Positions 1-64,000 of a DNA stretch of 64,000 nucleotides are shown here, in pieces. The DNA comes from Tuwongella immobilis (GTDB lineage Bacteria > Planctomycetota > Planctomycetia > Gemmatales > Gemmataceae): assembly GCF_901538355.1 (NCBI RefSeq), contig NZ_LR593887.1, positions 6,176,920 to 6,240,919 of the forward strand, given 5' to 3'. The position numbers and the translations under genes are program-made. The notes beneath the pieces were generated by a model. The model made no database searches. It saw nothing but the letters and a program-made list of their open reading frames with translations, and was not told where the DNA came from. Numbering within the stretch: position 1 is the stretch's first letter; each line of letters starts with the position of its first letter.

Positions 1-713
1 TCGATGAAACTTTTACCAAAGATGGGATATCTGGAAAACGAATCAAAGCAATCCTCCAGCGAAATGACGGCTTGTACGAATTAAAAAACGAATCGAATCG
101 ATGGGTTCTCGAATTTTATTATGACAACCTAACGGACCTCTACAAGAATTACCCCTATCACAATGATGCATCCTTAATTATGGCGCCCATCTGTCGGATT
201 TCAGATCCACTCGATTCACTGTTATCAAAAGATCCGGTCAAATCACCGTGGCGATCGATTCTGTTACCTGGTGGTGACGCATCTCATTTTCAAACTCACG
301 AAATCAGACGGGGAGCGACGACTCCTTCATCCATCACAGATTATCGACTGGTAAACGGCTTGCTTCAACAGTTATCCATCAGCCCGATTGGAAGTACAAA
401 ATCAAAGCAAGTTGACATTATCTATCAGGAATGGAAAGGGGTCAAATATCCGCAACAAGTGACGCTCCGGTCAACGCTATCAGATCCTCCGCTCACCAGT
501 GTCACGAAGTTTTCCGAAATTCGGGAATGCACCAAAGATCCGTCATTTTTCTCCCTCACTGCATTCGGACTCCCCGAAGTCGCGGGCGTGGATCTCGGAA
601 AATCAACTCCCGTTTGGGAGTGGCTGCTCGCTGGAGCGAGCGTCTTGGCGGCGGCTGCGGGGCTCTTTCGTTGGCTGCAACTTCGCTCACTTCGCAAAGG
701 AACCATCGCATGA
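1..713 (+). CDS. Cassette protein A, copy 1 (5' end outside window)
   Basis: Open frame from base 3, continuing from before the window; the TTG at 72 is internal, because residues before it (KAILQRNDGLYEL) match TRVLLQRNDGFYEI of copy 3. The family has no name I recognise. Visible parts are a beta-rich ectodomain, the shared block ECTKDPSFFSLTAFGLPE, then a C-terminal hydrophobic helix (WEWLLAGASVLAAAAGLFRWL) with a basic tail RSLRKGTIA. By analogy with the complete copies it should be exported and anchored by its C-terminus, with most of the protein outside the cytoplasmic membrane. It overlaps the next gene by ATGA, so translation is probably coupled. The sequence is more diverged from copies 2-4 than they are from each other. 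Confidence 0.75.
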   Translation, partial: DETFTKDGISGKRIKAILQRNDGLYELKNESNRWVLEFYYDNLTDLYKNYPYHNDASLIMAPICRISDPLDSLLSKDPVKSPWRSILLPGGDASHFQTHEIRRGATTPSSITDYRLVNGLLQQLSISPIGSTKSKQVDIIYQEWKGVKYPQQVTLRSTLSDPPLTSVTKFSEIRECTKDPSFFSLTAFGLPEVAGVDLGKSTPVWEWLLAGASVLAAAAGLFRWLQLRSLRKGTIA

Positions 714-1150
714 CCTGGATCATTCGAATTTGTTCGATTGGAGCAATTGGCCTGTTCCTGGCAGCAGCTTGGTACAAATCGCAGCCTGCTCCTCAACGGA
801 CGCTAACCCTGGTCAACTCCGAGGTGGATCTTGGCGAAATCCCGCTGGATCGCACGCAATTCGCCATATTTACCATCCGAAATGAGGGTGATGAACCCAA
901 GCGGATTCTCGATTTTGCAAATACCTGCACTTTCTATTGCTGTTATCAAGCGGTTCTTGAAGGACCACAAGTGATCCCCCCGCATTCAGAAATCCAATAT
1001 GTGATTGAAGTGAAAGCCACAGCAACCAAACCATTTACCGTGAACACGACTCTATCACTCGAAGATAACGGCCTCCGGCCAGAACGCATTTTAATTCATG
1101 GAATTGGGGTATCTCAATCGGAAACCGCTGATGCCTCGCCGAGGCCGTGA
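710..1150 (+). CDS. DUF1573 protein, cassette copy 1
   Basis: A 146-residue protein starting at the ATG of the ATGA overlap with the upstream gene. Residues 1-22 form an N-terminal membrane anchor or uncleaved signal (MTWIIRICSIGAIGLFLAA), followed by a DUF1573-type beta-sandwich: LGEIPLDRTQFAIFTIRNEGDEPKRI, a cysteine cluster CTFYCC, and the IPPHSE..Y.IEVKA strand. DUF1573 domains are Ig-like modules of unknown function found on exported proteins; the cysteine cluster replaces the usual SCGCT-like motif. Its consistent pairing with protein A suggests that the two act together at the cell envelope; this is inference. Confidence 0.8.
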   Translation: MTWIIRICSIGAIGLFLAAAWYKSQPAPQRTLTLVNSEVDLGEIPLDRTQFAIFTIRNEGDEPKRILDFANTCTFYCCYQAVLEGPQVIPPHSEIQYVIEVKATATKPFTVNTTLSLEDNGLRPERILIHGIGVSQSETADASPRP

Positions 1151-1240
1151 TGGGGTGACGCTGATCGAACTATTGGTCGTTTCTGCCAGCATCCGAGCAC
1201 GTCCTGGCCTGGTCGAACTGGCGACGCCGATACCAGCACC
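1131..1240 (+). pseudogene. Relic of a DUF1559 prepilin-like gene
   Basis: An ATG at 1131, inside the 3' end of the DUF1573 gene, opens a typical DUF1559 N-terminus: MPRRGRDG followed by VTLIELLVV. After about 17 residues the similarity to the intact genes at 5.2 and 39.5 kb fades (SASIRARPGLVELATP...), and no DUF1559 body follows. The frame stays open into the next cassette protein. The position right after DUF1573 is the same as that of the intact DUF1559 gene of the last cassette, so this is read as a deleted copy. Confidence 0.6.
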
Positions 1241-1373
1241 GCTCGCGGCAATGCCACGACCGGGAACGCGGAGCCAAACCACCCGACTGAACGAATTCGG
1301 CTGTCGGACTAGGCAAGAACTATCAGTCGCTCGCCTCAGTGAGCGAGACTGCACCATCCCATTGAGAGATGCG

Positions 1374-2333
1374 ATGAGATATTTGACCATATTGATTGTT
1401 TTTTGGCTGGTATCCTTCAACCAAACCGCACTTGCGCAGCGAGTCAATGACTCGGAAAAAGCGAGGCTGATTCGTGAGGGTTGGAATCAGTTGTACGAAC
1501 AGGATCGGCAACCGACCTATTATCAGATTCGATTTCGTGCGAGTAATGCGAATAACGGAAAAATCGAATTTGATCGCGCAACGCAGATTGAATATGGAGC
1601 CAAGCAGCAGAATCAGACTCTGAAAAGTGAAAATTCGATCATGTGCATGAATTCCATGTATAGTTTCTTACTTCATCACAAACCAGACTCATCTCCGTGG
1701 CTCCTCGCTTCATCGGAACTGAATTCAATCGATTCATCCGGTCGCACGCAGAATTCCTTTTTCCAGGATCTAACGGAAAACTCCCCATCGGCAGGGCACG
1801 TTTACCCTTCGTCATTTTTTGATTCCAGCTCATGTCACTTATTATTATCGAATAACGCGATTGAATTCCTTTCGATTCGCAACGATCTATCGGAATGCGA
1901 AATTCGTTATCGGCGTCACGTTAGCAACGTTACCGTGGAATATACAGGAACCCTCACGCTGGATCCCCAAGCCCACTCCATCATTACTCAGGCGAAGCTT
2001 CAGGGCACAAACCCCAAGGGGGAACGAATCGATTACCAGTTCAAACGCGACTACATTCGAGATCATGATCTCATCCGCACGCGTTCAAACTCCATTCAAT
2101 TCAGTGTCGGCAAGAACTCATCCACACGGGACTACGAATACACATATGGAATCAAGCCGTTCCCAATTTTGACCAAATTAAGTGACTATGGATTCCCTGA
2201 ACCAGAAGGTGTGGTGTGGCCGGCCCAAACCCCCGTCTGGGTGTGGCTGCTCGCCGCTGCGGCTGGGTTAATGCTGCTTGCGCTTCTGTTCCGCACCTTG
2301 CAACAACGCGCCGTTCGAAAGGAATCCACATGA
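1374..2333 (+). CDS. Cassette protein A, copy 2
   Basis: A 319-residue protein. The ATG at 1374 was chosen because it gives a clean signal peptide (MRYLTILIVFWLVSFNQTALAQ, cleavage after ALA) and has GAGAG about 6 bases upstream; the frame is also open upstream to 1131. The ectodomain is beta-rich with no recognised domain; a LolA/LppX-like fold is only a guess from the strand pattern. The C-terminus YGFPEPEG ... TPVWVWLLAAAAGLMLLALL is a membrane helix with tail RTLQQRAVRKEST, almost identical to copies 3 and 4. This copy lacks the CTKDPSYFSLT block before the helix. ATGA overlap with the following DUF1573 gene. Confidence 0.8.
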   Translation: MRYLTILIVFWLVSFNQTALAQRVNDSEKARLIREGWNQLYEQDRQPTYYQIRFRASNANNGKIEFDRATQIEYGAKQQNQTLKSENSIMCMNSMYSFLLHHKPDSSPWLLASSELNSIDSSGRTQNSFFQDLTENSPSAGHVYPSSFFDSSSCHLLLSNNAIEFLSIRNDLSECEIRYRRHVSNVTVEYTGTLTLDPQAHSIITQAKLQGTNPKGERIDYQFKRDYIRDHDLIRTRSNSIQFSVGKNSSTRDYEYTYGIKPFPILTKLSDYGFPEPEGVVWPAQTPVWVWLLAAAAGLMLLALLFRTLQQRAVRKEST

Positions 2334-2746
2334 CCTGGATCATTCGGATTTTGACTGCGGCTGCGCTGGGGACGCTCTTGGCGGCGGGATGGTTTCTCGC
2401 TCAGCCAGCTCCCACGCGCACGCTCGAAATTCTCAATCCACACATCGAGCTTGGCGAAGTCGATTCGGGAACTTCTTATGAAGTCACGTTTATCTTTCAG
2501 AACGACGGGGATTCCTCGCACCTTGTCTACAATCTTGCTCCACGCTGCACACCAACGTGCTGTTTCGAACCCAAGCAGCTTCAGCCCCAGATCATTCCAC
2601 CGCGTTCGGAATTCGAGTATATTCTGGTCGTTAAACCCACACATCCGGGGCCGTTTCAACTGCGCACGCATCTCTTTTTCGAAGATTCCGCATTGCGACA
2701 AGAGCCTGTCACCATTTCCGGTGTCGCCCGAGATTCGGAGCAATAG
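2330..2746 (+). CDS. DUF1573 protein, cassette copy 2
   Basis: A 138-residue protein coupled to copy 2 of A by ATGA. The first 45 residues (anchor MTWIIRILTAAALGTLLAAG, then LAQPAPTRTLEILNPHIELGEV) are nearly identical to the third DUF1573 copy, while the rest differs (DSGTSYEVTFIFQNDGDSSH; cysteine cluster CTPTCC). That is a mosaic pattern. It is predicted to be held in the cytoplasmic membrane by the N-terminal helix with the Ig-like domain outside. Function unknown. Confidence 0.8.
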   Translation: MTWIIRILTAAALGTLLAAGWFLAQPAPTRTLEILNPHIELGEVDSGTSYEVTFIFQNDGDSSHLVYNLAPRCTPTCCFEPKQLQPQIIPPRSEFEYILVVKPTHPGPFQLRTHLFFEDSALRQEPVTISGVARDSEQ

Positions 2747-2832
2747 TTGGAATCAACCGGCATCCAACCCATCTGCGGATACTTCACGATCGTCCAGAAC
2801 TCGACCAATAACCTTTGAATCATGAGAATTCC

Positions 2833-3762
2833 ATGACACCCTGGCTGCTTCTGCTATCGTTGCAACTCGGTGCGTCCGCTCAGGCGGTTACCGAAGATAC
2901 GCTCCGCGAGTGGGCACAAAACTATCGCGATTCTCTCGTCGGCACCCAATTCACCTTCACGCACGAGGATGAAACCGATGAATCCGACAAAATTCTCATT
3001 CAGGGAGCCTATGCATCGATTCCGTACCAAGGTGGAAGTCTGCATCGTCTTGAAACAACATGGATGGTGACCAACGGTGATCGGAAAACTACCAAAACGC
3101 GAGTTCTGTTACAGCGAAATGATGGTTTCTACGAAATTGAAGATAACGGCCAGGGCTGGCTTCTAACACAATATATTCCCGAATTTGCCCAACCCTTCAA
3201 AAATTACGATATTTCTACCGATTTTGATTATATTAGTGCACCCGTTTCGAGACTCATGACTCCTTTTGATTCTATTTTCCCTCATCATTCAGAGTTTAGT
3301 TATCGCTCGACATTAATGCCTTCTTCACGAACGCATCATATTCAAACCAAAGAGACACCATTAGGAAAACAAGAAGCCACCTCGCTCTCGGACTACTGGA
3401 TGGAAGATGGCTTAATCAAGAAATCGATCATTCGCAGAGCGAGCACAAACCAAACCATCACAAGGGAGACTGTCTATCAAACCTTGAATGGCAAAAAATT
3501 TCCTCAGGAAATTACCACACAAAACTTGGTAATCAACCCGCCGTTGCACAGTATTACCCGGTTTTCACCCGTCGAAGTCTGTACAAAAGACCCTTCGTAT
3601 TTCTCGCTGACACAGTTCGGAATGCCCGAAGCCGAGGGGATTGATTTGGGGCGACCCACGCCCGTTTGGGTGTGGCTGCTCGCCGCTGCGGCTGGGCTGA
3701 TGCTGCTTGCATTGCTGTTCCGCACCTTGCAACAACGCGCCATTCGAAAGGAATCCACATGA
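2833..3762 (+). CDS. Cassette protein A, copy 3
   Basis: A 309-residue protein. The ATG at 2833 starts directly at the signal peptide MTPWLLLLSLQLGASAQA; an upstream in-frame TTG at 2815 is less likely. Residues 19-40 (VTEDTLREWAQNYRDSLVG) and the last 60 (CTKDPSYFSLTQFGMPE, then the PVWVWLLAAAAGLMLLALL helix and tail RTLQQRAIRKEST) are nearly identical to copy 4, but the middle 200 residues are strongly diverged. Predicted exported, C-terminally anchored envelope protein. It is followed by a truncated DUF1573 start rather than a full partner gene. Confidence 0.8.
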   Translation: MTPWLLLLSLQLGASAQAVTEDTLREWAQNYRDSLVGTQFTFTHEDETDESDKILIQGAYASIPYQGGSLHRLETTWMVTNGDRKTTKTRVLLQRNDGFYEIEDNGQGWLLTQYIPEFAQPFKNYDISTDFDYISAPVSRLMTPFDSIFPHHSEFSYRSTLMPSSRTHHIQTKETPLGKQEATSLSDYWMEDGLIKKSIIRRASTNQTITRETVYQTLNGKKFPQEITTQNLVINPPLHSITRFSPVEVCTKDPSYFSLTQFGMPEAEGIDLGRPTPVWVWLLAAAAGLMLLALLFRTLQQRAIRKEST

Positions 3763-3821
3763 CCTGGATCATTCGGGGGTTCTCGAGCGGAAGCCATCGT
3801 ATGCTCTTCGAATGGATCTGA
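3759..3821 (+). pseudogene. Truncated DUF1573 start (20 codons)
   Basis: The ATGA overlap and first six codons MTWIIR of the DUF1573 gene are kept exactly, then the sequence leaves the family (GFSSGSHRMLFEWI) and stops at 3819-3821. It is the remnant of the DUF1573 partner of copy 3, presumably deleted by recombination between tandem copies. Copy 4 of A starts 79 bases later. Confidence 0.65.
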
Positions 3822-3899
3822 CCAAAGCGCGTTCGTGACAGGGGGGAGTCCCACTGACAAGTTCTCGATCGATTATTCGACTAACAGAAAAGGATTCGA

Positions 3900-4838
3900 A
3901 TGCAAATGTCATGGCTGCTGCTGCTATCGCTGCAACTCGGTGCGCCCGAACAGGCGGTTACCGAAGATACGCTCCGCGAGTGGAGCCAAAACTATCGCGA
4001 TTCTCTCGTCGGCACCCAATTCACCTTCACAACCCAAGAAGGTCTTGAACCAGATGGTTTCATTGCGCGACAAGGGACGTATGCATCCATTCCGTACAAG
4101 GATGGTAGCTTGCATCGTTTGGACATCACAAAAACCTTCTCCGCAGACGGTCTAACAACGACGACGACCCAAACGCTGCTTCAGCGTCCTGATGGATGCT
4201 ATGAGATTTTCCAAAATAACAACGGGTGGGTCTTAGAGAAACATCACAGCCAATTAAAAGAAATATACAAGGAATATGGATTCAGATCTGATTTCATGTT
4301 TATCATGATGCCAGTAGTTCGTATTGCTTCTCCTTTCGATGAGTCACTATCTCGAGAACGTAGCGGTTTTTCATGGGGATCAAGGATCAGCTTGACAAAG
4401 AGCAAAAACGAGTTTCAAACATCAGAATTCCCATGGACCAACCCCAAACAAGTATCTGTGGTCAGCAACTATTGGCTCGAAGATGGTTGCATCAAAAAAC
4501 TGGTCATCGCCAAGCCTGATGGGACCGAAGCCAAAATCCAAGAGATCAACTACCAGCTCTTCAACAATCGGAAGTACCCGCGCGATTCTACGATCCGTGT
4601 ACCTGGGGACGACCAACGCTTGTCGCTTGTCGCTGAGTTTTCGGATGTTACAGCCTGTACGAAAGCCCCTTCGTATTTCTCGCTGACACAGTTCGGAATG
4701 CCCGAAGCCGAGGGGATTGATTTGGGGCGACCCACGCCGGTTTGGGTGTGGCTGCTCGCCGCTGCCGGTGGGCTGATGCTGCTCGCGCTACTGTTCCGTA
4801 CCTTGCAACAACGCGCTCTTCGAAAGGAATCCACATGA
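3900..4838 (+). CDS. Cassette protein A, copy 4
   Basis: A 312-residue protein. The ATG at 3900 is preceded by AAAAGGA (3888-3894) at good spacing. Signal peptide MQMSWLLLLSLQLGAPEQA, conserved VTEDTLREWSQNYRDSLVG block, divergent beta-rich centre, conserved CTKAPSYFSLTQFGMPE, C-terminal helix and basic tail RTLQQRALRKEST. Same predicted topology as the other copies: exported, one C-terminal membrane span. ATGA overlap with the last DUF1573 gene. No enzymatic motif seen. Confidence 0.8.
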   Translation: MQMSWLLLLSLQLGAPEQAVTEDTLREWSQNYRDSLVGTQFTFTTQEGLEPDGFIARQGTYASIPYKDGSLHRLDITKTFSADGLTTTTTQTLLQRPDGCYEIFQNNNGWVLEKHHSQLKEIYKEYGFRSDFMFIMMPVVRIASPFDESLSRERSGFSWGSRISLTKSKNEFQTSEFPWTNPKQVSVVSNYWLEDGCIKKLVIAKPDGTEAKIQEINYQLFNNRKYPRDSTIRVPGDDQRLSLVAEFSDVTACTKAPSYFSLTQFGMPEAEGIDLGRPTPVWVWLLAAAGGLMLLALLFRTLQQRALRKEST

Positions 4839-5275
4839 CCTGGATCATTCGGATTTTGACTGCGGCTTCGCTGGGGACGCTCTTGGCGGCGGGATGGTTT
4901 CTCGCTCAGCCCGCTCCCACGCGCACGCTCGAAATTCTCAATCCACACATCGAGCTTGGCGAAGTGCCCAGCGATCAACCCCAATTGGTCGTCTTCCGGA
5001 TTCGTAACTCTGGATCGGCCCCGAAACGGGTCGTGAACTTCCCTTCGACTTGCAATTTCACCTGCTGCTATCGTTCGGTACTGGACGGTCCCCAAATCAT
5101 TCCCCCCCATTCGGAGTTGGAATATGTGGTCGAAGTTAAGCCCAGAGGTGCCAATCCGTTCCAAGTCGATACCCTGTTGGTCTTGGAAGACATTGGCACT
5201 CGACCGGAGCACGTTCACATCGAAGGAATCGGCATCGACCCGAACAAACCGTTCGACATCCCCCTCAAACCGTAA
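4835..5275 (+). CDS. DUF1573 protein, cassette copy 3
   Basis: A 146-residue DUF1573 protein with N-terminal anchor (MTWIIRILTAASLGTLLAAG), a linker LAQPAPTRTLEILNP, the Ig-like domain LGEVPSDQPQLVVFRIRNSG, and a cysteine cluster CNFTCC. The 5' third is almost identical to copy 2, while the domain core is closer to copy 1 (YRSVLDGPQIIPPHSELEYVVEVK). The downstream DUF1559 gene begins within its 3' end. Confidence 0.8.
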   Translation: MTWIIRILTAASLGTLLAAGWFLAQPAPTRTLEILNPHIELGEVPSDQPQLVVFRIRNSGSAPKRVVNFPSTCNFTCCYRSVLDGPQIIPPHSELEYVVEVKPRGANPFQVDTLLVLEDIGTRPEHVHIEGIGIDPNKPFDIPLKP

Positions 5276-6146
5276 CGGGTTCACCCTCATCGAGTTGCTG
5301 GTGGTGATTGCCATCATCAGTGTGTTGGTGGGGCTGCTGCTGGCGGCAGTGCAGAAGGTGCGCGGGGCAGCCGCGCGCATGCAGTGCCAAAATCAATTGC
5401 GTCAACTGGCGTTGGCCCTGCACAGCGTCGAAAGTGGGCGAGGGATCTTACCGCCGGGAACGCGGTCGCTGTTTCAACGGGATATTCGCCCCTTCACCGG
5501 TTGGACGCTCGAAATTCTCCCGCAGTTGGAGCAAGAGGCGCTGTACCGCGAAGCACAAGCCGCCTTCCGCGTGACACCGATGCCGTTTTTCGCCCCGCAC
5601 CCGATCGCCACGGTTGTGCGCAGCTTCGCCTGCCCGATGGATCCGCGAGTGCTGAAGGCCCATTTTAGCCAGACGTCGCAAATTGATGTGGCGTTGACGA
5701 GCTATTTGGGGGTGAGCGGCACCATCACCACGCAGAAAGATGGCGTGTTGTACCTCGATTCACGGACCACCTTTGGAAGCATTACCGACGGGCTAAGCCA
5801 AACGCTGATGCTCGGCGAACGCCCGCCCAGTGCGGATCTCCGGTTCGGTTGGTGGTACGCGGGATTTGGCCAGCAGCTCACTGGATCGGCTGACATCGTC
5901 TTGGGGGTGCGGGAGCCGAATTTGCAGCCCATTGTCAGTGGTTCGCCGTGTGGGCCGGGCAACTATCCGTTTAAGCCAGGCTGGTTTGATAATCCTTGTT
6001 CCATGTTCCATTATTGGTCGCCGCATTCCGGCGGTGCCAATTTCGCATTCGCGGATGGATCAGTGCAATTTCTCACCTACGATGCCAACTCGGTGATGCC
6101 GCAATTGGCCACCCGCGCTGGCGGCGAAGTCGCGACGCTTCCGTGA
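5193..6146 (+). CDS. DUF1559 prepilin-like exported protein
   Basis: Type IV prepilin-like N-terminus NG-FTLIELLVVIAIISVLVGLLLAA, with cleavage expected after the Gly, then the VQKVRGAAARMQCQNQL helix typical of planctomycete DUF1559 proteins. The C-terminal signature is NFAFADGSVQFLTYDANSVM ending in LP. Such proteins are pseudopilin-like surface proteins of unknown role present in many paralogues. The start is uncertain: no ATG lies close to the prepilin motif. In-frame options are TTG 5193 (used here) and ATG 5124, both inside the DUF1573 gene. It closes the cassette array and parallels the relic at 1131. Confidence 0.8.
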   Translation: MALDRSTFTSKESASTRTNRSTSPSNRNGFTLIELLVVIAIISVLVGLLLAAVQKVRGAAARMQCQNQLRQLALALHSVESGRGILPPGTRSLFQRDIRPFTGWTLEILPQLEQEALYREAQAAFRVTPMPFFAPHPIATVVRSFACPMDPRVLKAHFSQTSQIDVALTSYLGVSGTITTQKDGVLYLDSRTTFGSITDGLSQTLMLGERPPSADLRFGWWYAGFGQQLTGSADIVLGVREPNLQPIVSGSPCGPGNYPFKPGWFDNPCSMFHYWSPHSGGANFAFADGSVQFLTYDANSVMPQLATRAGGEVATLP

Positions 6147-6357
6147 TCATTTCAGGATCGTCGAATGGACGGGCTTTCGGGGCGAGAGCGGAACGGGTGA
6201 AGGGCGAGTGAAGGGCGGGTGCGGGGCGAGGTGGCGGAAAATTCGGTGGCAGGCATCGATTGCGGCGGATATAACCACGACCGCACGTGGCATGTGTCAC
6301 CATCGCGGGCCGTGGTGCAATCGCCACGCGGACCGCATCGCTATCCGAAGGAATGTC

Positions 6358-7431
6358 ATGCTCTCCGCCATGAATCGCCGAGAATTGCTGGCCGGTGCCG
6401 CTTCTGCGGTGCTTGTCCCCCGATCGCTGACGGCTTCCAATCCGCCGACGCCGACGAATCCTATTGGGTTTTTCCTGGTCGGCGATACGCATTTTTTAGC
6501 GGACAAAGACAATCCGAAATCGCTGGATGCACGGTCGGCAGCGGTCACATCGAAGCTAGTCGATTGGCTCAATTCGCTGCCCGGCAGTGAAATTCCAGCC
6601 AAGGCGGGTGGCGGTCGTGTGCTGCCGCCGCTGGGGGTGATTCATGCCGGCGATTGCATCGACACGGGCGATAAAGCCAACATCAACATGCAGGCCACGG
6701 AATGGGACGCATTCGCCGACGCTTATGGATTGACCGGCAAAGATGGGAAACTGCGGGTGCCGGTGTATGAGGTGCATGGCAATCATGACAGTCCGCGAGG
6801 GGATGGGCTGGCGATTCAAAAGATCATTCAGCGCAACCAAAAACGTCCCGGCGTGACCAATCTTTCCAAGAATGGTGTGCATTATTCGTGGGATTGGGGC
6901 GGCGTGCATTTCATTTGTCTGGGAATCGTCGTCGGCCAAGTCGCGGAGGTGACTCGCAAGCGACGATACGCCCCGTTGGGCAGCTTGGAATTTTTGATCC
7001 AAGATCTGAAAGACAAAGTCGGGAACTCGGGCAAACCGGTGGTGATTACCCAGCATATCGACATGATTCGTTATGCGCAGCCGTTGCCGGTGGCGGACTC
7101 GAAAGCCGTCGGGATGGAGTGGGATCCGGCCGATGTCAAAGGCTATTACGACGCCCTTCGTGGGTACAACATCGCGGCCATTTTGTACGGGCACACCCAC
7201 GGCCGCAATGTCTATCGCTGGGATGGCACGAACAAGCCAGCGATGACGGGAATTCCCACGTTTAATGTGGATAATAGCAGCCATTTTCATGGCAAACAGC
7301 AGGCGTTTTTCTACTTCGAGATCCACCCGACGCAGCTCATCGTCCGCGAATATCACACAACCGATGCCTGGGAAACCGGCGCATGGACCCCGCAAACCTG
7401 GACCGCCCCGCTCCGCATGGGCAACGGCTGA
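6358..7431 (+). CDS. Exported metallophosphoesterase
   Basis: A 357-residue calcineurin-like phosphoesterase. ATG 6358 has GAAGGA 5 bases upstream. The N-terminus MNRRELLAGAASAVL has a twin-arginine-like motif, so Tat export is likely. Metal-ligand motifs are in family order: GDTH (42-45), GD (98-99), GNHD (141-144), QH (232-233), GHTH (278-281). The family hydrolyses phosphomono- or diesters using a two-metal centre; the substrate cannot be told. It converges with the beta-propeller gene downstream; the 211 bases upstream hold only short G-rich direct repeats (GTGAAGGGCGA-like). Confidence 0.85.
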   Translation: MLSAMNRRELLAGAASAVLVPRSLTASNPPTPTNPIGFFLVGDTHFLADKDNPKSLDARSAAVTSKLVDWLNSLPGSEIPAKAGGGRVLPPLGVIHAGDCIDTGDKANINMQATEWDAFADAYGLTGKDGKLRVPVYEVHGNHDSPRGDGLAIQKIIQRNQKRPGVTNLSKNGVHYSWDWGGVHFICLGIVVGQVAEVTRKRRYAPLGSLEFLIQDLKDKVGNSGKPVVITQHIDMIRYAQPLPVADSKAVGMEWDPADVKGYYDALRGYNIAAILYGHTHGRNVYRWDGTNKPAMTGIPTFNVDNSSHFHGKQQAFFYFEIHPTQLIVREYHTTDAWETGAWTPQTWTAPLRMGNG

Positions 7432-7516
7432 TTCCCCACGCGGAGCATGCCCATTCCACCCCGCAATCGCTGTGGAAATGATCGCAGTCGAGGCGATCGC
7501 GGGGGAGTTGAATCAA

Positions 7517-8824
7517 TCACTGACCGATTCGGAACAATCGTGTGCCGGTGCGGACGAAAAAGGCACCATCGGCGGCGGCGACTCCGTACACGGTTTCGCC
7601 CGCGCCGTACTCGCTGCCTGCGCCGGGACGTGATTCATTCCCAGCGGATTTCGGCTTGGATTTGGCAGCCCACAGCGGATTCGAGGCGATTTGCTCAAAT
7701 TCCTTGCCCGCTTTCAACACGCTGGTGGTGCCGTCTTTGCCGAAGAAATAGACATAGTCTCCTGCCCCAATCATCGATGCCCAACAGGGGCCATCAATGC
7801 GCTCGGCGAATAATTCCTGGCCGGATTGCAGATCGTGAGCCGTGACAATGCCCACCTGATTGACGAAGTACGCGACCTGCTGATAGGCCAGCGGCGTGGC
7901 ATAATTCGAGATGCCCAATTTCGCCGACCAAACCGATTCGTAGCCCGGCTTGCCATCCGCATCGATCAAGCGCAAGCAGCCGTTGCCTTTGGCACCCATC
8001 GGCGGCGCATCTTTGGATCGGCTCGTGCCGCCGCCAAACAGAATGCGATCGCCGCTGACCGACGCCGAGGGAATCGTATTGCCCACGACGTTATCGAGCT
8101 TCCAAAGCGGCTTGCCGCTGTCCGCCGCGTAGCCAATGATCGTACCAGCGCTGCTGGCGATGATTTCCGGCTTGCCGTTGCGAGTCGCCACCACCGGCGA
8201 ACTCCACCCGCCGCGCGCTTCCCGATCGGTTTTCCACCGCGTTTTGCCGGTCTGCTTCTCGACCGCCAGCAGATACGATGGCCCACGATCATCAATGAGA
8301 ATAAACAGCGTATCCGCCGTCTGTGCGGGCGAACTCCCGACTCCGTGCCCGCCTTGGAATTCGCCATAATCGCGGACCAACGACCGCTCCCACCGCACCT
8401 TGCCCGCATGGGTCAGCGCCAGCAAATTGCCCCCTTCAAAGAAGCAATACACGCCATCGGCATCCGCACACGGCGTCGGCGCGGCCCGGCTCACCGTCTC
8501 CGACCATTTCGCTTTCTGCGTCGGCTCCAGCGCATGACGCCATTGTTCCTTCCCCGTTTTGGCATCCAACGCCAGCACAAAGCCCTTCTCCCGCTGGGCC
8601 CCATCCACCGCCGTCACATACACGGTTCCGCCCCAAATCACCGGCGCCGATTGGCCGTATCCAGGCAGATTCACCGTCCAGGCAATCCCCTCCGTCGCCG
8701 TCCATTTGGTGGGATACTGCCCAGTCGCCACCGAATCGCCCGTGCCCCGAAAGCCCGGCCAATCCGCCGCCACCGCCACACTTCCAAATAGGCTCATCAC
8801 GCCAAGTACGAGGCTTCTCACCAT
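7517..8824 (-). CDS. PQQ-like beta-propeller repeat protein
   Basis: A 435-residue exported protein. The start at 8824 gives signal peptide MVRSLVLGVMSLFGSVAVAA and has AGGAG upstream. The mature protein begins DWPGFRG and carries repeated propeller blades (VYVTAVDGAQREKGFVLALDAKTGKEQW; LLAVEKQTGKTRW; GYAADSGKPLWKL; TAHDLQSGQELF), the PQQ/BamB-type repeat common in planctomycete periplasmic proteins that usually lack PQQ itself. Probably a soluble eight-bladed propeller; ligand unknown. Transcribed divergently from the heme protein. Confidence 0.85.
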   Translation of the reverse strand: MVRSLVLGVMSLFGSVAVAADWPGFRGTGDSVATGQYPTKWTATEGIAWTVNLPGYGQSAPVIWGGTVYVTAVDGAQREKGFVLALDAKTGKEQWRHALEPTQKAKWSETVSRAAPTPCADADGVYCFFEGGNLLALTHAGKVRWERSLVRDYGEFQGGHGVGSSPAQTADTLFILIDDRGPSYLLAVEKQTGKTRWKTDREARGGWSSPVVATRNGKPEIIASSAGTIIGYAADSGKPLWKLDNVVGNTIPSASVSGDRILFGGGTSRSKDAPPMGAKGNGCLRLIDADGKPGYESVWSAKLGISNYATPLAYQQVAYFVNQVGIVTAHDLQSGQELFAERIDGPCWASMIGAGDYVYFFGKDGTTSVLKAGKEFEQIASNPLWAAKSKPKSAGNESRPGAGSEYGAGETVYGVAAADGAFFVRTGTRLFRIGQ

Positions 8825-9453
8825 CGACAAACTCCTGGGAAAACTGCGAGGCCAGGGCCAGCGATCGGCGACAATCCGCTGCACCACCGGCAGGAATTGC
8901 ATCCCGATCCGACTCCGCCAAGGACAACACGCGGAGCCACCATCTGGCATTCACACGCACAACGGCTCAAACGTGGCTAGCAGGCACCGAACGGAGCTGC
9001 ATGGCGGGTCGGGTTGGCTCGGAATTCTGCTGAGAATCAATCTCAACAACCCCAGTTGTTCTATCTCCGCGAATCCCTGCGACAATGCGATCCCAGGATT
9101 TTTTCTCAATCGCCATGGCAACACTCCGACCGCCCTTCGAACAGCAAGCTCCGCAACCGCACCGCACGACCGCTCAGGACGAAGGAAACCAAACGACCGT
9201 GCAAGAACACTATCGCGGCGACAAGCGATTTTTTTCGAGAATTTTCCACCATTTTTCCAAAATCACCGAAATTGTCCCGATTTCGCCCCCTCGGCCCCAA
9301 CAATTCCCGAATCGCCCCCCCCGCGGTGATGCGAGTGTCGGCAATTTCGGTTTTCGCTACCGGAATCCGCCGAAATGTGGTTCAATCAACACCATCCACC
9401 CGGTGGAATGGTCCGCCATTTTCTCTCCCCACGCAACGCTTGGAGTGTTCGTG
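8825..9453. other. Divergent intergenic region
   Basis: 629 bases between two divergent exported-protein genes. It contains T- and A-rich tracts around 9220-9270 and a 7-bp inverted repeat ATTTCGG (9344-9350) / CCGAAAT (9370-9376). It should hold both promoters, but I cannot place either convincingly. No gene seen. Confidence 0.4.
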
Positions 9454-12400
9454 ATGGTTTTGCGCATTGGTTTGCTGGTTCTTCTCACGGCCGGGGTCGC
9501 TCAGGCGAATCCCAATGTGGCAACGACGCCCAAATTAAGCCCGGCAGAAGAACAAAAACAATTTCGACTGCCCCCCGGATTCGAGGCCCAACTCGTGGCC
9601 TCCGAACCGGATATCCTCAAACCCATGAACCTCGCCTGGGATGCTCACGGGCGACTCTGGGTGACCTCATCCATCGAATATCCTTGGCCTTCGGAAAAGG
9701 CTCCCGCCAAGGATCGGCTGCAAGTGTTGAGCGATTTCGGACCCGATGGCCGCGCTCGCAAAATTGTCACCTTCGCCGACGATCTGAATATTCCCATCGG
9801 TGTGCTGCCCTTGCCCAGCGGCAACGACGTGCTGGTTCACAGTATCCCCAACGTCTATCTGCTGCGGGACACCAACGGCGATGGCAAAGCCGATGAACGC
9901 AAGGTGATTCTCTCCGGCATTGGCTACCGCGATACGCACGGCATGGTCAATTCCTTCCGGTTAGGGTTTGATGGCTGGATCTATGCCTGCCATGGCTTTG
10001 CCAACGAGTCCACCATCCGCGGCAGCGATGGCCGCACCATCCGCCTGCAATCCGGCAACACCTTCCGATTCCGCCCCGATGGCACCGGACTGGAATCGTA
10101 CACCTTCGGCCAGGTCAATCCGTTTGGCATGACCTTCGACCCCTTCGGCGACCTGTTCACCGCCGATTGCCACTCCAAGCCGATCACGAATTTGATTCCC
10201 GGGGCGTATTATTCCAGCTTCGGGAAGCCGCATGATGGCCTGGGATTTGGCCCGGATATGATCGGCCACGATCACGCCTCCACCGGCTTGTGCGGGCTGA
10301 CCTACAACACCGGCGATCACTTCCCGGAAGCCTTCCGCGATACGATGTTTCTGGGCAATGTTGTCACCTCACGCATCAATCAAGATCGAATTGTTCGTAA
10401 CGGTTCCTCGCCGCAAGCGCAAGAACAGCCGGACTTTCTGCGCAGCGACGATCCCTGGTTCCGTCCCGTGGATCTGCAAATTGGGCCGGATGGTGCCCTG
10501 TATGTGGCCGACTTTTACAACCGCATCATTGGCCACTATGAAGTGCCGCTCACGCACCCAGGTCGGGACCGAGACAGCGGCCGGATTTGGCGCATTCGCT
10601 ATGTCGGCAACGACACGCGCCCCACGCCGATGGCCACGCCCGCAGCCCATTTTGCGACCGGCCCGGTGGATGCAGTCGTGCAGGATCTCGGCCACCCGAA
10701 TCAGTCGGTTCGCATGCTGGCGATGAATGCGCTGGTGCATCGTGGCGAATCGGTTCTGCCCGCGGTCGAAGCCGCACTCGCCAAGCCCCGCAACGAATGG
10801 CAGCAGATTCAGGCCATGTGGGTGCGAGAACGGCTGAAACCGCTCGATGACGCCGCGTTGACGCCGCTTGTCGATTCGCCCTCAGCGGCCATTCGCACGC
10901 ATGCAATGCGCCTGCTCGCCAATCGCGCGACGCTCTCCCCCGCTCAGCGAAATTGGATCACCAAAGGCGTGCAAGACAGCAATCCCCGCGTCGCTCGATC
11001 GGCCGCGTTTGCCATCGATCGCGTCGGCGATTGGTCGCAAAGTGACGCTGTTTTGCAGCGATTTTTGACTGTTCCCGGAAATGATCCGCATTTGAAACAT
11101 GCCCTGAAAATCGCCCTACGTAGCCTCGCCAATCGAGCGAGCGAATCGTTCGCCAGCATCGGCACGCAACCGCTCCCACCCGTGCAACAAGGTGCCTGGG
11201 CGGAGGTCGCCCTGGGGGTGCATCGCCCGGAAGCGGCCACGGTATTGTCCCGATTGCTTGCATCGTTGGAATCGATTGGTGGGCGCGATTTGTTCCTTCG
11301 CGGGACACAACACCTCGCCCGATACGGCGATGCAGACCCAATCGATTCGCTGGTCACCTACCTACAAACGCCCGCGGTCACCGGCGATACCGGCCGACTC
11401 ATCGGTGCCTTGCAGGCGATCCAACGCGGCAGCCAAGAGCGTGGCCGGGGGATGCCCGAAGTCGTGCGCTCACTCGCCGCCAAAATCGCCACCGAATCGC
11501 TGAATTCGCCGGATCTCGCCCGACAACAAGCCGGCCTGGAACTGGCGAACGCCGTGCGAATCGACTCCGCATTTCCGCAAATCGCCGCCATCGCCACGGA
11601 TCGCAACCGCAGCGAAGCCCAACGACTCGCCGCCCTGCCGGTGATGGCCAATCTCGGCGGACGAAACGCCGTCGATCGACTGGCCGCCCTGGTCACGCAA
11701 GCGAATGAGCCGTTGCCGATTCGGGAACGAGCCGCGCAAGCCCTTGCCAGCATTAACGATGCGACGGCCTCCAACGCGCTGGCCGCCGCCATCGGCACCG
11801 CCCCCGCCCGACTGGCGACCACCATCGCGCTCAGCCTCGCCGATAGCCCCACCGGCGGCACCGCCCTGCTCACCACCATCCAAGCCGGCAAAGCCTCCGG
11901 GCGATTGCTGCAAGATCGCGCAGTGGCCCAGAAGTTGAAGGAACGCAAGCTCCCCAACCTCGAGGTCCGCATCGCCGAACTCACCCGCGGACTCCCCTCC
12001 GCCGATGAACGCATGCTCGAACGCATGAATCAACGACGCCAGGGATTCCAAACCGCCAGCAAAGACCTGCAGCTCGGCAAATCGCTGTTCGCCAAGAATT
12101 GCGCCATCTGCCACCAACTCGGCGGCGAAGGTGCCAAAATTGGCCCGCAATTGGACGGTATCGGTGCCCGTGGCCTGGAACGACTCCTCGAAGATGTCCT
12201 CGATCCCAGTCGAAATGTCGATCAAGCCCTGCGCACCACCTCGTTTGAACTGAGCGATGGCCGATTGGTCAGCGGGTTGGTCCTGCGAGAAATCGGCGAA
12301 GTTGTCGTGATTGCCGATGCCCAAGGGAAGGAAGTCACCCTGCCCAAAGATCGCATCGAATCCCGGACCACCTCGCTGCTCTCGCCGATGCCCGCCAACG

Positions 12401-12492
12401 TCTCCGAACAACTCACCGAGCCGGAATTCTACCACCTGCTCGCCTACCTACTGGAGCAGAAACCCAAGGAGCCGACACCCGCCAAACCGTGA
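9454..12492 (+). CDS. PVC-type CxxCH heme protein with dehydrogenase-like propeller and HEAT repeats
   Basis: A 1012-residue protein. ATG 9454 follows GGAG and gives signal peptide MVLRIGLLVLLTAGVAQA. Three parts: a membrane-bound dehydrogenase-type propeller (FRLPPGFEAQLVASEPDILKP, DTNGDGKADERKV, GPDGALYVADFYNRIIGHYE); a middle of alpha-helical HEAT-like repeats; and a C-terminal cytochrome c domain with C883-A-I-C-H887 followed by GPQLDGIG and the DPSRNVDQ..T.F.LSDGR signature of planctomycete PVC heme proteins. It probably acts in the periplasm as a redox enzyme or sugar oxidase; the substrate is unknown. No electron-acceptor gene is adjacent. Confidence 0.88.
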   Translation: MVLRIGLLVLLTAGVAQANPNVATTPKLSPAEEQKQFRLPPGFEAQLVASEPDILKPMNLAWDAHGRLWVTSSIEYPWPSEKAPAKDRLQVLSDFGPDGRARKIVTFADDLNIPIGVLPLPSGNDVLVHSIPNVYLLRDTNGDGKADERKVILSGIGYRDTHGMVNSFRLGFDGWIYACHGFANESTIRGSDGRTIRLQSGNTFRFRPDGTGLESYTFGQVNPFGMTFDPFGDLFTADCHSKPITNLIPGAYYSSFGKPHDGLGFGPDMIGHDHASTGLCGLTYNTGDHFPEAFRDTMFLGNVVTSRINQDRIVRNGSSPQAQEQPDFLRSDDPWFRPVDLQIGPDGALYVADFYNRIIGHYEVPLTHPGRDRDSGRIWRIRYVGNDTRPTPMATPAAHFATGPVDAVVQDLGHPNQSVRMLAMNALVHRGESVLPAVEAALAKPRNEWQQIQAMWVRERLKPLDDAALTPLVDSPSAAIRTHAMRLLANRATLSPAQRNWITKGVQDSNPRVARSAAFAIDRVGDWSQSDAVLQRFLTVPGNDPHLKHALKIALRSLANRASESFASIGTQPLPPVQQGAWAEVALGVHRPEAATVLSRLLASLESIGGRDLFLRGTQHLARYGDADPIDSLVTYLQTPAVTGDTGRLIGALQAIQRGSQERGRGMPEVVRSLAAKIATESLNSPDLARQQAGLELANAVRIDSAFPQIAAIATDRNRSEAQRLAALPVMANLGGRNAVDRLAALVTQANEPLPIRERAAQALASINDATASNALAAAIGTAPARLATTIALSLADSPTGGTALLTTIQAGKASGRLLQDRAVAQKLKERKLPNLEVRIAELTRGLPSADERMLERMNQRRQGFQTASKDLQLGKSLFAKNCAICHQLGGEGAKIGPQLDGIGARGLERLLEDVLDPSRNVDQALRTTSFELSDGRLVSGLVLREIGEVVVIADAQGKEVTLPKDRIESRTTSLLSPMPANVSEQLTEPEFYHLLAYLLEQKPKEPTPAKP

Positions 12493-12524
12493 GCCGGAAA
12501 ATTTTCCGATTTCTGCCCCAACTG

Positions 12525-12550
12525 CCCTCGCCAAATGATTTCGGCGAGGG
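12525..12550 (+). terminator. Hairpin downstream of the heme protein
   Basis: Perfect 8-bp stem CCCTCGCC / GGCGAGGG with a 10-base loop, 32 bases after the stop codon. No T-run follows, so it is at best a weak intrinsic terminator or a 3'-end stabiliser. Confidence 0.4.
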
Positions 12551-12652
12551 TAGACTGCGGAAAAGTTGATGGTTTTTGCGAGACTTTTCTCAGGTGTTCC
12601 GCCTGGGTTGATGTTGCCTGCGATTGCCTCCTCCAGCCCGTTGTTCTTTTTG

Positions 12653-12722
12653 CCGTACCAGTGCGGCCACCGGCGTTGGCTGAGTCAACGGATGTTCTAC
12701 GCCGGTGGCCGCACCGGTACGG
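12653..12722. repeat. Long imperfect palindrome (24-bp arms)
   Basis: Arms 12653-12676 and 12699-12722 are complementary over 24 bp with one mismatch (CCGTACCAGTGCGGCCACCG... against ...CGGTGGCCGCACCGGTACGG), loop 22 bases. It lies in the gene-free stretch 12551-13518 and resembles a REP-type extragenic palindrome. No second copy noticed in the window. Confidence 0.6.
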
Positions 12723-12887
12723 CTCGGTGAACGTCCTGGATCATGACTTCGAAGTCGCAAATCCACACCACCGCCCGAGAACGCTTCCCACCCAGGAAGC
12801 CTCCTCGGGCGGTCTGCTTTCCCCCCCAATCGATGGCTGATGAAAGTGGGAGGGCGACGCTGTCCGTGTGATGTCAGGGGCTCTCTG

Positions 12888-13134
12888 CATGGAGTGGCAG
12901 GGACTCCGCCCCTGGACCCCGGCCAAGGGACTTGGAAGCCCCTTGGCGAACCCCTTCTTCGCTCCGGTCATTTTCCGAGACGTGCTTTGTCTGCGACAAA
13001 TCCCGCCTCGAAAAATGCTCGTCGCGGGGGCCACTTTTGACTTGCTGGCGGCGGACGCTCGCTGGCTGACGCCCCGCTTCGGGGACTCCTCAACCAACTT
13101 TGGCGATGTCGCGGATTGGGCGAGTGGGATGGGG
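12888..13134 (+). repeat. Intergenic repeat, left copy (inverted partner at 14.6-14.9 kb)
   Basis: About 250 bases with shared blocks in the same order as the reverse complement of 14581-14895: CCTGGACCCCGGCCAAGGGA, CCCCTTCTTCGCTCCGGTCA, AAAAATGCTCGTCGCGGGGG, GCTCGCTGGCTGACGCCCCG, CGGGGACTCCTC, CCAACTTTGGCGATGTCGCG. Open frames here do not resemble proteins and differ between copies, so it is treated as a non-coding repeat. The rest of 12551-13518 holds the palindrome at 12653 and nothing else recognised. Confidence 0.75.
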
Positions 13135-13518
13135 ATTCATTCCGATCTGCGAACGGCTGCTTCTCGGGAAACAGCCAATTCAGCTGAGTGACCCGTCTGG
13201 AATCCAGGCCATATTGACGAACTGGAGTTCTTTCTGCTATCGAGATGAGTGAATTTACCGTTTTGCGAGAGATTCGTCGATGTAGGACAACCAAATTGCA
13301 ATTGCCCCGCTTGGAACCCCCATCGAGATCAGCAGTTGGTCGGACAAATCACACTGCTGCTTGAACTTCAAGTGTTGGCGATTCCGAACGTGTTGCGGAC
13401 AGCTCCCACTTCGGTCGCGGGAATCAATCCGTTCTCGCAGCGTTGATCGCCCAGCAGATACGGAATCGATCAGCGTACATTCGAATTCGCTTCATCATCC
13501 AGCCAAGGAATCGTTCGG

Positions 13519-14553
13519 ATGGAAACCATGAAAACATACGGAATGATCGATCTTCACGGTAACTGGGTTGTTCAGCCTAAATATCAAAACCTGGGTAGCC
13601 GAACCCTTGGTATCAGCACGATCAGGCTTCATCATGGCTCCGTCGGATATCTTTTCTCAAACGGAGAAGAGTTTTTCATCAAAGTAACAGACCTCACAAG
13701 TCTCTCCGCGTTTACAGGGATTGGAACTGCTGAATTTGAAACTGATGATCACGGGTTCATCGATCTAAAGGGAATTCGCTTTGGAAAACGGAAATATGAG
13801 AGCTTGTCTCCCAATTTAAACGGAGCGTATCATGCTACCGAAGACTGTAATGCTCCAACCTCGGGAGTTGTTGATCTGCAAGAAAACTGGATCGTCCCAC
13901 CAGTGTACGCTCAAGTCAACCCACTTGTTGGATGGGGATATCAATGCTTTCTTCCAATCGAGTTAACTGAGGAAGAATTAGAAACCGCTGGACCAATTCA
14001 ACAGTACTGCCACTGGTTTGATCTGAACGGGAAGCAGCTTTGTCCTCATCTTCCCTTGTTTGAATTACTCTCATCCGATGACCCATTCGTTGTTGTCTAC
14101 CACGAAGCTTCGAACGGCCCAACATCATCCCTTTATCATAGTAATGGACAAGAGATTCAGGCGGTCCCAAGCCATATTTTGCATCGTTATGGGTTTTCAA
14201 ATGGACTCGCGCCAGCATGCTTTGCTGATAATCTGGATCAATATGGCTATGTAAACATGAATTATGAATGGGTTATTGCACCACAATTTTCTGAAGCGTC
14301 AACGTTCTCGAAATGGGGAACTGCCATTGTAAAAACCAAAAATTCATATGGAATTATCAGACGTGATGGCAGCTATATCATTCCGCCACATTATCGATTC
14401 TCGATTCGCGGTGGTAACTGCGGTCGATATATTTTTCAAGATAATCGAACGAAAAAGTATGGAGCGTTTGACATCCTAGGGAATCTTGTGATTCCTCCGA
14501 CTTTGGACTATCTCTCTCCATTTTATGAAGGTGTATCTGTTGCGAGTCCCTGA
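13519..14553 (+). CDS. WG-repeat protein
   Basis: A 344-residue protein without a signal peptide. ATG 13519 is preceded by AAGGAA. Several copies of the KWG/WG repeat are visible: YGMIDLHGNWVVQPKYQNLG, GFIDLKGIRFGKRKYESL, SGVVDLQENWIVPPVYAQV, YGYVNMNYEWVIAPQFSEAS, YGIIRRDGSYIIPPHYRF, YGAFDILGNLVIPPTLDYL. WG repeats form beta-rich folds of unknown function, sometimes linked to toxin or immunity systems. The gene is clearly richer in A+T than its neighbours and lies between inverted copies of an intergenic repeat, both signs of recent acquisition or mobilisation. Confidence 0.85.
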   Translation: METMKTYGMIDLHGNWVVQPKYQNLGSRTLGISTIRLHHGSVGYLFSNGEEFFIKVTDLTSLSAFTGIGTAEFETDDHGFIDLKGIRFGKRKYESLSPNLNGAYHATEDCNAPTSGVVDLQENWIVPPVYAQVNPLVGWGYQCFLPIELTEEELETAGPIQQYCHWFDLNGKQLCPHLPLFELLSSDDPFVVVYHEASNGPTSSLYHSNGQEIQAVPSHILHRYGFSNGLAPACFADNLDQYGYVNMNYEWVIAPQFSEASTFSKWGTAIVKTKNSYGIIRRDGSYIIPPHYRFSIRGGNCGRYIFQDNRTKKYGAFDILGNLVIPPTLDYLSPFYEGVSVASP

Positions 14554-14580
14554 TTCGGAAAACCAATCACGAGAGCTGCT

Positions 14581-14895
14581 TTGACGCCGTTCCCTTGGCC
14601 GGGGTCCAGGGGCAGCCCCCTCTGCAAACGGCAGAGCCCCTGCCATCATCCGAACGACGTCCCCACTCCACTCGCACCATCCGCGACATCGCCAAAGTTG
14701 GCTGAGGAGTCCCCGAATCGGGGCGTCAGCCAGCGAGCGCCCCCCGCCAGCAAGCCAAGAGTGGCCCCCCGCGACGAGCATTTTTCGGGGTGAGCGGATT
14801 GACGCAGTCAGCCGATCGCCCCGAAAAATGACCGGAGCGAAGAAGGGGATTGCCAAGGGGACGCCGTTCCCTTGGCCAGGGCGTGGGACAGCGTC
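14581..14895 (-). repeat. Intergenic repeat, right copy, inverted
   Basis: Reverse complement of the repeat at 12888-13134, with the same ordered blocks: TGACCGGAGCGAAGAAGGGG at 14828, GAGCATTTTTCGGGG at 14776, CGGGGCGTCAGCCAGCGAGC at 14719, GCGACATCGCCAAAGTTGGC at 14683. An extra partial head (GGGGTCCAGGGGCAG..GGCAGAGCCCC) occupies 14581-14650, so the right copy looks like one full unit plus the start of another. Confidence 0.75.
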
Positions 14896-14940
14896 CCACA
14901 CACACACCCACTCACCCACTCACCTACACACACACCACAC
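14893..14940. repeat. CA/CCACT low-complexity tract
   Basis: A short simple-sequence tract of CACA and CCACTCA units directly between the intergenic repeat and the MOSC stop codon. No gene. Confidence 0.6.
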
Positions 14941-15420
14941 TCATGCCGCGTCTTCGGGGGTGGGGGTGAGTTGGATGGGGAGGCCGGGATGGAGGGTGCC
15001 GGACTGGAGGATTTCGCAGCGGAGCCCGCCGTGTTTTTTGAGGGCGGCGATCATGCCTTTGCAGGTGAATTTTTCGAGTCGGCGGCAGGGGTCGCAGGGT
15101 TCGACGCCGCGGAGTTGGACGGAGCCGATGGTGAAGATTTGGCCGACGAGTGCGTTGAGATCGACGTTTTGGGTCAGCAGATTTCGGCGGAACTGCTCTG
15201 GCGGGAACGCTTGTTGGAGTTTTTCGTTGGCGGCTTGGATGGCTTCGATGGCGATGAGGGTGACTTGCTGATCGGGGAGTTGTTTTCGGGGGGTTGCTTC
15301 GGGCATTTGGTAGCGATCACCGCGAAGACCTTTGCCGGCGATGGCATCGACGTTGGGGACGGAGATGGGTTGTCCGCCTTCTTCGGAGGTGATGAAGATG
15401 CCGATGAGTTCGCCGGTCAT
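14941..15420 (-). CDS. MOSC domain protein
   Basis: A 159-residue protein. Start at 15420 (MTGELIGIF) with CGGAG upstream. It has the MOSC C-terminal pattern: GKGLRGDRY (28-36), IEAIQAANEK, RRNLLTQNVDLNALVGQIFTIG, then RGVEPCDPCRRLEKF with the conserved cysteine pair. MOSC proteins bind the molybdenum cofactor or carry sulfur for it; this stand-alone short form is of the YiiM type, with no attached reductase. Substrate not determinable. Confidence 0.85.
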   Translation of the reverse strand: MTGELIGIFITSEEGGQPISVPNVDAIAGKGLRGDRYQMPEATPRKQLPDQQVTLIAIEAIQAANEKLQQAFPPEQFRRNLLTQNVDLNALVGQIFTIGSVQLRGVEPCDPCRRLEKFTCKGMIAALKKHGGLRCEILQSGTLHPGLPIQLTPTPEDAA

Positions 15421-15581
15421 GTGCCAATTCTCCGGGCCGAGGAAAATGCCGCATCGCTTGCCAGTTATCGTAGGAAGGCGGCTGCTGAGAGCAACTCGGG
15501 AATTCCGATCGCGTGGCACTTGGCCGCCACGGCGCACTGGGGATCGGCGAACAAAATCGAGAATTTTTCGGCGGGCGACCG

Positions 15582-15637
15582 TTGACATCACTCCCGATTG
15601 AGATACCATATCGTCACTATTGAGAACGAATCTCAAT
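15582..15637 (+). promoter_or_regulatory. Promoter with Fur-like palindrome upstream of DUF4198 gene
   Basis: TTGACA (15582-15587), 16-base spacer, TACCAT (15604-15609) is a plausible sigma-70 promoter. Just downstream ATTGAGA-ACGAA-TCTCAAT (15619-15637) is a perfect 7-bp inverted repeat resembling a Fur-family operator, and a half-site ATTGAGA lies at 15597-15603 inside the promoter spacer. The arrangement suits metal-dependent repression; this is inference from the motif only. Confidence 0.45.
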
Positions 15638-15733
15638 CGCATTAGTGAGCGATTCGTGATTGTCGCACCGATGTCCGGGCGACGATGACGCACTCGCTGG
15701 GGACGATGGCAACGAGCACCGAGGAAAACCTCC

Positions 15734-16414
15734 ATGATTCGCAATTGGTTCGCGTTGGTGATGAGCCTGAGTGTGGTGTCGATGGTCTCGGCGCATTTCG
15801 TGTTTTTGGTGCCGGATGCCAAGAACCCGGCGCAGTTGGTGGCGGTGTTTAGCGAAGATTTGGAAGTGGATGAAAATGTTCCCGCGGATCGGCTGAAGGG
15901 GCTGAAGTTGTGGTCGCTCAGCGATGCCGGGCAGCCCGCCGCGCTGGAGACCACGGTGGGTGAGAATTGCCTGAAAGCGGATCTCGGCAAGCAAGCGGCG
16001 AACGTGCAATATGGCACGCTGACTTACGGCGTGATGAAGCGGGGCGAGATGCCGGCCTTCTTGCTGGCGTACCACCCGAAAGTGGTGCGTGGCGGCGTGA
16101 CCGCGAAGGCAGCCACGGTGGGGAGCGAGCGCGTCCCGGTTGAACTGATCCCGATTGTCACGGGCACGAACGTGAAATTCCAATTGCTCGCGGAAGGCAA
16201 ACCGTTGGCCGATGCGGAAGTGAATGTCATTGCTGGAGATGGCGAAAAGAGCAAGCTGCGCACCAGCGCCGAAGGATTGACGTCGGCGGTGTCGGCGTCG
16301 GGGTTGGTGGGGGCGTATGCGAAGTTCACGCGGGCCAAGCCGGGCGAGCATGACGGCAAGGCGTACACCGAAGCCCGCCATTACGCGACGCTGGTGGTTG
16401 ATTTCCGCAAGTAA
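15734..16414 (+). CDS. DUF4198-type exported protein
   Basis: A 226-residue protein; ATG 15734 follows GAGGA. Signal peptide MIRNWFALVMSLSVVSMVSA, then mature AHFVFLVPDAKNPAQLVAVFSEDL, which is the DUF4198 beginning. A second beta-domain (VKFQLLAEGKPLADAEVNVI) resembles the Ig-like half found in this family. DUF4198 proteins are periplasmic and usually associated with nickel, cobalt or iron uptake. The Fur-like palindrome upstream supports a metal link, but no transporter gene is adjacent. Confidence 0.75.
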   Translation: MIRNWFALVMSLSVVSMVSAHFVFLVPDAKNPAQLVAVFSEDLEVDENVPADRLKGLKLWSLSDAGQPAALETTVGENCLKADLGKQAANVQYGTLTYGVMKRGEMPAFLLAYHPKVVRGGVTAKAATVGSERVPVELIPIVTGTNVKFQLLAEGKPLADAEVNVIAGDGEKSKLRTSAEGLTSAVSASGLVGAYAKFTRAKPGEHDGKAYTEARHYATLVVDFRK

Positions 16415-16479
16415 GTTTCACGGCCCCCGATTGGGTCACTGTCCCGAATTCCATTCTTCGCAGCGAAGGAATCCGCATC

Positions 16480-17247
16480 ATGAGTCGATTGGAATGCATG
16501 GTTCGCACCGCGCTTGACTGCTATGAACGTGGCGACCTGTTTGGTGCGCAACGTCTGGCACGCGAAGGACTTCAACGCGATTCGGACCATGGCGGATTGT
16601 GGCAACTGCTGGGGGTCGTGTCGTTTCAGTTGGAACAGTGGTCCGATGCGCTGGAAGCGTTTGAGCAAGCCAGCGTGCGGATTCCACTGAATGCCGTGGC
16701 CCGATTCGCCTGGGCGGACTTATGCCTGCGAATCGGCCAGGAATCGGATGCCCGAACGATGCTCCGCTTCCTGGCGATTCCGGGCCAATGTCCCACGGCC
16801 ATGCTGCCGGATTTGTCCCGCTTATTGGGGCGAGTCGGCGAATATCGGCGGGCCTTGCAGGTGTGCAAACGGCTGATCCAACGCCAACCGTGGTACCATC
16901 CCGCCTATTACGGAGCGGCATTCTATCTGCGAAAATTGGGGAAATCACCGCGACGAATCGCCCTGTTGTTGGAAGCCGCCCACCGATTGGCCCCAACCGC
17001 AGCCACCTATCGCATCAGTTTGGCGATGACGCGATGCCGCCAACGCCAATTCGCCGCCGCAGTCGAATTGCTTCGGCCAGTGGATGTCACGCAGATTCGC
17101 TGTCTCACCTGTCTGAAACAATTTCGTCGTGCCGCCATGCAGGTGATTGACTTCGCATTGGCCGCCCGCATCCACGAACAAATCCGCGTGTTGAGCCAAT
17201 CGCCCCCCGCTTCCGATTCGCAATCCGATCCCGATCTCTTCTCGTAA
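16480..17247 (+). CDS. TPR protein
   Basis: A 255-residue, probably cytoplasmic protein made mostly of tetratricopeptide-type helix pairs: ALDCYERGDLFGAQRLAREGL, LWQLLGVVSFQLEQWSDALEAFEQA, ARFAWADLCLRIGQESDARTM, LLGRVGEYRRALQVCKRLI. No catalytic domain. It lies 20 bases upstream of the methyltransferase in the same direction, so the two are probably co-transcribed. AAGGAA precedes the ATG. Confidence 0.8.
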   Translation: MSRLECMVRTALDCYERGDLFGAQRLAREGLQRDSDHGGLWQLLGVVSFQLEQWSDALEAFEQASVRIPLNAVARFAWADLCLRIGQESDARTMLRFLAIPGQCPTAMLPDLSRLLGRVGEYRRALQVCKRLIQRQPWYHPAYYGAAFYLRKLGKSPRRIALLLEAAHRLAPTAATYRISLAMTRCRQRQFAAAVELLRPVDVTQIRCLTCLKQFRRAAMQVIDFALAARIHEQIRVLSQSPPASDSQSDPDLFS

Positions 17248-17267
17248 CCGGGAGATGGAGAACGCCG

Positions 17268-18134
17268 ATGATGAGCCGAATACCGCCCAGCGTGGGGACC
17301 GCGAAACGCCATCGCCCCGCGCTTTCGGGTGTGCCGGAAACCATGCTTTGGCCGTTAATCAATCGCGCAGCCGAGGCACGCCGCCCGGCACCACTGCTGG
17401 ATGATCCCGAAGCCATTCGGATTGTCGATTCGTTGGATTATCCCTTTGCCGAACATTTCGGGCCGCCGGATCTCAGTCATGTGCATCGAGCGTTGGTGAT
17501 GGATCGACTCATTCGCATGTGGTTGCGACAGCACCCCGCCGGGCAGATTGTCGCACTCGGCGAAGGCCTCGAAACCCAATGGTTCCGGGTGGACAACGGT
17601 CGCCTGACCTGGCGATCGATCGATCTGCCCGAGGCCATCGCCGTGCGACGGGAATTTCTCCCGGACACCGATCGACATCAAAATTGGTCCGGTTCGGCAT
17701 TGGATGTGCAGTGGATGGAATCGCTCGACGACACTCGAACTCGGCCCACGCTGATTACCGCCGCCGGGTTGCTGATGTACTTTCGACCGGAGCAGGTGCG
17801 GACGCTGATTCACGAGATGGGCAACCGCTTGCCCGGTGTGACCCTGCTGTTGGATGTGATTCCACCGTGGATGTCGCGCTGGACGCTTCGTGGATTCCGA
17901 GTGACGCCGCAATACACCGCCCCGCCAATGCCGTGGGGCATCACGCGGCGGCAACTGCTGGCCATGCAGACGTGGCATCCAGCCATTGAGCGCGTCGAGG
18001 CGGTGGATTACTTCGCCAGTCGAGGAATTCGAGGCGCCATGATTCGCATGGTTCGCAATACGCCGGGATTGTGGAATCATCTGCCGATGATCGGCAAAAT
18101 GACCTTCCGCCGCGAAACCGTCTCGGCCAACTAA
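17268..18134 (+). CDS. Leucine carboxyl methyltransferase family (TcmP-like) O-methyltransferase
   Basis: A 288-residue protein. It shows the LCM/PPM1-type pattern: an N-terminal ETMLWPLINRAAEARRP helix, PLLDDPEAIRIV, a glycine loop VALGEGLETQWFRVDNG, SIDLPEAIAVRREFLP, TAAGLLMYFRPEQVRTLIHEM, and LLLDVIPPW. This class uses SAM to methylate carboxyl or hydroxyl groups, and many members sit in polyketide-like pathways. No biosynthetic partner apart from the TPR gene is seen, so the substrate is unknown. GGAG precedes the tandem ATG codons. Confidence 0.8.
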   Translation: MMSRIPPSVGTAKRHRPALSGVPETMLWPLINRAAEARRPAPLLDDPEAIRIVDSLDYPFAEHFGPPDLSHVHRALVMDRLIRMWLRQHPAGQIVALGEGLETQWFRVDNGRLTWRSIDLPEAIAVRREFLPDTDRHQNWSGSALDVQWMESLDDTRTRPTLITAAGLLMYFRPEQVRTLIHEMGNRLPGVTLLLDVIPPWMSRWTLRGFRVTPQYTAPPMPWGITRRQLLAMQTWHPAIERVEAVDYFASRGIRGAMIRMVRNTPGLWNHLPMIGKMTFRRETVSAN

Positions 18135-18160
18135 CTCCGCATCGCCAGAATGCGGCCCCG

Positions 18161-18251
18161 AATTGGGCAATCGGTGACCCGGGAATGGTCACCCTGTTGC
18201 CATGGAACTCTCCGCTACTCCTCTCGGAGAAGGCATCCGATTGCCCAAATT
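18161..18251. terminator. Nested inverted repeats between converging genes
   Basis: Outer arms AATTGGGCAATCGG (18161-18174) and CCGATTGCCCAAATT (18237-18251) are complementary with one bulge. Inside is the perfect GGTGACC / GGTCACC hairpin around 18173-18193. Lying between the methyltransferase stop and the end of the Tad operon, it could end transcription from both sides. Confidence 0.45.
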
Positions 18252-18364
18252 GTTCATCGACGGAGTTTTTTCGCTCGAATCACGCCCCAAAACCACCTCA
18301 TCCCGGCAGTCGTTTCGCATCATGGAAATCGACTGACCGGGATGATCTGGCTACAACGCAGTGT

Positions 18365-19522
18365 TCATTCGTTCGGCATCGGAATGGCATTCGTCGGAGT
18401 GGCCGTCGGGGTGGCCGGTGTGGCCATCGGTTCTTGCGGAATCGGCGACAGCGGCGGAACATTCGATAGCGGATGCATCACCCCGCCGACCGTGCCAGCC
18501 GCCCCCGGAGCCATCAGCGGAGTCGCCCCAGGAGCCAACATCGGAGACGCGATCGGTTGCGTGTGCATCGCCGGGATCACACCATTGGGCGAGGTTGCAG
18601 GCACAGACGGCGTGCTATTCCCAATCGGCTGAACGGCTTGCGCTTGCTGGATGGGCTGATTCGGCGGCAACGGCGGCAGCTTCGAGGGATCACCCGTCGC
18701 AATCGGCATCGCGGTCAGCACGACATTCGTTTCCGGCTGGGCATCCGCCGGTCGGCCAAACGCCTGCGCCAAGGACACGGCCGTTGGGTGATTCGGATTC
18801 AGCCGCATCGCCATTTCCAATTGGGTCTTCGCCGCCTGGTGCTGATTGCTCTTGAGCAACACCCCGGCAAGATTCGCTCGCGCGTCCGCCTCTGGCATCG
18901 TTTGCATCAGCCATTGGCAGCCTTCATCCACTCGCCCGGTCTGCGCCAAGCAGAACCCCATCGCCTTTTTCAGATTGGCTTCTTGGGGATCGTACCCCAT
19001 CCCCTGATGCAGCGTTTCGATGGCCCCTTGATAATCCTGGCGGCGGGCCTTCGACATGGCATACTCATACCAGAGCGAGCCATCCTTGGGCGTTTGCTGC
19101 AACATTTGTTGATACATCTGATGGGCAGACGCCACATCTCCGGATTGATCGTGTAGCCGCGCCAAGCCACGCATCGCCCCAGCGTGATTGGGCACCTGCG
19201 CCAGCACTTGTTGATAATGATCCTTGGCAGATTGCAACAGCGCTTGGCGTTGCGAATCCGAGTAGCCACCAGCATTGGCGGCATCGGTTCGCATTTCGGC
19301 CAATAACATCAGCGTGTCGGGCCGTAACACCTTTGGCTCAGACGATTTGCGTGAGGATCGGCTGAGCATTCCGCCGGCAAGAGGGGGTTCGCCGGTGGAA
19401 GCAGGGGCAACCATCCCAGGGATGGTCGATTGCGGAGCGGGACGGGTATGCTCGCGGGAGCAGCCAACCGCCCCCACCATGACCAGACAGGCAATTCCCA
19501 ACGGATGACGATAATGCCACAT
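18365..19522 (-). CDS. TPR lipoprotein of the Tad locus (TadD-like)
   Basis: A 385-residue protein; start at 19522 preceded by a G-rich site. Lipoprotein signal MWHYRHPLGIACLVMVGAVGC. Residues about 80-260 are TPR helices (AKDHYQQVLAQVPNHAGAMRGLARLHDQ, AHQMYQQMLQQTPKDGSLWYEYAMSK, AIETLHQGMGYDPQEANLKKAMGF). The last 120 residues are rich in Pro, Ala and Thr and probably disordered. It occupies the place of TadD, the TPR pilotin-like lipoprotein of Tad systems, which helps secretin assembly; role by analogy. Confidence 0.75.
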   Translation of the reverse strand: MWHYRHPLGIACLVMVGAVGCSREHTRPAPQSTIPGMVAPASTGEPPLAGGMLSRSSRKSSEPKVLRPDTLMLLAEMRTDAANAGGYSDSQRQALLQSAKDHYQQVLAQVPNHAGAMRGLARLHDQSGDVASAHQMYQQMLQQTPKDGSLWYEYAMSKARRQDYQGAIETLHQGMGYDPQEANLKKAMGFCLAQTGRVDEGCQWLMQTMPEADARANLAGVLLKSNQHQAAKTQLEMAMRLNPNHPTAVSLAQAFGRPADAQPETNVVLTAMPIATGDPSKLPPLPPNQPIQQAQAVQPIGNSTPSVPATSPNGVIPAMHTQPIASPMLAPGATPLMAPGAAGTVGGVMHPLSNVPPLSPIPQEPMATPATPTATPTNAIPMPNE

Positions 19523-19601
19523 GATCCGATATCCCCCCCAAAAGTAGCCATGCAACCAATTCCGGCCCGCGACGAACTTGAGGAGGATTCATCAGGATGC
19601 G

Positions 19602-20945
19602 TTACTTAAATTCCGCAATAAACGTCGCAGCCGACTCAACCATTAAATCCCGAGTGAGATGAATCGGTTGCCTGCGGTATCGGCAAATCGACTGCACAAT
19701 CTCCAACAAATCTCGACAATCACTCGCCCGCGGCGATCGACCTTGCGAGTAATACCGTTCATACATGTAGTCAATTGCCTCGGGGCAGGTGTTCATTCCC
19801 AGCCGCCGACAGACGCTGTTGAAAATGGCCTCATACGTCTCCCGCGTGGGGGCATTGATTTCGACTTTGTGCCGAATTCGACGCAAGAACGCATCATCGA
19901 CCAGCGCTTTGGGGTCCAAGTTTGTCGAAAAGATAATCAATTGCTCGAATGGCACTTGGAATTTCTTCCCACTGGCGACAGTCAAAAAGTCATGCCGATC
20001 TTCGAGCGGCAAAATCCAACGATTGAGGAGTTCCTTGGGGCTGACCAACTGCCGGCCAAAGTCGTCGATCAAGAACACGCCGCCGTTGGCCTTAAAGTGA
20101 ATGGGCGCTTGGTAGAATTTGGCCTCATCGTTGTAGCGCAGATCGAGCATGTCCAGATTCAATTCCCCACCGACGACGATGACCGGTCGGCGGATGCGCA
20201 CCCAGCGGGCGTCCAGCGTGCCGGTGCTGAGCAACCGCCGCACCGAGGCATCGCTGTCATCGCTGCCATCGACTCCAGGATCATCGATCTGGTGCAGCGA
20301 CGGGTCATACATGGTAATAATGTTACCATCCGCAACAAACGCATGCGGAATGTAGATCGCACCGCCGGCCGTGTTCATGAACTCGCCGATCGACCGCGCA
20401 ATGGCCGTCTTGCCGTTTCCCGGAGGGCCGTAAATGAATACGGATCGACCGGAGATAATCGCCGGTCCAATGGCGTTGAAGAGTTCATCCCGCAATACCA
20501 AATGCGAAAACGGCGCTTGCAATGTTTCGGGGTAGCACAAAATCCCGGTGACGGCCTGCCGGTAGGTCTGCTCGACATAATCTTCCAGCGGCACCGGCGC
20601 AGGCCCAACATAGGCACAGACTTGCATCGCCTCAGTCGCCCGCTTTCGGCCCAAATCGGTGAGGCTGAATTTGTAGCTGACTTCCCCGACAAGATCGCCG
20701 CCATCAATCTGAATGCACTTTTCGTCTTTGAGAAACTTGAGCGGATCGCGGATCACCTTAAACGGCAGGCAAAGATACAACGCCAAGTCGCGGCCAATCA
20801 TCGAGCCACGCACATACAGCGTTCGCAAGATCATATCATTGAGAAAGCCCAATGTCAGGCCAGATTGCTGCATCGTCTCCGGTGCCAACGGTGCATCGGG
20901 GACATTGCTATTTTCCATGTCGGAAGCAGACAGAAAGGTCGTCAT
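19602..20945 (-). CDS. AAA ATPase of the Tad locus
   Basis: A 447-residue protein. The N-terminal 110 residues are a winged-helix-like region (LGFLNDMILRTLYVRGSMIGRDLALYL, SYKFSLTDLGRKRATEAM). The AAA domain has Walker A GPPGNGKT (172-179), Walker B GGVFLIDD (289-296) and sensor IIFSTN. It is not the secretion ATPase (TadA is separate) and is closest in style to MoxR-like or IstB-like AAA proteins. Its fixed place downstream of tadC suggests a role in assembling or regulating the pilus; function unproven. An alternative start is Met10. Confidence 0.75.
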   Translation of the reverse strand: MTTFLSASDMENSNVPDAPLAPETMQQSGLTLGFLNDMILRTLYVRGSMIGRDLALYLCLPFKVIRDPLKFLKDEKCIQIDGGDLVGEVSYKFSLTDLGRKRATEAMQVCAYVGPAPVPLEDYVEQTYRQAVTGILCYPETLQAPFSHLVLRDELFNAIGPAIISGRSVFIYGPPGNGKTAIARSIGEFMNTAGGAIYIPHAFVADGNIITMYDPSLHQIDDPGVDGSDDSDASVRRLLSTGTLDARWVRIRRPVIVVGGELNLDMLDLRYNDEAKFYQAPIHFKANGGVFLIDDFGRQLVSPKELLNRWILPLEDRHDFLTVASGKKFQVPFEQLIIFSTNLDPKALVDDAFLRRIRHKVEINAPTRETYEAIFNSVCRRLGMNTCPEAIDYMYERYYSQGRSPRASDCRDLLEIVQSICRYRRQPIHLTRDLMVESAATFIAEFK

Positions 20946-21002
20946 CGGGTGCCACTCATCGCTGGAGAAAGTCGATCCAACCCAGGCTGCATCAATCGCG
21001 GC

Positions 21003-21245
21003 TTATTTCTTCCATTTTCCACGGGTGACCAAAAAGATCGAGGCGGCCCCCACGCACAGCACCAACAACACGGCGCCGTCTTGCCGACGCACAAATCCCC
21101 ACCAATATTCTTTGAATCCTTCCCAATACTGGCTCACTTTGCTGCCCAACAGCGGCGACGCCTGCACCACGGTGGGCAATAGCAGGCAGATCCCCAGCAC
21201 GCATCCGCACCACACAAGCATCGTCGTCAGCGAAGCACGTTGCAT
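21003..21245 (-). CDS. Small two-helix membrane protein
   Basis: An 80-residue protein starting at 21245 with AGGAG upstream. Two hydrophobic segments (TTMLVWCGCVLGICLLLPTVV and GAVLLVLCVGAASIFLVT) are separated by a loop rich in Trp and Tyr (VSQYWEGFKEYWWGFVRRQD), ending in a basic tail RGKWKK. No family recognised. The gene is in line with the Tad genes on both sides, so it is probably an accessory of the pilus apparatus. Confidence 0.65.
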   Translation of the reverse strand: MQRASLTTMLVWCGCVLGICLLLPTVVQASPLLGSKVSQYWEGFKEYWWGFVRRQDGAVLLVLCVGAASIFLVTRGKWKK

Positions 21246-21350
21246 CGTCCACTCCTGAAGTAGAACACCCCCCGAAGCCAATCCCGTTGGAATGACTTCG
21301 AGGGGCAGGAAAATTGGGATGTTGTCGCAATCCGACAACCATCATCGGGA

Positions 21351-22055
21351 TTACCGGGTGCCGCCACCAGCCGCCGCACCCGCGTTGTTGGCACCGCCCG
21401 CAGCAGCGCCTGCCGCCCCGGCACCTGCCGCACCGATGCCGCCAGCACCGCCAGCCGCACCGCCACCCGCTGCACCACCACCCGCCGCACCACCCGCACC
21501 CAAGAGCGATCCTTGGACGGATGCAGTGTTTTGGAGGTCAACCAGCGAAGCCGACAGACCGCGTTGATTGACTTCGACCGGATCGTGCACCAGAACTTCA
21601 AACTGCATGGGGCGGCCAGCCGTTTGCGAATTCAGATAGCGCTGAATGGCTTGAATCCGCTTGCCGTCCAATTCCTGCCGTTGTTGAGCGTACAACGCGG
21701 GTTCACCTTCACTGTAGCTCAGATCCCGAGCCGTGGCGAGAAATAGTCGGCCATCCGGCGCGGGACGACGACGAATCAGATTATCCAGCTTTTCCATCCC
21801 GCCGGGATGAAGTTTGTCCGTTCCCGGTTCAAAGTGATAATTCCAAATGGTCTGATCGAGGATGTGCCCGTTTTGCGCCTGCGCTCCGAAATAGCTCACC
21901 ACCGAGCTGCGGGCTTGGGCGTTGTAGCGTTCCGGCCAGCAGGGATCGACAAAATTGGAGACGCGATCACCCGTGACTCCCGTGCAGCCAACTCCCATTG
22001 CCAGCGTCAGACCCAGCCCCCCAACCGCCAGACACCGTTGCATGAATCCCTTCAT
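21351..22055 (-). CDS. Exported lipoprotein with Gly/Ala-rich tail
   Basis: A 234-residue protein. Signal MKGFMQRCLAVGGLGLTLAMGVGC looks like a lipoprotein signal, although Gly at -3 is unusual. The middle contains PCWPERYNAQARSSV, FEPGTDKLHPGGMEKLDNLIRR and KRIQAIQRYLNSQ, a weak resemblance to OmpA-like peptidoglycan-binding domains (F..G...L...L..). The last 50 residues are almost only Gly and Ala. It sits between tadC and the small membrane protein and is probably an envelope component of the Tad machine. Confidence 0.65.
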   Translation of the reverse strand: MKGFMQRCLAVGGLGLTLAMGVGCTGVTGDRVSNFVDPCWPERYNAQARSSVVSYFGAQAQNGHILDQTIWNYHFEPGTDKLHPGGMEKLDNLIRRRPAPDGRLFLATARDLSYSEGEPALYAQQRQELDGKRIQAIQRYLNSQTAGRPMQFEVLVHDPVEVNQRGLSASLVDLQNTASVQGSLLGAGGAAGGGAAGGGAAGGAGGIGAAGAGAAGAAAGGANNAGAAAGGGTR

Positions 22056-22185
22056 CGCACCGTTCCCCCAAAGAAAATTGGATCATGCGAAGATCCCCCC
22101 GATCGCCTCCCATGCAATCTTCAGGGTATCGCCCCAACCAGAATCCTTCCGATTTGGGACGATTTTCAGCGACCGATCATTCCAA

Positions 22186-23124
22186 TTACAGCGACACCTT
22201 CGAAATTTGGATCGCTGCCGGGCCGACCAACACGACGAAAATCGCCGGGAAGATAAACAGCACCAGCGGGAAGATCAGTTGCACTGCAGTCTTCGCAGCC
22301 TTTTCTTCGGCAATTTGACGGCGCCGAGTTCGCATAGAATCGGATTGTACGCGTAAAGCTTGGGCAATACTCGATCCAAACCGGTCGGCTTGAATCAAAA
22401 TGGCCGCCAACGAGCGCATATCATCCACCCCCGTACGAACGCCCAACTCATGCAGCACCTCGCGGCGGGGGACGCCCATCTGCAATTGCAGGTTGGCCAG
22501 GGCGAACTCTTCGCAGAGCACCGGGGCGTGCCCGGCCATCTCATCGTTGACCTTCCGCATGGCCGCATCCAACCCCAACCCGGACTCCACGCAGACCACC
22601 ATCAAGTCGAGCGCATCGGGCAACGTCAAGAAAATCGCCTGCTGGCGTGCGGCAATCATAAAATCAAACACGAACGAGGGAATCACCCAGCCCCCCGCCA
22701 CCGAAGCCACAGCGACGAAGAGGTAGATTTGCGGCTCTTGGGAGGGATCGAGCAGATAGAACAACACCGGCGGCAACAGCGACATCAATCGGAACGCCAT
22801 CACCAACCCGAAGAAGACAGTCATGTGAATATCACGATGAAAGCCCGCATTCGCCAGTTTGGTTTTCAGCGTGTTGCGTTCCGCATCGTTTTTCGGCTCC
22901 ATCCCTTTGCCAAGGGTTGAAACCATATCGCGGATATTTTGAAATTTCTTCTGTTCGTCTTCTTTGGCCATCTCTTCCAAGTCGGCCAATGATTTCGGAC
23001 GCCCGATGCGGTCGAGCCGCTCTTCGGCAACATTTTCTTTCTGGGTGAACAGATTGAGGATGACCCACAACCCACCCGCAACCACCAAAAACACGATATA
23101 CGGAATGAACGCTTGCAGATCCAT
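22186..23124 (-). CDS. tadC: Tad inner-membrane platform protein TadC
   Basis: A 312-residue type II secretion F-domain protein. It has an N-terminal helix, LPDALDLMVVCVESGLGLDAAM (the GspF signature), LGVRTGVDDMRSLAAILIQADRFGSSIAQALRVQSDSMRTRRRQIAEEKAAK, and two C-terminal hydrophobic helices. TadC pairs with TadB as the polytopic platform on which the TadA ATPase drives Flp pilin assembly. tadB ends 31 bases upstream in the same operon. Confidence 0.92.
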   Translation of the reverse strand: MDLQAFIPYIVFLVVAGGLWVILNLFTQKENVAEERLDRIGRPKSLADLEEMAKEDEQKKFQNIRDMVSTLGKGMEPKNDAERNTLKTKLANAGFHRDIHMTVFFGLVMAFRLMSLLPPVLFYLLDPSQEPQIYLFVAVASVAGGWVIPSFVFDFMIAARQQAIFLTLPDALDLMVVCVESGLGLDAAMRKVNDEMAGHAPVLCEEFALANLQLQMGVPRREVLHELGVRTGVDDMRSLAAILIQADRFGSSIAQALRVQSDSMRTRRRQIAEEKAAKTAVQLIFPLVLFIFPAIFVVLVGPAAIQISKVSL

Positions 23125-23154
23125 GGGTGATTCACTCGTGGTGGTGCAACAGAA

Positions 23155-24117
23155 TTAGACCTTGATATCGATAATTTTCTTGATCGCGTACGAACCGATG
23201 AGCATAAAGATGACCGCACCAACACTCATCAACTGGCCCATGGGATCTTCCCACAGGAGCGCAATGTAGTCCGGCTTCATGTGCAACATCAGCAGCAACA
23301 GGCCAATGGGCAGGCTGACCAGCACGATCCCGGAGAGGCGACCTTCGGCGGTCAGCGCCTTCACTTGGCCCAAAATCTTGTAGCGTTCGCGGATGATGTA
23401 GCCAATTCGGTCCAGAATTTCGGCCAAGTCACCCCCGGTTTGTCGCTGAATGGCAACGGCCGTGACGAAGAACTTCAAGTCCATATTCGGAACGCGATCC
23501 ACCATGCCTCGCAGCGCTTCTTCCAGCGGGATGCCAAGGTTCTGCTCTTCGTACACACGCGCAAATTCTTTACTGATGGGGGCGGGCATTTCTTCGGCAA
23601 CGACATGCATCCCCGCTGCCAGCGAGTGACCAGCGCGTAACGCCCGGGCCACCAGCTCCATGGCATCCGAAAGTTGGGCGGCGAACGCCTTCATGCGGGC
23701 ATTTCGCTTGAATTGCACCCACATAAACGGCAGCGCAAACATCAACCCGCCACCGATGGGAGCGACAAAAATGTTGGCGACCACGGCACTAAAGGTGGCA
23801 CCCACCAGGGCCATCCCCACTGCGACGGCGAAGATCGCACTGGGGCGGTAGGGCAAATCCGCTTGTTGCAACGCCTTTTCGAGGTTCAGTGCTTCGGGCA
23901 TGAACTTGTCGAAAATCGTCTTTTTGCCCAGTTCATCATAGGCTTGCTTGAACAACAGATCGGCGGAGGATTCTTTCCGGGGAACATTCCGTCCCACCAG
24001 GGTATCCAGCCGTTCTGCGGCTTTGTTGTTCTCTCCCCCGGTGGAGAACAGGGTGATGACCACGCCGATGCCGGCAACCACCACAAACACCAGTGCAGGA
24101 ATGAGATAATCTTCCAT
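23155..24117 (-). CDS. tadB: Tad inner-membrane platform protein TadB
   Basis: A 320-residue paralogue of TadC. It has an N-terminal membrane helix (LIPALVFVVVAGIGVVITLF), a cytoplasmic part, two central helices, then the GspF signature LSDAMELVARALRAGHSLAAGM and QRQTGGDLAEILDRIGYIIRERYKILGQVKALTAEGRLSG, followed by two C-terminal helices. It forms the platform of the Flp pilus with TadC. Confidence 0.92.
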   Translation of the reverse strand: MEDYLIPALVFVVVAGIGVVITLFSTGGENNKAAERLDTLVGRNVPRKESSADLLFKQAYDELGKKTIFDKFMPEALNLEKALQQADLPYRPSAIFAVAVGMALVGATFSAVVANIFVAPIGGGLMFALPFMWVQFKRNARMKAFAAQLSDAMELVARALRAGHSLAAGMHVVAEEMPAPISKEFARVYEEQNLGIPLEEALRGMVDRVPNMDLKFFVTAVAIQRQTGGDLAEILDRIGYIIRERYKILGQVKALTAEGRLSGIVLVSLPIGLLLLMLHMKPDYIALLWEDPMGQLMSVGAVIFMLIGSYAIKKIIDIKV

Positions 24118-24141
24118 AGCGGTATACCCTAAGTGTGCAAG

Positions 24142-24390
24142 TCAAACCTGCAATGGTCGGGAAATGATCCATTGCCCGGAAGCAGCAGTCACAACCGATT
24201 GTCCCATCCTGCGGACGCTGAGAGTCCCCGTTTCGGGATCACGGCTTCCGTTGGCGGGTTCCACCACACGACGGGCACCGAGCCAATCCCTTGTGGCAAG
24301 CTCGTGGGGGGTCTCGAGCGTGGACAAGGGCCCCAGAAGCGAAATCATCGCTTCCGGGCCATCACAGCCAAACCATGAATCATCGATCAA
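24142..24390 (-). CDS. Small ORF coupled to tadA
   Basis: 82 codons filling the gap between tadA and tadB. The TTG start at 24390 overlaps the tadA stop (TTGA), and an internal ATG at 24348 is possible. The peptide ([21 protein letters not shown]..., [20 protein letters not shown]) resembles no family I know and has no signal or membrane helix. Overlap, spacing and ordinary codon choice favour a real gene; its role in the Tad system is unknown. Confidence 0.45.
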
Positions 24391-25781
24391 TCCCGCATCA
24401 GAATCCGTTCCGAGAACATATTCGAAGGGAGCTTAATCCCCTTCGCTTCCAGCCGGTTGATGAACGACGGTCGCACGCCGGTGGCTTCAAATTGGCCATA
24501 GGCTTTGCCGTTCTGATCAATCCCCAACTGTTTGTACCGGAAGATTTCCTGCATGATGATAATGTCTTGTTCCATGTTCATCACTTCGGTAATGCTGGTG
24601 ACCTTTCGCGGACCGCCCTGCAGACGATTCGCCTGAATCACCACATCCACCGCCGAGGCGATTTGTTGCCGCATCGCCTTGAGCGGCAATTCAAAGCCGC
24701 CCATCATGATCATGGTTTCCAAGCGCGACAACCCTTCGCGGGGGGTGTTGGCGTGCAGCGTGGTCATCGAACCGGAGTGACCCGTGTTCATGGCCTGCAA
24801 CATGTCCAAAGTTTCCGCGCCCCGGCATTCCCCAATGATGATGCGTTCTGGCCGCATCCGCAGGGCGTTCTTCACCAGGTCGCGGGTGGTCACCGCACCT
24901 TTGCCTTCAATGTTGGGCGGCCGCGTTTCCAACCGAACCACGTGATCTTGCTGGAGTTGCAACTCGGCGGCGTCTTCGATCGTCACCAGCCGCTCATCGT
25001 TGGGAATGAAGCTGGACAGCGTGTTGAGCAGCGTGGTTTTACCGCAACCGGTACCGCCGGAGATCACAATATTCAAGCGAGCCTTGATTGCCGCTTCCAT
25101 CAGCATCGCCATTTCCGGCGAGAAGGCTTTATAATTGAGCAAATCTTCGAGCTTGAGCGGATTGGAACCGAATCGACGAATCGACAGCGAGGCACCGTCC
25201 AGCGCAATGGGTGGAATGACCGCGTTCACGCGCGAGCCGTCCGGCAACCGGGCATCGACCAACGGCGAGGTTTCATCCACCCGACGACCGACCTTCGAGA
25301 CGATTCGGTCGATGATTTGCAGCAAATGGTCGTTATCGCGGAAGACGATTTCGGTCTTTTCCAACTTCCCGCGGCGTTCGACATACACGCTCTTGGGGCC
25401 GTTGACCAGAATATCGCTCACGGTGGGGTCTTTGAGCAACGGTTCCAGTGGGCCGAACCCGAGCACTTCATCGAGAATCGATTCGATGATGAGTTCCCGG
25501 TCGCCTCGGGAGAGCATGGGATTTTCGGTATCGCACAACGCTTCGATCACGCGACGCACTTCACGGCGAAGCTGCTCGTTGTTGTTGACATCCTTGACAC
25601 GGGTGAAATCCAGGCGTTCCACCAGCTTGGCGTGAATTTGTCGCTTGAGTTCTTCGTTTTTCTGGCCGATGTTGGCCATACTTCCCATGGAACTTTGCGA
25701 GCCGCCACCCAGTCGAGACGTGGTGGTTCCCTGGTGCGAAATGCTGTTGAGCTTGGTCAGCCCTTGTTGCAACCGTGACAT
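24387..25781 (-). CDS. tadA: Tad secretion ATPase TadA/CpaF
   Basis: A 464-residue type II/IV secretion ATPase. Start at 25781 ([12 protein letters not shown]) with AAGGAAG upstream. Features include [28 protein letters not shown], the [12 protein letters not shown] Walker A near residues 242-253, the Asp box and [41 protein letters not shown]. It hydrolyses ATP on the cytoplasmic side to power assembly of Flp pili. The full set of hallmark motifs is present. Confidence 0.95.
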
Positions 25782-25845
25782 CGCCACTTCCTTATGATAC
25801 GCAGAGCATGCTAGTCTCAAGAAGACGGACAGCGCAACTCACTTG

Positions 25846-27069
25846 TTACGATCGACCAAAGAACCGCCCCCAACCGCTGCCTTTGCCGGGCTTGTCGGGC
25901 GGAGCCGACGCGGTGGATGTTTTCCCGCACAAGGCCGCCGCCATCCCCGCCATGCTTTGCTGCACGCGCGATCGTGGCGCAAACTGAATCAGCGGTTTCC
26001 CTTCGATTCGGGCCGCGGCAACCGCTTTGGAATCGTTGGGAATCTGCCAGAAAATCGATTTCCCGATCACTTCTTCGGCCTTCTTCAGGCTAATGGGGTC
26101 TTCCTGACCTTCCCCGCCAACGCGGTTGACCACCACCCGAACCTTCTCGGCCAGGTTATCTTCGATTTGCAGCGTGTGCAACATGCGGACCACATTGCGC
26201 AGGCTGCTCAAATCGAGTTGAGCGACCAACAGAATCACATCGGCGAGCCGCAATCCCATCAAATCGGTGGGGAGTAGCCCTTTGCTTAGATCCAGAATCA
26301 TATGATTATACGAGATCCGAAGCAGATTCAAGATCCGCTCGACGTGCCCCTCGTGGATCAAGCTAATTTCGTGCATTTCCAGCGGATGCCGAAGCAAACT
26401 CACCCCCGTTTCCGGGTGTCGAGCCGCCGCCCGCTTCAGAAAGTTCATGTCCAGCCGTTCGATATTCCGAGCCACATCCGCCATGGAAAGCGTGTCCATC
26501 TGGGACATATCCATGACAATGTCCGCATCGCCCAGCGCCAAGTCCAGGTCGATGAGCGCGACGTTGTTGTTGGGATCGGCCGCCAGCGTCGCCGCCAGAT
26601 TCACGCCAATGGTCGTACAACCAACCCCGCCACGCGACCCCAGCAGTGCCACTGTCAACGTGCTGCGGGTTCCCGGATCGGGTACCCCCGGACCTTGCAC
26701 ATACGTGCCCGATTCGTTCAACGCGCGACGCAACGAGGTCAACAGGCTTTCAAATTCCAACGGCAAGGTCAGGAAGTAGCGTGCCCCGCGCTGCAGCGAT
26801 TGCAGCAAGGCTTGGTGATCCGAACTGATGGTGAGAATGGGAAGTTTGGGATATTGGGCACAAATTTGCGAAATCATCATCAGTGCCCGATTTCGATCCG
26901 AATCGAGCGCGACGATGACCAGATCCGGCACCGAGCTTTTAATCACATCATCAAAATATTCGTATTTCGCACAAACCGCCTCAAGCCAGACAAAATCGAC
27001 CCCGAGCAACGACGTGCGGAGTGCTTCCCGGCTTGTTTCCGAGGGATCGACGATTGCGATACGTTGCAT
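25846..27069 (-). CDS. tadZ: Tad localisation ATPase TadZ/CpaE
   Basis: A 407-residue protein; start at Met 27069 (MQRIAIVDPSETSREALRTS). The N-terminal 120 residues look like a receiver-type domain, and the rest is a MinD/ParA-like ATPase with GSRGGVGCTTIG (near 144-155) and DLDLALGDADIVMD. TadZ-type proteins localise the Tad machine at the cell pole. C-terminal residues are Gly/Ser-rich and end GSGWGRFFGRS. Same operon as tadA, 64 bases upstream. Confidence 0.88.
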   Translation of the reverse strand: MQRIAIVDPSETSREALRTSLLGVDFVWLEAVCAKYEYFDDVIKSSVPDLVIVALDSDRNRALMMISQICAQYPKLPILTISSDHQALLQSLQRGARYFLTLPLEFESLLTSLRRALNESGTYVQGPGVPDPGTRSTLTVALLGSRGGVGCTTIGVNLAATLAADPNNNVALIDLDLALGDADIVMDMSQMDTLSMADVARNIERLDMNFLKRAAARHPETGVSLLRHPLEMHEISLIHEGHVERILNLLRISYNHMILDLSKGLLPTDLMGLRLADVILLVAQLDLSSLRNVVRMLHTLQIEDNLAEKVRVVVNRVGGEGQEDPISLKKAEEVIGKSIFWQIPNDSKAVAAARIEGKPLIQFAPRSRVQQSMAGMAAALCGKTSTASAPPDKPGKGSGWGRFFGRS

Positions 27070-27193
27070 ACAGTTCACCGCTTCTGGATTCGCAGGTGTC
27101 AAACAACCCGACTCGCCGTTGGCATACCGGCGAGACGGGCAAGTTGTTCAGTCGGTTGTCAGAAGACCTCGCGGCGAGTTCTTCGTCAATCGA

Positions 27194-28924
27194 TCAATTC
27201 CCGTTCGGTAGATTCGGCAGATCCATCGTTCGTGAACCAGGGACCAGCGACGGATCATACGCATTGGGCAGACTCACCGGGGTCGCGGTGGGCGGTGCCA
27301 CGTTCGGCACCGAAACCGTTGCCGCTCCGGGGTTTCCGCCGATGGAGGGTGCTGCACCCACCGCCGTCGGATAGTTCATTGCCGCCGGGGCACAGGTGCC
27401 GTTGGCACAGTTGCTCGCACCCGTCAGCGGATCGGCCGTGCCGCAGTTCCCATTCGGACCGCAGGGGTAATACGCTGCGGTGGGGTCATTCTTCCACGCG
27501 GCCTTGTAGCGGCGATTTTCAAACACACTTCGCGGCCCACGCGGCGTTTCCAACAGCGTTTCTAAGAAAAATTCATAGTCGCTGGGCGATCGCGTTTCTC
27601 GGCCCGGCAACCGTTTGGTCAATTGACCGCAATCCAAGGCGTCCACCAGTCGGGGCGTCACCAACACGATGACTTCTTGTTCTTGTTCATCGGTCGTGGT
27701 TTGGCTAAACAGCGTCCCCACGAACGGCAGTTCCCCCAACAATGGAACGCGAGTCGCTTGCGATTGGGTGGTTGTCTGGATCAGGCCACCGATCGCGAAG
27801 GTTTGGCCCGGTTCCAACAACACCGAGGTTCGCACGGATTGTTCCGAGAAGCCGGGAGCGGGGCCGAATGGGCCGGAGGTCCCGAATGCTTGGCTCGTTT
27901 GGCGAATCCGCGGCTCCACTTCCAAGTAAATTTTGCCATTCCCGTACACCACCGGCAAGAACTGCAATTCCGTGCCGACGTCTTCATACGTGATCCCCGG
28001 CGAACCACCGCCGAAGCCCGACGTTTGCGAAGGAACCGCTTGCCGACCACCCGCCAGGAATCGAGCCGGGCGACCGCTGTGCGTCACCAGTTTCGGTTCC
28101 GCCAAAATCTTGGTCAACCCTTCCGTCTTCAACGCTTGCAAGAACGCCTGAATGCTCGTCGTTCCCAGATTGAAGATCGTTCCCAAGTTCGCATCCGAAC
28201 CCGGAGTCAGCGGACCAGGGGCCGGGCCGCCCAACCCACCCAGAATGCTGTAGGTGGCGGAGGTGCCGTCTTGAATCCCGAAGGCAAAGCCGCGTCGGCG
28301 TGCTTCGGTGCGGTTGACCGCAGCCACCGTCACATCCAACTGCACTTGGGCCACCCCGCCGACCGTCATCGCATTGATGATCGAGCCTTGGCCGCCACCC
28401 AACACACTGCCGGCCACTCGGGTAATGACATCCACATCATTGGTGTGGGCCACATTCCCCGTCAGAATGACCGTGTTCCCCAGCCCGGGAATCACTTGAA
28501 CATTCGCAGTGGGCACGGATTGTTGCAACAATTTTCGCAACAATTCGATATCGGGCTGCACCACCACTTCGTAGGTTTCCGAAACGCCCTTGGTATCGGT
28601 CAGGGTGATTCGGCTCAACCCGATCTGCCGACCGAAGATCACTACCGCTGCCGGGTTGGTCGCATCGGGCAGCACCGTGACCACGTTTTCTCGTTCGTTA
28701 AAGACGTCGCGAATCAGCGCTTGCGTCTTCATTTGCAGCCGAATCGAACCTTGTTGCGGAACGATAATCGCTCCCGTTCGATCGGTCTTGGCCATCGCTG
28801 CCGGTCGCGGAGCCGGAGCCGCCGCATCGGGTGCCTGGCTATACGCTTGGGTCGTCAGGACCATCCCGCCGAGTCCAGCCAGCCCCCAGGCCAGACGACG
28901 CAGCGTGTGCATGAGTCGGTGCAT
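27194..28924 (-). CDS. rcpA: Tad outer-membrane secretin RcpA/CpaC
   Basis: A 576-residue secretin; start 28924 with AGAGG upstream. It has a signal peptide, a BON/N0-type region (NEREN VVTVLPD ATNPAAVVIFG; DTKGVSETYEVVV), the secretin core (VAQVQLDVTVAAVNRTEARRRG, SIQAFLQALKTEGLTKILAEPKLVTHSG, FLAGG, VGTELQFLPVVYGNGKIYLEVEPRIR, SVLLEPGQTFAIGGLI, PLLGELPFVGTLF) and a cysteine-containing C-terminal tail (CGPNGNCGTADPLTGASNCANGTCAP) not typical of the family. It forms the pilus channel. Confidence 0.92.
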   Translation of the reverse strand: MHRLMHTLRRLAWGLAGLGGMVLTTQAYSQAPDAAAPAPRPAAMAKTDRTGAIIVPQQGSIRLQMKTQALIRDVFNERENVVTVLPDATNPAAVVIFGRQIGLSRITLTDTKGVSETYEVVVQPDIELLRKLLQQSVPTANVQVIPGLGNTVILTGNVAHTNDVDVITRVAGSVLGGGQGSIINAMTVGGVAQVQLDVTVAAVNRTEARRRGFAFGIQDGTSATYSILGGLGGPAPGPLTPGSDANLGTIFNLGTTSIQAFLQALKTEGLTKILAEPKLVTHSGRPARFLAGGRQAVPSQTSGFGGGSPGITYEDVGTELQFLPVVYGNGKIYLEVEPRIRQTSQAFGTSGPFGPAPGFSEQSVRTSVLLEPGQTFAIGGLIQTTTQSQATRVPLLGELPFVGTLFSQTTTDEQEQEVIVLVTPRLVDALDCGQLTKRLPGRETRSPSDYEFFLETLLETPRGPRSVFENRRYKAAWKNDPTAAYYPCGPNGNCGTADPLTGASNCANGTCAPAAMNYPTAVGAAPSIGGNPGAATVSVPNVAPPTATPVSLPNAYDPSLVPGSRTMDLPNLPNGN

Positions 28925-29080
28925 CCGTTCACCTCTTCAGAGCGGAGCAGGTTGACCCTGCCCCAAAATTCCACCCCAGAATCAACCTTCGAGAATTGGA
29001 GATTCCCCCCTCACAATTCTCGAACCGAATCCGTTCCGATCCTCGGGCCATCCTAGCCCCGGTTCCGAACGGAGTTGGCT

Positions 29081-30298
29081 TCACAGTGCTCGCGGCGAAA
29101 TCCGCGGCTTTTCATCCGACGGGGCCGGGCGAGGAGCCGGAGCCGATTCCGCAGGCGGATCGGTGTCAGGCGGCGTGTCGCTGGGCGTCTTTTCCGTCAG
29201 ACGGAAGGTGCCGTTAGCCGACCCTTCATAAATGCTCGTGCGACGATTCTGACCATTCTGAATCGTAATTTCATGTGTCTTGGGCTTCGGCTTTTCTGCC
29301 ACCGGCTCTTTTTCCTTGGGAGCTTCGGCAACCATCGGCTTGGGAGCATCGTTGCTCAGCGCCGCTTCGCTCAGAAATTGTTCCGCATCCAGCGTGCGAG
29401 ACAGATACTTCCCGTTCAACCCACTCATGCTGTTCAGAGCATTCTTCGGCGCGGGTTCTTCAACGCTCTTGAGCCGGAACAACTCTTCGAGGTTTTCCGA
29501 GGTCACTTGGGTGCCGGCCGGAATTTCCGAACGGGCGACCACAATTTCCACCCGCTTGATTTGTGGGGGCAGTTCCGCCGAGGCGGTCATTCCCTTATCA
29601 TCATCGGGCAGACTGCGCACGGGCGGCAATTTCTCGGTATCTTTGCTTTCCGGGTCGCGGAGCATCATGGTGATTTCACCCCGCGTTTGAGCCAACGCCA
29701 GCATCTGCCCTTCTTTTGGATCCACTGCGATCGACACCGATTGCAGGGTCGGAATCGCGATTTGGCCACCTTCCGGGGTGCGGTCCAAAATATCGACGGC
29801 GATCACTTGCATATCGCGGAACGGAACCGAAGCTTGCTTCTTGTTCGAGCCTGGCAGGGTTTCGGTCAGGATGATATCCACCTTGGCCCCTGGCAACACG
29901 AACCCGCCGACCGCACGCACGGCATCCATTCGCAACGTGTATTGCTGCTTGCCCTTGGGAAGGGTGATGCTCCCGGCTTTCGTGACATCCTTATTCGTCA
30001 GCCGGTCGTTCGGACGCAGGGTCCGCGTCAGACGTTGGCTTTCGATTTGTTTGGTGTCGGTCAGCATTTCCGGGGTCATTTCTTCCTTGGGAATATCTCG
30101 CAGGGCGATCGACTGTTCGATTCGATCCTTGGTCAACAGCGTCCCAACCGGCAATTCGGTGTTGCCAGCGACGGCGAGCACTTTTTCGGTTTCCACTTGA
30201 ACCGGCGCGGGCCGTGAATTTAGGTTGGCCGCTAGGTAAGCGGCGACCAATGCAATCCCAATCGATACGATTAGGAGGACGACGTTCTTCTGTTTCAT
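29081..30298 (-). CDS. cpaB: Flp pilus assembly protein RcpC/CpaB
   Basis: A 405-residue protein with an N-terminal membrane helix (NVVLLIVSIGIALVAAYLAANL), a SAF domain (LPVGTLLTKDRIEQSIALRDIPKEEMTPEML) and the RcpC/CpaB domain (QYTLRMDAVRAVGGFVLPGAKVDIILT). A second SAF-like segment occurs at IPAGTQVTSENLEELFRLKSV. A Pro-rich, charged C-terminal tail is added. It stabilises the secretin in the periplasm. It is the first gene of the long Tad transcript. Confidence 0.88.
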   Translation of the reverse strand: MKQKNVVLLIVSIGIALVAAYLAANLNSRPAPVQVETEKVLAVAGNTELPVGTLLTKDRIEQSIALRDIPKEEMTPEMLTDTKQIESQRLTRTLRPNDRLTNKDVTKAGSITLPKGKQQYTLRMDAVRAVGGFVLPGAKVDIILTETLPGSNKKQASVPFRDMQVIAVDILDRTPEGGQIAIPTLQSVSIAVDPKEGQMLALAQTRGEITMMLRDPESKDTEKLPPVRSLPDDDKGMTASAELPPQIKRVEIVVARSEIPAGTQVTSENLEELFRLKSVEEPAPKNALNSMSGLNGKYLSRTLDAEQFLSEAALSNDAPKPMVAEAPKEKEPVAEKPKPKTHEITIQNGQNRRTSIYEGSANGTFRLTEKTPSDTPPDTDPPAESAPAPRPAPSDEKPRISPRAL

Positions 30299-30552
30299 GG
30301 TTGCCTATCTCACGGTGTGTTCAGCGCGTCGGTTCCGAAATTCAAGCGATCCCTAGGACCAACCCAGCCAGTCGCATCGAGCTTCATCGGATCGGGAACA
30401 CCCCACCAGGAGTGATCGGAGAACTTCCCCGAATTAACCCGATCGTCAACCTTCACCAAGATTGCCTGAATTCCCGGTAAATGGTGAGTTCGATATTCAC
30501 ATTTCTTATGGTAATTTCGGCCACCCCCGAACAGGTTCTTCAGCCTTTTCGG

Positions 30553-30583
30553 ATTATACCTGATTTACAGATTCTCCCGGCAA
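30553..30583 (-). promoter_or_regulatory. Possible promoter for the cpaB-to-TPR Tad operon
   Basis: On the minus strand a perfect TATAAT (30558 down to 30553) with TTGCCG at 30583-30578 as a poor -35, spacer 19. It lies 255 bases upstream of cpaB within the 529-base gap. The -35 and spacing are weak, so this is tentative. Confidence 0.3.
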
Positions 30584-30719
30584 CGGTCAGGAGAATTTCT
30601 GAATTCAGAATCATCCGGGTGAAATCCCGTATCGGTCCGGTGGCGAGCCCAATCATGCTCAAGACGGGTGAGCGGGCCGCGAACCATTGGTTCGACATGG
30701 CCCAAAATCCAATTCTGCG

Positions 30720-30761
30720 ATTGGGTTCGACGAAGTGAGGGGTGGGGGTGTCGAACCCAAT
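30720..30761 (-). terminator. Hairpin after the prepilin peptidase gene
   Basis: A perfect 12-bp inverted repeat, ATTGGGTTCGAC (30720-30731) / GTCGAACCCAAT (30750-30761), loop 18 bases, starting 67 bases beyond the peptidase stop. No T-run. It would separate flp-peptidase from the cpaB unit. The rest of 30299-30827 holds the TATAAT box and nothing else recognised. Confidence 0.45.
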
Positions 30762-30827
30762 GATGCTGCGATGGCGCGATTCCGGGTCGTCCCGGCGGTC
30801 CTGGCTCCAGTCTGCTGCCATGGGCAG

Positions 30828-31661
30828 TTATGCGGGTAATACAAAATATTTAAATGCGAGGAATCCCAAAAAGCCGACACACAAGGGAACCCCGTATGGG
30901 AGTCGATCCCAGCGAGAACGTCGTTCGACTGCCCGAGCTTGACCTTTACTGTAACTTTCCGTGGTCATCACTTGCAAGTCTTTTGCGATTTCTTTTACAT
31001 TTTCTGCGTTTTGTCGATACTTGCCGCGAATGACGATCATGACCACGCCGCAGATGCCGCCGATAATGCCACCGACCACAAACGCCATCAGCGTGGTATA
31101 CGCACCATCATTCAATCCGTAGAATGCCCCGACCCAGCAGCCGAAGCCCATCTGCATTTTGACATCGCCTTCGCCCATCCCGCCGATGAGGAAGACCGGA
31201 TACAACAACAGCCAACCGAGCATCATACAGGCGAATGCGGCGACGAATCCCCCTTGTCCCGGGATCGCCTGATAGCCCAAGTCGTGGAGAATGCCGATGA
31301 TCCAACCGCTGAATACGACCGAAAGCGTGACCCAGTTGGGCACTTTGAAGGCGTAGCCGTCAATATAGGCAGCCAACAGCATCAATGCCGAAAGCACCAG
31401 AACCACTCCCAGATTGGGGAGGTTCCAGCTTTCGGATGCCAACGCGCCCCAAGCGAGTGTTCCCAGATACGCCAGGATGGTGAATCCCACCCCGATGACC
31501 GGAATCTGCAGCAGCTTGATCCAAAATTCCCGATCAATCCCCAGATCGTCGCTTGGTTCGGGCTTCATCGCTTGGGGACGAACAGGATTGAACTGTGGCT
31601 CGGCGGCATCGGAAGTTGCCGGGGTGCCATCCATCGGCTGCGTGGTCGGATTTTCGCTCAT
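30828..31661 (-). CDS. Prepilin peptidase (TadV/CpaA type)
   Basis: A 277-residue A24-family aspartic peptidase. A 45-residue Pro/Ala-rich cytoplasmic extension precedes the membrane helices. Catalytic aspartates are in AAYIDGYAFKVPNW (Asp101) and GMGEGDVKM (Asp166). A C-terminal cytoplasmic segment with NVKEIAKDLQVMTTESYSKGQARAVERRSRWDRLPYG precedes a last helix. It should cleave the Flp prepilin, and possibly the DUF1559 prepilin-like proteins as well; the second is speculation. Located 111 bases after flp. Confidence 0.9.
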   Translation of the reverse strand: MSENPTTQPMDGTPATSDAAEPQFNPVRPQAMKPEPSDDLGIDREFWIKLLQIPVIGVGFTILAYLGTLAWGALASESWNLPNLGVVLVLSALMLLAAYIDGYAFKVPNWVTLSVVFSGWIIGILHDLGYQAIPGQGGFVAAFACMMLGWLLLYPVFLIGGMGEGDVKMQMGFGCWVGAFYGLNDGAYTTLMAFVVGGIIGGICGVVMIVIRGKYRQNAENVKEIAKDLQVMTTESYSKGQARAVERRSRWDRLPYGVPLCVGFLGFLAFKYFVLPA

Positions 31662-31772
31662 GGGGTCGCTCAGAGTAGTGAATCGCCGCGAACTGGAGAT
31701 TCCGCAGAATGAAACCGGAGCGCATTCACACGAGTAGGATCGCCCGTGGAAGCAGTCCCCCGATCACTGGGA

Positions 31773-31964
31773 TCATTCTTCCGATTTCAGCGAATCGGTC
31801 AGGGTCGAATTCTGGAACGTGCTACGCACTTGTTTGCCCAAGGATTGGACTGCCGCGAAGCAAACCAGAATGATGAAGGTCAGCATGACGGCATATTCGA
31901 CGGCGGTCGGACCGTCTTCTCGTTCGACAAATTCGACGAACGCTTGGGCCAAGCGGCGCAACAT
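31773..31964 (-). CDS. flp: Flp type IVb pilin
   Basis: A 63-residue pilin; start at 31964 (MLRRLAQAFVEFVERED) with GGGAGA upstream. Pilin signature EDG-PTAVEYAVMLTFIILVCFAAV, with peptidase cleavage expected after Gly and the conserved E-Y pair at +5/+6 positions. It is the major subunit of the Flp pilus and the first gene of the Tad locus; only one pilin gene was seen. Confidence 0.92.
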   Translation of the reverse strand: MLRRLAQAFVEFVEREDGPTAVEYAVMLTFIILVCFAAVQSLGKQVRSTFQNSTLTDSLKSEE

Positions 31965-32114
31965 GGAGCATTCTCCCAAAGATGATCGGTGGCGAAAGCC
32001 CTCATCACAAGTTTGGATCGGTGATGGTGTGGGGGGACAACGCGATCGATTCTTGGATTCCTAACGATCCTACTTATTGGGCAGCGTAGGTCTCGTTTGT
32101 GGCACTGTCAAATT

Positions 32115-33260
32115 TCATTGCGGTCCTTTTTGCGAGTTTTTCTCACGCTCACTTCGATTCGAGCTTTCGCGAACCACCAATTCCCCCCGAAGCACCACAT
32201 GCAGCGGTGGCACCGAGGGTCGAGTTCGGCGATCTTCGATCATTCGCAATGCCTGTGCCGCAATCGCCGGATACGGAAACGCATAGGTGGTCACCCCCAC
32301 CGCGTAGGCTTCGCTGATCGGCAGATTGTCGAACCCGACGACGGAGATTTGTTCCGGCACGCGAACTCGCCGCTTCATCAGTTCCATGATAAGCCCAACA
32401 GCCGTATAATCTTGATAGCAAATCATGCCATCCAGTTCGGCATCCAGTGCTTGTTGGGCCAATCGCTGATAGGCTTCGCGGGGCGGCTGGGTCGGATCTT
32501 GCCACAACACAACGGGCATTTGCGGCGGATCTTGGCTGGCGGCATCGGGGATCAACCCCGCCAGGTAGCCCCCCATGCGGGTCGTGTGACTGGAGGTGGG
32601 CGAACTGCTGACAAAGCCAATTCGCCGACACCCCTGCTCTTGCAGATGCCGCGTCGCCAGCACGCCGCCCAAAAAGTCGTCGCTGCTGACCAAATCACAG
32701 GGCAACTCACGCTGGGCACCGCGCAAGTTGCGTTCCACCAACACCACCGGAATGCCCGCACTTTGGCAGCGCTCAATGAGCATCAATTCGCACTCGGTGT
32801 CAATCGTGCTGACTCGCGACGGCAACAGCAGCACCCCCAACACGCCTTCCGCTTGCAGGGATTCCACAGCGGTATCAACGGCTGTTCGTGCCAGATTGCC
32901 TTTTTCGGGGAATAGATCGCTGCGGATGTCGCCGCCCAAACTCTCGGCATGGCGTTGGAACGCGGACAGAATCATCGACCGAGTCGCGTGTTCAAACGGC
33001 CCCGGGGTCAAGCGCAACCAGGCCGCCCAGGCCTTCGCTTTCGTCGGAGTCGGTGGGATCAGATAGGCACCGGAACGTCCCACAATCTGAATCAATCCCC
33101 GATCCCGCAGCGCTTGCATGGCACGGGACGCGGTCACGATCGAAACCGAATGCTCGCGAGCCAGATTCCGAACGGTGGGGAAATTCGATTCGGTCCACTG
33201 CCCCGCGCGAATCTGTTCCTCGACTCGATCGGCAATGTCCAAATATCGAGGCTGTGCCAT
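32115..33260 (-). CDS. GntR-type regulator with LacI-like effector domain
   Basis: A 381-residue hybrid regulator. Residues 1-68 are a GntR winged helix (YLDIADRVEEQIRAGQWTESNFPTVRNLAREHSVSIVTASRAMQALRDRGLIQIVG). The remainder is a periplasmic-binding-protein-like sensor (GVLLLPSRVS, GIPVVLVERNL, LVSSDDFLGGVLATRHLQEQGCRRIGFV, DGMICYQDYTAVGLIMEL, ISVVGFDNLPISEAY). This AraR-like architecture usually senses sugars. A 15-bp perfect inverted repeat covers its start codon, suggesting autoregulation. The target genes are not obvious. Confidence 0.88.
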   Translation of the reverse strand: MAQPRYLDIADRVEEQIRAGQWTESNFPTVRNLAREHSVSIVTASRAMQALRDRGLIQIVGRSGAYLIPPTPTKAKAWAAWLRLTPGPFEHATRSMILSAFQRHAESLGGDIRSDLFPEKGNLARTAVDTAVESLQAEGVLGVLLLPSRVSTIDTECELMLIERCQSAGIPVVLVERNLRGAQRELPCDLVSSDDFLGGVLATRHLQEQGCRRIGFVSSSPTSSHTTRMGGYLAGLIPDAASQDPPQMPVVLWQDPTQPPREAYQRLAQQALDAELDGMICYQDYTAVGLIMELMKRRVRVPEQISVVGFDNLPISEAYAVGVTTYAFPYPAIAAQALRMIEDRRTRPSVPPLHVVLRGELVVRESSNRSEREKNSQKGPQ

Positions 33261-33301
33261 ACGAGCATTCCTTCATTTCAACTCATGGAATGCTCGTATG
33301 G
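33257..33301. promoter_or_regulatory. Perfect 15-bp inverted repeat at the regulator start (operator candidate)
   Basis: Arms CCATACGAGCATTCC (33257-33271) and GGAATGCTCGTATGG (33287-33301), perfect, spacer 15 bases. The left arm contains the start codon of the regulator (complement of CAT 33258-33260). The size suits two dimer sites or one extended operator; in RNA it would be a hairpin hiding the ribosome site, an alternative explanation. Confidence 0.55.
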
Positions 33302-33367
33302 TAGCGCGAGTGGAGCACTTTCGCAAGTCTGTGTCGAACAGATTTCACGACTCGCCAGACACCCGCA

Positions 33368-35677
33368 TCATGGCAGGTAAACAAAGTCATTTCGGTTGAA
33401 CATCGCCAATGCGAGATCGACGACAGCGGCCGCCCAAGCGGGATCGACCGATTCCGGGCAGTCGGGCACCCGGGCAATCGGCTGCTTGTCGGTGATGCGT
33501 TGCCGAATCCGGGCCGTCTGTTCGGTCAGAAATGCGGTCAACAGCGTCACTTCATCCGCTTTCGCAGGTCGCCCCAATGCATGTCGATGGGCCAGATCGA
33601 TCAGTCGGGCCGAATCCGCGCCGCTCTCGCGGATCAATCGGCTGGCAAACGCCAAACTTTGCTCCGTGGCAAACGGGCCGTTCATCAGAATCAGGGCTTG
33701 CGGGGCAAAGGTGCTCACGGGTCGCGCTTCGCAGGGCAAGAGCCGATCCGGCTGATCGAGTGCCTCCAAAATCGGCAGCCGAACATTTCGCTTCGCCAGC
33801 AAATAGATCGAACGTCGATCATGCTGACGAACATCGGGCGTGACCGGCCACAACCCATCCGGCTCACCTTCGGTAAAAATCAAATCGTAGACTTCCGGCT
33901 CCAACGGCACCCGCACCGATGGCCCGCCAATCTCCCGATTCAACCGACCCGAGGCCGCCAGCATCGAATCCCGAATCGCCTCGCCTTCCAAGCGACGCCG
34001 ATTCATGCGCCACAACAGGCGATTATCCGGGTCGTGCTGAGTCGCCGCCGGACTGGGTGGCACCCGGCTGGCCTGCTGATAGGTCTGCGAAGTGACAATC
34101 AGCCGATGCAAATGCTTGACACTCCAGCCGTTGCGCATGAACTCCCCGGCCAGCCAGTCGAGCAATTCCGGGTGCGTGGGCCGCTCTCCCCGCGTGCCAA
34201 AATCATTCGGAGTCCCGACAATCCCACGTCCGAAATGATGCTGCCAGATGCGATTGACCATCACCCGCGCCGTCAGCGGATGCTCAGGCCGGGTCAGCCA
34301 GCGGGCCAAATCCAATCGGTTGAGCGACTTTTCGGGCATCTCCAGCGAGGCATTCGCCGGCGACAACACCCGCGGAAACAACGCAGGCACCACAGCCATC
34401 TTCTTATGCACTTCCCCGCGTCGCAATACATGCGTCGGCGGCGGCGTGTCGCGATCCCGAACCGTTGTCACCTTCATGGGTTGCGGCGGAAGTTTGGCTT
34501 CCAGCGCATGCAGTTGTTCCCGCAATGCTACCCGCCTGGTCTTCTCTTCGGGCGTGAGTGCACCGACAATATCATCCCAGGCCACCTTCGTGAGTGTTTC
34601 CGCATCTTTGGCCAGGGCTTTTTGTTCCGCCGTGCGATCCTTCGCGGAGGTATCCAACGCCAAACGCAGCGGCTCGGGCAGCATCGCACGTTTGGCCACC
34701 TTCACCCGCGCAGTCACCGGCCCATCAATCGCCGAAATCTGCGAGCGAATTTTCGAGATTTGATTCATCAACGGGTCGCGTTCCTGGCGATAGGCGGCGC
34801 TTTCCGCCTCGGTTGCCATGTCGATTTCCCGCGATTGTGTGCCAGCAAAAAAGGCTTGCAGGCGATAATAATCAGCCTGACTAATCGGATCAAATTTGTG
34901 ATCATGGCAGCGCGCACAGGCGACCGTCAGCCCCAAGAACACGCTGCTCACCCCGGTGACCATTTCCGTAAGGGTTTCCTGGCGCAGTTCTTCGGGATCG
35001 GAATTGCCGCCCACGACATGGGCCGGCCCCGCGAGATGAAACCCGGCCGCCGCGAGCGCATCCAGCTGTTCCCGTTCGGATTTGCCTTGAGCGAGCCAAT
35101 CTCCGGCAATTTGCTCGTGAACAAATTGGTCGTATGGCTTGTCCGAATTGAAGGCGCGAACGATATAATCTCGATATCGCCAGGCATACGGGCGAACCGT
35201 GTCGGCCTCATAGCCATTGGATTCGGCGAATCGCACGACATCCAACCAATGCTGGGCCCACCGCTCCCCATAATGGGGACTGGCCAACAACGCGTCGACC
35301 CGTTTGGAGTACGCCTGGGGATCGGGATCATTCAGAAACGCTTCTGCCTCGTCTTTGGTCGGTGGCAGACCCGTCAGATCCAAGGTCAACCGTCGCAGCA
35401 ACGTCAGACGATCCGCGGGAGGTGCGGGGGGAATTCCGCGAGCCGATAAGGCTTGGCGAATCCACGCATCAATGGGGTGGTTCGGTGCCGTTGCGTTGGC
35501 AGATGCCGGAATGGGACGGTTGACAAGCGGTTGAAACGCCCAGTGGGCCCGATCCGAATCGCGGATTGGCGGCTCTTTGGGAAGGGATTGTGAGACCGGG
35601 GTATTCGTCCAGCCTTGCGATAATAGGCAAAGCGTCAGGCCAAGGGCGAGCCAGCCCCCCAGGAGAATTCTCCGCAT
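33368..35677 (-). CDS. PSD1 family protein (DUF1549-DUF1553)
   Basis: A 769-residue exported protein; start at 35677 (MRRILLGGWLALGLTLCLL) with AAGGAGCGG upstream. DUF1549 part: HPIDAWIRQALSARGI, LLRRLTLDLTGLPPT, YGERWAQHWLDVVRFAESNGYEAD, and VACARCHDHKFDPI with a heme-like CARCH. DUF1553 part: LARWLTRPEHPLTARVMVNRIWQHHFGRGIVGTPNDFGTRGE, HPELLDWLAGEFM, LIVTSQTYQQAS. The domains are characteristic of planctomycetes, with function unproven. The usual DUF1501 partner is not next to it, and no N-terminal cytochrome domain is present. Confidence 0.9.
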   Translation of the reverse strand: MRRILLGGWLALGLTLCLLSQGWTNTPVSQSLPKEPPIRDSDRAHWAFQPLVNRPIPASANATAPNHPIDAWIRQALSARGIPPAPPADRLTLLRRLTLDLTGLPPTKDEAEAFLNDPDPQAYSKRVDALLASPHYGERWAQHWLDVVRFAESNGYEADTVRPYAWRYRDYIVRAFNSDKPYDQFVHEQIAGDWLAQGKSEREQLDALAAAGFHLAGPAHVVGGNSDPEELRQETLTEMVTGVSSVFLGLTVACARCHDHKFDPISQADYYRLQAFFAGTQSREIDMATEAESAAYRQERDPLMNQISKIRSQISAIDGPVTARVKVAKRAMLPEPLRLALDTSAKDRTAEQKALAKDAETLTKVAWDDIVGALTPEEKTRRVALREQLHALEAKLPPQPMKVTTVRDRDTPPPTHVLRRGEVHKKMAVVPALFPRVLSPANASLEMPEKSLNRLDLARWLTRPEHPLTARVMVNRIWQHHFGRGIVGTPNDFGTRGERPTHPELLDWLAGEFMRNGWSVKHLHRLIVTSQTYQQASRVPPSPAATQHDPDNRLLWRMNRRRLEGEAIRDSMLAASGRLNREIGGPSVRVPLEPEVYDLIFTEGEPDGLWPVTPDVRQHDRRSIYLLAKRNVRLPILEALDQPDRLLPCEARPVSTFAPQALILMNGPFATEQSLAFASRLIRESGADSARLIDLAHRHALGRPAKADEVTLLTAFLTEQTARIRQRITDKQPIARVPDCPESVDPAWAAAVVDLALAMFNRNDFVYLP

Positions 35678-35879
35678 TCGACCGCTCCTTTGGGGAATCC
35701 AAGGTCGTGTGGTGGGAACGATTTCGGCGAGGGAGAGTGATTCCATTGCAGCTTACCGCAGGTCGCGCCGTCAAGCAAGCGGGGAGTCACCGAGAAAAAA
35801 TCGTGAAAAATTTCGGCAGGTCTAGTAGCCTGTCGCGATCCTCCACCATAGAATTGTGTATTCCACGTAGCGGCGTGCC

Positions 35880-36022
35880 TTACTTCTTGATGTCGCTTGG
35901 GTCGATTTCCCATTGCCATTCCCGGTAGTGGTTGGAGTCCCAAGGCGAGATCCAGGGGTGAGGCTTGCTGTCTGCCGGGTACTTGCCGATAAGATCGTCG
36001 CGCTTTTGTTTGAACTTTGCCG
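35880..36022 (-). pseudogene. Possible 3' fragment of an unidentified gene
   Basis: The minus strand reads [18 protein letters not shown], then HPWISPWDSNHYREWQWEID and PSDIKK-stop, which looks like a real protein C-terminus (charged, many Trp/Tyr, ordinary codon use). No start of its own is convincing, because the frame upstream runs into the sigma-factor gene. I do not know the family. It may be the tail of a gene truncated by rearrangement, and it overlaps the likely promoter region of the sigma factor. Confidence 0.25.
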
Positions 36023-36043
36023 GAACCGCGTAGGATTGATCCG

Positions 36044-37651
36044 ATGAGATGGAGCCCCACGACGGACGGGTCCTCGGCCCGTCACGCCGAATCTGATTTT
36101 GTCTCCGAAGAGCTGGATCTCGAAGAGACAACCACGGATGAGGAATCTTCCGATGGGTTGTCGGATACGGGTCGCACCGATGATTCTGGCTTTGAATTCG
36201 AAGACCCCGAATTCGCCGGAGCCAGCCTCGATCCCGATGCCCTTCCGATGGAAGATGGCATCGATGGTGAGGTTGCGTTTGCCTCGGGTCCAGACGATGC
36301 GCTCGGCCTTTATCTGCGCCAGATGGGGGCGATCCCCCTGCTGAAGCGGAATGAAGAAATCGAACTCGCTTGCAAGCTGGAATCGCTGCGCATGCGATTC
36401 CGAGCGGGCACCTTCCTGACTGCCATGATCGGGCAGCGCGTGGTGCAGATGTTCGAAAAGGTCCAAGCCGGCGAACTGACGTTCGATCCCACGGTCGATA
36501 TCGTCGCCAGCCTCGACCTGAAGCGGGATCAGATTTTAAGCCGCTTGCCGAAGCACTTGCCGCTCATCAAGGATCTGCTCGCCACCGAACGCGAACAGTT
36601 CCAACTGCTGCTGGCGAACCCGGCTTGCGACAATCGCTCCACGCTGCAACGCGAACGCATTCGCCGACTGCGGGCCATTGCCAAGCTGATTTGGGAATTG
36701 TCGCCCCGCACCGAATTGCTCGAACGCTGGGTGGACGAAGTCACCGATCGCGCCGACGAAATGAAACGGCTGCTGAAGTGGCATGGCGTGGAAAAACGCG
36801 AATCGGAAAAGACCAAACTCTCCGATTCCATCCACGAATCCTGCACGCAAGCGACTCTGTTGCCCGAAGAACTGCTGGCCTTGGCCCGCATTCTGCAGCA
36901 ACGCCGCCGCGCGTTCCAGAAAGTCCGCCGCAAGCTGGCCGAAGCCAACCTGCGACTCGTGGTGTCGATCGCCAAGAAGTATCGCAATCGTGGCTTGCCC
37001 TTCGCGGATCTGATCCAAGAAGGCAACCGCGGGCTGATGCGAGCGGTCGATAAGTACGAACATCGCCTGGGCTTCAAGTTCGGCACCTATGCGACGTGGT
37101 GGATTCGTCAGGGAATCACCCGTGCGTTGGCCGACCATGCCCGTACCGTCCGCGTGCCGTGCCATCAAATTGGCATGCTCGCCGCGATCGAGCGGGTCAA
37201 GAACGAAATGACCGCCGAACATGGCCGCGAGCCGACCGTGGAAGAAATCGCGGAAAAGCTCGGCGTGGATGCCGAAGAAACCCGATCGCTGCGCGTGGTG
37301 GGCCGACATCCGGTCAGCCTGCATGAGCCGATGGGTGGAGATGGGGAACGGGCGCTGGAAGATTTCCTCAGCGACCATGGCACCCCGACTCCGGGCGAAA
37401 ATGTCGATCAACGCTTGCTCCGCGAACGCATCCATGAAGTGTTGCGATCGCTGGCCCCACGGGAACGCGAAGTCATCGAATTGCGGTTCGGCCTGAAAGA
37501 TGGCACGCCCCGCACCCTCGACGAAGTCGCCCGTGTGTATGGCATCACCCGCGAACGGATTCGACAAATCGAAGCCCGCGGTCTGCTGAAATTGCGTCAG
37601 CCGGGCCGCAGCCAACGATTGGAAGAATTCACGGACGTGGACGTGAACTAA
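36044..37651 (+). CDS. RpoD-like sigma-70 factor
   Basis: A 535-residue protein. ATG 36044 follows AGGA; an upstream TTG at 36017 is also in frame. The first 80 residues are very acidic ([31 protein letters not shown]). Then come region 1.2 ([25 protein letters not shown]), a long non-conserved insert, region 2 ([60 protein letters not shown]), region 3 ([21 protein letters not shown]) and region 4 ([32 protein letters not shown]). It could be the primary or a group 2 sigma factor; the sequence alone does not settle which. Confidence 0.92.
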
Positions 37652-37680
37652 TCCGAATTCGGCCACGTGCCGATTCTGCT

Positions 37681-37722
37681 CGCCCCGAAATCGCTTCCCC
37701 AACCGGAAGTGGTTTCGGGGCG
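37681..37722 (+). terminator. Terminator after the sigma-factor gene
   Basis: CGCCCCGAAA (37681-37690) pairs with TTTCGGGGCG (37713-37722), and inner CTTCC/GGAAG extends the stem. It starts 30 bases after the stop codon and is followed by ACTTCGTTTCC. Confidence 0.55.
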
Positions 37723-37925
37723 ACTTCGTTTCCACGCGGTTGGTCTCTGCTAGATGTTGATTATGGTGGTGATCCATCCCGCCGAACCCTCCCCTCGGTT
37801 CCGCCATTTGTGATGAGGAATGGTGGATTTGATGGTGAGGGAAGCATAACCGGGCGATTGTCTCGGTGCGATGTCGGTAGGTCGATTTTGCGAGCGATTC
37901 GCCATTCCGCATTCTGAAACACAAA

Positions 37926-37974
37926 CCGCCCAAGAGCGGCCCCCGAATCCATTCGGTGAGCCATTCTTGGGCGG
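37926..37974. repeat. 10-bp inverted repeat in the sigma-lipoprotein spacer
   Basis: CCGCCCAAGA (37926-37935) and TCTTGGGCGG (37965-37974), perfect, loop 29 bases, between converging genes. It may serve as the terminator of the minus-strand lipoprotein transcript. Confidence 0.35.
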
Positions 37975-37981
37975 TCGTTGG

Positions 37982-38165
37982 GCATCCTTGCCCGCGAGTC
38001 TCGCATCCCTGCGCTGGCGTCCTTGCCTGGAGAAGGCATCCCTGCCCGATCCGGCGCTTCCGTGCGCAGGCATCCCTGCCTGGGGAAAGCATCCCTGCCT
38101 GGGGAAAGCGTCCCTGCCTTCCCCGTGTCACGCTCGCATCCCTGAGAGCGCTCGGCGTCCCTGCC
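37982..38165. repeat. Degenerate tandem repeat GCATCCCTGCC
   Basis: Nine copies of GC(A/G)TCC(C/T)TG(C/A) at 37982, 38003, 38017, 38036, 38070, 38089, 38108, 38136 and 38155. Between 38070 and 38107 a 19-base unit GCATCCCTGCCTGGGGAAA occurs twice exactly, then a partial third. Spacing varies between 14 and 34 bases. It lies in the 539-base gap between converging genes; no protein-coding evidence. Confidence 0.7.
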
Positions 38166-38190
38166 GATGATTCCACATCCGTGTGGAAAG

Positions 38191-38547
38191 TTACCGCGAG
38201 CCGGGGCGAGTGAGCGAGGCTTGGCCTTGTTCGACTCGATCGTAGGCACGCATATCGCGGGTCAATTCATCCTGAAAGGCCCGCATTTGCTGATTGAGAT
38301 TCGCTTCGGTAATTTCCTCGGCGGTCAATCGCTTGGCCGGTGAGCTTGCCATGCTGCCCATCATCATCGATTCCTGAGGTTTCGATGACATGCTGGACAT
38401 TCCGCCGCTGGTGCTGCTGGTGGCAGGTTTGGCGGCATTGGCTTTGGGCGGAGTGCTGGTGGCGGCCGATTGTTTGGGCGTAGAGACACACCCGAACGAG
38501 CCAACCGCGAGCAGTCCCAGACAGATCGACCAGGTCATCCGGTTCAT
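38191..38547 (-). CDS. Small Ser/Met-rich lipoprotein
   Basis: A 118-residue protein with lipoprotein signal MNRMTWSICLGLLAVGSFGC. A low-complexity Ser/Thr/Pro/Met linker (STPPKANAAKPATSS, MSSMSSKPQESMMMGSM) follows, then a short helical end (LTAEEITEANLNQQMRAFQDELTRDMRAYDRVEQ). No family recognised. Its start overlaps the stop of the upstream gene by ATGA, so the two are translationally coupled. Confidence 0.7.
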   Translation of the reverse strand: MNRMTWSICLGLLAVGSFGCVSTPKQSAATSTPPKANAAKPATSSTSGGMSSMSSKPQESMMMGSMASSPAKRLTAEEITEANLNQQMRAFQDELTRDMRAYDRVEQGQASLTRPGSR

Positions 38548-39161
38548 CGCTGCACCTCCCGAATCGAAGCGGTCCGGGGGCGTTCTTCGCCTCGCGGCTG
38601 AGTCGGGCTGTTCAGGGGCGTGGCGGCCATGCCGGTGCCGATGGGGTTATCCAACGGCGAGGCACTTTCGTTCGCCCGCAGTCGAGCGATCGGCAAATGG
38701 GCGGTCTTTTGCTGATAGACTTCCAGCGCTTGCCGTTCCATTTCCTCGGCCCGCTTCATGGCGGCTTCATCATTATTGAGGAGCGCCAATTCTTTGAATT
38801 TGGTAATGACTTCCATGCGACGCAGGAAATCGGCTTGCATTTGATTGAGCGTCTTGGCTTCGACATCGACTCCAGCCGGTGCTTCGGGCATCGGCGCGGG
38901 AGCTTCCTTTGGCTTCACCGGTGGCTTTGGAACTTCGACATAGAGCGGCCGACCATTGGGAGCGAATCCCGCCGAGGCCCGCGCGGTCGGTTGGGGTTTG
39001 CGTCCCACACCGAAGGTTCGTTGGAACCAGGATTGCGATTGTGGCTGCGCCGTTGATTGCTCGGCCTGTTCCGATTTGGCCGGCGGCGCGGCGATCAGAC
39101 TTGGTGCCTGCCAGAGCACCAAGAGGGCGATAGCCTTCGCCCAAGCTCCGTGACGATCCAT
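38544..39161 (-). CDS. Exported helical protein coupled to the lipoprotein
   Basis: A 205-residue protein; start at 39161 with signal peptide MDRHGAWAKAIALLVLWQAPSLIAA. A Pro-rich middle (EVPKPPVKPKEAPAPMPEAPAG) precedes a coiled-coil-like helix (DVEAKTLNQMQADFLRRMEVITKFKELALLNNDEAAMKRAEEMERQALEVYQQ). No domain recognised. It probably acts in the periplasm with the lipoprotein encoded directly after it, whose helix may be the partner; inference. Confidence 0.7.
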   Translation of the reverse strand: MDRHGAWAKAIALLVLWQAPSLIAAPPAKSEQAEQSTAQPQSQSWFQRTFGVGRKPQPTARASAGFAPNGRPLYVEVPKPPVKPKEAPAPMPEAPAGVDVEAKTLNQMQADFLRRMEVITKFKELALLNNDEAAMKRAEEMERQALEVYQQKTAHLPIARLRANESASPLDNPIGTGMAATPLNSPTQPRGEERPRTASIREVQR

Positions 39162-39494
39162 GTGACTTCCCCCGGACCGAGTCGAATCCCCCAACCCCAC
39201 CTCCCCAGGCGGGTCGGTCCTTCACGAGTAAGCGTGAAAGCCAGTAATGGGTCGGGCATATGCCAGCTTTTGCCGACGCTGTCTAGGCGAGATTGCCGAC
39301 TTTTCGGAAAAAAGGGACAATTCATCGGAAAAGATTGCCATTCACGCGCGATTTGGTGGAAATCCACACATTCCGCTGAGCGAAACGGAACTTCTCATGA
39401 ATTTTCGTGTTGCATCCGGCGAACAATTCATGAAGACTGTTGGTGTTCTCACTTCTGTTTTTGGATGGAATTCGTTCTATTTAGGAAGATTTCG
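39162..39494. other. Divergent intergenic region
   Basis: 333 bases upstream of both the coupled pair and a DUF1559 gene. It becomes A+T-rich close to the DUF1559 start (39400-39490), which suits a promoter there, but I see no clean -35/-10 pair. No gene. Confidence 0.4.
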
Positions 39495-40478
39495 ATGCGA
39501 AACATCTCTCCGGTTCGCAATCGAGCGTTCACGCTCATTGAGCTATTGGTCGTCATTGCGATCATTGCAATTCTGATTGGGCTGTTGTTACCTGCGGTGC
39601 AAAAGGTGCGCGAAGCCGCCGCCCGCATGAGCTGTCAGAACAAGGCCAAGCAACTCGGCCTCGCCTTGCATAACCACCATGATGCCACCGGCGCGCTCCC
39701 GCCCGGAGCGGAAAATGCGGTGCTGCCCAAGCCCAATCCCACCGGCGCGACCACGTACATCAACGGAACCAGTTGGATTGTCTACTGTCTGCCGTATATC
39801 GAGCAAGAAAACCTCTTCCGTCGCTATCGTTTCGATCTCGCGTATAACAGCGTCGAAAACGGCACCAATGTCGGCAGCCAATTCTTGACCTCGCTGCATT
39901 GCCCCTCGGGTGCCAATCCGCAGCGTTATCTCGACCCCAACGCCAACCTCACCACCAACCCATCGACGCACTATTATGGGGTGATGGGTCCGGCGGGCCT
40001 GACCAACCCTACCAACGTCACCGTCAATGGCACGGTTTACCCGTATACGGTGGGTGATTCCACAACGAACGGCTCCTGGTCGGCGCACGGCATGCTCAGC
40101 AACTACCGCGATTCGCCCGGCAGTGTCAGCACCAAGCGATTGATCCGACTCACCGATGTCACCGACGGGCTGACCAACACGCTGATGGTGGCCGAGCGAT
40201 CGATCACTCCGCCTGCCGGAATCAACGACTATCGGACCTGGATTCGCGGCAACGCCGGCGGAAGCGGATCGTGCAAGAACATCGTCAACCCCATCAACTC
40301 CACGTTCTACAACGGTAGCACGAACTTCAACAACATCAGCTTCGGCAGCAACCACACCGGCGGCTGCAACTTTGTGCTCGGCGATGGATCGGTGCGATTC
40401 GTCAACCAAAACATTGACCTGGCCACCTACATGGCGATGGGCAGCATCAACTCGGGCGAATTGGCTCAGTTGCCGTAA
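39495..40478 (+). CDS. DUF1559 prepilin-like exported protein
   Basis: A 327-residue protein; ATG 39495 with AGGAAG upstream. Leader MRNISPVRNRA then FTLIELLVVIAIIAILIGLL and PAVQKVREAAARMSCQNKAK, the standard planctomycete form; Ala rather than Gly precedes the Phe at the cleavage site. The middle is rich in Asn, Thr and Gly, and the end carries NHTGGCNFVLGDGSVRFVN and ELAQLP. Predicted pseudopilin-like surface protein. It is followed by a small lipoprotein, the usual pairing for this family. Confidence 0.9.
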   Translation: MRNISPVRNRAFTLIELLVVIAIIAILIGLLLPAVQKVREAAARMSCQNKAKQLGLALHNHHDATGALPPGAENAVLPKPNPTGATTYINGTSWIVYCLPYIEQENLFRRYRFDLAYNSVENGTNVGSQFLTSLHCPSGANPQRYLDPNANLTTNPSTHYYGVMGPAGLTNPTNVTVNGTVYPYTVGDSTTNGSWSAHGMLSNYRDSPGSVSTKRLIRLTDVTDGLTNTLMVAERSITPPAGINDYRTWIRGNAGGSGSCKNIVNPINSTFYNGSTNFNNISFGSNHTGGCNFVLGDGSVRFVNQNIDLATYMAMGSINSGELAQLP

Positions 40479-40589
40479 GTTGTTTCCCTGCCAATTGTTG
40501 CCGATCCATGAATTCCTTGCTTGCGGCGGATTCATGGATCGCCCCCGTTGCCGATTCGCCCTCTGATCTCTCCCAGGAGTTTGTTGGTC

Positions 40590-41030
40590 ATGCGTGGACG
40601 TTGGATTGCCGGCTTGATTTTGGCCATGGCTGTGGTTGGCTGTGGCGGCGATGGCACGCTGCATGTTTCCGGGAAAATTTCGTTCAACGGAAAGCCCGTG
40701 CCTGCCGGGATGGTCTACATCATCCCCGATAGCACCAAAGGCCAAAGCGGCACATCGGGATATGCGAAAATTGTCGATGGGGTCTACGATACCAGTCTGG
40801 AAGGGGGCCACGGCGTCACGCCCGGCCCGGTGACCTTCGCCATCGAAGGAATCGACCCGTCTGGCCCGCCCCCCAAGGCCGATAGCGAAGTGACAGCCCG
40901 CGTGCTGTTTCCACGCTATGAAAAGAAGATGGATCTGACCGCCGCCAATGCCAAGCAAGATTTCGAGGTGCCTGCATCCGCAGCCAAAGGCCCAACCGCT
41001 CCCAAGGGTGGCCCGATCATCACGCCGTAA
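40590..41030 (+). CDS. Small lipoprotein with transthyretin-like domain
   Basis: A 146-residue protein; ATG 40590 with CCAGGAG upstream. Lipoprotein signal RGRWIAGLILAMAVVGC, then a beta-rich domain (LHVSGKISFNGKPVPAGMVYIIPD) of the carboxypeptidase-regulatory/transthyretin-like type often encoded next to DUF1559 genes. A Pro/Lys-rich tail ends the protein. It probably sits on the periplasmic face and forms a two-gene unit with the DUF1559 gene. Confidence 0.8.
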   Translation: MRGRWIAGLILAMAVVGCGGDGTLHVSGKISFNGKPVPAGMVYIIPDSTKGQSGTSGYAKIVDGVYDTSLEGGHGVTPGPVTFAIEGIDPSGPPPKADSEVTARVLFPRYEKKMDLTAANAKQDFEVPASAAKGPTAPKGGPIITP

Positions 41031-41056
41031 GTCATTTGTGATTCACCGCTTGCACC

Positions 41057-41109
41057 GAATCGCCCGAATCAAACGCCGAATCCGAATCGGCCGCCGATTC
41101 GGGCGATTC
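41057..41109. terminator. Bidirectional terminator-like palindrome
   Basis: A perfect 14-bp inverted repeat GAATCGCCCGAATC (41057-41070) / GATTCGGGCGATTC (41096-41109), with a smaller GCCGA/TCGGC hairpin in the loop. It lies between converging genes 26 bases after one stop and 11 bases before the other. Confidence 0.55.
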
Positions 41110-41120
41110 CGGTTCCCGGC

Positions 41121-43382
41121 TCACTTCTTGGCTGGCACAATCCGCACGCTGAAGCCAGTCTGCCCGATGGCCGTTTGCAATCGCCTCACCCAATCCCAGC
41201 GCGCCTCCTGCATCGCATCCTCCACATAGACAATCACTTTTTTGGGTAGCGCCATCGCCATCGCCTGGGGCACATCGCAGATGGTCAGCACATTCAGCAA
41301 ATGCGCTCCCGTGCGATGACTCGTCGGCGGATTCCACAGATCGAAACGCTTCACCAGCGGATCGTCCATTCCGGCATAAAGTGCCAGCACGGCCAAATCG
41401 CGGTGCCCCTGCACCCAGCGCGGCACGTCTTTGCAGCTGGGAATCTGCTGCAACGCTCGCAACGCGGCCTGAATATCCCAGACCTGCTGCCCTTCCCAGG
41501 ATTGGCCGATGAGCGGAAATCGCCGGCGCATCTGCGTTTCGTCCACACTGCCGATCTTCGCCCACCGAGTCGGCCCCATTCCGCGTGGCACAATCGCCGC
41601 CATTGCCAACTGAAACTGTTGGCTCAATTGACGTTGCGTCTTGCGACGGGCCGCATCATCGGTATCGACTTTCGACTGCAACAGCGGCGCAAACGGTGCC
41701 CCCAAATCGGCACACCATTCGACGAATTCCCGATCATCGAGCGCATTCATAACCACGAATTTCGGCTGTTTCACCGTCTCCGCCATCATCAGCCACAAGC
41801 GGAGTTCGATGCCCGGCTCGGTGGTCAGATCGAACGCCTGCAAGCGGATGCCATCGTGAATCATCTCGCCTGCCGGAACGCACTTCGGCAACGCATCGCC
41901 CACCGGCCAATTGCGGAAGACCTGGCGGCGTAGCTGGTTGCGTGCCGATTGACTGCGCTCATTCCACCACGCCGCGACATTCTCGCTCGGAATCTCCCAG
42001 TTCGCCGGCTTGCGAAATTGCTCGTGCAGCGTCGCATTGATGGAATCGGCCGGAATCGCCGTCACCACCTTCAACTTCTCTGGCGGCATCGGCACAAACG
42101 GCGTCACCGTCACCTTCGTCGGATCATTCTTCAGCCAACGCTGGAACCAGTCGAATGTCCCTTGCTGCAATGCGGGCGTATCCTGATGCACACCAACGGT
42201 TTCCAGCAACGCGAAGTGGTCGGCCGCCTGATGCAGCGCATACAGTGGCCGCACCTGATCCGCGAGGCGACGATAGCCCGGCACCGGGAAAATCGGATCC
42301 GCATCGCTATTGCCCAGCAGCAGCGGACGCGGCGCAATCATGGCGGCAACTTGGGCAAAATCCCAGCGATACGTGTTGACGAAAAACATGCAATCGCAAT
42401 GCCCCGCAATCACGCCTTCTTTCAGTCGCGGCTCGATTCCCTCGCTCAATTGAGCGATCATATCCGCAATCCCCGCCACCGGCACCGCGCACTGAATCCG
42501 CTCATCCGCCGCCGCCAGCCACCAGGATGTCGCGCCACCGCCCGACCGCCCCGTCACGCCAAACCGCTTGGCATCCACCTCGGGGCGAGTCTCCAGATAA
42601 TCCAATGCCCGAATCGCGTTCCACAATTCGATTCCCGCTGGTGTGTATCCCAACGACGGCCACCACCACATGCCCAGCCGATACGTCCCGTGATGCAGCC
42701 CGCGAATTTCCCCCAATTGCAGCGTATCAATGGCCAACGCCACATACCCCTGCTCCGCAAATCGCGCGGGATAGGCTTGATAGGCATCCGCCGTCTTGTT
42801 GCCGAAAAAGACGCCATTCTTTTGAATATCGGCATGCCCGCAGACATACAAAATTGTCGGAGCATGCTTGGGTGCCGGCTTGGGAATGTACAAATTGCCG
42901 GTGACATACACACCCGGCATCGACTGAAAATGCAATTTTTCGATGGTGTATTTCGGCTGATCGAGCTTCTCGACAATCGTCACCCGCAGATCCGTCTTCG
43001 CGGGCAACGGATCCAGCCCCATCATTTCAAAGAGTTGCCGTTTGAGCTCGGGCCGCTTCGCCTGCCATTGCGCCAGCGTTTTCACATCCGCCAAACACGC
43101 CTTCGCCACCTGATCCGCCTGCGCTCGCATCCACGCGCGAATCATCGCCCGCCCCCGCGGCGTCGCCTCCCCCACCGCCGCATTCGCACCCGGCCCCGAA
43201 TTCGCATCCTGCCCCGAATTCGCATCCGGCTTCGGCTTGGAACTCGCATTCGGGGGCGCATCCTGCCCCGCATTCGCATCCGGCTTCGGCTTGGAACTCG
43301 GACTCGGAATCGGACTCGGAATCTGCCCAAACGCCCCGAGCATCGCCACAACCACACCAACTCCGCTCATCATCCATCGCAT
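41121..43382 (-). CDS. Exported alpha/beta hydrolase (acetylxylan-esterase-like)
   Basis: A 753-residue protein; start at 43382 with GAGGGAGG upstream. After the signal peptide (MRWMMSGVGVVVAMLGAFG) comes a repetitive linker with SKPKPDAN units and GQDA/SGPGANA. The hydrolase domain has YIPKPAPKHAPTILYVCGH, the nucleophile elbow GVTGRSGGG (Ser280) and a late His in ALHQAADHFALLETVGVH. The last 280 residues look like a second, hydrolase-related module without a nucleophile. It probably deacetylates or de-esterifies polysaccharides in the periplasm; the substrate is a guess. Confidence 0.78.
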   Translation of the reverse strand: MRWMMSGVGVVVAMLGAFGQIPSPIPSPSSKPKPDANAGQDAPPNASSKPKPDANSGQDANSGPGANAAVGEATPRGRAMIRAWMRAQADQVAKACLADVKTLAQWQAKRPELKRQLFEMMGLDPLPAKTDLRVTIVEKLDQPKYTIEKLHFQSMPGVYVTGNLYIPKPAPKHAPTILYVCGHADIQKNGVFFGNKTADAYQAYPARFAEQGYVALAIDTLQLGEIRGLHHGTYRLGMWWWPSLGYTPAGIELWNAIRALDYLETRPEVDAKRFGVTGRSGGGATSWWLAAADERIQCAVPVAGIADMIAQLSEGIEPRLKEGVIAGHCDCMFFVNTYRWDFAQVAAMIAPRPLLLGNSDADPIFPVPGYRRLADQVRPLYALHQAADHFALLETVGVHQDTPALQQGTFDWFQRWLKNDPTKVTVTPFVPMPPEKLKVVTAIPADSINATLHEQFRKPANWEIPSENVAAWWNERSQSARNQLRRQVFRNWPVGDALPKCVPAGEMIHDGIRLQAFDLTTEPGIELRLWLMMAETVKQPKFVVMNALDDREFVEWCADLGAPFAPLLQSKVDTDDAARRKTQRQLSQQFQLAMAAIVPRGMGPTRWAKIGSVDETQMRRRFPLIGQSWEGQQVWDIQAALRALQQIPSCKDVPRWVQGHRDLAVLALYAGMDDPLVKRFDLWNPPTSHRTGAHLLNVLTICDVPQAMAMALPKKVIVYVEDAMQEARWDWVRRLQTAIGQTGFSVRIVPAKK

Positions 43383-43509
43383 GAGATGCCCTCCCTCGGT
43401 GACACCCCGATGGTACCGCACCCCAACGCCCCACGAAAGCACCATCCCCCACCAATTTCACCCACCGGAATCCGCAGATCGAATCCCCCCGCAACCTGCC
43501 CACATGGAC

Positions 43510-43795
43510 CGCCACCACGACCCCAGCGCCCTCGCCGATACCGCGATCGGCTGTCTGCACGATACCGCTGAGCCGTTCGCCGGGCTCCAGCTCGGCTGCG
43601 CTGCCCCAGGCTCCGCGAGTCGCCGACCAGAGCGGATGATGCGCCGTCACGCCGATGATGCCATCGCTGCCGACCAGGCGCAGGTCGTAGACTTCCCCCT
43701 GGCTGTGGCGGAATCGACTCACCACCAGACGACCGCGACCTGGGGCAATCTCGGGGCACGCCTCGATTGCCGTCACGATCGCATCGCCCTCGGCT
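43510..43795 (-). pseudogene. Orphan Hint-segment fragment
   Basis: The segment reads VTAIEACPEIAPGRGRLVVS..EVYDLRLVGSDGIIGVTAHHPLW..AAELEPGERLSGI and is nearly identical to the Hint-like part of the toxin gene at 45872-46136, in the same orientation. It has no proper beginning and runs out after GVVVAVHVG, so it cannot encode a whole domain. With the full segment it forms direct repeats that enclose the two immunity-type genes and the nuclease domain, the pattern left by cassette exchange in polymorphic toxin loci. Confidence 0.7.
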
Positions 43796-43870
43796 CAGCG
43801 GGCAAAGCGTGCGAATGAAGAAAGGGCTGAGGCGAACAAGATTGGGGAGTTTGCTCGGTCGCTCTCTTGC

Positions 43871-44554
43871 TCAATATCTTGGATGAGGCTTAATCGTGGC
43901 CTCAAGATTCGTGAGCCGGTTCTGCTCATCGAACGTCGCCGTCAGCACCGGCTCGCCGTTCTCCCGCACCACCACCTTCTCGCCGTCCTGCTCATAGCCC
44001 AACTCGTAGTGGTCGAGGTAGCCGATCAGTGCGAGTCGATGGTCAGGGATTTCGAGCGATGCAATCGCCTGCGGGAACACTGTGGCCAACTGGTGCAACG
44101 GCGGCTCGGTACACTTCGGGAAGCTCTCGTCCATGATGAGGACGTACAACGCCCCGCCCTCATACGGACAGCGGTAAAAGGCGTTCGCTTCGCAGATGCT
44201 GGAGGCGAGCAGGCCGATTGTATTGCCATTGATCTGGTCAAGCGGGAGTTGCGGTGTGGTGAGTTCCGGGATGCCGTGCTGCTCGCCGTAGGCTTTAAGG
44301 GCGAGGCTGGCGACGAGCAGGTGGCCGGGGATTTTGCTTTCGGTGTTGGCCCATGCCCAGAGCCAAGAGCCGGATGCTAACGACTCCGTGCCAAGGAGTT
44401 GAACGTGCCAGCGATACCGATTGTCGAAGGAGAGAAAACCGGCATACACGTTGAGGTGCCAAGGCTCACTTTCGAGAAGATCGGCAAGCTGCATCTGTTT
44501 GTCGCAGGAAGCGATAACGGTGCAGAGACGGAGATTAGGTAAGTTGGCACGCAC
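43871..44554 (-). CDS. DUF6882-type putative immunity protein
   Basis: A 227-residue protein (GTG start at 44554; an internal ATG at 44494 is possible). It has the pattern FDNRYRWHVQLLGTESLASGSWLWAWANTESKIP, then LLASSICEANAFYRCPYEGGALYVLI, which I associate with the DUF6882 family often found beside toxin genes. No signal peptide, so cytoplasmic. Its place directly after a SUKH immunity gene and between repeated Hint segments suggests immunity to a toxin that may have been lost. Family call moderately sure, function inferred. Confidence 0.65.
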   Translation of the reverse strand: MRANLPNLRLCTVIASCDKQMQLADLLESEPWHLNVYAGFLSFDNRYRWHVQLLGTESLASGSWLWAWANTESKIPGHLLVASLALKAYGEQHGIPELTTPQLPLDQINGNTIGLLASSICEANAFYRCPYEGGALYVLIMDESFPKCTEPPLHQLATVFPQAIASLEIPDHRLALIGYLDHYELGYEQDGEKVVVRENGEPVLTATFDEQNRLTNLEATIKPHPRY

Positions 44555-44600
44555 TGCTTTGCCCTATCACGGTACGATACGGGATAAATCAACTTTTTGG

Positions 44601-45140
44601 CTAAACTTCAAGATCAACCGGCAAAAAATACTTCGGTTGCGCAGCGAGGCGGGGACTCATGACATTGGAGGGAAGAGTCGTCGTTCCCGTTAAAAGTTGC
44701 ACGAGGAACTGGGCGAGTGAGATGGTTTCCAGGTCAAAAAATCCTGCCGAGTGACTGAAGTAGATCAGCTTCCACCGATCTGGACTTGTGTCAGTCAACC
44801 AATTAATGATGTTCACATCGGCGTAACTACCACACGGAAGAAGCCCAGGACAATCTGGGTACAAATCATACGAAATCTTAGTACCATATTTTGCGATATC
44901 TCGATAGATGTCAACCCAGTTCTCCCAGAACGCCCGAGCGGGTACGGGCCTTACAAAGGGATTGCCAATCAAAATCGTACCCGATATTACGCCCGCTCCA
45001 TAATGCGATATAAAGTTCTTGTAGTCGCGGGGCAGAGTCAAGCCGAGTGAGGCTTCAACCGCTGACCAATCCCCTCCTGCTGCCACTGGATGAGAGGGAG
45101 GCGGCAACAACTCAAGCAGTTCGTCGAATGGGGTCATCAT
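44601..45140 (-). CDS. SUKH (SMI1/KNR4) family immunity protein
   Basis: A 179-residue protein; start at the first of two ATG codons (45140) with GGAG upstream. It shows the SUKH pattern: MTPFDELLELLPPPSHP..., WSAVEASLGLTLPRDYKNFISHYGAGVISGTILIGNPF, and a C-terminal SPDRWKLIYFSHSAGFFDLETISLAQFLVQLL. SUKH proteins neutralise nuclease and other toxins of polymorphic systems by direct binding in the cytoplasm. It lies 91 bases after the nuclease domain, in the expected order, so it is the likely antidote. Confidence 0.8.
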   Translation of the reverse strand: MMTPFDELLELLPPPSHPVAAGGDWSAVEASLGLTLPRDYKNFISHYGAGVISGTILIGNPFVRPVPARAFWENWVDIYRDIAKYGTKISYDLYPDCPGLLPCGSYADVNIINWLTDTSPDRWKLIYFSHSAGFFDLETISLAQFLVQLLTGTTTLPSNVMSPRLAAQPKYFLPVDLEV

Positions 45141-45231
45141 GTCTCCAGAATAATTGAAGTGGCCGGACAGCATATCCTGGTGACACGCTATTCCTTGAAC
45201 TCCATACCTTTCAGCGGTCTCAACCCGGACT

Positions 45232-46304
45232 TCACGTCGCCCCCTTGCATTTGTAGGGGTTCGTTTCGTTGGGTATGGGGTTGTTCCAGGCCGATTCCTC
45301 AATCCAACAATAAGGCGATGTTAGATCGACAGAGGTAGCTCGAATCCGGATGGCATATGGAATCTTATCGCTACCATGATAGAGCGGCTCGACTTCGTAA
45401 TCGACATAGCATCCGTCGAGGGCGTTAACCTGTTTCTTCACACGTTGCTCGATTGACTTCATCTGCAGATTGGCTGTACGTTGGCATAACGCAACGATAT
45501 TCGTATATTTATCACCAGAACCGCCAAGATCTTGAGCCAACAAGTGTCCCCGTGCAAGCGTATTCGGATACAACACGTTAATTCTCGTATCCCAGCCGGG
45601 CGGATCAACAGTAGCGTCAGACCCACCTTCAAGAATTGTCCGCTTGTTAAGTCTAGCACGAATCCCGGTAGGTCTGCCCATCCCATCAACAGGTCGGTAC
45701 TCTTTGAATGGAGTCTGCGTCGTGGAGGGGTTGGGGAAGCCCGGAACGTGCAAGGCGCTGGCGCCGACGCATTATGCACCAGCAGCCCTTGCTCCCCGAC
45801 GCGGTAGCAGTGGTCGCCATCGACCTCGATATTGTACACCGGCTCTTGCCCACGCTGCAGCAGGCTCGCCACCGCCACCACGACCCCAGCGCCCTCACCG
45901 ATGCCGCTGAGCCGTTCGCCGGGCTCCAGCTCGGCTGCGCTTACCCAGGCTCCGCGAGTCGCCGACCAGAGCGGATGATGTGCCGTCACGCCGATGATCG
46001 CATCGCTGCCGACCAGGCGCAGGTCGTAGACTTCCCCATGGCTGTGGCGGAATCGACTCACCACCAGACGACCGCGACCTATGGCGATTTCGGGGCACGC
46101 CTCGATCGCCGTCACGATCGCATCGCCCTCGGCTCCCATCTCGGGCAGGTCCAGACGCATGCTCTGGCCTACCGGCGGCACCGAATGGGCGATCATCCAA
46201 TCCGCACTGCGAAGTAGCTCGGCCTCCACCGAACCACCGCCATCGGGGTAGTCCCAGCGCAAGTGAACTACCCGATTGGAGCCCTTCCAAATGGAAATTT
46301 CCAT
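45232..46304 (-). pseudogene. Frameshifted polymorphic toxin (Hint segment + nuclease domain)
   Basis: Starting at 46304 (MEISIWKGSNRVVHLRWDYPD), the frame encodes the later half of a pretoxin Hint domain: EVYDLRLVGSDAIIGVTAHHPLWS, WVSAAELEPGERL, QEPVYNIEVDGDHCYRVGEQ, GLLVHN. Just after VHNASAP the reading frame is lost; one base away the sequence continues as HVPGFPNPSTTQTPFKEYRPVDG and a DNA/RNA non-specific endonuclease domain (ARGHLLAQDLGGSGDKYTNIVALCQRTANLQMKSIEQRVKKQV) ending at 45232. A single indel near 45755 is enough to break the fusion. The usual N-terminal Cys block of Hint and any secretion domain are absent. Confidence 0.75.
45872..46136 (-). repeat. Direct repeat partner of the Hint fragment at 43.5 kb
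   Basis: This part of the toxin gene and 43510-43795 share long nearly identical stretches in the same orientation (for example CACCACGACCCCAGCGCCCT and GTCACGATCGCATCGCCCTC). The left copy carries a small insertion. The two copies enclose 2.1 kb. Confidence 0.75.
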
Positions 46305-46321
46305 CCTCGCTGGTGGTGGGG

Positions 46322-46351
46322 CTGACCGGGGTGGAGAGGGGCGACTATACT
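46322..46351 (+). promoter_or_regulatory. Possible promoter giving a leaderless HAD transcript
   Basis: CTGACC (46322-46327), spacer 18, TATACT (46346-46351). Transcription would begin about 7 bases downstream, at the ATG itself (46358). The only purine-rich site (GGAGAGGGG, 46333-46341) is too far from the ATG to be an ordinary ribosome site. Confidence 0.35.
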
Positions 46352-46357
46352 GGTGGT

Positions 46358-47041
46358 ATGTCAATCCTGCTGTTTGATATTGATGGCACGTTGATCCGTA
46401 CCTCCGGGGCGGGGAAATCGGCCATGGAAGCGGCCCTTGCGGGGGTCTTTGCTGTCACCGAATTGCGAGATGAAGTCTCGTATAGCGGACGGACCGATCC
46501 GGCGATTGGATTGGATCTGCTTCGTGTGCATGGGATCGATCCCACCGATGCCCACAATGACTTGCTGCATTCGGCGTATTTGCAGCATTTGCCGACGTCG
46601 CTGGAGCGGTTTGGCGGCACCGTGTTGCCGGGCATCCGCGAGGTCATGGGGTTGCTTCATGGGCATCCCGACGTGCGGCTGGGGCTGCTCACCGGCAATT
46701 CCTATCACGGAGCGCAGGCCAAGTTGATGCACTTTGGTCTGTGGCATTACTTCCGATTCGGCGGCTTTGGCGATGGTCGCCACGATCGGGACGATGTCGC
46801 CCGGGATGCGTTGGCGGCGGCTCAGCAGTATCTCAATGGGCCGGTCGATCCCGAAACCGTGTATGTCATTGGTGATACGCCGTTGGATATTCGCTGTGCC
46901 CGAGCCATTGGCGCGAAAGCGGTTGCAGTGGCGACAGGCTGGCATCCACGCTCGGAATTGGCCGAGCATCAACCCGATTGGCTGTTTGATGATTTCTCCC
47001 AGGCCAGCGAATTGGTCGCCCTCTGGCTCGGCGTTCGTTAA
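46358..47041 (+). CDS. HAD family hydrolase (phosphoglycolate-phosphatase-like)
   Basis: A 227-residue protein with the HAD motifs: LLFDIDGTLIRT (nucleophile Asp7, second Asp9), GLLTGNS (motif II Thr), and VYVIGDTPLDIRCARAIGAKAVAVATGWHP (motif IV). The alpha-helical cap inserted after motif I places it with Gph-like phosphatases. Cytoplasmic; it probably dephosphorylates a small metabolite. Divergent from the toxin remnant; the next gene follows after 28 bases. Confidence 0.88.
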   Translation: MSILLFDIDGTLIRTSGAGKSAMEAALAGVFAVTELRDEVSYSGRTDPAIGLDLLRVHGIDPTDAHNDLLHSAYLQHLPTSLERFGGTVLPGIREVMGLLHGHPDVRLGLLTGNSYHGAQAKLMHFGLWHYFRFGGFGDGRHDRDDVARDALAAAQQYLNGPVDPETVYVIGDTPLDIRCARAIGAKAVAVATGWHPRSELAEHQPDWLFDDFSQASELVALWLGVR

Positions 47042-47069
47042 GCCGACGACATCGAAAGGGACGGAAACG

Positions 47070-47972
47070 ATGATTTCGCGGAAGCACTTTCCCATCATTG
47101 GGTTGCGATTGGCCACGCTGGGGATTCTGCTGCTTGGCGTGTGCGGGATTTCGCGGGTGCCAAGTGCGGCGATTGCGGAACCGAAGGCCGAGAATCCGCC
47201 GATTCGGATTGGCTTTTTCACCGTAGAGAAAGAGGCCAAGACGACTCGCGAGTTTGCCGATCGATTGGCGAAACATCCGGGATTCGATGTGACGCGGCTG
47301 ACCGGCGAAACGATTCGCTCGGGCAAACTCGCGGGAATTGATGTCGTGATTTTCCCCGGCGGGTCGGGCAGTGCCCAGGGCAAAGCCTTGGAAGCCGAGG
47401 GGCGGGAGATTGTCCGCGATTTCGTTCGCAACGGCGGCGGGTACATCGGCATTTGTGCCGGGGCGTATCTGGCGAGTGCGGATTATGACTGGTCGCTGGC
47501 GATTCTGGATGCCAAAGTCATCGACCGCACACACTGGGCACGCGGCTGGGGCGATGTCGACCTGAAAACCACCTCCGCCGGCTGTTCGATTCTGGGTCTG
47601 AAGCCGAATCGGGATCGCGTGCATTACCATCAGGGGCCGTTGCTGGCCCCCGCGGCTCGTGCGGAGATCCCGGATTTCACGCCGCTGGCCATTTACGAAG
47701 GCGAAATCGCCAAGAATGGAGCCCCCAAAGGGGTGATGCCGGGCACCACCGCCATGGCCAGCAGCGAATTTGGCAAGGGGCGTGTCATCGCCATCAGCCC
47801 GCACCCGGAACGATCGCCGGGAATGGAGCAGGTGATTCCGCAGGCCATTGGTTGGGTGCTGCGTCGCCCAGTCCCAGCTCCGGGTCGATTGGAGCCTGCA
47901 AAACAGCCCGAATCCAAGCCCACATCGGACGCGCCAAAAGTGAGTAAACCGGCAGAAACCAAGCCGAAATAA
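47070..47972 (+). CDS. Exported BPL_N (glutamine-amidotransferase-like) protein
   Basis: A 300-residue protein; ATG 47070. The signal peptide covers about 1-35, then IRIGFFTVEKEAKTTREFADRLAKHPGFDVTRL, GIDVVIFPGGSGSAQGKALEAEGREIVRDFVRNGGGYIGICAGAYLAS (nucleophile-type Cys in the ICAGAY elbow) and HPERSPGMEQVIPQAIGWVLR. This is the BPL_N domain, related to class I amidotransferases, common as an exported protein in planctomycetes; activity unknown. The tail is Pro/Lys-rich. Confidence 0.82.
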   Translation: MISRKHFPIIGLRLATLGILLLGVCGISRVPSAAIAEPKAENPPIRIGFFTVEKEAKTTREFADRLAKHPGFDVTRLTGETIRSGKLAGIDVVIFPGGSGSAQGKALEAEGREIVRDFVRNGGGYIGICAGAYLASADYDWSLAILDAKVIDRTHWARGWGDVDLKTTSAGCSILGLKPNRDRVHYHQGPLLAPAARAEIPDFTPLAIYEGEIAKNGAPKGVMPGTTAMASSEFGKGRVIAISPHPERSPGMEQVIPQAIGWVLRRPVPAPGRLEPAKQPESKPTSDAPKVSKPAETKPK

Positions 47973-48088
47973 CCGCGAATTCGAGTCGGGGAAAATCCCC
48001 ATCCGCGAGTGGGAAACCGCCCCATCCCGCGACTAGGAATCAGACATGCCGCGGCCAACTGCAACGGCCCAAGGGGAGTCTGTGACCG

Positions 48089-48913
48089 ATGAAACTCGAT
48101 TGGGAAACCGACCGCTCGCCCGACCAGTGCAATCAGGCACTGGCGGAGTGGTTTGCGGATGAATTCGAGGGCGAGCCGACCGAGCCGCCCCTGCCCGGTG
48201 GCCGTCAGGCAGCGCTCGCCGCGTTGCAGCAATATGATGCCAGCCACTACGGCAAAAGTCGCAATTTTCTGGATGCCCCCGTCTCCCAATTGGCCATCTA
48301 TCTGCGTCACGGCATGCTGACCATGCCCGAAGTCCGCGACGAGATGCGCCGCCGCTACGCTGGCTCACCCCATGTCATCGAAGAATTCCTGCGGCAGCTC
48401 GCCTGGCGCGATTTCTTCGAACATGCCCTGGAATACTACGGCGCGGCCCTGCAGGACGATCTGGAACCCGCCAAGCATTCCGTCCCGCGAGACAATCGCC
48501 TGCCCACCGACATCGCCAACGGCACCACGGGCCTGCCCTGCATCGATGGCATGCTTGCCGAATTGTTCGAGACGGGATATTTGCACAATCACGAACGACT
48601 CTGGTTCGCGGCGTATTTCTGCCATTATCGCGGGTTGGACTGGAAAGCCGGCGCGGAATTATTTCGGCAATATCTGCTCGATGGCGACTGGGCGAGCAAC
48701 TCCGCCTCCTGGCAGTGGGTCGAAAGCACCTTCGCCAGCAAGCCGTATTTCATGAACCAAGAAAATATCGCCCACTATTCCAACAAACGCTGGTGCCAGG
48801 GGTGCAAAGTCGTCTGCCCCTTCAAAGGCAGCTACGAACAGCTTCAGGTGAAATTATTCGATCGCGGCCGTGCCCCGTTGGCCGTCGTTCCCGGTAAGGA
48901 GGGGCGATCATGA
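48089..48913 (+). CDS. Photolyase FAD-binding domain encoded alone
   Basis: A 274-residue protein; ATG 48089 with AAGGGGAG upstream. It matches the C-terminal FAD-binding half of the cryptochrome/photolyase family: GGRQAALAALQQY, SQLAIYLRHGMLTMPEV, EEFLRQLAWRDFFEHALEYYG, LPCIDGMLAELFETGYLHNHERLWFAAYFCHYRGLDWKAGAELFRQYLLDGDWASNSASWQWVESTFASK. The N-terminal Rossmann domain is missing here but encoded by the next gene, which overlaps by ATGA. Probably repairs UV-induced dimers with the partner protein; inference. Confidence 0.85.
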   Translation: MKLDWETDRSPDQCNQALAEWFADEFEGEPTEPPLPGGRQAALAALQQYDASHYGKSRNFLDAPVSQLAIYLRHGMLTMPEVRDEMRRRYAGSPHVIEEFLRQLAWRDFFEHALEYYGAALQDDLEPAKHSVPRDNRLPTDIANGTTGLPCIDGMLAELFETGYLHNHERLWFAAYFCHYRGLDWKAGAELFRQYLLDGDWASNSASWQWVESTFASKPYFMNQENIAHYSNKRWCQGCKVVCPFKGSYEQLQVKLFDRGRAPLAVVPGKEGRS

Positions 48914-49380
48914 CCGCCAAGACGCTGATTTGGGTTCACGATCACGCCATCAGCCCCGATGATGTCACCCTGCGCAGCGATCCCACCGCGGTGGTCGTCT
49001 TCGTGATGGATTCCGCACTGATTGGCTCGCCGAAACCGGCCTTTCATCGGCTGCGATTTCTTTGGGATGGTGTAGTGGAACTGTTTCGCGGTATCCCCAA
49101 TCCGGTCAAGGAGTTGCGGAAGGGGAACTGCGTGGTCGAACTCCTCGCCGCCGCGCAAGAGCATGGCTGCACTCGGATGATGGTCACGGATCACCCCAGC
49201 CCGCCAATTCAGGCGGTGATCGCGGCGATGCGTGCGAAGATGCCCGTGCAGGTGCTGCCTCGCCCGCAGTTGACCCAATACCGCGACGAGCCGAAACGCT
49301 TTACCCGCTATTGGGATAAGGTCGCCAAGGAAGTGCTGGGGTATCAGCCCCGGAAGGCCCAACGCTTCCACAAGAATTGA
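48910..49380 (+). CDS. Photolyase N-terminal alpha/beta domain encoded alone
   Basis: A 156-residue protein beginning in the ATGA overlap with the FAD-domain gene. It matches the antenna-side Rossmann domain of photolyases: TLIWVHDHAISPDDVTL, VVVFVMDSALIGSP, FHRLRFLWDGVVELFRGI, and a strand-helix alternation to MMVTDHPSPPIQAVIAAMRAKMPVQVLPRPQLT. A normal photolyase has this domain first; here the order is reversed and the chain is cut in two. No signal peptide. Confidence 0.75.
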   Translation: MTAKTLIWVHDHAISPDDVTLRSDPTAVVVFVMDSALIGSPKPAFHRLRFLWDGVVELFRGIPNPVKELRKGNCVVELLAAAQEHGCTRMMVTDHPSPPIQAVIAAMRAKMPVQVLPRPQLTQYRDEPKRFTRYWDKVAKEVLGYQPRKAQRFHKN

Positions 49381-49401
49381 TCTCCTCTCCTGCCGGACTC
49401 C

Positions 49402-49433
49402 CCCCTCGGATTCGCCATTCGAGGGGTGGTTTT
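49402..49433 (+). terminator. Terminator after the photolyase genes
   Basis: CCCCTCG (49402-49408) / CGAGGGG (49420-49426) followed closely by TGGTTTTCT. A second hairpin, CTCCCGAG (49446-49453) / CTCGGGAG (49466-49473), lies downstream. Confidence 0.5.
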
Positions 49434-49496
49434 CTGCCGCGACTGCTCCCGAGGATCTCACCGAACTCGGGAGTTGCGGAGATTCGCAACGTCGTT

Positions 49497-49525
49497 TCGA
49501 CAACTCCCCCGATTTCGGCTATGAT
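49497..49525 (+). promoter_or_regulatory. Promoter of the LRR gene
   Basis: TCGACA (49497-49502), spacer 17, TATGAT (49520-49525). Spacing and sequence suit a sigma-70 promoter; it is 48 bases upstream of the start codon. Confidence 0.5.
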
Positions 49526-49573
49526 TCGCAAAGAACTTCTCCGATCCATCGGATTCGTTGCGAAGGGGTGGCC

Positions 49574-50812
49574 ATGTTGGTCGATTCCGTTCAAGGCTCG
49601 CTGATGACGGCCTGTACACTCACCGATGACGGCGATCGTGCCCCCTGGTTGATGCTCGCCGATTGGTTGGAAGAAAATGGCGAGCCGGAAGCGGCGATTC
49701 TGCGGCATTGGGCGATGGTTTCCATCGATTTGCACGATCGCAGTCATGCCTTGAGCGAATGGTGCGGCCAACGCAGTGGCATGTCTCCCAACTATCGCTA
49801 CGTCAATTTCATCGAAATGAACCGCGGTCTGTGGCGATTCCGCTACGGGCCACGTCGCACGCAGCCGTTGCCGCTCACACCCCCGAATTGGCCCACCGAA
49901 TTGGAACTCGTGCTGACCGAATCGACCCGACGGAATCAACAACTGCTCCAGGATTACCATCAATGGCTTGAAGTTCCCTGGGTGCAAATCTGTCTGGAGG
50001 GCGATCCCGGCGACATATCGCCGACTCTGTGGACAAACCACCTCGCAAATCAGCCGTATATCCGCAAAGTCCGATTCACCAATCGAGAATCGGCACCGCA
50101 GTCGGTCTTGAACCGACTTGTGGAGTTGCCCAATCTGCATACAGTCGATTTTGTCGGCGGATATCGATTCGAGGATTCCGAATTGGATCTCCTCCGACGC
50201 CTCCCCGGACTGCGCACGCTGCGCATTGCTCGGCTTTCCAGCGGGCTCCGAGAATGGTCGTTATGGGGCGAGTTGGCCGCAAATTGCCCCCTGCACTCGC
50301 TGGAACTCTCCGATTGGCCCGATGGGATGGGCCGTGAGATTGCCCCGTTTCTGGCGGGATTCCCGCTGATTCGCTTGGTGCTCAATGGCAATGTCGCCCC
50401 GATGTTGCTGCCATATCTGCAATCGTTTCGCAAATTGCGGGAATTGCGACTGCTGAGCGATTGTCGCGGGCGTGGCACGGCTTGGCTGCCCATTGCATCG
50501 CTGCCCGACCTGGAATGCCTGGAATTGGTCATGCCTGCCCGCACCAACATCCGCCCCATGCTGGATCAACTGGCGAGCCACCGCAAACTGCGCTGCCTCA
50601 CCATCCGCAATTTCCACGGCGATCCGGGCCTCACCTTCAGTCCGTGGGGAGCCAGTACCACCTTGGAAGAATTGCACCTCACCACCGCAGTGCCCGAGCC
50701 AATCCAGAACCTCGGCATGATCGTCGAAATTCCGAATCTGAAACGATTGGTCTGGAATGATGAGACATTTACCGAAGCGCAAATCGCGGGCATTCGCTCT
50801 TGGCGGCGGTGA
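49574..50812 (+). CDS. TIGR02996 leucine-rich-repeat protein
   Basis: A 412-residue protein. ATG 49574 has AAGGGG at 5 bases; a GTG lies two codons earlier. It starts with the TIGR02996 repeat-companion motif (CTLTDDGDRAPWLMLADWLEENGEPEAA) found in Gemmata-type genomes, and continues with leucine-rich repeats such as LPNLHTVDFVGGYRFEDSELDLLRRLPGLRTLRIARL and LPDLECLELVMPA. No signal peptide. Probably a protein-interaction scaffold; function unknown. Confidence 0.82.
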   Translation: MLVDSVQGSLMTACTLTDDGDRAPWLMLADWLEENGEPEAAILRHWAMVSIDLHDRSHALSEWCGQRSGMSPNYRYVNFIEMNRGLWRFRYGPRRTQPLPLTPPNWPTELELVLTESTRRNQQLLQDYHQWLEVPWVQICLEGDPGDISPTLWTNHLANQPYIRKVRFTNRESAPQSVLNRLVELPNLHTVDFVGGYRFEDSELDLLRRLPGLRTLRIARLSSGLREWSLWGELAANCPLHSLELSDWPDGMGREIAPFLAGFPLIRLVLNGNVAPMLLPYLQSFRKLRELRLLSDCRGRGTAWLPIASLPDLECLELVMPARTNIRPMLDQLASHRKLRCLTIRNFHGDPGLTFSPWGASTTLEELHLTTAVPEPIQNLGMIVEIPNLKRLVWNDETFTEAQIAGIRSWRR

Positions 50813-50831
50813 ACCAGTCGGATCTGGAATT

Positions 50832-50868
50832 CCCGCCGATGCCATTTCGCGAATGCGGCATCGGCGGG
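50832..50868. terminator. Perfect 12-bp palindrome between converging genes
   Basis: CCCGCCGATGCC (50832-50843) and GGCATCGGCGGG (50857-50868), loop 13 bases, 20 bases after one stop and 25 bases from the other. It probably works in both directions. Confidence 0.55.
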
Positions 50869-50892
50869 CATGAAACGCACGCGGCCAAGCGA

Positions 50893-53256
50893 TTACCCCA
50901 CAAACACGCCACCGGCGAATCCGGGGAAGACATCGCTGGCAAAGATCGTCGTTGGTGTGCCATCGGCGGGCATGCTCTGCCCATCATATCCCGTGATGAC
51001 CGCCCCGCCGCCCGGCCCAACGGCGGTGAGCAAATCGATGCGATCGTCTTGATTCAGATGCTTGACCGCCAGCCGCACCCCACCGCGATTGTTCGGATCG
51101 CCCGCGAAGAAATTCGCCCGCTGGACTTGGGCCCCATTCAACGCCAACTCGCGGCCGCTGAGCGCGAACACCCGCGGGCCGCCGCCCGGTCCCCCGCCAA
51201 CGATCAGCTCGGCAAAACCATCGCCGTCCAAATCGCCGCCCGTCAGAAAGACGCCATTTCGCAGCGTCTGCTCGAAGACGAAGAAATCGGAGAACAACTT
51301 CACCCGCTGGCCAGTCGCCAAGGCTTGCCCGCTGAATGCCGCCACGCGGGGGCCACCGCCGAATCCCGCAGCAACGAGCAAATCGGCAAAGCCATCCCCG
51401 TTGAGATCCGCCAGCGCAGAGCGTGCACCGCCTCGGAAATTCGGATCTTCGATGCCCAGAAAATCGTCAATCTGCGTCAGGGTGCGGCCATTGAACACGC
51501 GGATGCGTGGCCCGCCCCCCTCATCCGGCGAAATCGCAAAGTCGGCGAAGCCATCCCCGTTGAGATCGCCGGTCGACAGGAACAATCCGCCGGTGAACGA
51601 TTCCTCGAATGGCGAAAAATCGAGAATCATCGTCCGGGTTGCGCCGTCGAGAATCTGCACGCGATTGGCCCGGCCCGGCCCGCTGGCATAGAGCAATTCA
51701 TCGATGCCGTCGCCGTTCAAATCGGCCATGGCGACTCGAACGCCGCCGGTGAATCCCGGCTCGAAGACGCTCAGCACTTCGCCGGTTTGCCCCAGCGTAA
51801 TCAGCGGCCCGCCGGATGCATCCGCTCCCACGGCATAGGCTTGCGGCGTGAACGTCCCTTGCAGCCGGGCAAATCCCGACCCCGAAACATTGGCCGCCCC
51901 GACAATCACAATCGCGCCGTCGGATTGGAGCAGCCCCGATTCGATCGAATTGGCGTTGAAGAATCCCGAATCGGTGAAGAACAATCCCGTGCGGCCTTGA
52001 TCGGCAAAGGAATTGTCAATTTCGCCCTGCGGAGTGAATCGCCAGACGACGCCCGACCCGCCAAATCGATCGGAGGCTTGGCCGAACAGATAGATGCGAC
52101 CGGCCGTGTCGACCGCTGCGGAGTTGGCATTCACCGACCCCGTGATGACGATGACCGGGAATGTATTGGAGACGATGCCATCGCCGCCGCCAAAGGTGGT
52201 GTCGAGATCCCCTTCGGATGTAAGCCGCAGAACGGAAACCTCGAGCAGATCGGTGGTTCCGACGAGGATCATGCGGCCATCGGCCGTGCGAATGAAGTCG
52301 CTGGGTGTGATGAACGCGCGCCCGGGAATGGGGACATTCTTCGTGCCATCGCCATCGAAGCTGGCATCGAGTTGCCCGGTGGGAGTCAGCCGCCCCACCA
52401 GCCCCTGCGTGATCGCCCCCGGTCCAAATCCGCCGCCGAAGACCAGCCGTTGCTGATTGTCCAGGAACATGCCGGCCAATTCGCTATTGGCACCATCGGC
52501 GAGATCGACCACGACTTTGCCGCCGATGCCGAAGCCGCCATCGAGTTGGCCATTGGGGGATAATCGAAAGATCACCGCATCGCGTGGTGTGGGTCCGGTG
52601 CGGGCCGGATCGAACGGTTCGCTACTGGTTCCGCCCACGAGAATCGAGCCATCCAATTGCTGGACAATGGCTTGCGGCGTTTCATCGCGTCCGAAATCGA
52701 CCACCGTCACGCCACCGAAGCCGAATCCGCCGTCGAGTAGGCCATCGGCGGTCAATCGCACGACGGCAATATCCTCGTTGCCCGCCGATTCTGCATTGCC
52801 GGTGATGAGAATCTGCCCATCGAAGGTGATGAGAATTTGGCCCGATTCATCGCGATTGGTGCCACCGAGATTGATCGGGATCACCGCTGTGCCGTTGATG
52901 CCGAAATTGGGATCAATTTGGCCATTGGGAAACAATCGAAAGACGGCGAAATCGTTTTCGCTGCCCGCCAACACCAGCGACCGCCCCTGAGTATCCTGGG
53001 CGACATCGACGGCCCCGGTCAGACTGACGCCGTTGATGCTGGAGATGAGCGCCCGCCCCGCATCGGCAAAGGTGGGATCCAACTGCGACGCATTCGGGGT
53101 CGCTCGTTCTTCGAGTTCGCCGAGTTGCAACGGCACCGTTCGCTGCGTGCCTCGGTTTGCCAATCGCGTGCCAGTCCCCGCATTCCGCCGCATCCCACCA
53201 ATCATCGGGCGCATCCCCCAAGAAAATCCGAATGAGCGAGCGAATCTTCTTCGCAC
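50893..53256 (-). CDS. Delta-60 repeat / FG-GAP repeat surface protein
   Basis: Up to 787 residues; the GTG at 53256 and ATGs at 53214, 53205 and 53193 are all possible, and the G-rich site before 53214 favours that one. The N-terminus contains LQLGELEERATPNA, the LE-x-R motif of planctomycete exported proteins. Residues 55-480 are delta-60 repeats (SQLDPTFADAGRA; PNGQIDPNFGINGTAV; PNGQLDGGFGIGGKVVVD). Residues 490-787 are FG-GAP/VCBS-like repeats with calcium-type loops (DLNGDGIDELLYASGPG, DLNGDGFADFAISPDEGGGPRI, DLDGDGFAELIVGGGPGGGPRV). Probable extracellular beta-propeller protein. Confidence 0.85.
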   Translation of the reverse strand: MRRRFARSFGFSWGMRPMIGGMRRNAGTGTRLANRGTQRTVPLQLGELEERATPNASQLDPTFADAGRALISSINGVSLTGAVDVAQDTQGRSLVLAGSENDFAVFRLFPNGQIDPNFGINGTAVIPINLGGTNRDESGQILITFDGQILITGNAESAGNEDIAVVRLTADGLLDGGFGFGGVTVVDFGRDETPQAIVQQLDGSILVGGTSSEPFDPARTGPTPRDAVIFRLSPNGQLDGGFGIGGKVVVDLADGANSELAGMFLDNQQRLVFGGGFGPGAITQGLVGRLTPTGQLDASFDGDGTKNVPIPGRAFITPSDFIRTADGRMILVGTTDLLEVSVLRLTSEGDLDTTFGGGDGIVSNTFPVIVITGSVNANSAAVDTAGRIYLFGQASDRFGGSGVVWRFTPQGEIDNSFADQGRTGLFFTDSGFFNANSIESGLLQSDGAIVIVGAANVSGSGFARLQGTFTPQAYAVGADASGGPLITLGQTGEVLSVFEPGFTGGVRVAMADLNGDGIDELLYASGPGRANRVQILDGATRTMILDFSPFEESFTGGLFLSTGDLNGDGFADFAISPDEGGGPRIRVFNGRTLTQIDDFLGIEDPNFRGGARSALADLNGDGFADLLVAAGFGGGPRVAAFSGQALATGQRVKLFSDFFVFEQTLRNGVFLTGGDLDGDGFAELIVGGGPGGGPRVFALSGRELALNGAQVQRANFFAGDPNNRGGVRLAVKHLNQDDRIDLLTAVGPGGGAVITGYDGQSMPADGTPTTIFASDVFPGFAGGVFVG

Positions 53257-53411
53257 CCCAATATTCAGGTTGCCCTATGAAAATGCACCCGTCAAGGAAA
53301 ATGCCCGCCCCCACCCGTTTCCCGAAACTCAATCGGACGATGGGACGGAAGATGCGGCGAATCCACCAGCAGTTGCAATCGGGGAATCGGGCCGATGCGC
53401 GGAATCGACGA

Positions 53412-54185
53412 TCACGGTTTTTCCCCGACCAGCACCACAATGGGATAAGCGAACCAGATCTGATCGCCGCGTCGCTCGGCCCCCATTCCCAGCCGGTCCA
53501 CGCCAACATCGGCGGTCAATCGCTCGCGAATCCGATCCGAATCACCGGCATGGGGGAATGATGCCCGCAGCGATTGTTCCAACTCCATTTCGACTTTGTA
53601 GAATGCGCGACGAATCGACCGAACTCCGGCGGATTCGAGCAATTCCACCAGTGCCACAAACGACAACGCATGCACATGGGAAGGGTCACGCCAGCGTTCC
53701 AATTCGTCATATGCGGCGGCTTGTTCCGGCGATTGGCTGAAGACGTCGATCACCACGATTCGCCCACCGGGCTGACAGACTCGCATCATCTCGGCAAGCA
53801 TCCGCTGCGGGTGGAGCAGATGATGGAACGAATAGCGTGTCATCACGACGGAAAAACTCGCATCGCACCAGGGCAACTGCTCGCCGTCGGCCTGCATCCA
53901 GAGAAGATTATCCAATCGCATCTGCTGCTGTCGGGTCTGGGCTTGGGCCAGCATCGCGGGCGTGAGATCCACCCCCACCACCCAGCAAGCCCGCCGGGCG
54001 ACATCGCAAGTAATCAGTCCCGGTCCACAAGCCACATCCAGCACCACATCTCGATTGGTGATGCCGGCCGTTTCCAGGACAATTGCGTTGGTTTCCGCAT
54101 TGGAATGGGCCGGAATTTCGGCAAACGGAATGGCTTGTCGGGTGAACTGATCCAAAATCAACTGCCGATGCGTCTGAGCATCCAT
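53412..54185 (-). CDS. Class I SAM-dependent methyltransferase (UbiE-like)
   Basis: A 257-residue cytoplasmic protein. Motif I VVLDVACGPGLITCDVA, then GVDLTPAMLAQAQTR (motif II), ADGEQLPWCDASFSVVMTRYSFHHL (post-II), and RMLAEMMRVCQPGGRIVVIDVFS, as in ubiquinone/menaquinone-type methyltransferases. The substrate is not known. It lies 59 bases downstream of the AraC-type regulator in the same direction, so probably in one transcript. Confidence 0.88.
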   Translation of the reverse strand: MDAQTHRQLILDQFTRQAIPFAEIPAHSNAETNAIVLETAGITNRDVVLDVACGPGLITCDVARRACWVVGVDLTPAMLAQAQTRQQQMRLDNLLWMQADGEQLPWCDASFSVVMTRYSFHHLLHPQRMLAEMMRVCQPGGRIVVIDVFSQSPEQAAAYDELERWRDPSHVHALSFVALVELLESAGVRSIRRAFYKVEMELEQSLRASFPHAGDSDRIRERLTADVGVDRLGMGAERRGDQIWFAYPIVVLVGEKP

Positions 54186-54244
54186 CGTATCGTTCTCCGC
54201 AAGAATGACACCGAATTCGGGTCAAAATCCTGCGGGGGATTGTC

Positions 54245-55117
54245 TCAGAACCAACGGGGAAGCGTCTTGAATGTTCTGGCATGCCGCTGATATTGGCCTG
54301 GGGTGACACCAATCCAACGCTTGAAGTGTCGGGTCAGATGAGCCTGATCCGCGAATCCGGTGCATCCGGCGACATCGACAATTCGCATTCCCTGGCGGAG
54401 CAACTGTCGGGCATGATTCAGCCGCATCTGCAAATGATACGCATGCGGCGGAATGCCAAACCATTGACGAAAGGCGCGCGTTAAGGCAACCACACCGATG
54501 CCGAGTTCCGCCCCCAGCGACTCAACCAACAAGTTTTGGCCCATTTCGCTGGCAAGCCGATCACGGATATCGGTCAACCATCGGGGCACTTCTCCCAATC
54601 GTCGGGACGATCGCTTCTCCGGGTCGCGGTCGCGGCCACCGCCACCGATTCCTTCGACTTCCGTCCAACATTCGCAAAATTCGGCGAGATGTTGAGCGAA
54701 CTCCGCCTCCGTTGCCGTAGCGCAAATCGTCGCATGCAAGCGTTCCGCGGCCTGCCGACTATTGCCATTCGCAATCGGGGCCAACCCCGTCGCCACCGCC
54801 TGCGAATCGCCCCATTTGTGTGATTCTTCCAGAAGTGTACTCGGCAGATAAATCGTCGCAAATTGCCATGGAATATCGCCCTGCGGAATCATCTCATGGA
54901 CTTCATCGGGGCGCAGCAGCACCAGATGCCCCACGGGACACGGCCACGATTCACCACCACGGACAATCCGCCCCCGACCGGCAATCGTCCAGCTCAGTTG
55001 ATAATGCCCATGCGCATGCCGCAGCGATGGCTCACGATGCCAGCACGATAACCACGCCTCGACATCGGCCCACGCGGTCGCCCAAAAGGAATTCGCCTGC
55101 CCTGCCGATGCCCCCAT
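54245..55117 (-). CDS. AraC family transcriptional regulator
   Basis: A 290-residue regulator. The N-terminal cupin-like sensor (LRHAHGHYQLSWTIAGRGRIVRGGESWPCPVGHLVLLRPDEVHEM) is followed by two helix-turn-helix motifs: VESLGAELGIGVVALTRAFRQWFGIPPHAYHLQMRLNHARQLL and IVDVAGCTGFADQAHLTRHFKRWIGVTPGQYQ. It binds DNA as an activator in response to a small molecule. The target may be the downstream methyltransferase; inference. A spacer rich in charged Gly/Arg separates the halves. Confidence 0.9.
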   Translation of the reverse strand: MGASAGQANSFWATAWADVEAWLSCWHREPSLRHAHGHYQLSWTIAGRGRIVRGGESWPCPVGHLVLLRPDEVHEMIPQGDIPWQFATIYLPSTLLEESHKWGDSQAVATGLAPIANGNSRQAAERLHATICATATEAEFAQHLAEFCECWTEVEGIGGGGRDRDPEKRSSRRLGEVPRWLTDIRDRLASEMGQNLLVESLGAELGIGVVALTRAFRQWFGIPPHAYHLQMRLNHARQLLRQGMRIVDVAGCTGFADQAHLTRHFKRWIGVTPGQYQRHARTFKTLPRWF

Positions 55118-55246
55118 CTCCGCCCCTCGAACCGCCCGCGAATACCCCGTGCATTCTCGGCACGGGCGTCAATCGAGAGGCCGCAGCAGCGCATCAGGTT
55201 CGCTTTGCGAGACCGATCGTGGAGGAGATTGGCGCGGTCTGGCCCC

Positions 55247-55900
55247 TCATCGGAGGAGCGGCGCGAGGGCGAGTTTTCGGGTGGGTGCGTGAGCGATTTC
55301 GGGCCAAATTTTGTCTGCGATTGTGGCCACATCGACTTCGCGGCATTGTTCGGGAGAGAATCGCTGCCAGACGGAAACAGCGTTGAGCAACGCGGGATTC
55401 AAGGCATCCAAGGCATCGCGGATTTGCAATAACGGCGTCGGTTGAGCGGCGGATTCCGGCCAGGGCAGATCCCCGGCTAGGTACGCCCGTTGCAGCGATT
55501 TGGCCGCTTCGATTTGGGCGGCCATGAATTCGCGGGCCATCTCCGGGGCAAGGTCGTACTGCGCGGCCAATCCTTCGATGCGCAGCAACAGCACTTTTTC
55601 CCGTGCGGGATCATCGACCGGCGTGCCTTGCTGCTTTTTCCAAGCGGCGACTTGCGCCATCCAGCGCAATCGTTCGCCCATCAGCCGGAGCAAATTCTCC
55701 GCCGCGGCTTGCGGTGCAATGGCCGAGGGCGTTGTCGCAGCTGGCCCGGTTTCGGGAGTGGTGCCGATTCCACGGGGCGGAGTCGGGTCGGTCGCGGTCG
55801 TCGGCTGGCAGCCGCACGGAATGCACGCCAGCAGAATCGCCACCATCCCTGGCATCACGCGTCGATTCCATCCATGCAATTCTGCTGGCATCGGGATCAT
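55247..55900 (-). CDS. Exported lipoprotein chorismate mutase (gamma class)
   Basis: A 217-residue protein. The lipobox LLAC (Cys26) follows a hydrophobic stretch, so it is predicted to be a periplasm-facing lipoprotein. After a Thr/Pro linker, residues 66-200 match AroQ-gamma chorismate mutase: ENLLRLMGERLRWMAQVAAWKKQ, DDPAREKVLLLRIEGLAAQY, APEMAREFMAAQIEAAKSLQ, LLQIRDALDAL. The enzyme turns chorismate into prephenate. The exported form is known in some bacteria, but its purpose is unclear because chorismate is cytoplasmic. It starts 2 bases after the oxidoreductase stop codon. Confidence 0.75.
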   Translation of the reverse strand: MIPMPAELHGWNRRVMPGMVAILLACIPCGCQPTTATDPTPPRGIGTTPETGPAATTPSAIAPQAAAENLLRLMGERLRWMAQVAAWKKQQGTPVDDPAREKVLLLRIEGLAAQYDLAPEMAREFMAAQIEAAKSLQRAYLAGDLPWPESAAQPTPLLQIRDALDALNPALLNAVSVWQRFSPEQCREVDVATIADKIWPEIAHAPTRKLALAPLLR

Positions 55901-55902
55901 CC

Positions 55903-56919
<1,017 letters not shown>

Positions 56920-56995
56920 GGAATCGTTCCCCCGCATGAAATCACGCTGTGGAAAGCCCCCGGAACCAACGATCCCCGCGGTGCCGTGTCCCGAC

Positions 56996-58873
56996 TCATT
57001 CCGGGAAATAGCGAGCGGTTTGGGCAGGATCGCTTCGAGTGATTTTGCTAACCAGCACGGTGCCCAGCAAGGAACCAATCATCCCCCAAAAGAGCGGATC
57101 TAGCCCCAGCGGGGTCAGCGGTGCGAATTTATCCGAGCGAATCTCGCCCCAGCCGGGCAGCCACCCCAGCAGCGAGCGCACCCACAAATCGGGCTGATCT
57201 TGCGTGCGGTTGTCGATCCACCCCAGCGCGTACAAGCCCAGCACACTGCCGACGCCCAGAAGCATCCCCGCTAGCGCCCCGGCTTTGGTGGTGCGCTTCC
57301 AGAATAGCAAAAAGAGCATGGGCATCAAAAAGGCACAACTTTGCCCGGAGCCAGTGAAGACGATGATGTACTGCAAAAACGACGGCGGATTCATCGCCCC
57401 GAGCATCACCACCACACCCACCAGCGCGGTGACGCTGTAGCTGAGAATCTTCATCGACTTCTGCGATGCGTTCGGATTCAACGATCGCTGATACAAGTCT
57501 CGCACCAGCGACGAGGAAATCATGAGCAGGAACGCCGCCACGGTGGACATAATCGCCGCATACGGAGCGGCCAACAGCAGCCCGGCCAAGAACGGCGATG
57601 GGGCCACCTTCAACGCCATGGCAGGCATGATGGCATCTGGCTCGCCTTCGCTGCCCATCTCTCGCAGATATTCCGTGGGGAAAATCGCCCGCGCACAGAT
57701 GAAAATGATAATGATCGCCGAATAGACAATCATGTAATAGAACGCGACCAACACCAGTGCCCGCCGCAGACTTCCCGTGTCTTTGAACGCCATCAGCCGC
57801 ACCATGCCCGAGGGTTGACCAGCGGAGGACATCGACCACATCAGATAGAACGAAAACGCCATGCCCAACGGGAGAAATCCGTTGAATCCGGGACCGTAGA
57901 CCAGCGCCGGATCTTGGGCGATCAGCCACTCGTTGGCGGCGGCCAATCCCGTGGCCCCACTCGGAGCCGTGGGCACCGCATTGATGGCCAGAATCGCCAT
58001 CAGCAGCACGCCGCCGAGCATCACCAACCCCTCAAACACATCGGTCATGGTGACCGCCCAGAAGCCGCCGTAGGTGGTGTAGGCAATCACCGTGAAGGCG
58101 AATAGCAGCAGGCCAATCAGGTAGCCCTTCTCCACTTTCCAGCCGAATCCGGGAATGGTGAGCAACTCCGCGGGAAATCGCACCAGCTTGGTCATTTCGC
58201 GGCCATCATCGACAAATTTCACCCGCACCGCTCGGGCATCGGGGTCCACTTCGTGGCCGATGAATTGCGCGGTCTTGGTCGGCATGGCCGTGCGCTGGGT
58301 GGTTTCATTGCCATTGCTGGAAAATTTCACGACCAATTGCCGTTCCGGCGACACGCTGATTTCCAGCACTTCCGCAGGCGGCGGGTTGAGCCGAATCGCC
58401 TCGCGCAGCACCAGCCCACCGGCCTTGAATTGGGCCACCAGATTGAATGTAAGAAACAACAGAATCAGCAGCGTGGCCAGGATGCCCAGCGTGGGCGATT
58501 GAAAGCGATCGCGGAACACGTCCGGCATCGTCACCGCTCCGCTAATGCGTGCGACTTGGTTGATGCGTTTGCCCATCAACGCCATGGCGGTCAGCGGCAC
58601 CACCATGTACGAACAGATCCAAAGCGCCATCACCCAGCCGTTGGTGTAAATCAGCGAGGGGAAGCCCATGAAGGTGCCGCCGCTGACTGCGGTTGCCGCC
58701 ACCGTGAGCGCAAGCACCCAGCCGCCCAATCCGCGATTGCCCAGGAAGTAGCTGTTGACGAAACTCCCCTTGGACATCACGCGATGCGAAAAGAAGCTAA
58801 ACACCATCACGCCAATGAGATACAACGCAAAAGCAAGAATGACCCAGTAATGAGCCGCCGGAATATCAAGCAT
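56996..58873 (-). CDS. Sodium/solute symporter (SSS family)
   Basis: A 625-residue membrane protein; start at 58873 ([25 protein letters not shown]) with AAGGGGG upstream. Thirteen or so hydrophobic helices; SSS signatures include [57 protein letters not shown] and [25 protein letters not shown] soluble loop near 165-250 is unusual for the family. The substrate cannot be read; the panF-like arrangement with a small partner is suggestive only. Its start overlaps the end of the partner gene by 8 bases. Confidence 0.85.
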
Positions 58874-59291
58874 GGTGGCCCCCTTGAGTGGAATCCGAAT
58901 CGGGATCGTTGCCGAGGTCATCTTCCTTCATGTACGACATGCCAAACCACAGCGTAATCAGCGAGCAGATGATCCACGGCAGAAACACGCCGAAGAGAAT
59001 CCAATCGGGGAATCCGAAATAGGCGGTGAAATTCTCGGCGGTTCGTGGCACGGCCAAGCCCATGCGGACCAGCCAACTATCGGCATCGTGCTGATAGCCA
59101 CGCAGGTAGCAGTATCCGACTACCCACGTCAAACTGAGGAACCAGATGAGCGCGACGAACCAGGCTTCGCGGCGAGCATTACGATAGGTGGTTTGAGCAA
59201 CCAAAGGGGGGGGCATCCGAAACGCCTCCAGCATCGGGGCAGGGAGTGTCTTGCCCGGCGGGAGGACCGGGATTTTTCCATCGCTGGACAT
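58866..59291 (-). CDS. Small two-helix partner of the symporter (DUF997/YhdT-like)
   Basis: A 141-residue protein; start at 59291 (MSSDGKIPVLPPGKTLPAPM). Two hydrophobic helices (EAWFVALIWFLSLTWVVGYCYLR and FPDWILFGVFLPWIICSLITLWFGMSYM) match the layout of YhdT/DUF997 proteins that accompany PanF-type sodium symporters. The tail overlaps the symporter start, so the two are translationally coupled. Probably a small regulatory or stabilising subunit; by analogy. The 282 bases upstream hold no recognised gene. Confidence 0.7.
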   Translation of the reverse strand: MSSDGKIPVLPPGKTLPAPMLEAFRMPPPLVAQTTYRNARREAWFVALIWFLSLTWVVGYCYLRGYQHDADSWLVRMGLAVPRTAENFTAYFGFPDWILFGVFLPWIICSLITLWFGMSYMKEDDLGNDPDSDSTQGGHHA

Positions 59292-59573
59292 GGTACCGCC
59301 TGGCCACCAGCGGCACAAGCAGCCAGTCGGCGCAATCGTCGAATTTACCAGCACTTCCGACCCAATCCACTCGCCGCAAATGCCGTGGATTGTGGGGGTG
59401 ACGCCATCGCGGGTTTGCAACCGATTTTCGCCCAACCGGAACAGATTTCCCAATTTGCCAACCGCAAGACCAATCGGATCGCCAAATTCGTTCAGCCAAT
59501 CTGCGGGATCTGCCGATGATAGGGGTGTCAACGCAAGTGAGTCAAACCCGACAAACGGCGGAAGAGGTGGAAC

Positions 59574-60317
59574 ATGGCCAAGAACCGGCAAAGACGACAG
59601 ATTGTCGCGTTGATGATTGCCGGGCTGGGATGTTGGTATCCCAGTGAGGTGCACGCGGGTCCATTCTCGCGTCCCTCGGCCACTGCGACCTCGCAACCGG
59701 CAGCTCCCCTCGCCCCCCCAGGCGTCTGGCTGCCGGTCGATTGGGCCCAACTGCATGATGCGGTTCGGCTCCAACTGACCAAACCGCTCACTCAGCCGAC
59801 GATTCAGGCATCGTCTGGGCAGGAAGAATTCCCTGCGAAGCCGGAATTGTACGCATGGCTATTGGATCACCCAGATCGAGTCTCCCAAGCATGGCCTCGC
59901 ATGGGGATTCCGTGTGTGGAAATCCAAGCCAAAGCGGATGGCAGCTTCCATTGGTCCGATCCCAATGGCAGCGAGTTGAGTTGGCGACAGGTCGCAGCCA
60001 CCTCCGCCGGCCGAATTTGGTATGCCGAGGGTCGCTATCGGCCCGCCGCGCTCATGCCGTTGATTTCCGTGAAGGCCGTTGCGGTGATGCATCATCGCTC
60101 CCGCACCATGCCTGATGGAACGCCCCGAATTCAACATGCGGTGGATATTTATCTCAGCACCGATAGTCGTGCTGCGAATTTGCTGTCTCGCATGCTTGGC
60201 CCGGCTGCCCCACGGCTGGCCCAAGATGGTGCCAAACAGTTGCTCTTTTTCTTTGCAGGAATCGCCGAGCGGGTATCGCTCGATCACAAGACGGCACGCA
60301 CGCTGCTAAGCCCGTAA
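59574..60317 (+). CDS. Exported protein of unknown function
   Basis: A 247-residue protein beginning with a signal peptide (MAKNRQRRQIVALMIAGLGCWYPSEVHA). The mature part has a Pro/Ser/Ala-rich start, then WLPVDWAQLHDAVRLQLTKP, ELYAWLLDHPDRVSQAWPRMGIPCVEIQAKADGSFHWSDPNGSELSWRQ, IWYAEGRYRPAALMPLISVKAVAVMHHRSRT, and an end reading ARTLLSP. No family recognised and no catalytic motif seen. Coding seems sound from the signal peptide and length. Divergent from the symporter unit. Confidence 0.65.
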   Translation: MAKNRQRRQIVALMIAGLGCWYPSEVHAGPFSRPSATATSQPAAPLAPPGVWLPVDWAQLHDAVRLQLTKPLTQPTIQASSGQEEFPAKPELYAWLLDHPDRVSQAWPRMGIPCVEIQAKADGSFHWSDPNGSELSWRQVAATSAGRIWYAEGRYRPAALMPLISVKAVAVMHHRSRTMPDGTPRIQHAVDIYLSTDSRAANLLSRMLGPAAPRLAQDGAKQLLFFFAGIAERVSLDHKTARTLLSP

Positions 60318-60325
60318 GATTCCTG

Positions 60326-60527
60326 CCCATGGATTTTCAGGCGTGTCTCCCCCCATCCGAGTGCGATGGGCAGGGGCCCCCCTCAGCAATCTGGGCCGAT
60401 TCCCCCCCCTGGCCCGATTGCTGAACCCTGCTCGTCGCCCGGATCCATCTTCGGGCTGTCCCCACAGCCCCACCCATGGCAGTCCCCCCGCACCTGAGCC
60501 GAAGGATTCGGCCCTGTGTGCGGGGGG
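60326..60527. repeat. Cluster of four hairpins between converging genes
   Basis: TGCCCAT (60326-60332) / ATGGGCA near 60366-60372; CAGCAATC (60384-60391) / GATTGCTG (60416-60423) with inner GGGCC/GGCCC; GGGCTGT / ACAGCCC near 60453-60470; and the strongest, CCCCCCGCAC (60484-60493) / GTGCGGGGGG (60518-60527) with inner GCCGAA/TTCGGC. Together they fill the 253-base spacer 60318-60570, which holds no gene. Confidence 0.55.
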
Positions 60528-60570
60528 ATGGCGATGTTTCCGATTCCGCGACGGCGAATGGCTCGCGCTC

Positions 60571-62115
60571 TTACGTCCGCAGGAACTTCCACCAGACAAA
60601 CAGAGCCAATCCGCTACCCACGAATGCGGCTAAGAATAATAATCCAACGAGTTTCTTCCCGGTGCCCAATTCCTGCTGCGGCAATTGCGGCGCAGTTGGA
60701 GCAACCCCGGAAGCCATCGGGGCCATCGGGGGCATCGATGTCAGAGGGGGAATGGTGGAATGCCGATCGGTTCCGCCGGGGGTTTGATCCATCGCACCGG
60801 ACATGGGCCGCGTTTCGGACCCCGATCCCGTCTTGCCCATCCGAGCAGTGCTGCCGTTCGGCTGATTCGCGGTAATTGGCACCGCACTACTGCCAGTCGA
60901 TCGCAAAAACGGCGAGGATGACCCACTACTGGGCACCCCACCACTGCGCGGCGCGGACATTTCCGCCAGCGATCCCATGGAACGCGCCCCGGCCATGGCC
61001 GCTGGTCGCTGCGGTTCCGGATCGCTACCCTGTGCGGCCAAGCAGAGCTGCGGCATTTCTTCGGGACGTGGCGGTGGGACCGGCGTTTGCGTCCATGGTG
61101 CCAGCGCGGTAATCACATCTTCAGGCGATTGATAGCGATAGCGCAGATCTTTGGCCATCATCTTCGCCAACGTCAGGGCCAACCCTTCGGGCACATCCGG
61201 GCGAATTTCCCGAATCGGCTTCGGCTCGCGGGTCTGCTGGGCGACCAACTTTTGCGAGACGGTTCCCTCGGGAAACGGCGGATGCCCAGCGAGCAGGAAG
61301 TAAAACGTCGCCCCCAACCCGTAAATATCCGCACGAATATCGACCGTATGGCTATTGACGGTCTGTTCCGGCGCGACATAATCGGCAGTGCCCAGCACGT
61401 TATTTTCATCGTACTTAAGCGTGAGCATATCTTGATTGTCGTGATAGAATCGGGCCAAACCGAGGTCGAGCAGTTTGACGATGCCATCCCGATCGACCAT
61501 CAGATTGCCGGGCTTAATATCGCGGTGGACCAGTCCGGAGCGGTGGGCATGCTCCAGAGCAATGGCGGCTTGGTGGATAATGTTGGCCGCGCGGGCCACA
61601 TCCATCGGACCGAACCGCTTGACCAATTCCAGGGTGCTTGCCCCATCGACATATTCCATCACCAGGAAGTGAAATTGGCCATCTTGGTCAATATCGTGTG
61701 TCCGCACGATATTCGGATGATCCATACTTCCCGAGGCACGGGCTTCGCGATAGAAGCGGCCGAGAGCGGCGGGTTCTTCGGCCTTCGCGGGGGGGAGAAT
61801 TTTGATGGCGACTCGGCGACGCATGTACAAATGCTCGCACAAAAAGACCTGTCCCATGCCGCCCACGCCAATGCGTTCCAGCAGCTTGTACTTGCCCATG
61901 GTGAAGCCGCGCCACTTCCCCAGCATGAACTGATCGGCTTGGAAGAAGGTAAGCAGGCCATCCCGAACCATCATCGCCGCCAGGCGTTTGGGTTCTTCGG
62001 GCAGCGCGTGATGCTGTTGCAGGTGGGTCAGGTACGCTTCCAAGCGCGAATCGTCGAGCATCCCGCTCTTGCGAATGAGGGTGACTAGATCGTCGAGAGT
62101 TGCGGGTGCTGGCAT
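60571..62115 (-). CDS. Membrane-anchored Ser/Thr protein kinase
   Basis: A 514-residue PknB-type kinase; start 62115 (MPAPATLDDLVTLIRKSGML). The N-terminal 70 residues are a helical module common ahead of planctomycete kinases. Kinase motifs: glycine loop GVGGMGQV (83-90), VAIKIL (Lys105), HRDIKPGN (197-204), DLG (Asp217, with Leu replacing the Phe of DFG), APEQ. A Ser/Pro-rich stretch leads to one C-terminal helix (GLLFLAAFVGSGLALFVWW), so the kinase faces the cytoplasm. No extracellular sensor beyond the helix. Confidence 0.92.
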   Translation of the reverse strand: MPAPATLDDLVTLIRKSGMLDDSRLEAYLTHLQQHHALPEEPKRLAAMMVRDGLLTFFQADQFMLGKWRGFTMGKYKLLERIGVGGMGQVFLCEHLYMRRRVAIKILPPAKAEEPAALGRFYREARASGSMDHPNIVRTHDIDQDGQFHFLVMEYVDGASTLELVKRFGPMDVARAANIIHQAAIALEHAHRSGLVHRDIKPGNLMVDRDGIVKLLDLGLARFYHDNQDMLTLKYDENNVLGTADYVAPEQTVNSHTVDIRADIYGLGATFYFLLAGHPPFPEGTVSQKLVAQQTREPKPIREIRPDVPEGLALTLAKMMAKDLRYRYQSPEDVITALAPWTQTPVPPPRPEEMPQLCLAAQGSDPEPQRPAAMAGARSMGSLAEMSAPRSGGVPSSGSSSPFLRSTGSSAVPITANQPNGSTARMGKTGSGSETRPMSGAMDQTPGGTDRHSTIPPLTSMPPMAPMASGVAPTAPQLPQQELGTGKKLVGLLFLAAFVGSGLALFVWWKFLRT

Positions 62116-62306
62116 GGAGCCACCTGCGTTCAGAGTTTGGACAACGCGAAACCAACCTGCCGAATGCATTCCATGGCCGGATTCCGACACTTCGGACGGA
62201 ACGCCACCGAAGCGGCCTACCTCCGATTAGCCATACTATAGGCCAGCCCTTGACGAATGGGAATCAACGATCGGGGAAAACCGAAGAATTCTCCGAAAGC
62301 TGTCGA

Positions 62307-63572
62307 TTATATGAAATTTTCATGTGGTGGCGGACGTCGATTCCGCCGGAGCCGCGAGGAATCCGGTAGCCGTTCCGGATGTTCGTCCAAATCTAGTTTC
62401 AATCGCCAATGAAAATACGGCGATTCTCGAATAATCTCGATCGCTTCTTTGGTAACCGCATTATCGGACATATCCAGTGATTCCAACTGTGCCAGCCAGG
62501 GGGCATCCGCAATGGCCAGTGCGGCATCATCGCTCAGTCGATTTTTCCGAATGCGCAGGTGACGCAGCCGCAGGGCATTGTCGGATCGTGCCAGCGCTTG
62601 AATTCCGCGATCGCCGAACAGATTGCCGGATAAATCCAACGATTCCACCTGTCGAAATCGCGGCGAGTTCACCAATTCTTGGATGCCCGGCAGACTAATT
62701 GTGCTTTCCTCCAGATTCAGCACCCGCGCTCGCTGCATCAGGCGATGCCAGAGGTCGCCGCTAAGCAGCCAATGAATGCCCATGTCGCCGATATGATTTT
62801 GATGCAACATCAAGCGGTTCAATCGTTTCAGATGCGGCGATTCCGACAGCATCCGCACCGCCCCGTCGCTCAGATCGTTCCCGCTGAGATCCAGCGTGTG
62901 CAATCGCCGCAATCGCGGATTTCGGGCCAGGGCATCAACCCCGGCATCGGCAATTCGGCCATTATCGTTCAGATGCAATTCCGTAAGTCGTGCGACCCAA
63001 TCGGCTTGCATCAGTTGCCGCACCCCTTCACTGGTGAGCGAATTCACACTGAGGTCTAAAATTTCGAGCCGCTCCAAAAATGGCGCACGGGCCAACAGCG
63101 TCATGGTGCCATTGCCCAAGTCGTTGCCGCACAAATCCAATTCGCGGAGCTGCGATAATTCTTGCCGTTGTAAAATGCGTCCCATCCAACTGGCGGCATC
63201 GTACAGCCGTAACCGTCGCAGGGATGGAATCTGTCTTAGAATTTCGCCATGATCGAAAAAATCCCGCCCCGACATGGAAACGCTTTCCAGCAATCCCCGC
63301 CGAAATTGGGCATCCGAGACGATTCCTTTGAGTGGATGCAGCCAATCGGCGGCGTATTGATGCAAGAGTTCCGATTCGCGTTGGCGCAATTTTTTGCGGC
63401 GGCGATCATCCGCGGCCATGCGTGCGAGTGCGCATTGCACGCGAATCAATTCTCCTCGGGGGTCGTGACGCTCATCCAAAAAATCGGCGAAGATCAGTCG
63501 CGGGGCATCCTCATGCCACTGCGCCTGAATCCACTGCAAGAACCCTTGTTCCTCGGGCCAGAGTGGTGTCAT
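62307..63572 (-). CDS. TIGR02996 leucine-rich-repeat protein
   Basis: A 421-residue protein; start 63572 (MTPLWPEEQGFLQWIQAQWHED). TIGR02996 motif APRLIFADFLDERHDPRGELIRVQ at 22-45, then about ten ribonuclease-inhibitor-like repeats (LRELDLCGNDLGNGTMTLLARAP; LEILDLSVNSLTSEGVRQLM; LHTLDLSGNDLSDGAVRMLSESP; VESLDLSGNLFGDRGIQALA). No signal peptide. The repeats resemble those at 49.6 kb but the two proteins are not close copies. Scaffold role inferred. Confidence 0.85.
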   Translation of the reverse strand: MTPLWPEEQGFLQWIQAQWHEDAPRLIFADFLDERHDPRGELIRVQCALARMAADDRRRKKLRQRESELLHQYAADWLHPLKGIVSDAQFRRGLLESVSMSGRDFFDHGEILRQIPSLRRLRLYDAASWMGRILQRQELSQLRELDLCGNDLGNGTMTLLARAPFLERLEILDLSVNSLTSEGVRQLMQADWVARLTELHLNDNGRIADAGVDALARNPRLRRLHTLDLSGNDLSDGAVRMLSESPHLKRLNRLMLHQNHIGDMGIHWLLSGDLWHRLMQRARVLNLEESTISLPGIQELVNSPRFRQVESLDLSGNLFGDRGIQALARSDNALRLRHLRIRKNRLSDDAALAIADAPWLAQLESLDMSDNAVTKEAIEIIRESPYFHWRLKLDLDEHPERLPDSSRLRRNRRPPPHENFI

Positions 63573-63741
63573 ACATCCCCATCGCCAGCACCGAAATCGA
63601 TCGTCCCAGCCGATCTGGTCTGAGAGTCCTGCCCCCGCGCAATCGATTCCGGTATTGCATTGTTGGTGGCGAATTTTCCAGAGGCAAGACACCGCCGGAA
63701 TCTTTCCGATTTCTCGAATTCCACGAACGTGCGTCCGTAGA

Positions 63742-63909
63742 TTAGCGGACCGTCTTCCCCGGCGGCGGCGGCACGCGCGGCCCGGTCGGAATCTTCGATT
63801 CAATCTTGGGATAGGTCGGCTCGGCACCGCCGCATCCGGCGATCATCCCCAGCAGAATGCCTGCGACCCAACAGCGGCACCGGATTCGCTTCCAATTTCG
63901 CATACTCAT
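63742..63909 (-). CDS. Small lipoprotein coupled to a DUF1559 gene
   Basis: A 55-residue protein, easily missed. Start 63909 (MSMRNWKRIRCRCWVAGILL) and canonical lipobox IAGC (Cys26). The mature part is only 30 residues: GGAEPTYPKIESKIPTG then PRVPPPPGKTVR. The ATGA overlap with the upstream DUF1559 stop shows translational coupling. Small lipoproteins after DUF1559 genes are a common planctomycete pattern; role unknown. Confidence 0.75.
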   Translation of the reverse strand: MSMRNWKRIRCRCWVAGILLGMIAGCGGAEPTYPKIESKIPTGPRVPPPPGKTVR

Positions 63910-64000
63910 GGCAATGTCACCGCCTCGCCGCCCGATCGGGTGGCCAATCCCGGCAGCAATCCCGCCGAGCCATAGGTCAAATAGTGTACCGACCCATCGA
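63906..64000 (-). CDS. DUF1559 protein, 3' end only (5' end outside window)
   Basis: The open minus-strand frame reads DGSVHYLTYGSAGLLPGLA then TRSGGEAVTLP-stop, matching the C-terminus of the DUF1559 protein at 5.2-6.1 kb (DGSVQFLTYDANSVMPQLA, TRAGGEVATLP). The rest lies beyond base 64000. Confidence 0.8.
   Translation of the reverse strand, partial: DGSVHYLTYGSAGLLPGLATRSGGEAVTLP

Follow-up and report, generated by a model that had tools for sequence, protein, structure and literature searches.

Two overlapping photolyase-domain genes in Tuwongella immobilis

The window analyzed here is a stretch of 64,000 nt from the genome of Tuwongella immobilis (GCF_901538355.1, NZ_LR593887.1, positions 6,176,920 to 6,240,919), a genome that is assembled as a single contig. 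As summarized in Table 1, two consecutive genes on the forward strand encode the two domains of a photolyase as separate proteins. A preliminary description of this DNA had placed an FAD-domain gene ahead of a Rossmann-domain gene, and searches with Pfam, the PDB, and a family profile confirmed both reading frames and their order, which is indeed the opposite of that in ordinary photolyases. The ATGA coupling proposed in the same description was also found, as a four-nucleotide overlap accompanied by a perfect Shine-Dalgarno sequence.

Table 1. Features of the split photolyase locus (positions in the window; gene coordinates include the stop codon)
Feature	Position	Strand	Length	Remarks
Gene 1 (P0001)	48089..48913	+	274 aa	Catalytic FAD-binding domain of a photolyase as a separate protein; Phr4/SPL type
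Gene 2 (P0002)	48910..49380	+	156 aa	Antenna-type alpha/beta (Rossmann) domain of a photolyase as a separate protein; Phr5 type
ATGA overlap	48910..48913	+	4 nt	Gene 2 ATG (48910-48912) over gene 1 TGA (48911-48913)
AAGGAGG Shine-Dalgarno site of gene 2	48896..48902	+		Inside gene 1, 7 nt before gene 2 ATG
Cys151, putative Fe-S ligand 1	48539..48541	+		Invariant in ten-row alignment
Cys236, Cys239, Cys243 (CxxCxxxCPF), putative Fe-S ligands 2-4	48794..48817	+		Invariant in ten-row alignment

The duplex of the gene 2 site with the canonical anti-Shine-Dalgarno sequence was estimated at -11.6 kcal/mol, versus -7.7 kcal/mol at the start of gene 1 itself. The strong site and the overlap together indicated that translation of gene 2 is initiated at a site of its own and is coupled to the termination of gene 1. 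Elsewhere in the window, an ORF on the reverse strand (45459-46364) was judged by eye to carry a HINT (intein-like) domain.

Gene 1 encodes an FAD domain with conserved active-site residues and four cysteines

The gene 1 product matched PF03441 (FAD_binding_7) with an E value of 3e-26, and its closest relatives in the PDB were the class I photolyases 1tez and 1owl (E=1e-21). Mapping onto 1owl revealed that the FAD contacts Y54, R107, N167, D198, D200, and N204 were invariant in 10 aligned FAD domains, as were W106 and W210, which we take to be the lesion-stacking pair; the lesion-stacking and tryptophan-triad positions of 1owl are those usually assigned in class I enzymes. Of the electron-transfer triad, two tryptophans (W185 and W208) were retained, and the outer position was occupied by Arg134. 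Since this arginine replaces the outer tryptophan of the classical triad, photoreduction, as judged from the alignment, must take another route. The first three of the four cysteines listed in Table 1 were spaced by 85 and 3 residues, exactly as reported for the Fe-S cysteines C169, C254, and C257 in Phr4 of Synechococcus RS9916.

Gene 2 encodes a photolyase alpha/beta domain recognized at the family level

As a single sequence, the gene 2 product scored under the Pfam cutoff against PF00875 (E=0.12), and a PDB search with it returned no significant match. The Rossmann assignment of the preliminary description was therefore not recovered from the single sequence, but it was from the family. 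All nine members of the gene 2 family alignment matched PF00875 (best E value, 1.3e-6), and the family profile retrieved the class I photolyases 1tez and 1owl at the top of the PDB matches over residues 28 to 157 (E=3.5e-4). Profile-profile comparison by hhalign aligned the family with canonical photolyase N-terminal domains over 137 columns (97.1% probability; E=4.9e-11), and the gene 2 profile, when run against 1,278 ORFs, also recovered the N-terminal domain of a canonical photolyase, L057 (E=1.2e-8). A moderate AlphaFold model of gene 2 (pLDDT 70, pTM 0.68), when submitted to Foldseek, ranked photolyase/cryptochrome N-terminal domains first (E=2.5e-4). Because the family profile, unlike the single sequence, matches the canonical N-terminal domain over its full length, we regard the identity of gene 2 as a photolyase alpha/beta domain as settled by family-level sequence evidence.

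The pair is distinct from the other photolyase genes of the genome

Three further photolyase-family genes are present in the T. immobilis genome. L001 is a photolyase of canonical domain order; L004, the second PF00875 gene, lies at 6160898, about 16 kb before the window, and looks like a class II CPD type; and L024 is an FeS-BCP-type gene and the single PF04244 match of the genome. Gene 1 aligned with L024 and L001 through partial matches of 24-32% identity (24% with L024), and BLAST of gene 2 against the other photolyase-family genes gave no match. The preliminary description had considered that the pair might be pieces of a full-length photolyase elsewhere in the genome; other photolyases do exist there, but they are distinct genes, and an origin of the pair from them was thus ruled out.

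Split, fused, and probably unlinked relatives occur in two phyla

The same gene pair was sought in Planctomycetota, as had been suggested, and it was found to be rare across the phylum (2/294 sampled genomes) and common within Gemmataceae, the family of T. immobilis itself (about 21 of 95 genomes). FAD-first fusions in one frame were present in 18 Gemmataceae genomes, the T. immobilis genome itself being split; gene 1 and gene 2 shared 58% and 47% identity, respectively, with the natural fusion L010. In G334, a Gemmataceae draft genome, the FAD gene and the Rossmann gene were located on different contigs, the latter flanked by unrelated genes, and the two halves are probably unlinked. Beyond Planctomycetota, FAD-first fused genes were carried by three Deinococcus plasmids, and split pairs with an ATGA overlap were found in five Deinococcota (Deinococcus sp. 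QL22 and four other genomes). Similar overlaps were observed in two other Planctomycetota, with TTGA in G451 and with a GTG start and 8 nt in G270. Every genome checked that had an Fe-S-type FAD gene also had a Rossmann partner, be it fused, adjacent, elsewhere in the genome (G334), or truncated (in G374, another Gemmataceae genome). The pair is not a chance arrangement, since the same two genes recur in the same order in other genomes of two phyla. No relatives of the pair were found in a search of viral contigs, and phage records yielded at most distant FAD-domain matches.

Several variants were encountered among these loci. At positions 4745-4943 of L012, from a Deinococcales MAG, the stop of the FAD gene keeps the ATGA, and the Rossmann frame starts about 195 nt later, behind a 41-aa ORF. 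Three copies of the system occur in G365 (L028, L055), two of which are extras that are broken or truncated. The split pair of G451 (L059, 1123-2666, reverse strand), with its TTGA overlap, encodes an FAD protein that lacks the Fe-S cysteines. In 14 Gemmataceae loci (L029, L030, L032-L043), a full canonical-order photolyase directly follows or overlaps the fused FAD-first gene; it is the ortholog of L001, which in T. immobilis is unlinked to the pair. A similar two-gene order was seen on a Persicobacter plasmid (L017), and a gene read from its sequence as a renalase-like FAD oxidoreductase adjoins the fused gene downstream in L009/L010 and upstream in L028.

Phylogeny and correlated distances of the two domains

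In the phylogenetic tree, the FAD domains of this group and those of SPL/NewPHL grouped together, apart from the canonical photolyase outgroup, with 100/100 support, and the gene 1 protein fell inside a Gemmataceae clade, also supported at 100/100, together with fused relatives. The topology requires at least three switches between the split and fused states. Distances among FAD domains and among Rossmann domains were correlated (Mantel r of 0.85; 0/2000 permutations), an agreement that fits coinherited partners, although linkage and shared descent alone could produce it. A further scenario, which we offer tentatively and consider doubtful, is that the two-gene state is old in this branch and that the reversed one-chain forms are repeated operon fusions, separate from the event that linked the domains in canonical order; if so, the FAD-bearing catalytic subunit and its antenna subunit would have come, as two proteins, from an FAD-then-Rossmann operon.

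A probable two-subunit photolyase and alternative explanations

The preliminary description had implied that the arrangement was new, whereas an inverted split form was already published in 2022. In marine Synechococcus/Cyanobium, Haney et al. (mBio 2022, PMC9426592) reported a split pair, Phr4/Phr5, and a fused form, Phr6, with FAD-first order and four Fe-S-type cysteines. Synechococcus RS9916 survived UV-C less well after loss of phr4/phr5, and the cloned pair protected phr-deleted E. coli against UV-C (PMC9426592).

We consider it likely that the T. immobilis pair is a split inverted photolyase of this kind, in which two docked chains would carry out light-driven repair of pyrimidine dimers. 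The gene 1 product would be the catalytic subunit, binding FAD, holding an Fe-S cluster with its four cysteines, and providing the pocket for the UV lesion, and the gene 2 product would serve as an alpha/beta antenna-type subunit. Because gene 2 has its ribosome-binding site within the last part of gene 1 and shares the overlap of its start codon with the gene 1 stop, the two proteins are predicted to be translated sequentially and in matched amounts. The chains may then dock, each forming one lobe of a single photolyase that would use blue/UV-A light to repair pyrimidine dimers. We lean, by a modest degree, toward CPD rather than 6-4 lesions as the substrate, since the pocket formed by W106, W210, and N167 resembles that of a CPD enzyme; Haney et al. 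predicted 6-4 repair from the cysteines (PMC9426592). Assembly into one enzyme has good indirect support from the FAD-first fusions, from the agreement of the trees, and from the published UV-C protection conferred by the Synechococcus pair, and the natural fusions likewise support an obligate partnership. An AlphaFold model of the natural fusion L010, built with a 7-row alignment, was too poor to show domain docking (pLDDT 60, pTM 0.37).

It appears unlikely to us that the FAD protein instead acts on its own as a short photolyase (SPL), with the Rossmann protein as an optional antenna or in a separate role. SPL proteins are described as lacking the N-terminal domain. They are a recognized group of the photolyase family (PMC9178010, PMC9498864), and the separation of the two genes in G334 would suit such an enzyme; however, the constant presence of a Rossmann partner in the Fe-S-type genomes, together with the conserved overlap and the fusions, favors obligate pairing. 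Still less probable is that the pair senses light in the manner of a cryptochrome instead of repairing DNA. With three other photolyase-family genes in the genome a repair role could be redundant, and the electron-transfer chain is altered, but the lesion-stacking tryptophans and the FAD-binding asparagine are retained, the Synechococcus equivalents affect UV-C survival (PMC9426592), and the pair itself contains no signaling domain or regulator.

Two other explanations concern the split itself. Programmed frameshifting, which Haney et al. raised as one option for Phr4/Phr5 (PMC9426592), would join both frames into a single chain of reversed order; fused homologues exist, and the overlap requires just a -1 shift. 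We nevertheless hold it to be very improbable here, given that a strong Shine-Dalgarno site precedes the gene 2 ATG at standard distance, that inspection of the overlap sequence disclosed no obvious slippery run, and that the required shift would vary among relatives, which have a 4-nt overlap, an 8-nt overlap, or, in Synechococcus, a 7-bp gap. In G334, frameshifting is excluded because the two halves are on different contigs. An assembly error or the decay of a fused gene would account for the fact that relatives of the same family are mostly fused, and broken or truncated extra copies are known from G365. Yet both frames are conserved, as seen from their identity to L010, the genome is one contig, and ATGA split pairs also occur in another phylum (Deinococcota); error or decay is hardly conceivable, and we regard it as ruled out by the Shine-Dalgarno site and ATG in place, the recurrence of ATGA, and the intact catalytic residues.

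Comparison with known photolyases

Canonical class I CPD photolyases (1owl, Thermus phr) consist of the same two domains, and their FAD- and lesion-contacting residues are mostly conserved in gene 1. They differ in being one chain with the alpha/beta domain at the N terminus, whereas the T. immobilis system comprises two chains in the reverse order, and they possess a complete tryptophan triad and no Fe-S cysteines, in contrast to Arg134 and the four putative ligands of gene 1. The four-cysteine pattern is shared with FeS-BCP, the prokaryotic 6-4 photolyases (PhrB); the latter carry a PF04244 DPRP N-terminal domain in one chain, and no PF04244 domain is present in the pair.

SPL and NewPHL/Phr7 resemble gene 1 in that their FAD domain is described as N-terminal, with no alpha/beta domain before it, and SPL/NewPHL FAD domains group with those of this family. 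The inverted order of NewPHL was reported in 2020. NewPHL/Phr7 is described as a single polypeptide that carries a "Z-domain" at its C terminus, whereas the pair here is split, and the Z-domain matched the Rossmann family only weakly (29% and 11%). Phr7 was reported to be without Fe-S cysteines (PMC9426592), of which gene 1 has four. At L060, from a genome of the same class, an FeS-BCP (PF04244-like) photolyase gene comes immediately after one of NewPHL type.

The closest counterpart is Phr4/Phr5, a likeness drawn from its published description. As in the T. immobilis pair, the FAD-domain gene comes first and the photolyase alpha/beta-domain gene directly after it as a second ORF, and the four Fe-S-type cysteines agree in the spacing of the first three; the third-to-fourth spacing is 6 in Phr4 and 4 in gene 1. 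Phr6 parallels the reversed-order fusions of Gemmataceae (18) and Deinococcus (3). The cyanobacterial genes are separated by a 7-bp gap, in place of which the planctomycete pair has the ATGA overlap and a strong Shine-Dalgarno site. A spacer of seven G-C base pairs is reported to separate the two ORFs in all picocyanobacterial pairs and to be absent from fused Phr6 (PMC9426592). This spacer is absent here as well; because fused Phr6 lacks it, we take it as a lineage trait, not as a defining one. By published description, gene order, and cysteines, the pair is thus assigned from its sequence to the Phr4/Phr5 kind, known since 2022. The present analysis widens the range of this kind to Planctomycetota and Deinococcota and adds the conservation of the ATGA coupling, a large number of fused forms, and the G334 case, which, being probably unlinked, favors two polypeptides over a frameshifted chain in the question raised in PMC9426592. 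The split reversed photolyase is therefore no picocyanobacterial oddity, and its split, fused, and probably unlinked forms in the two phyla provide natural material for testing photolyase function with the antenna domain as a separate subunit.
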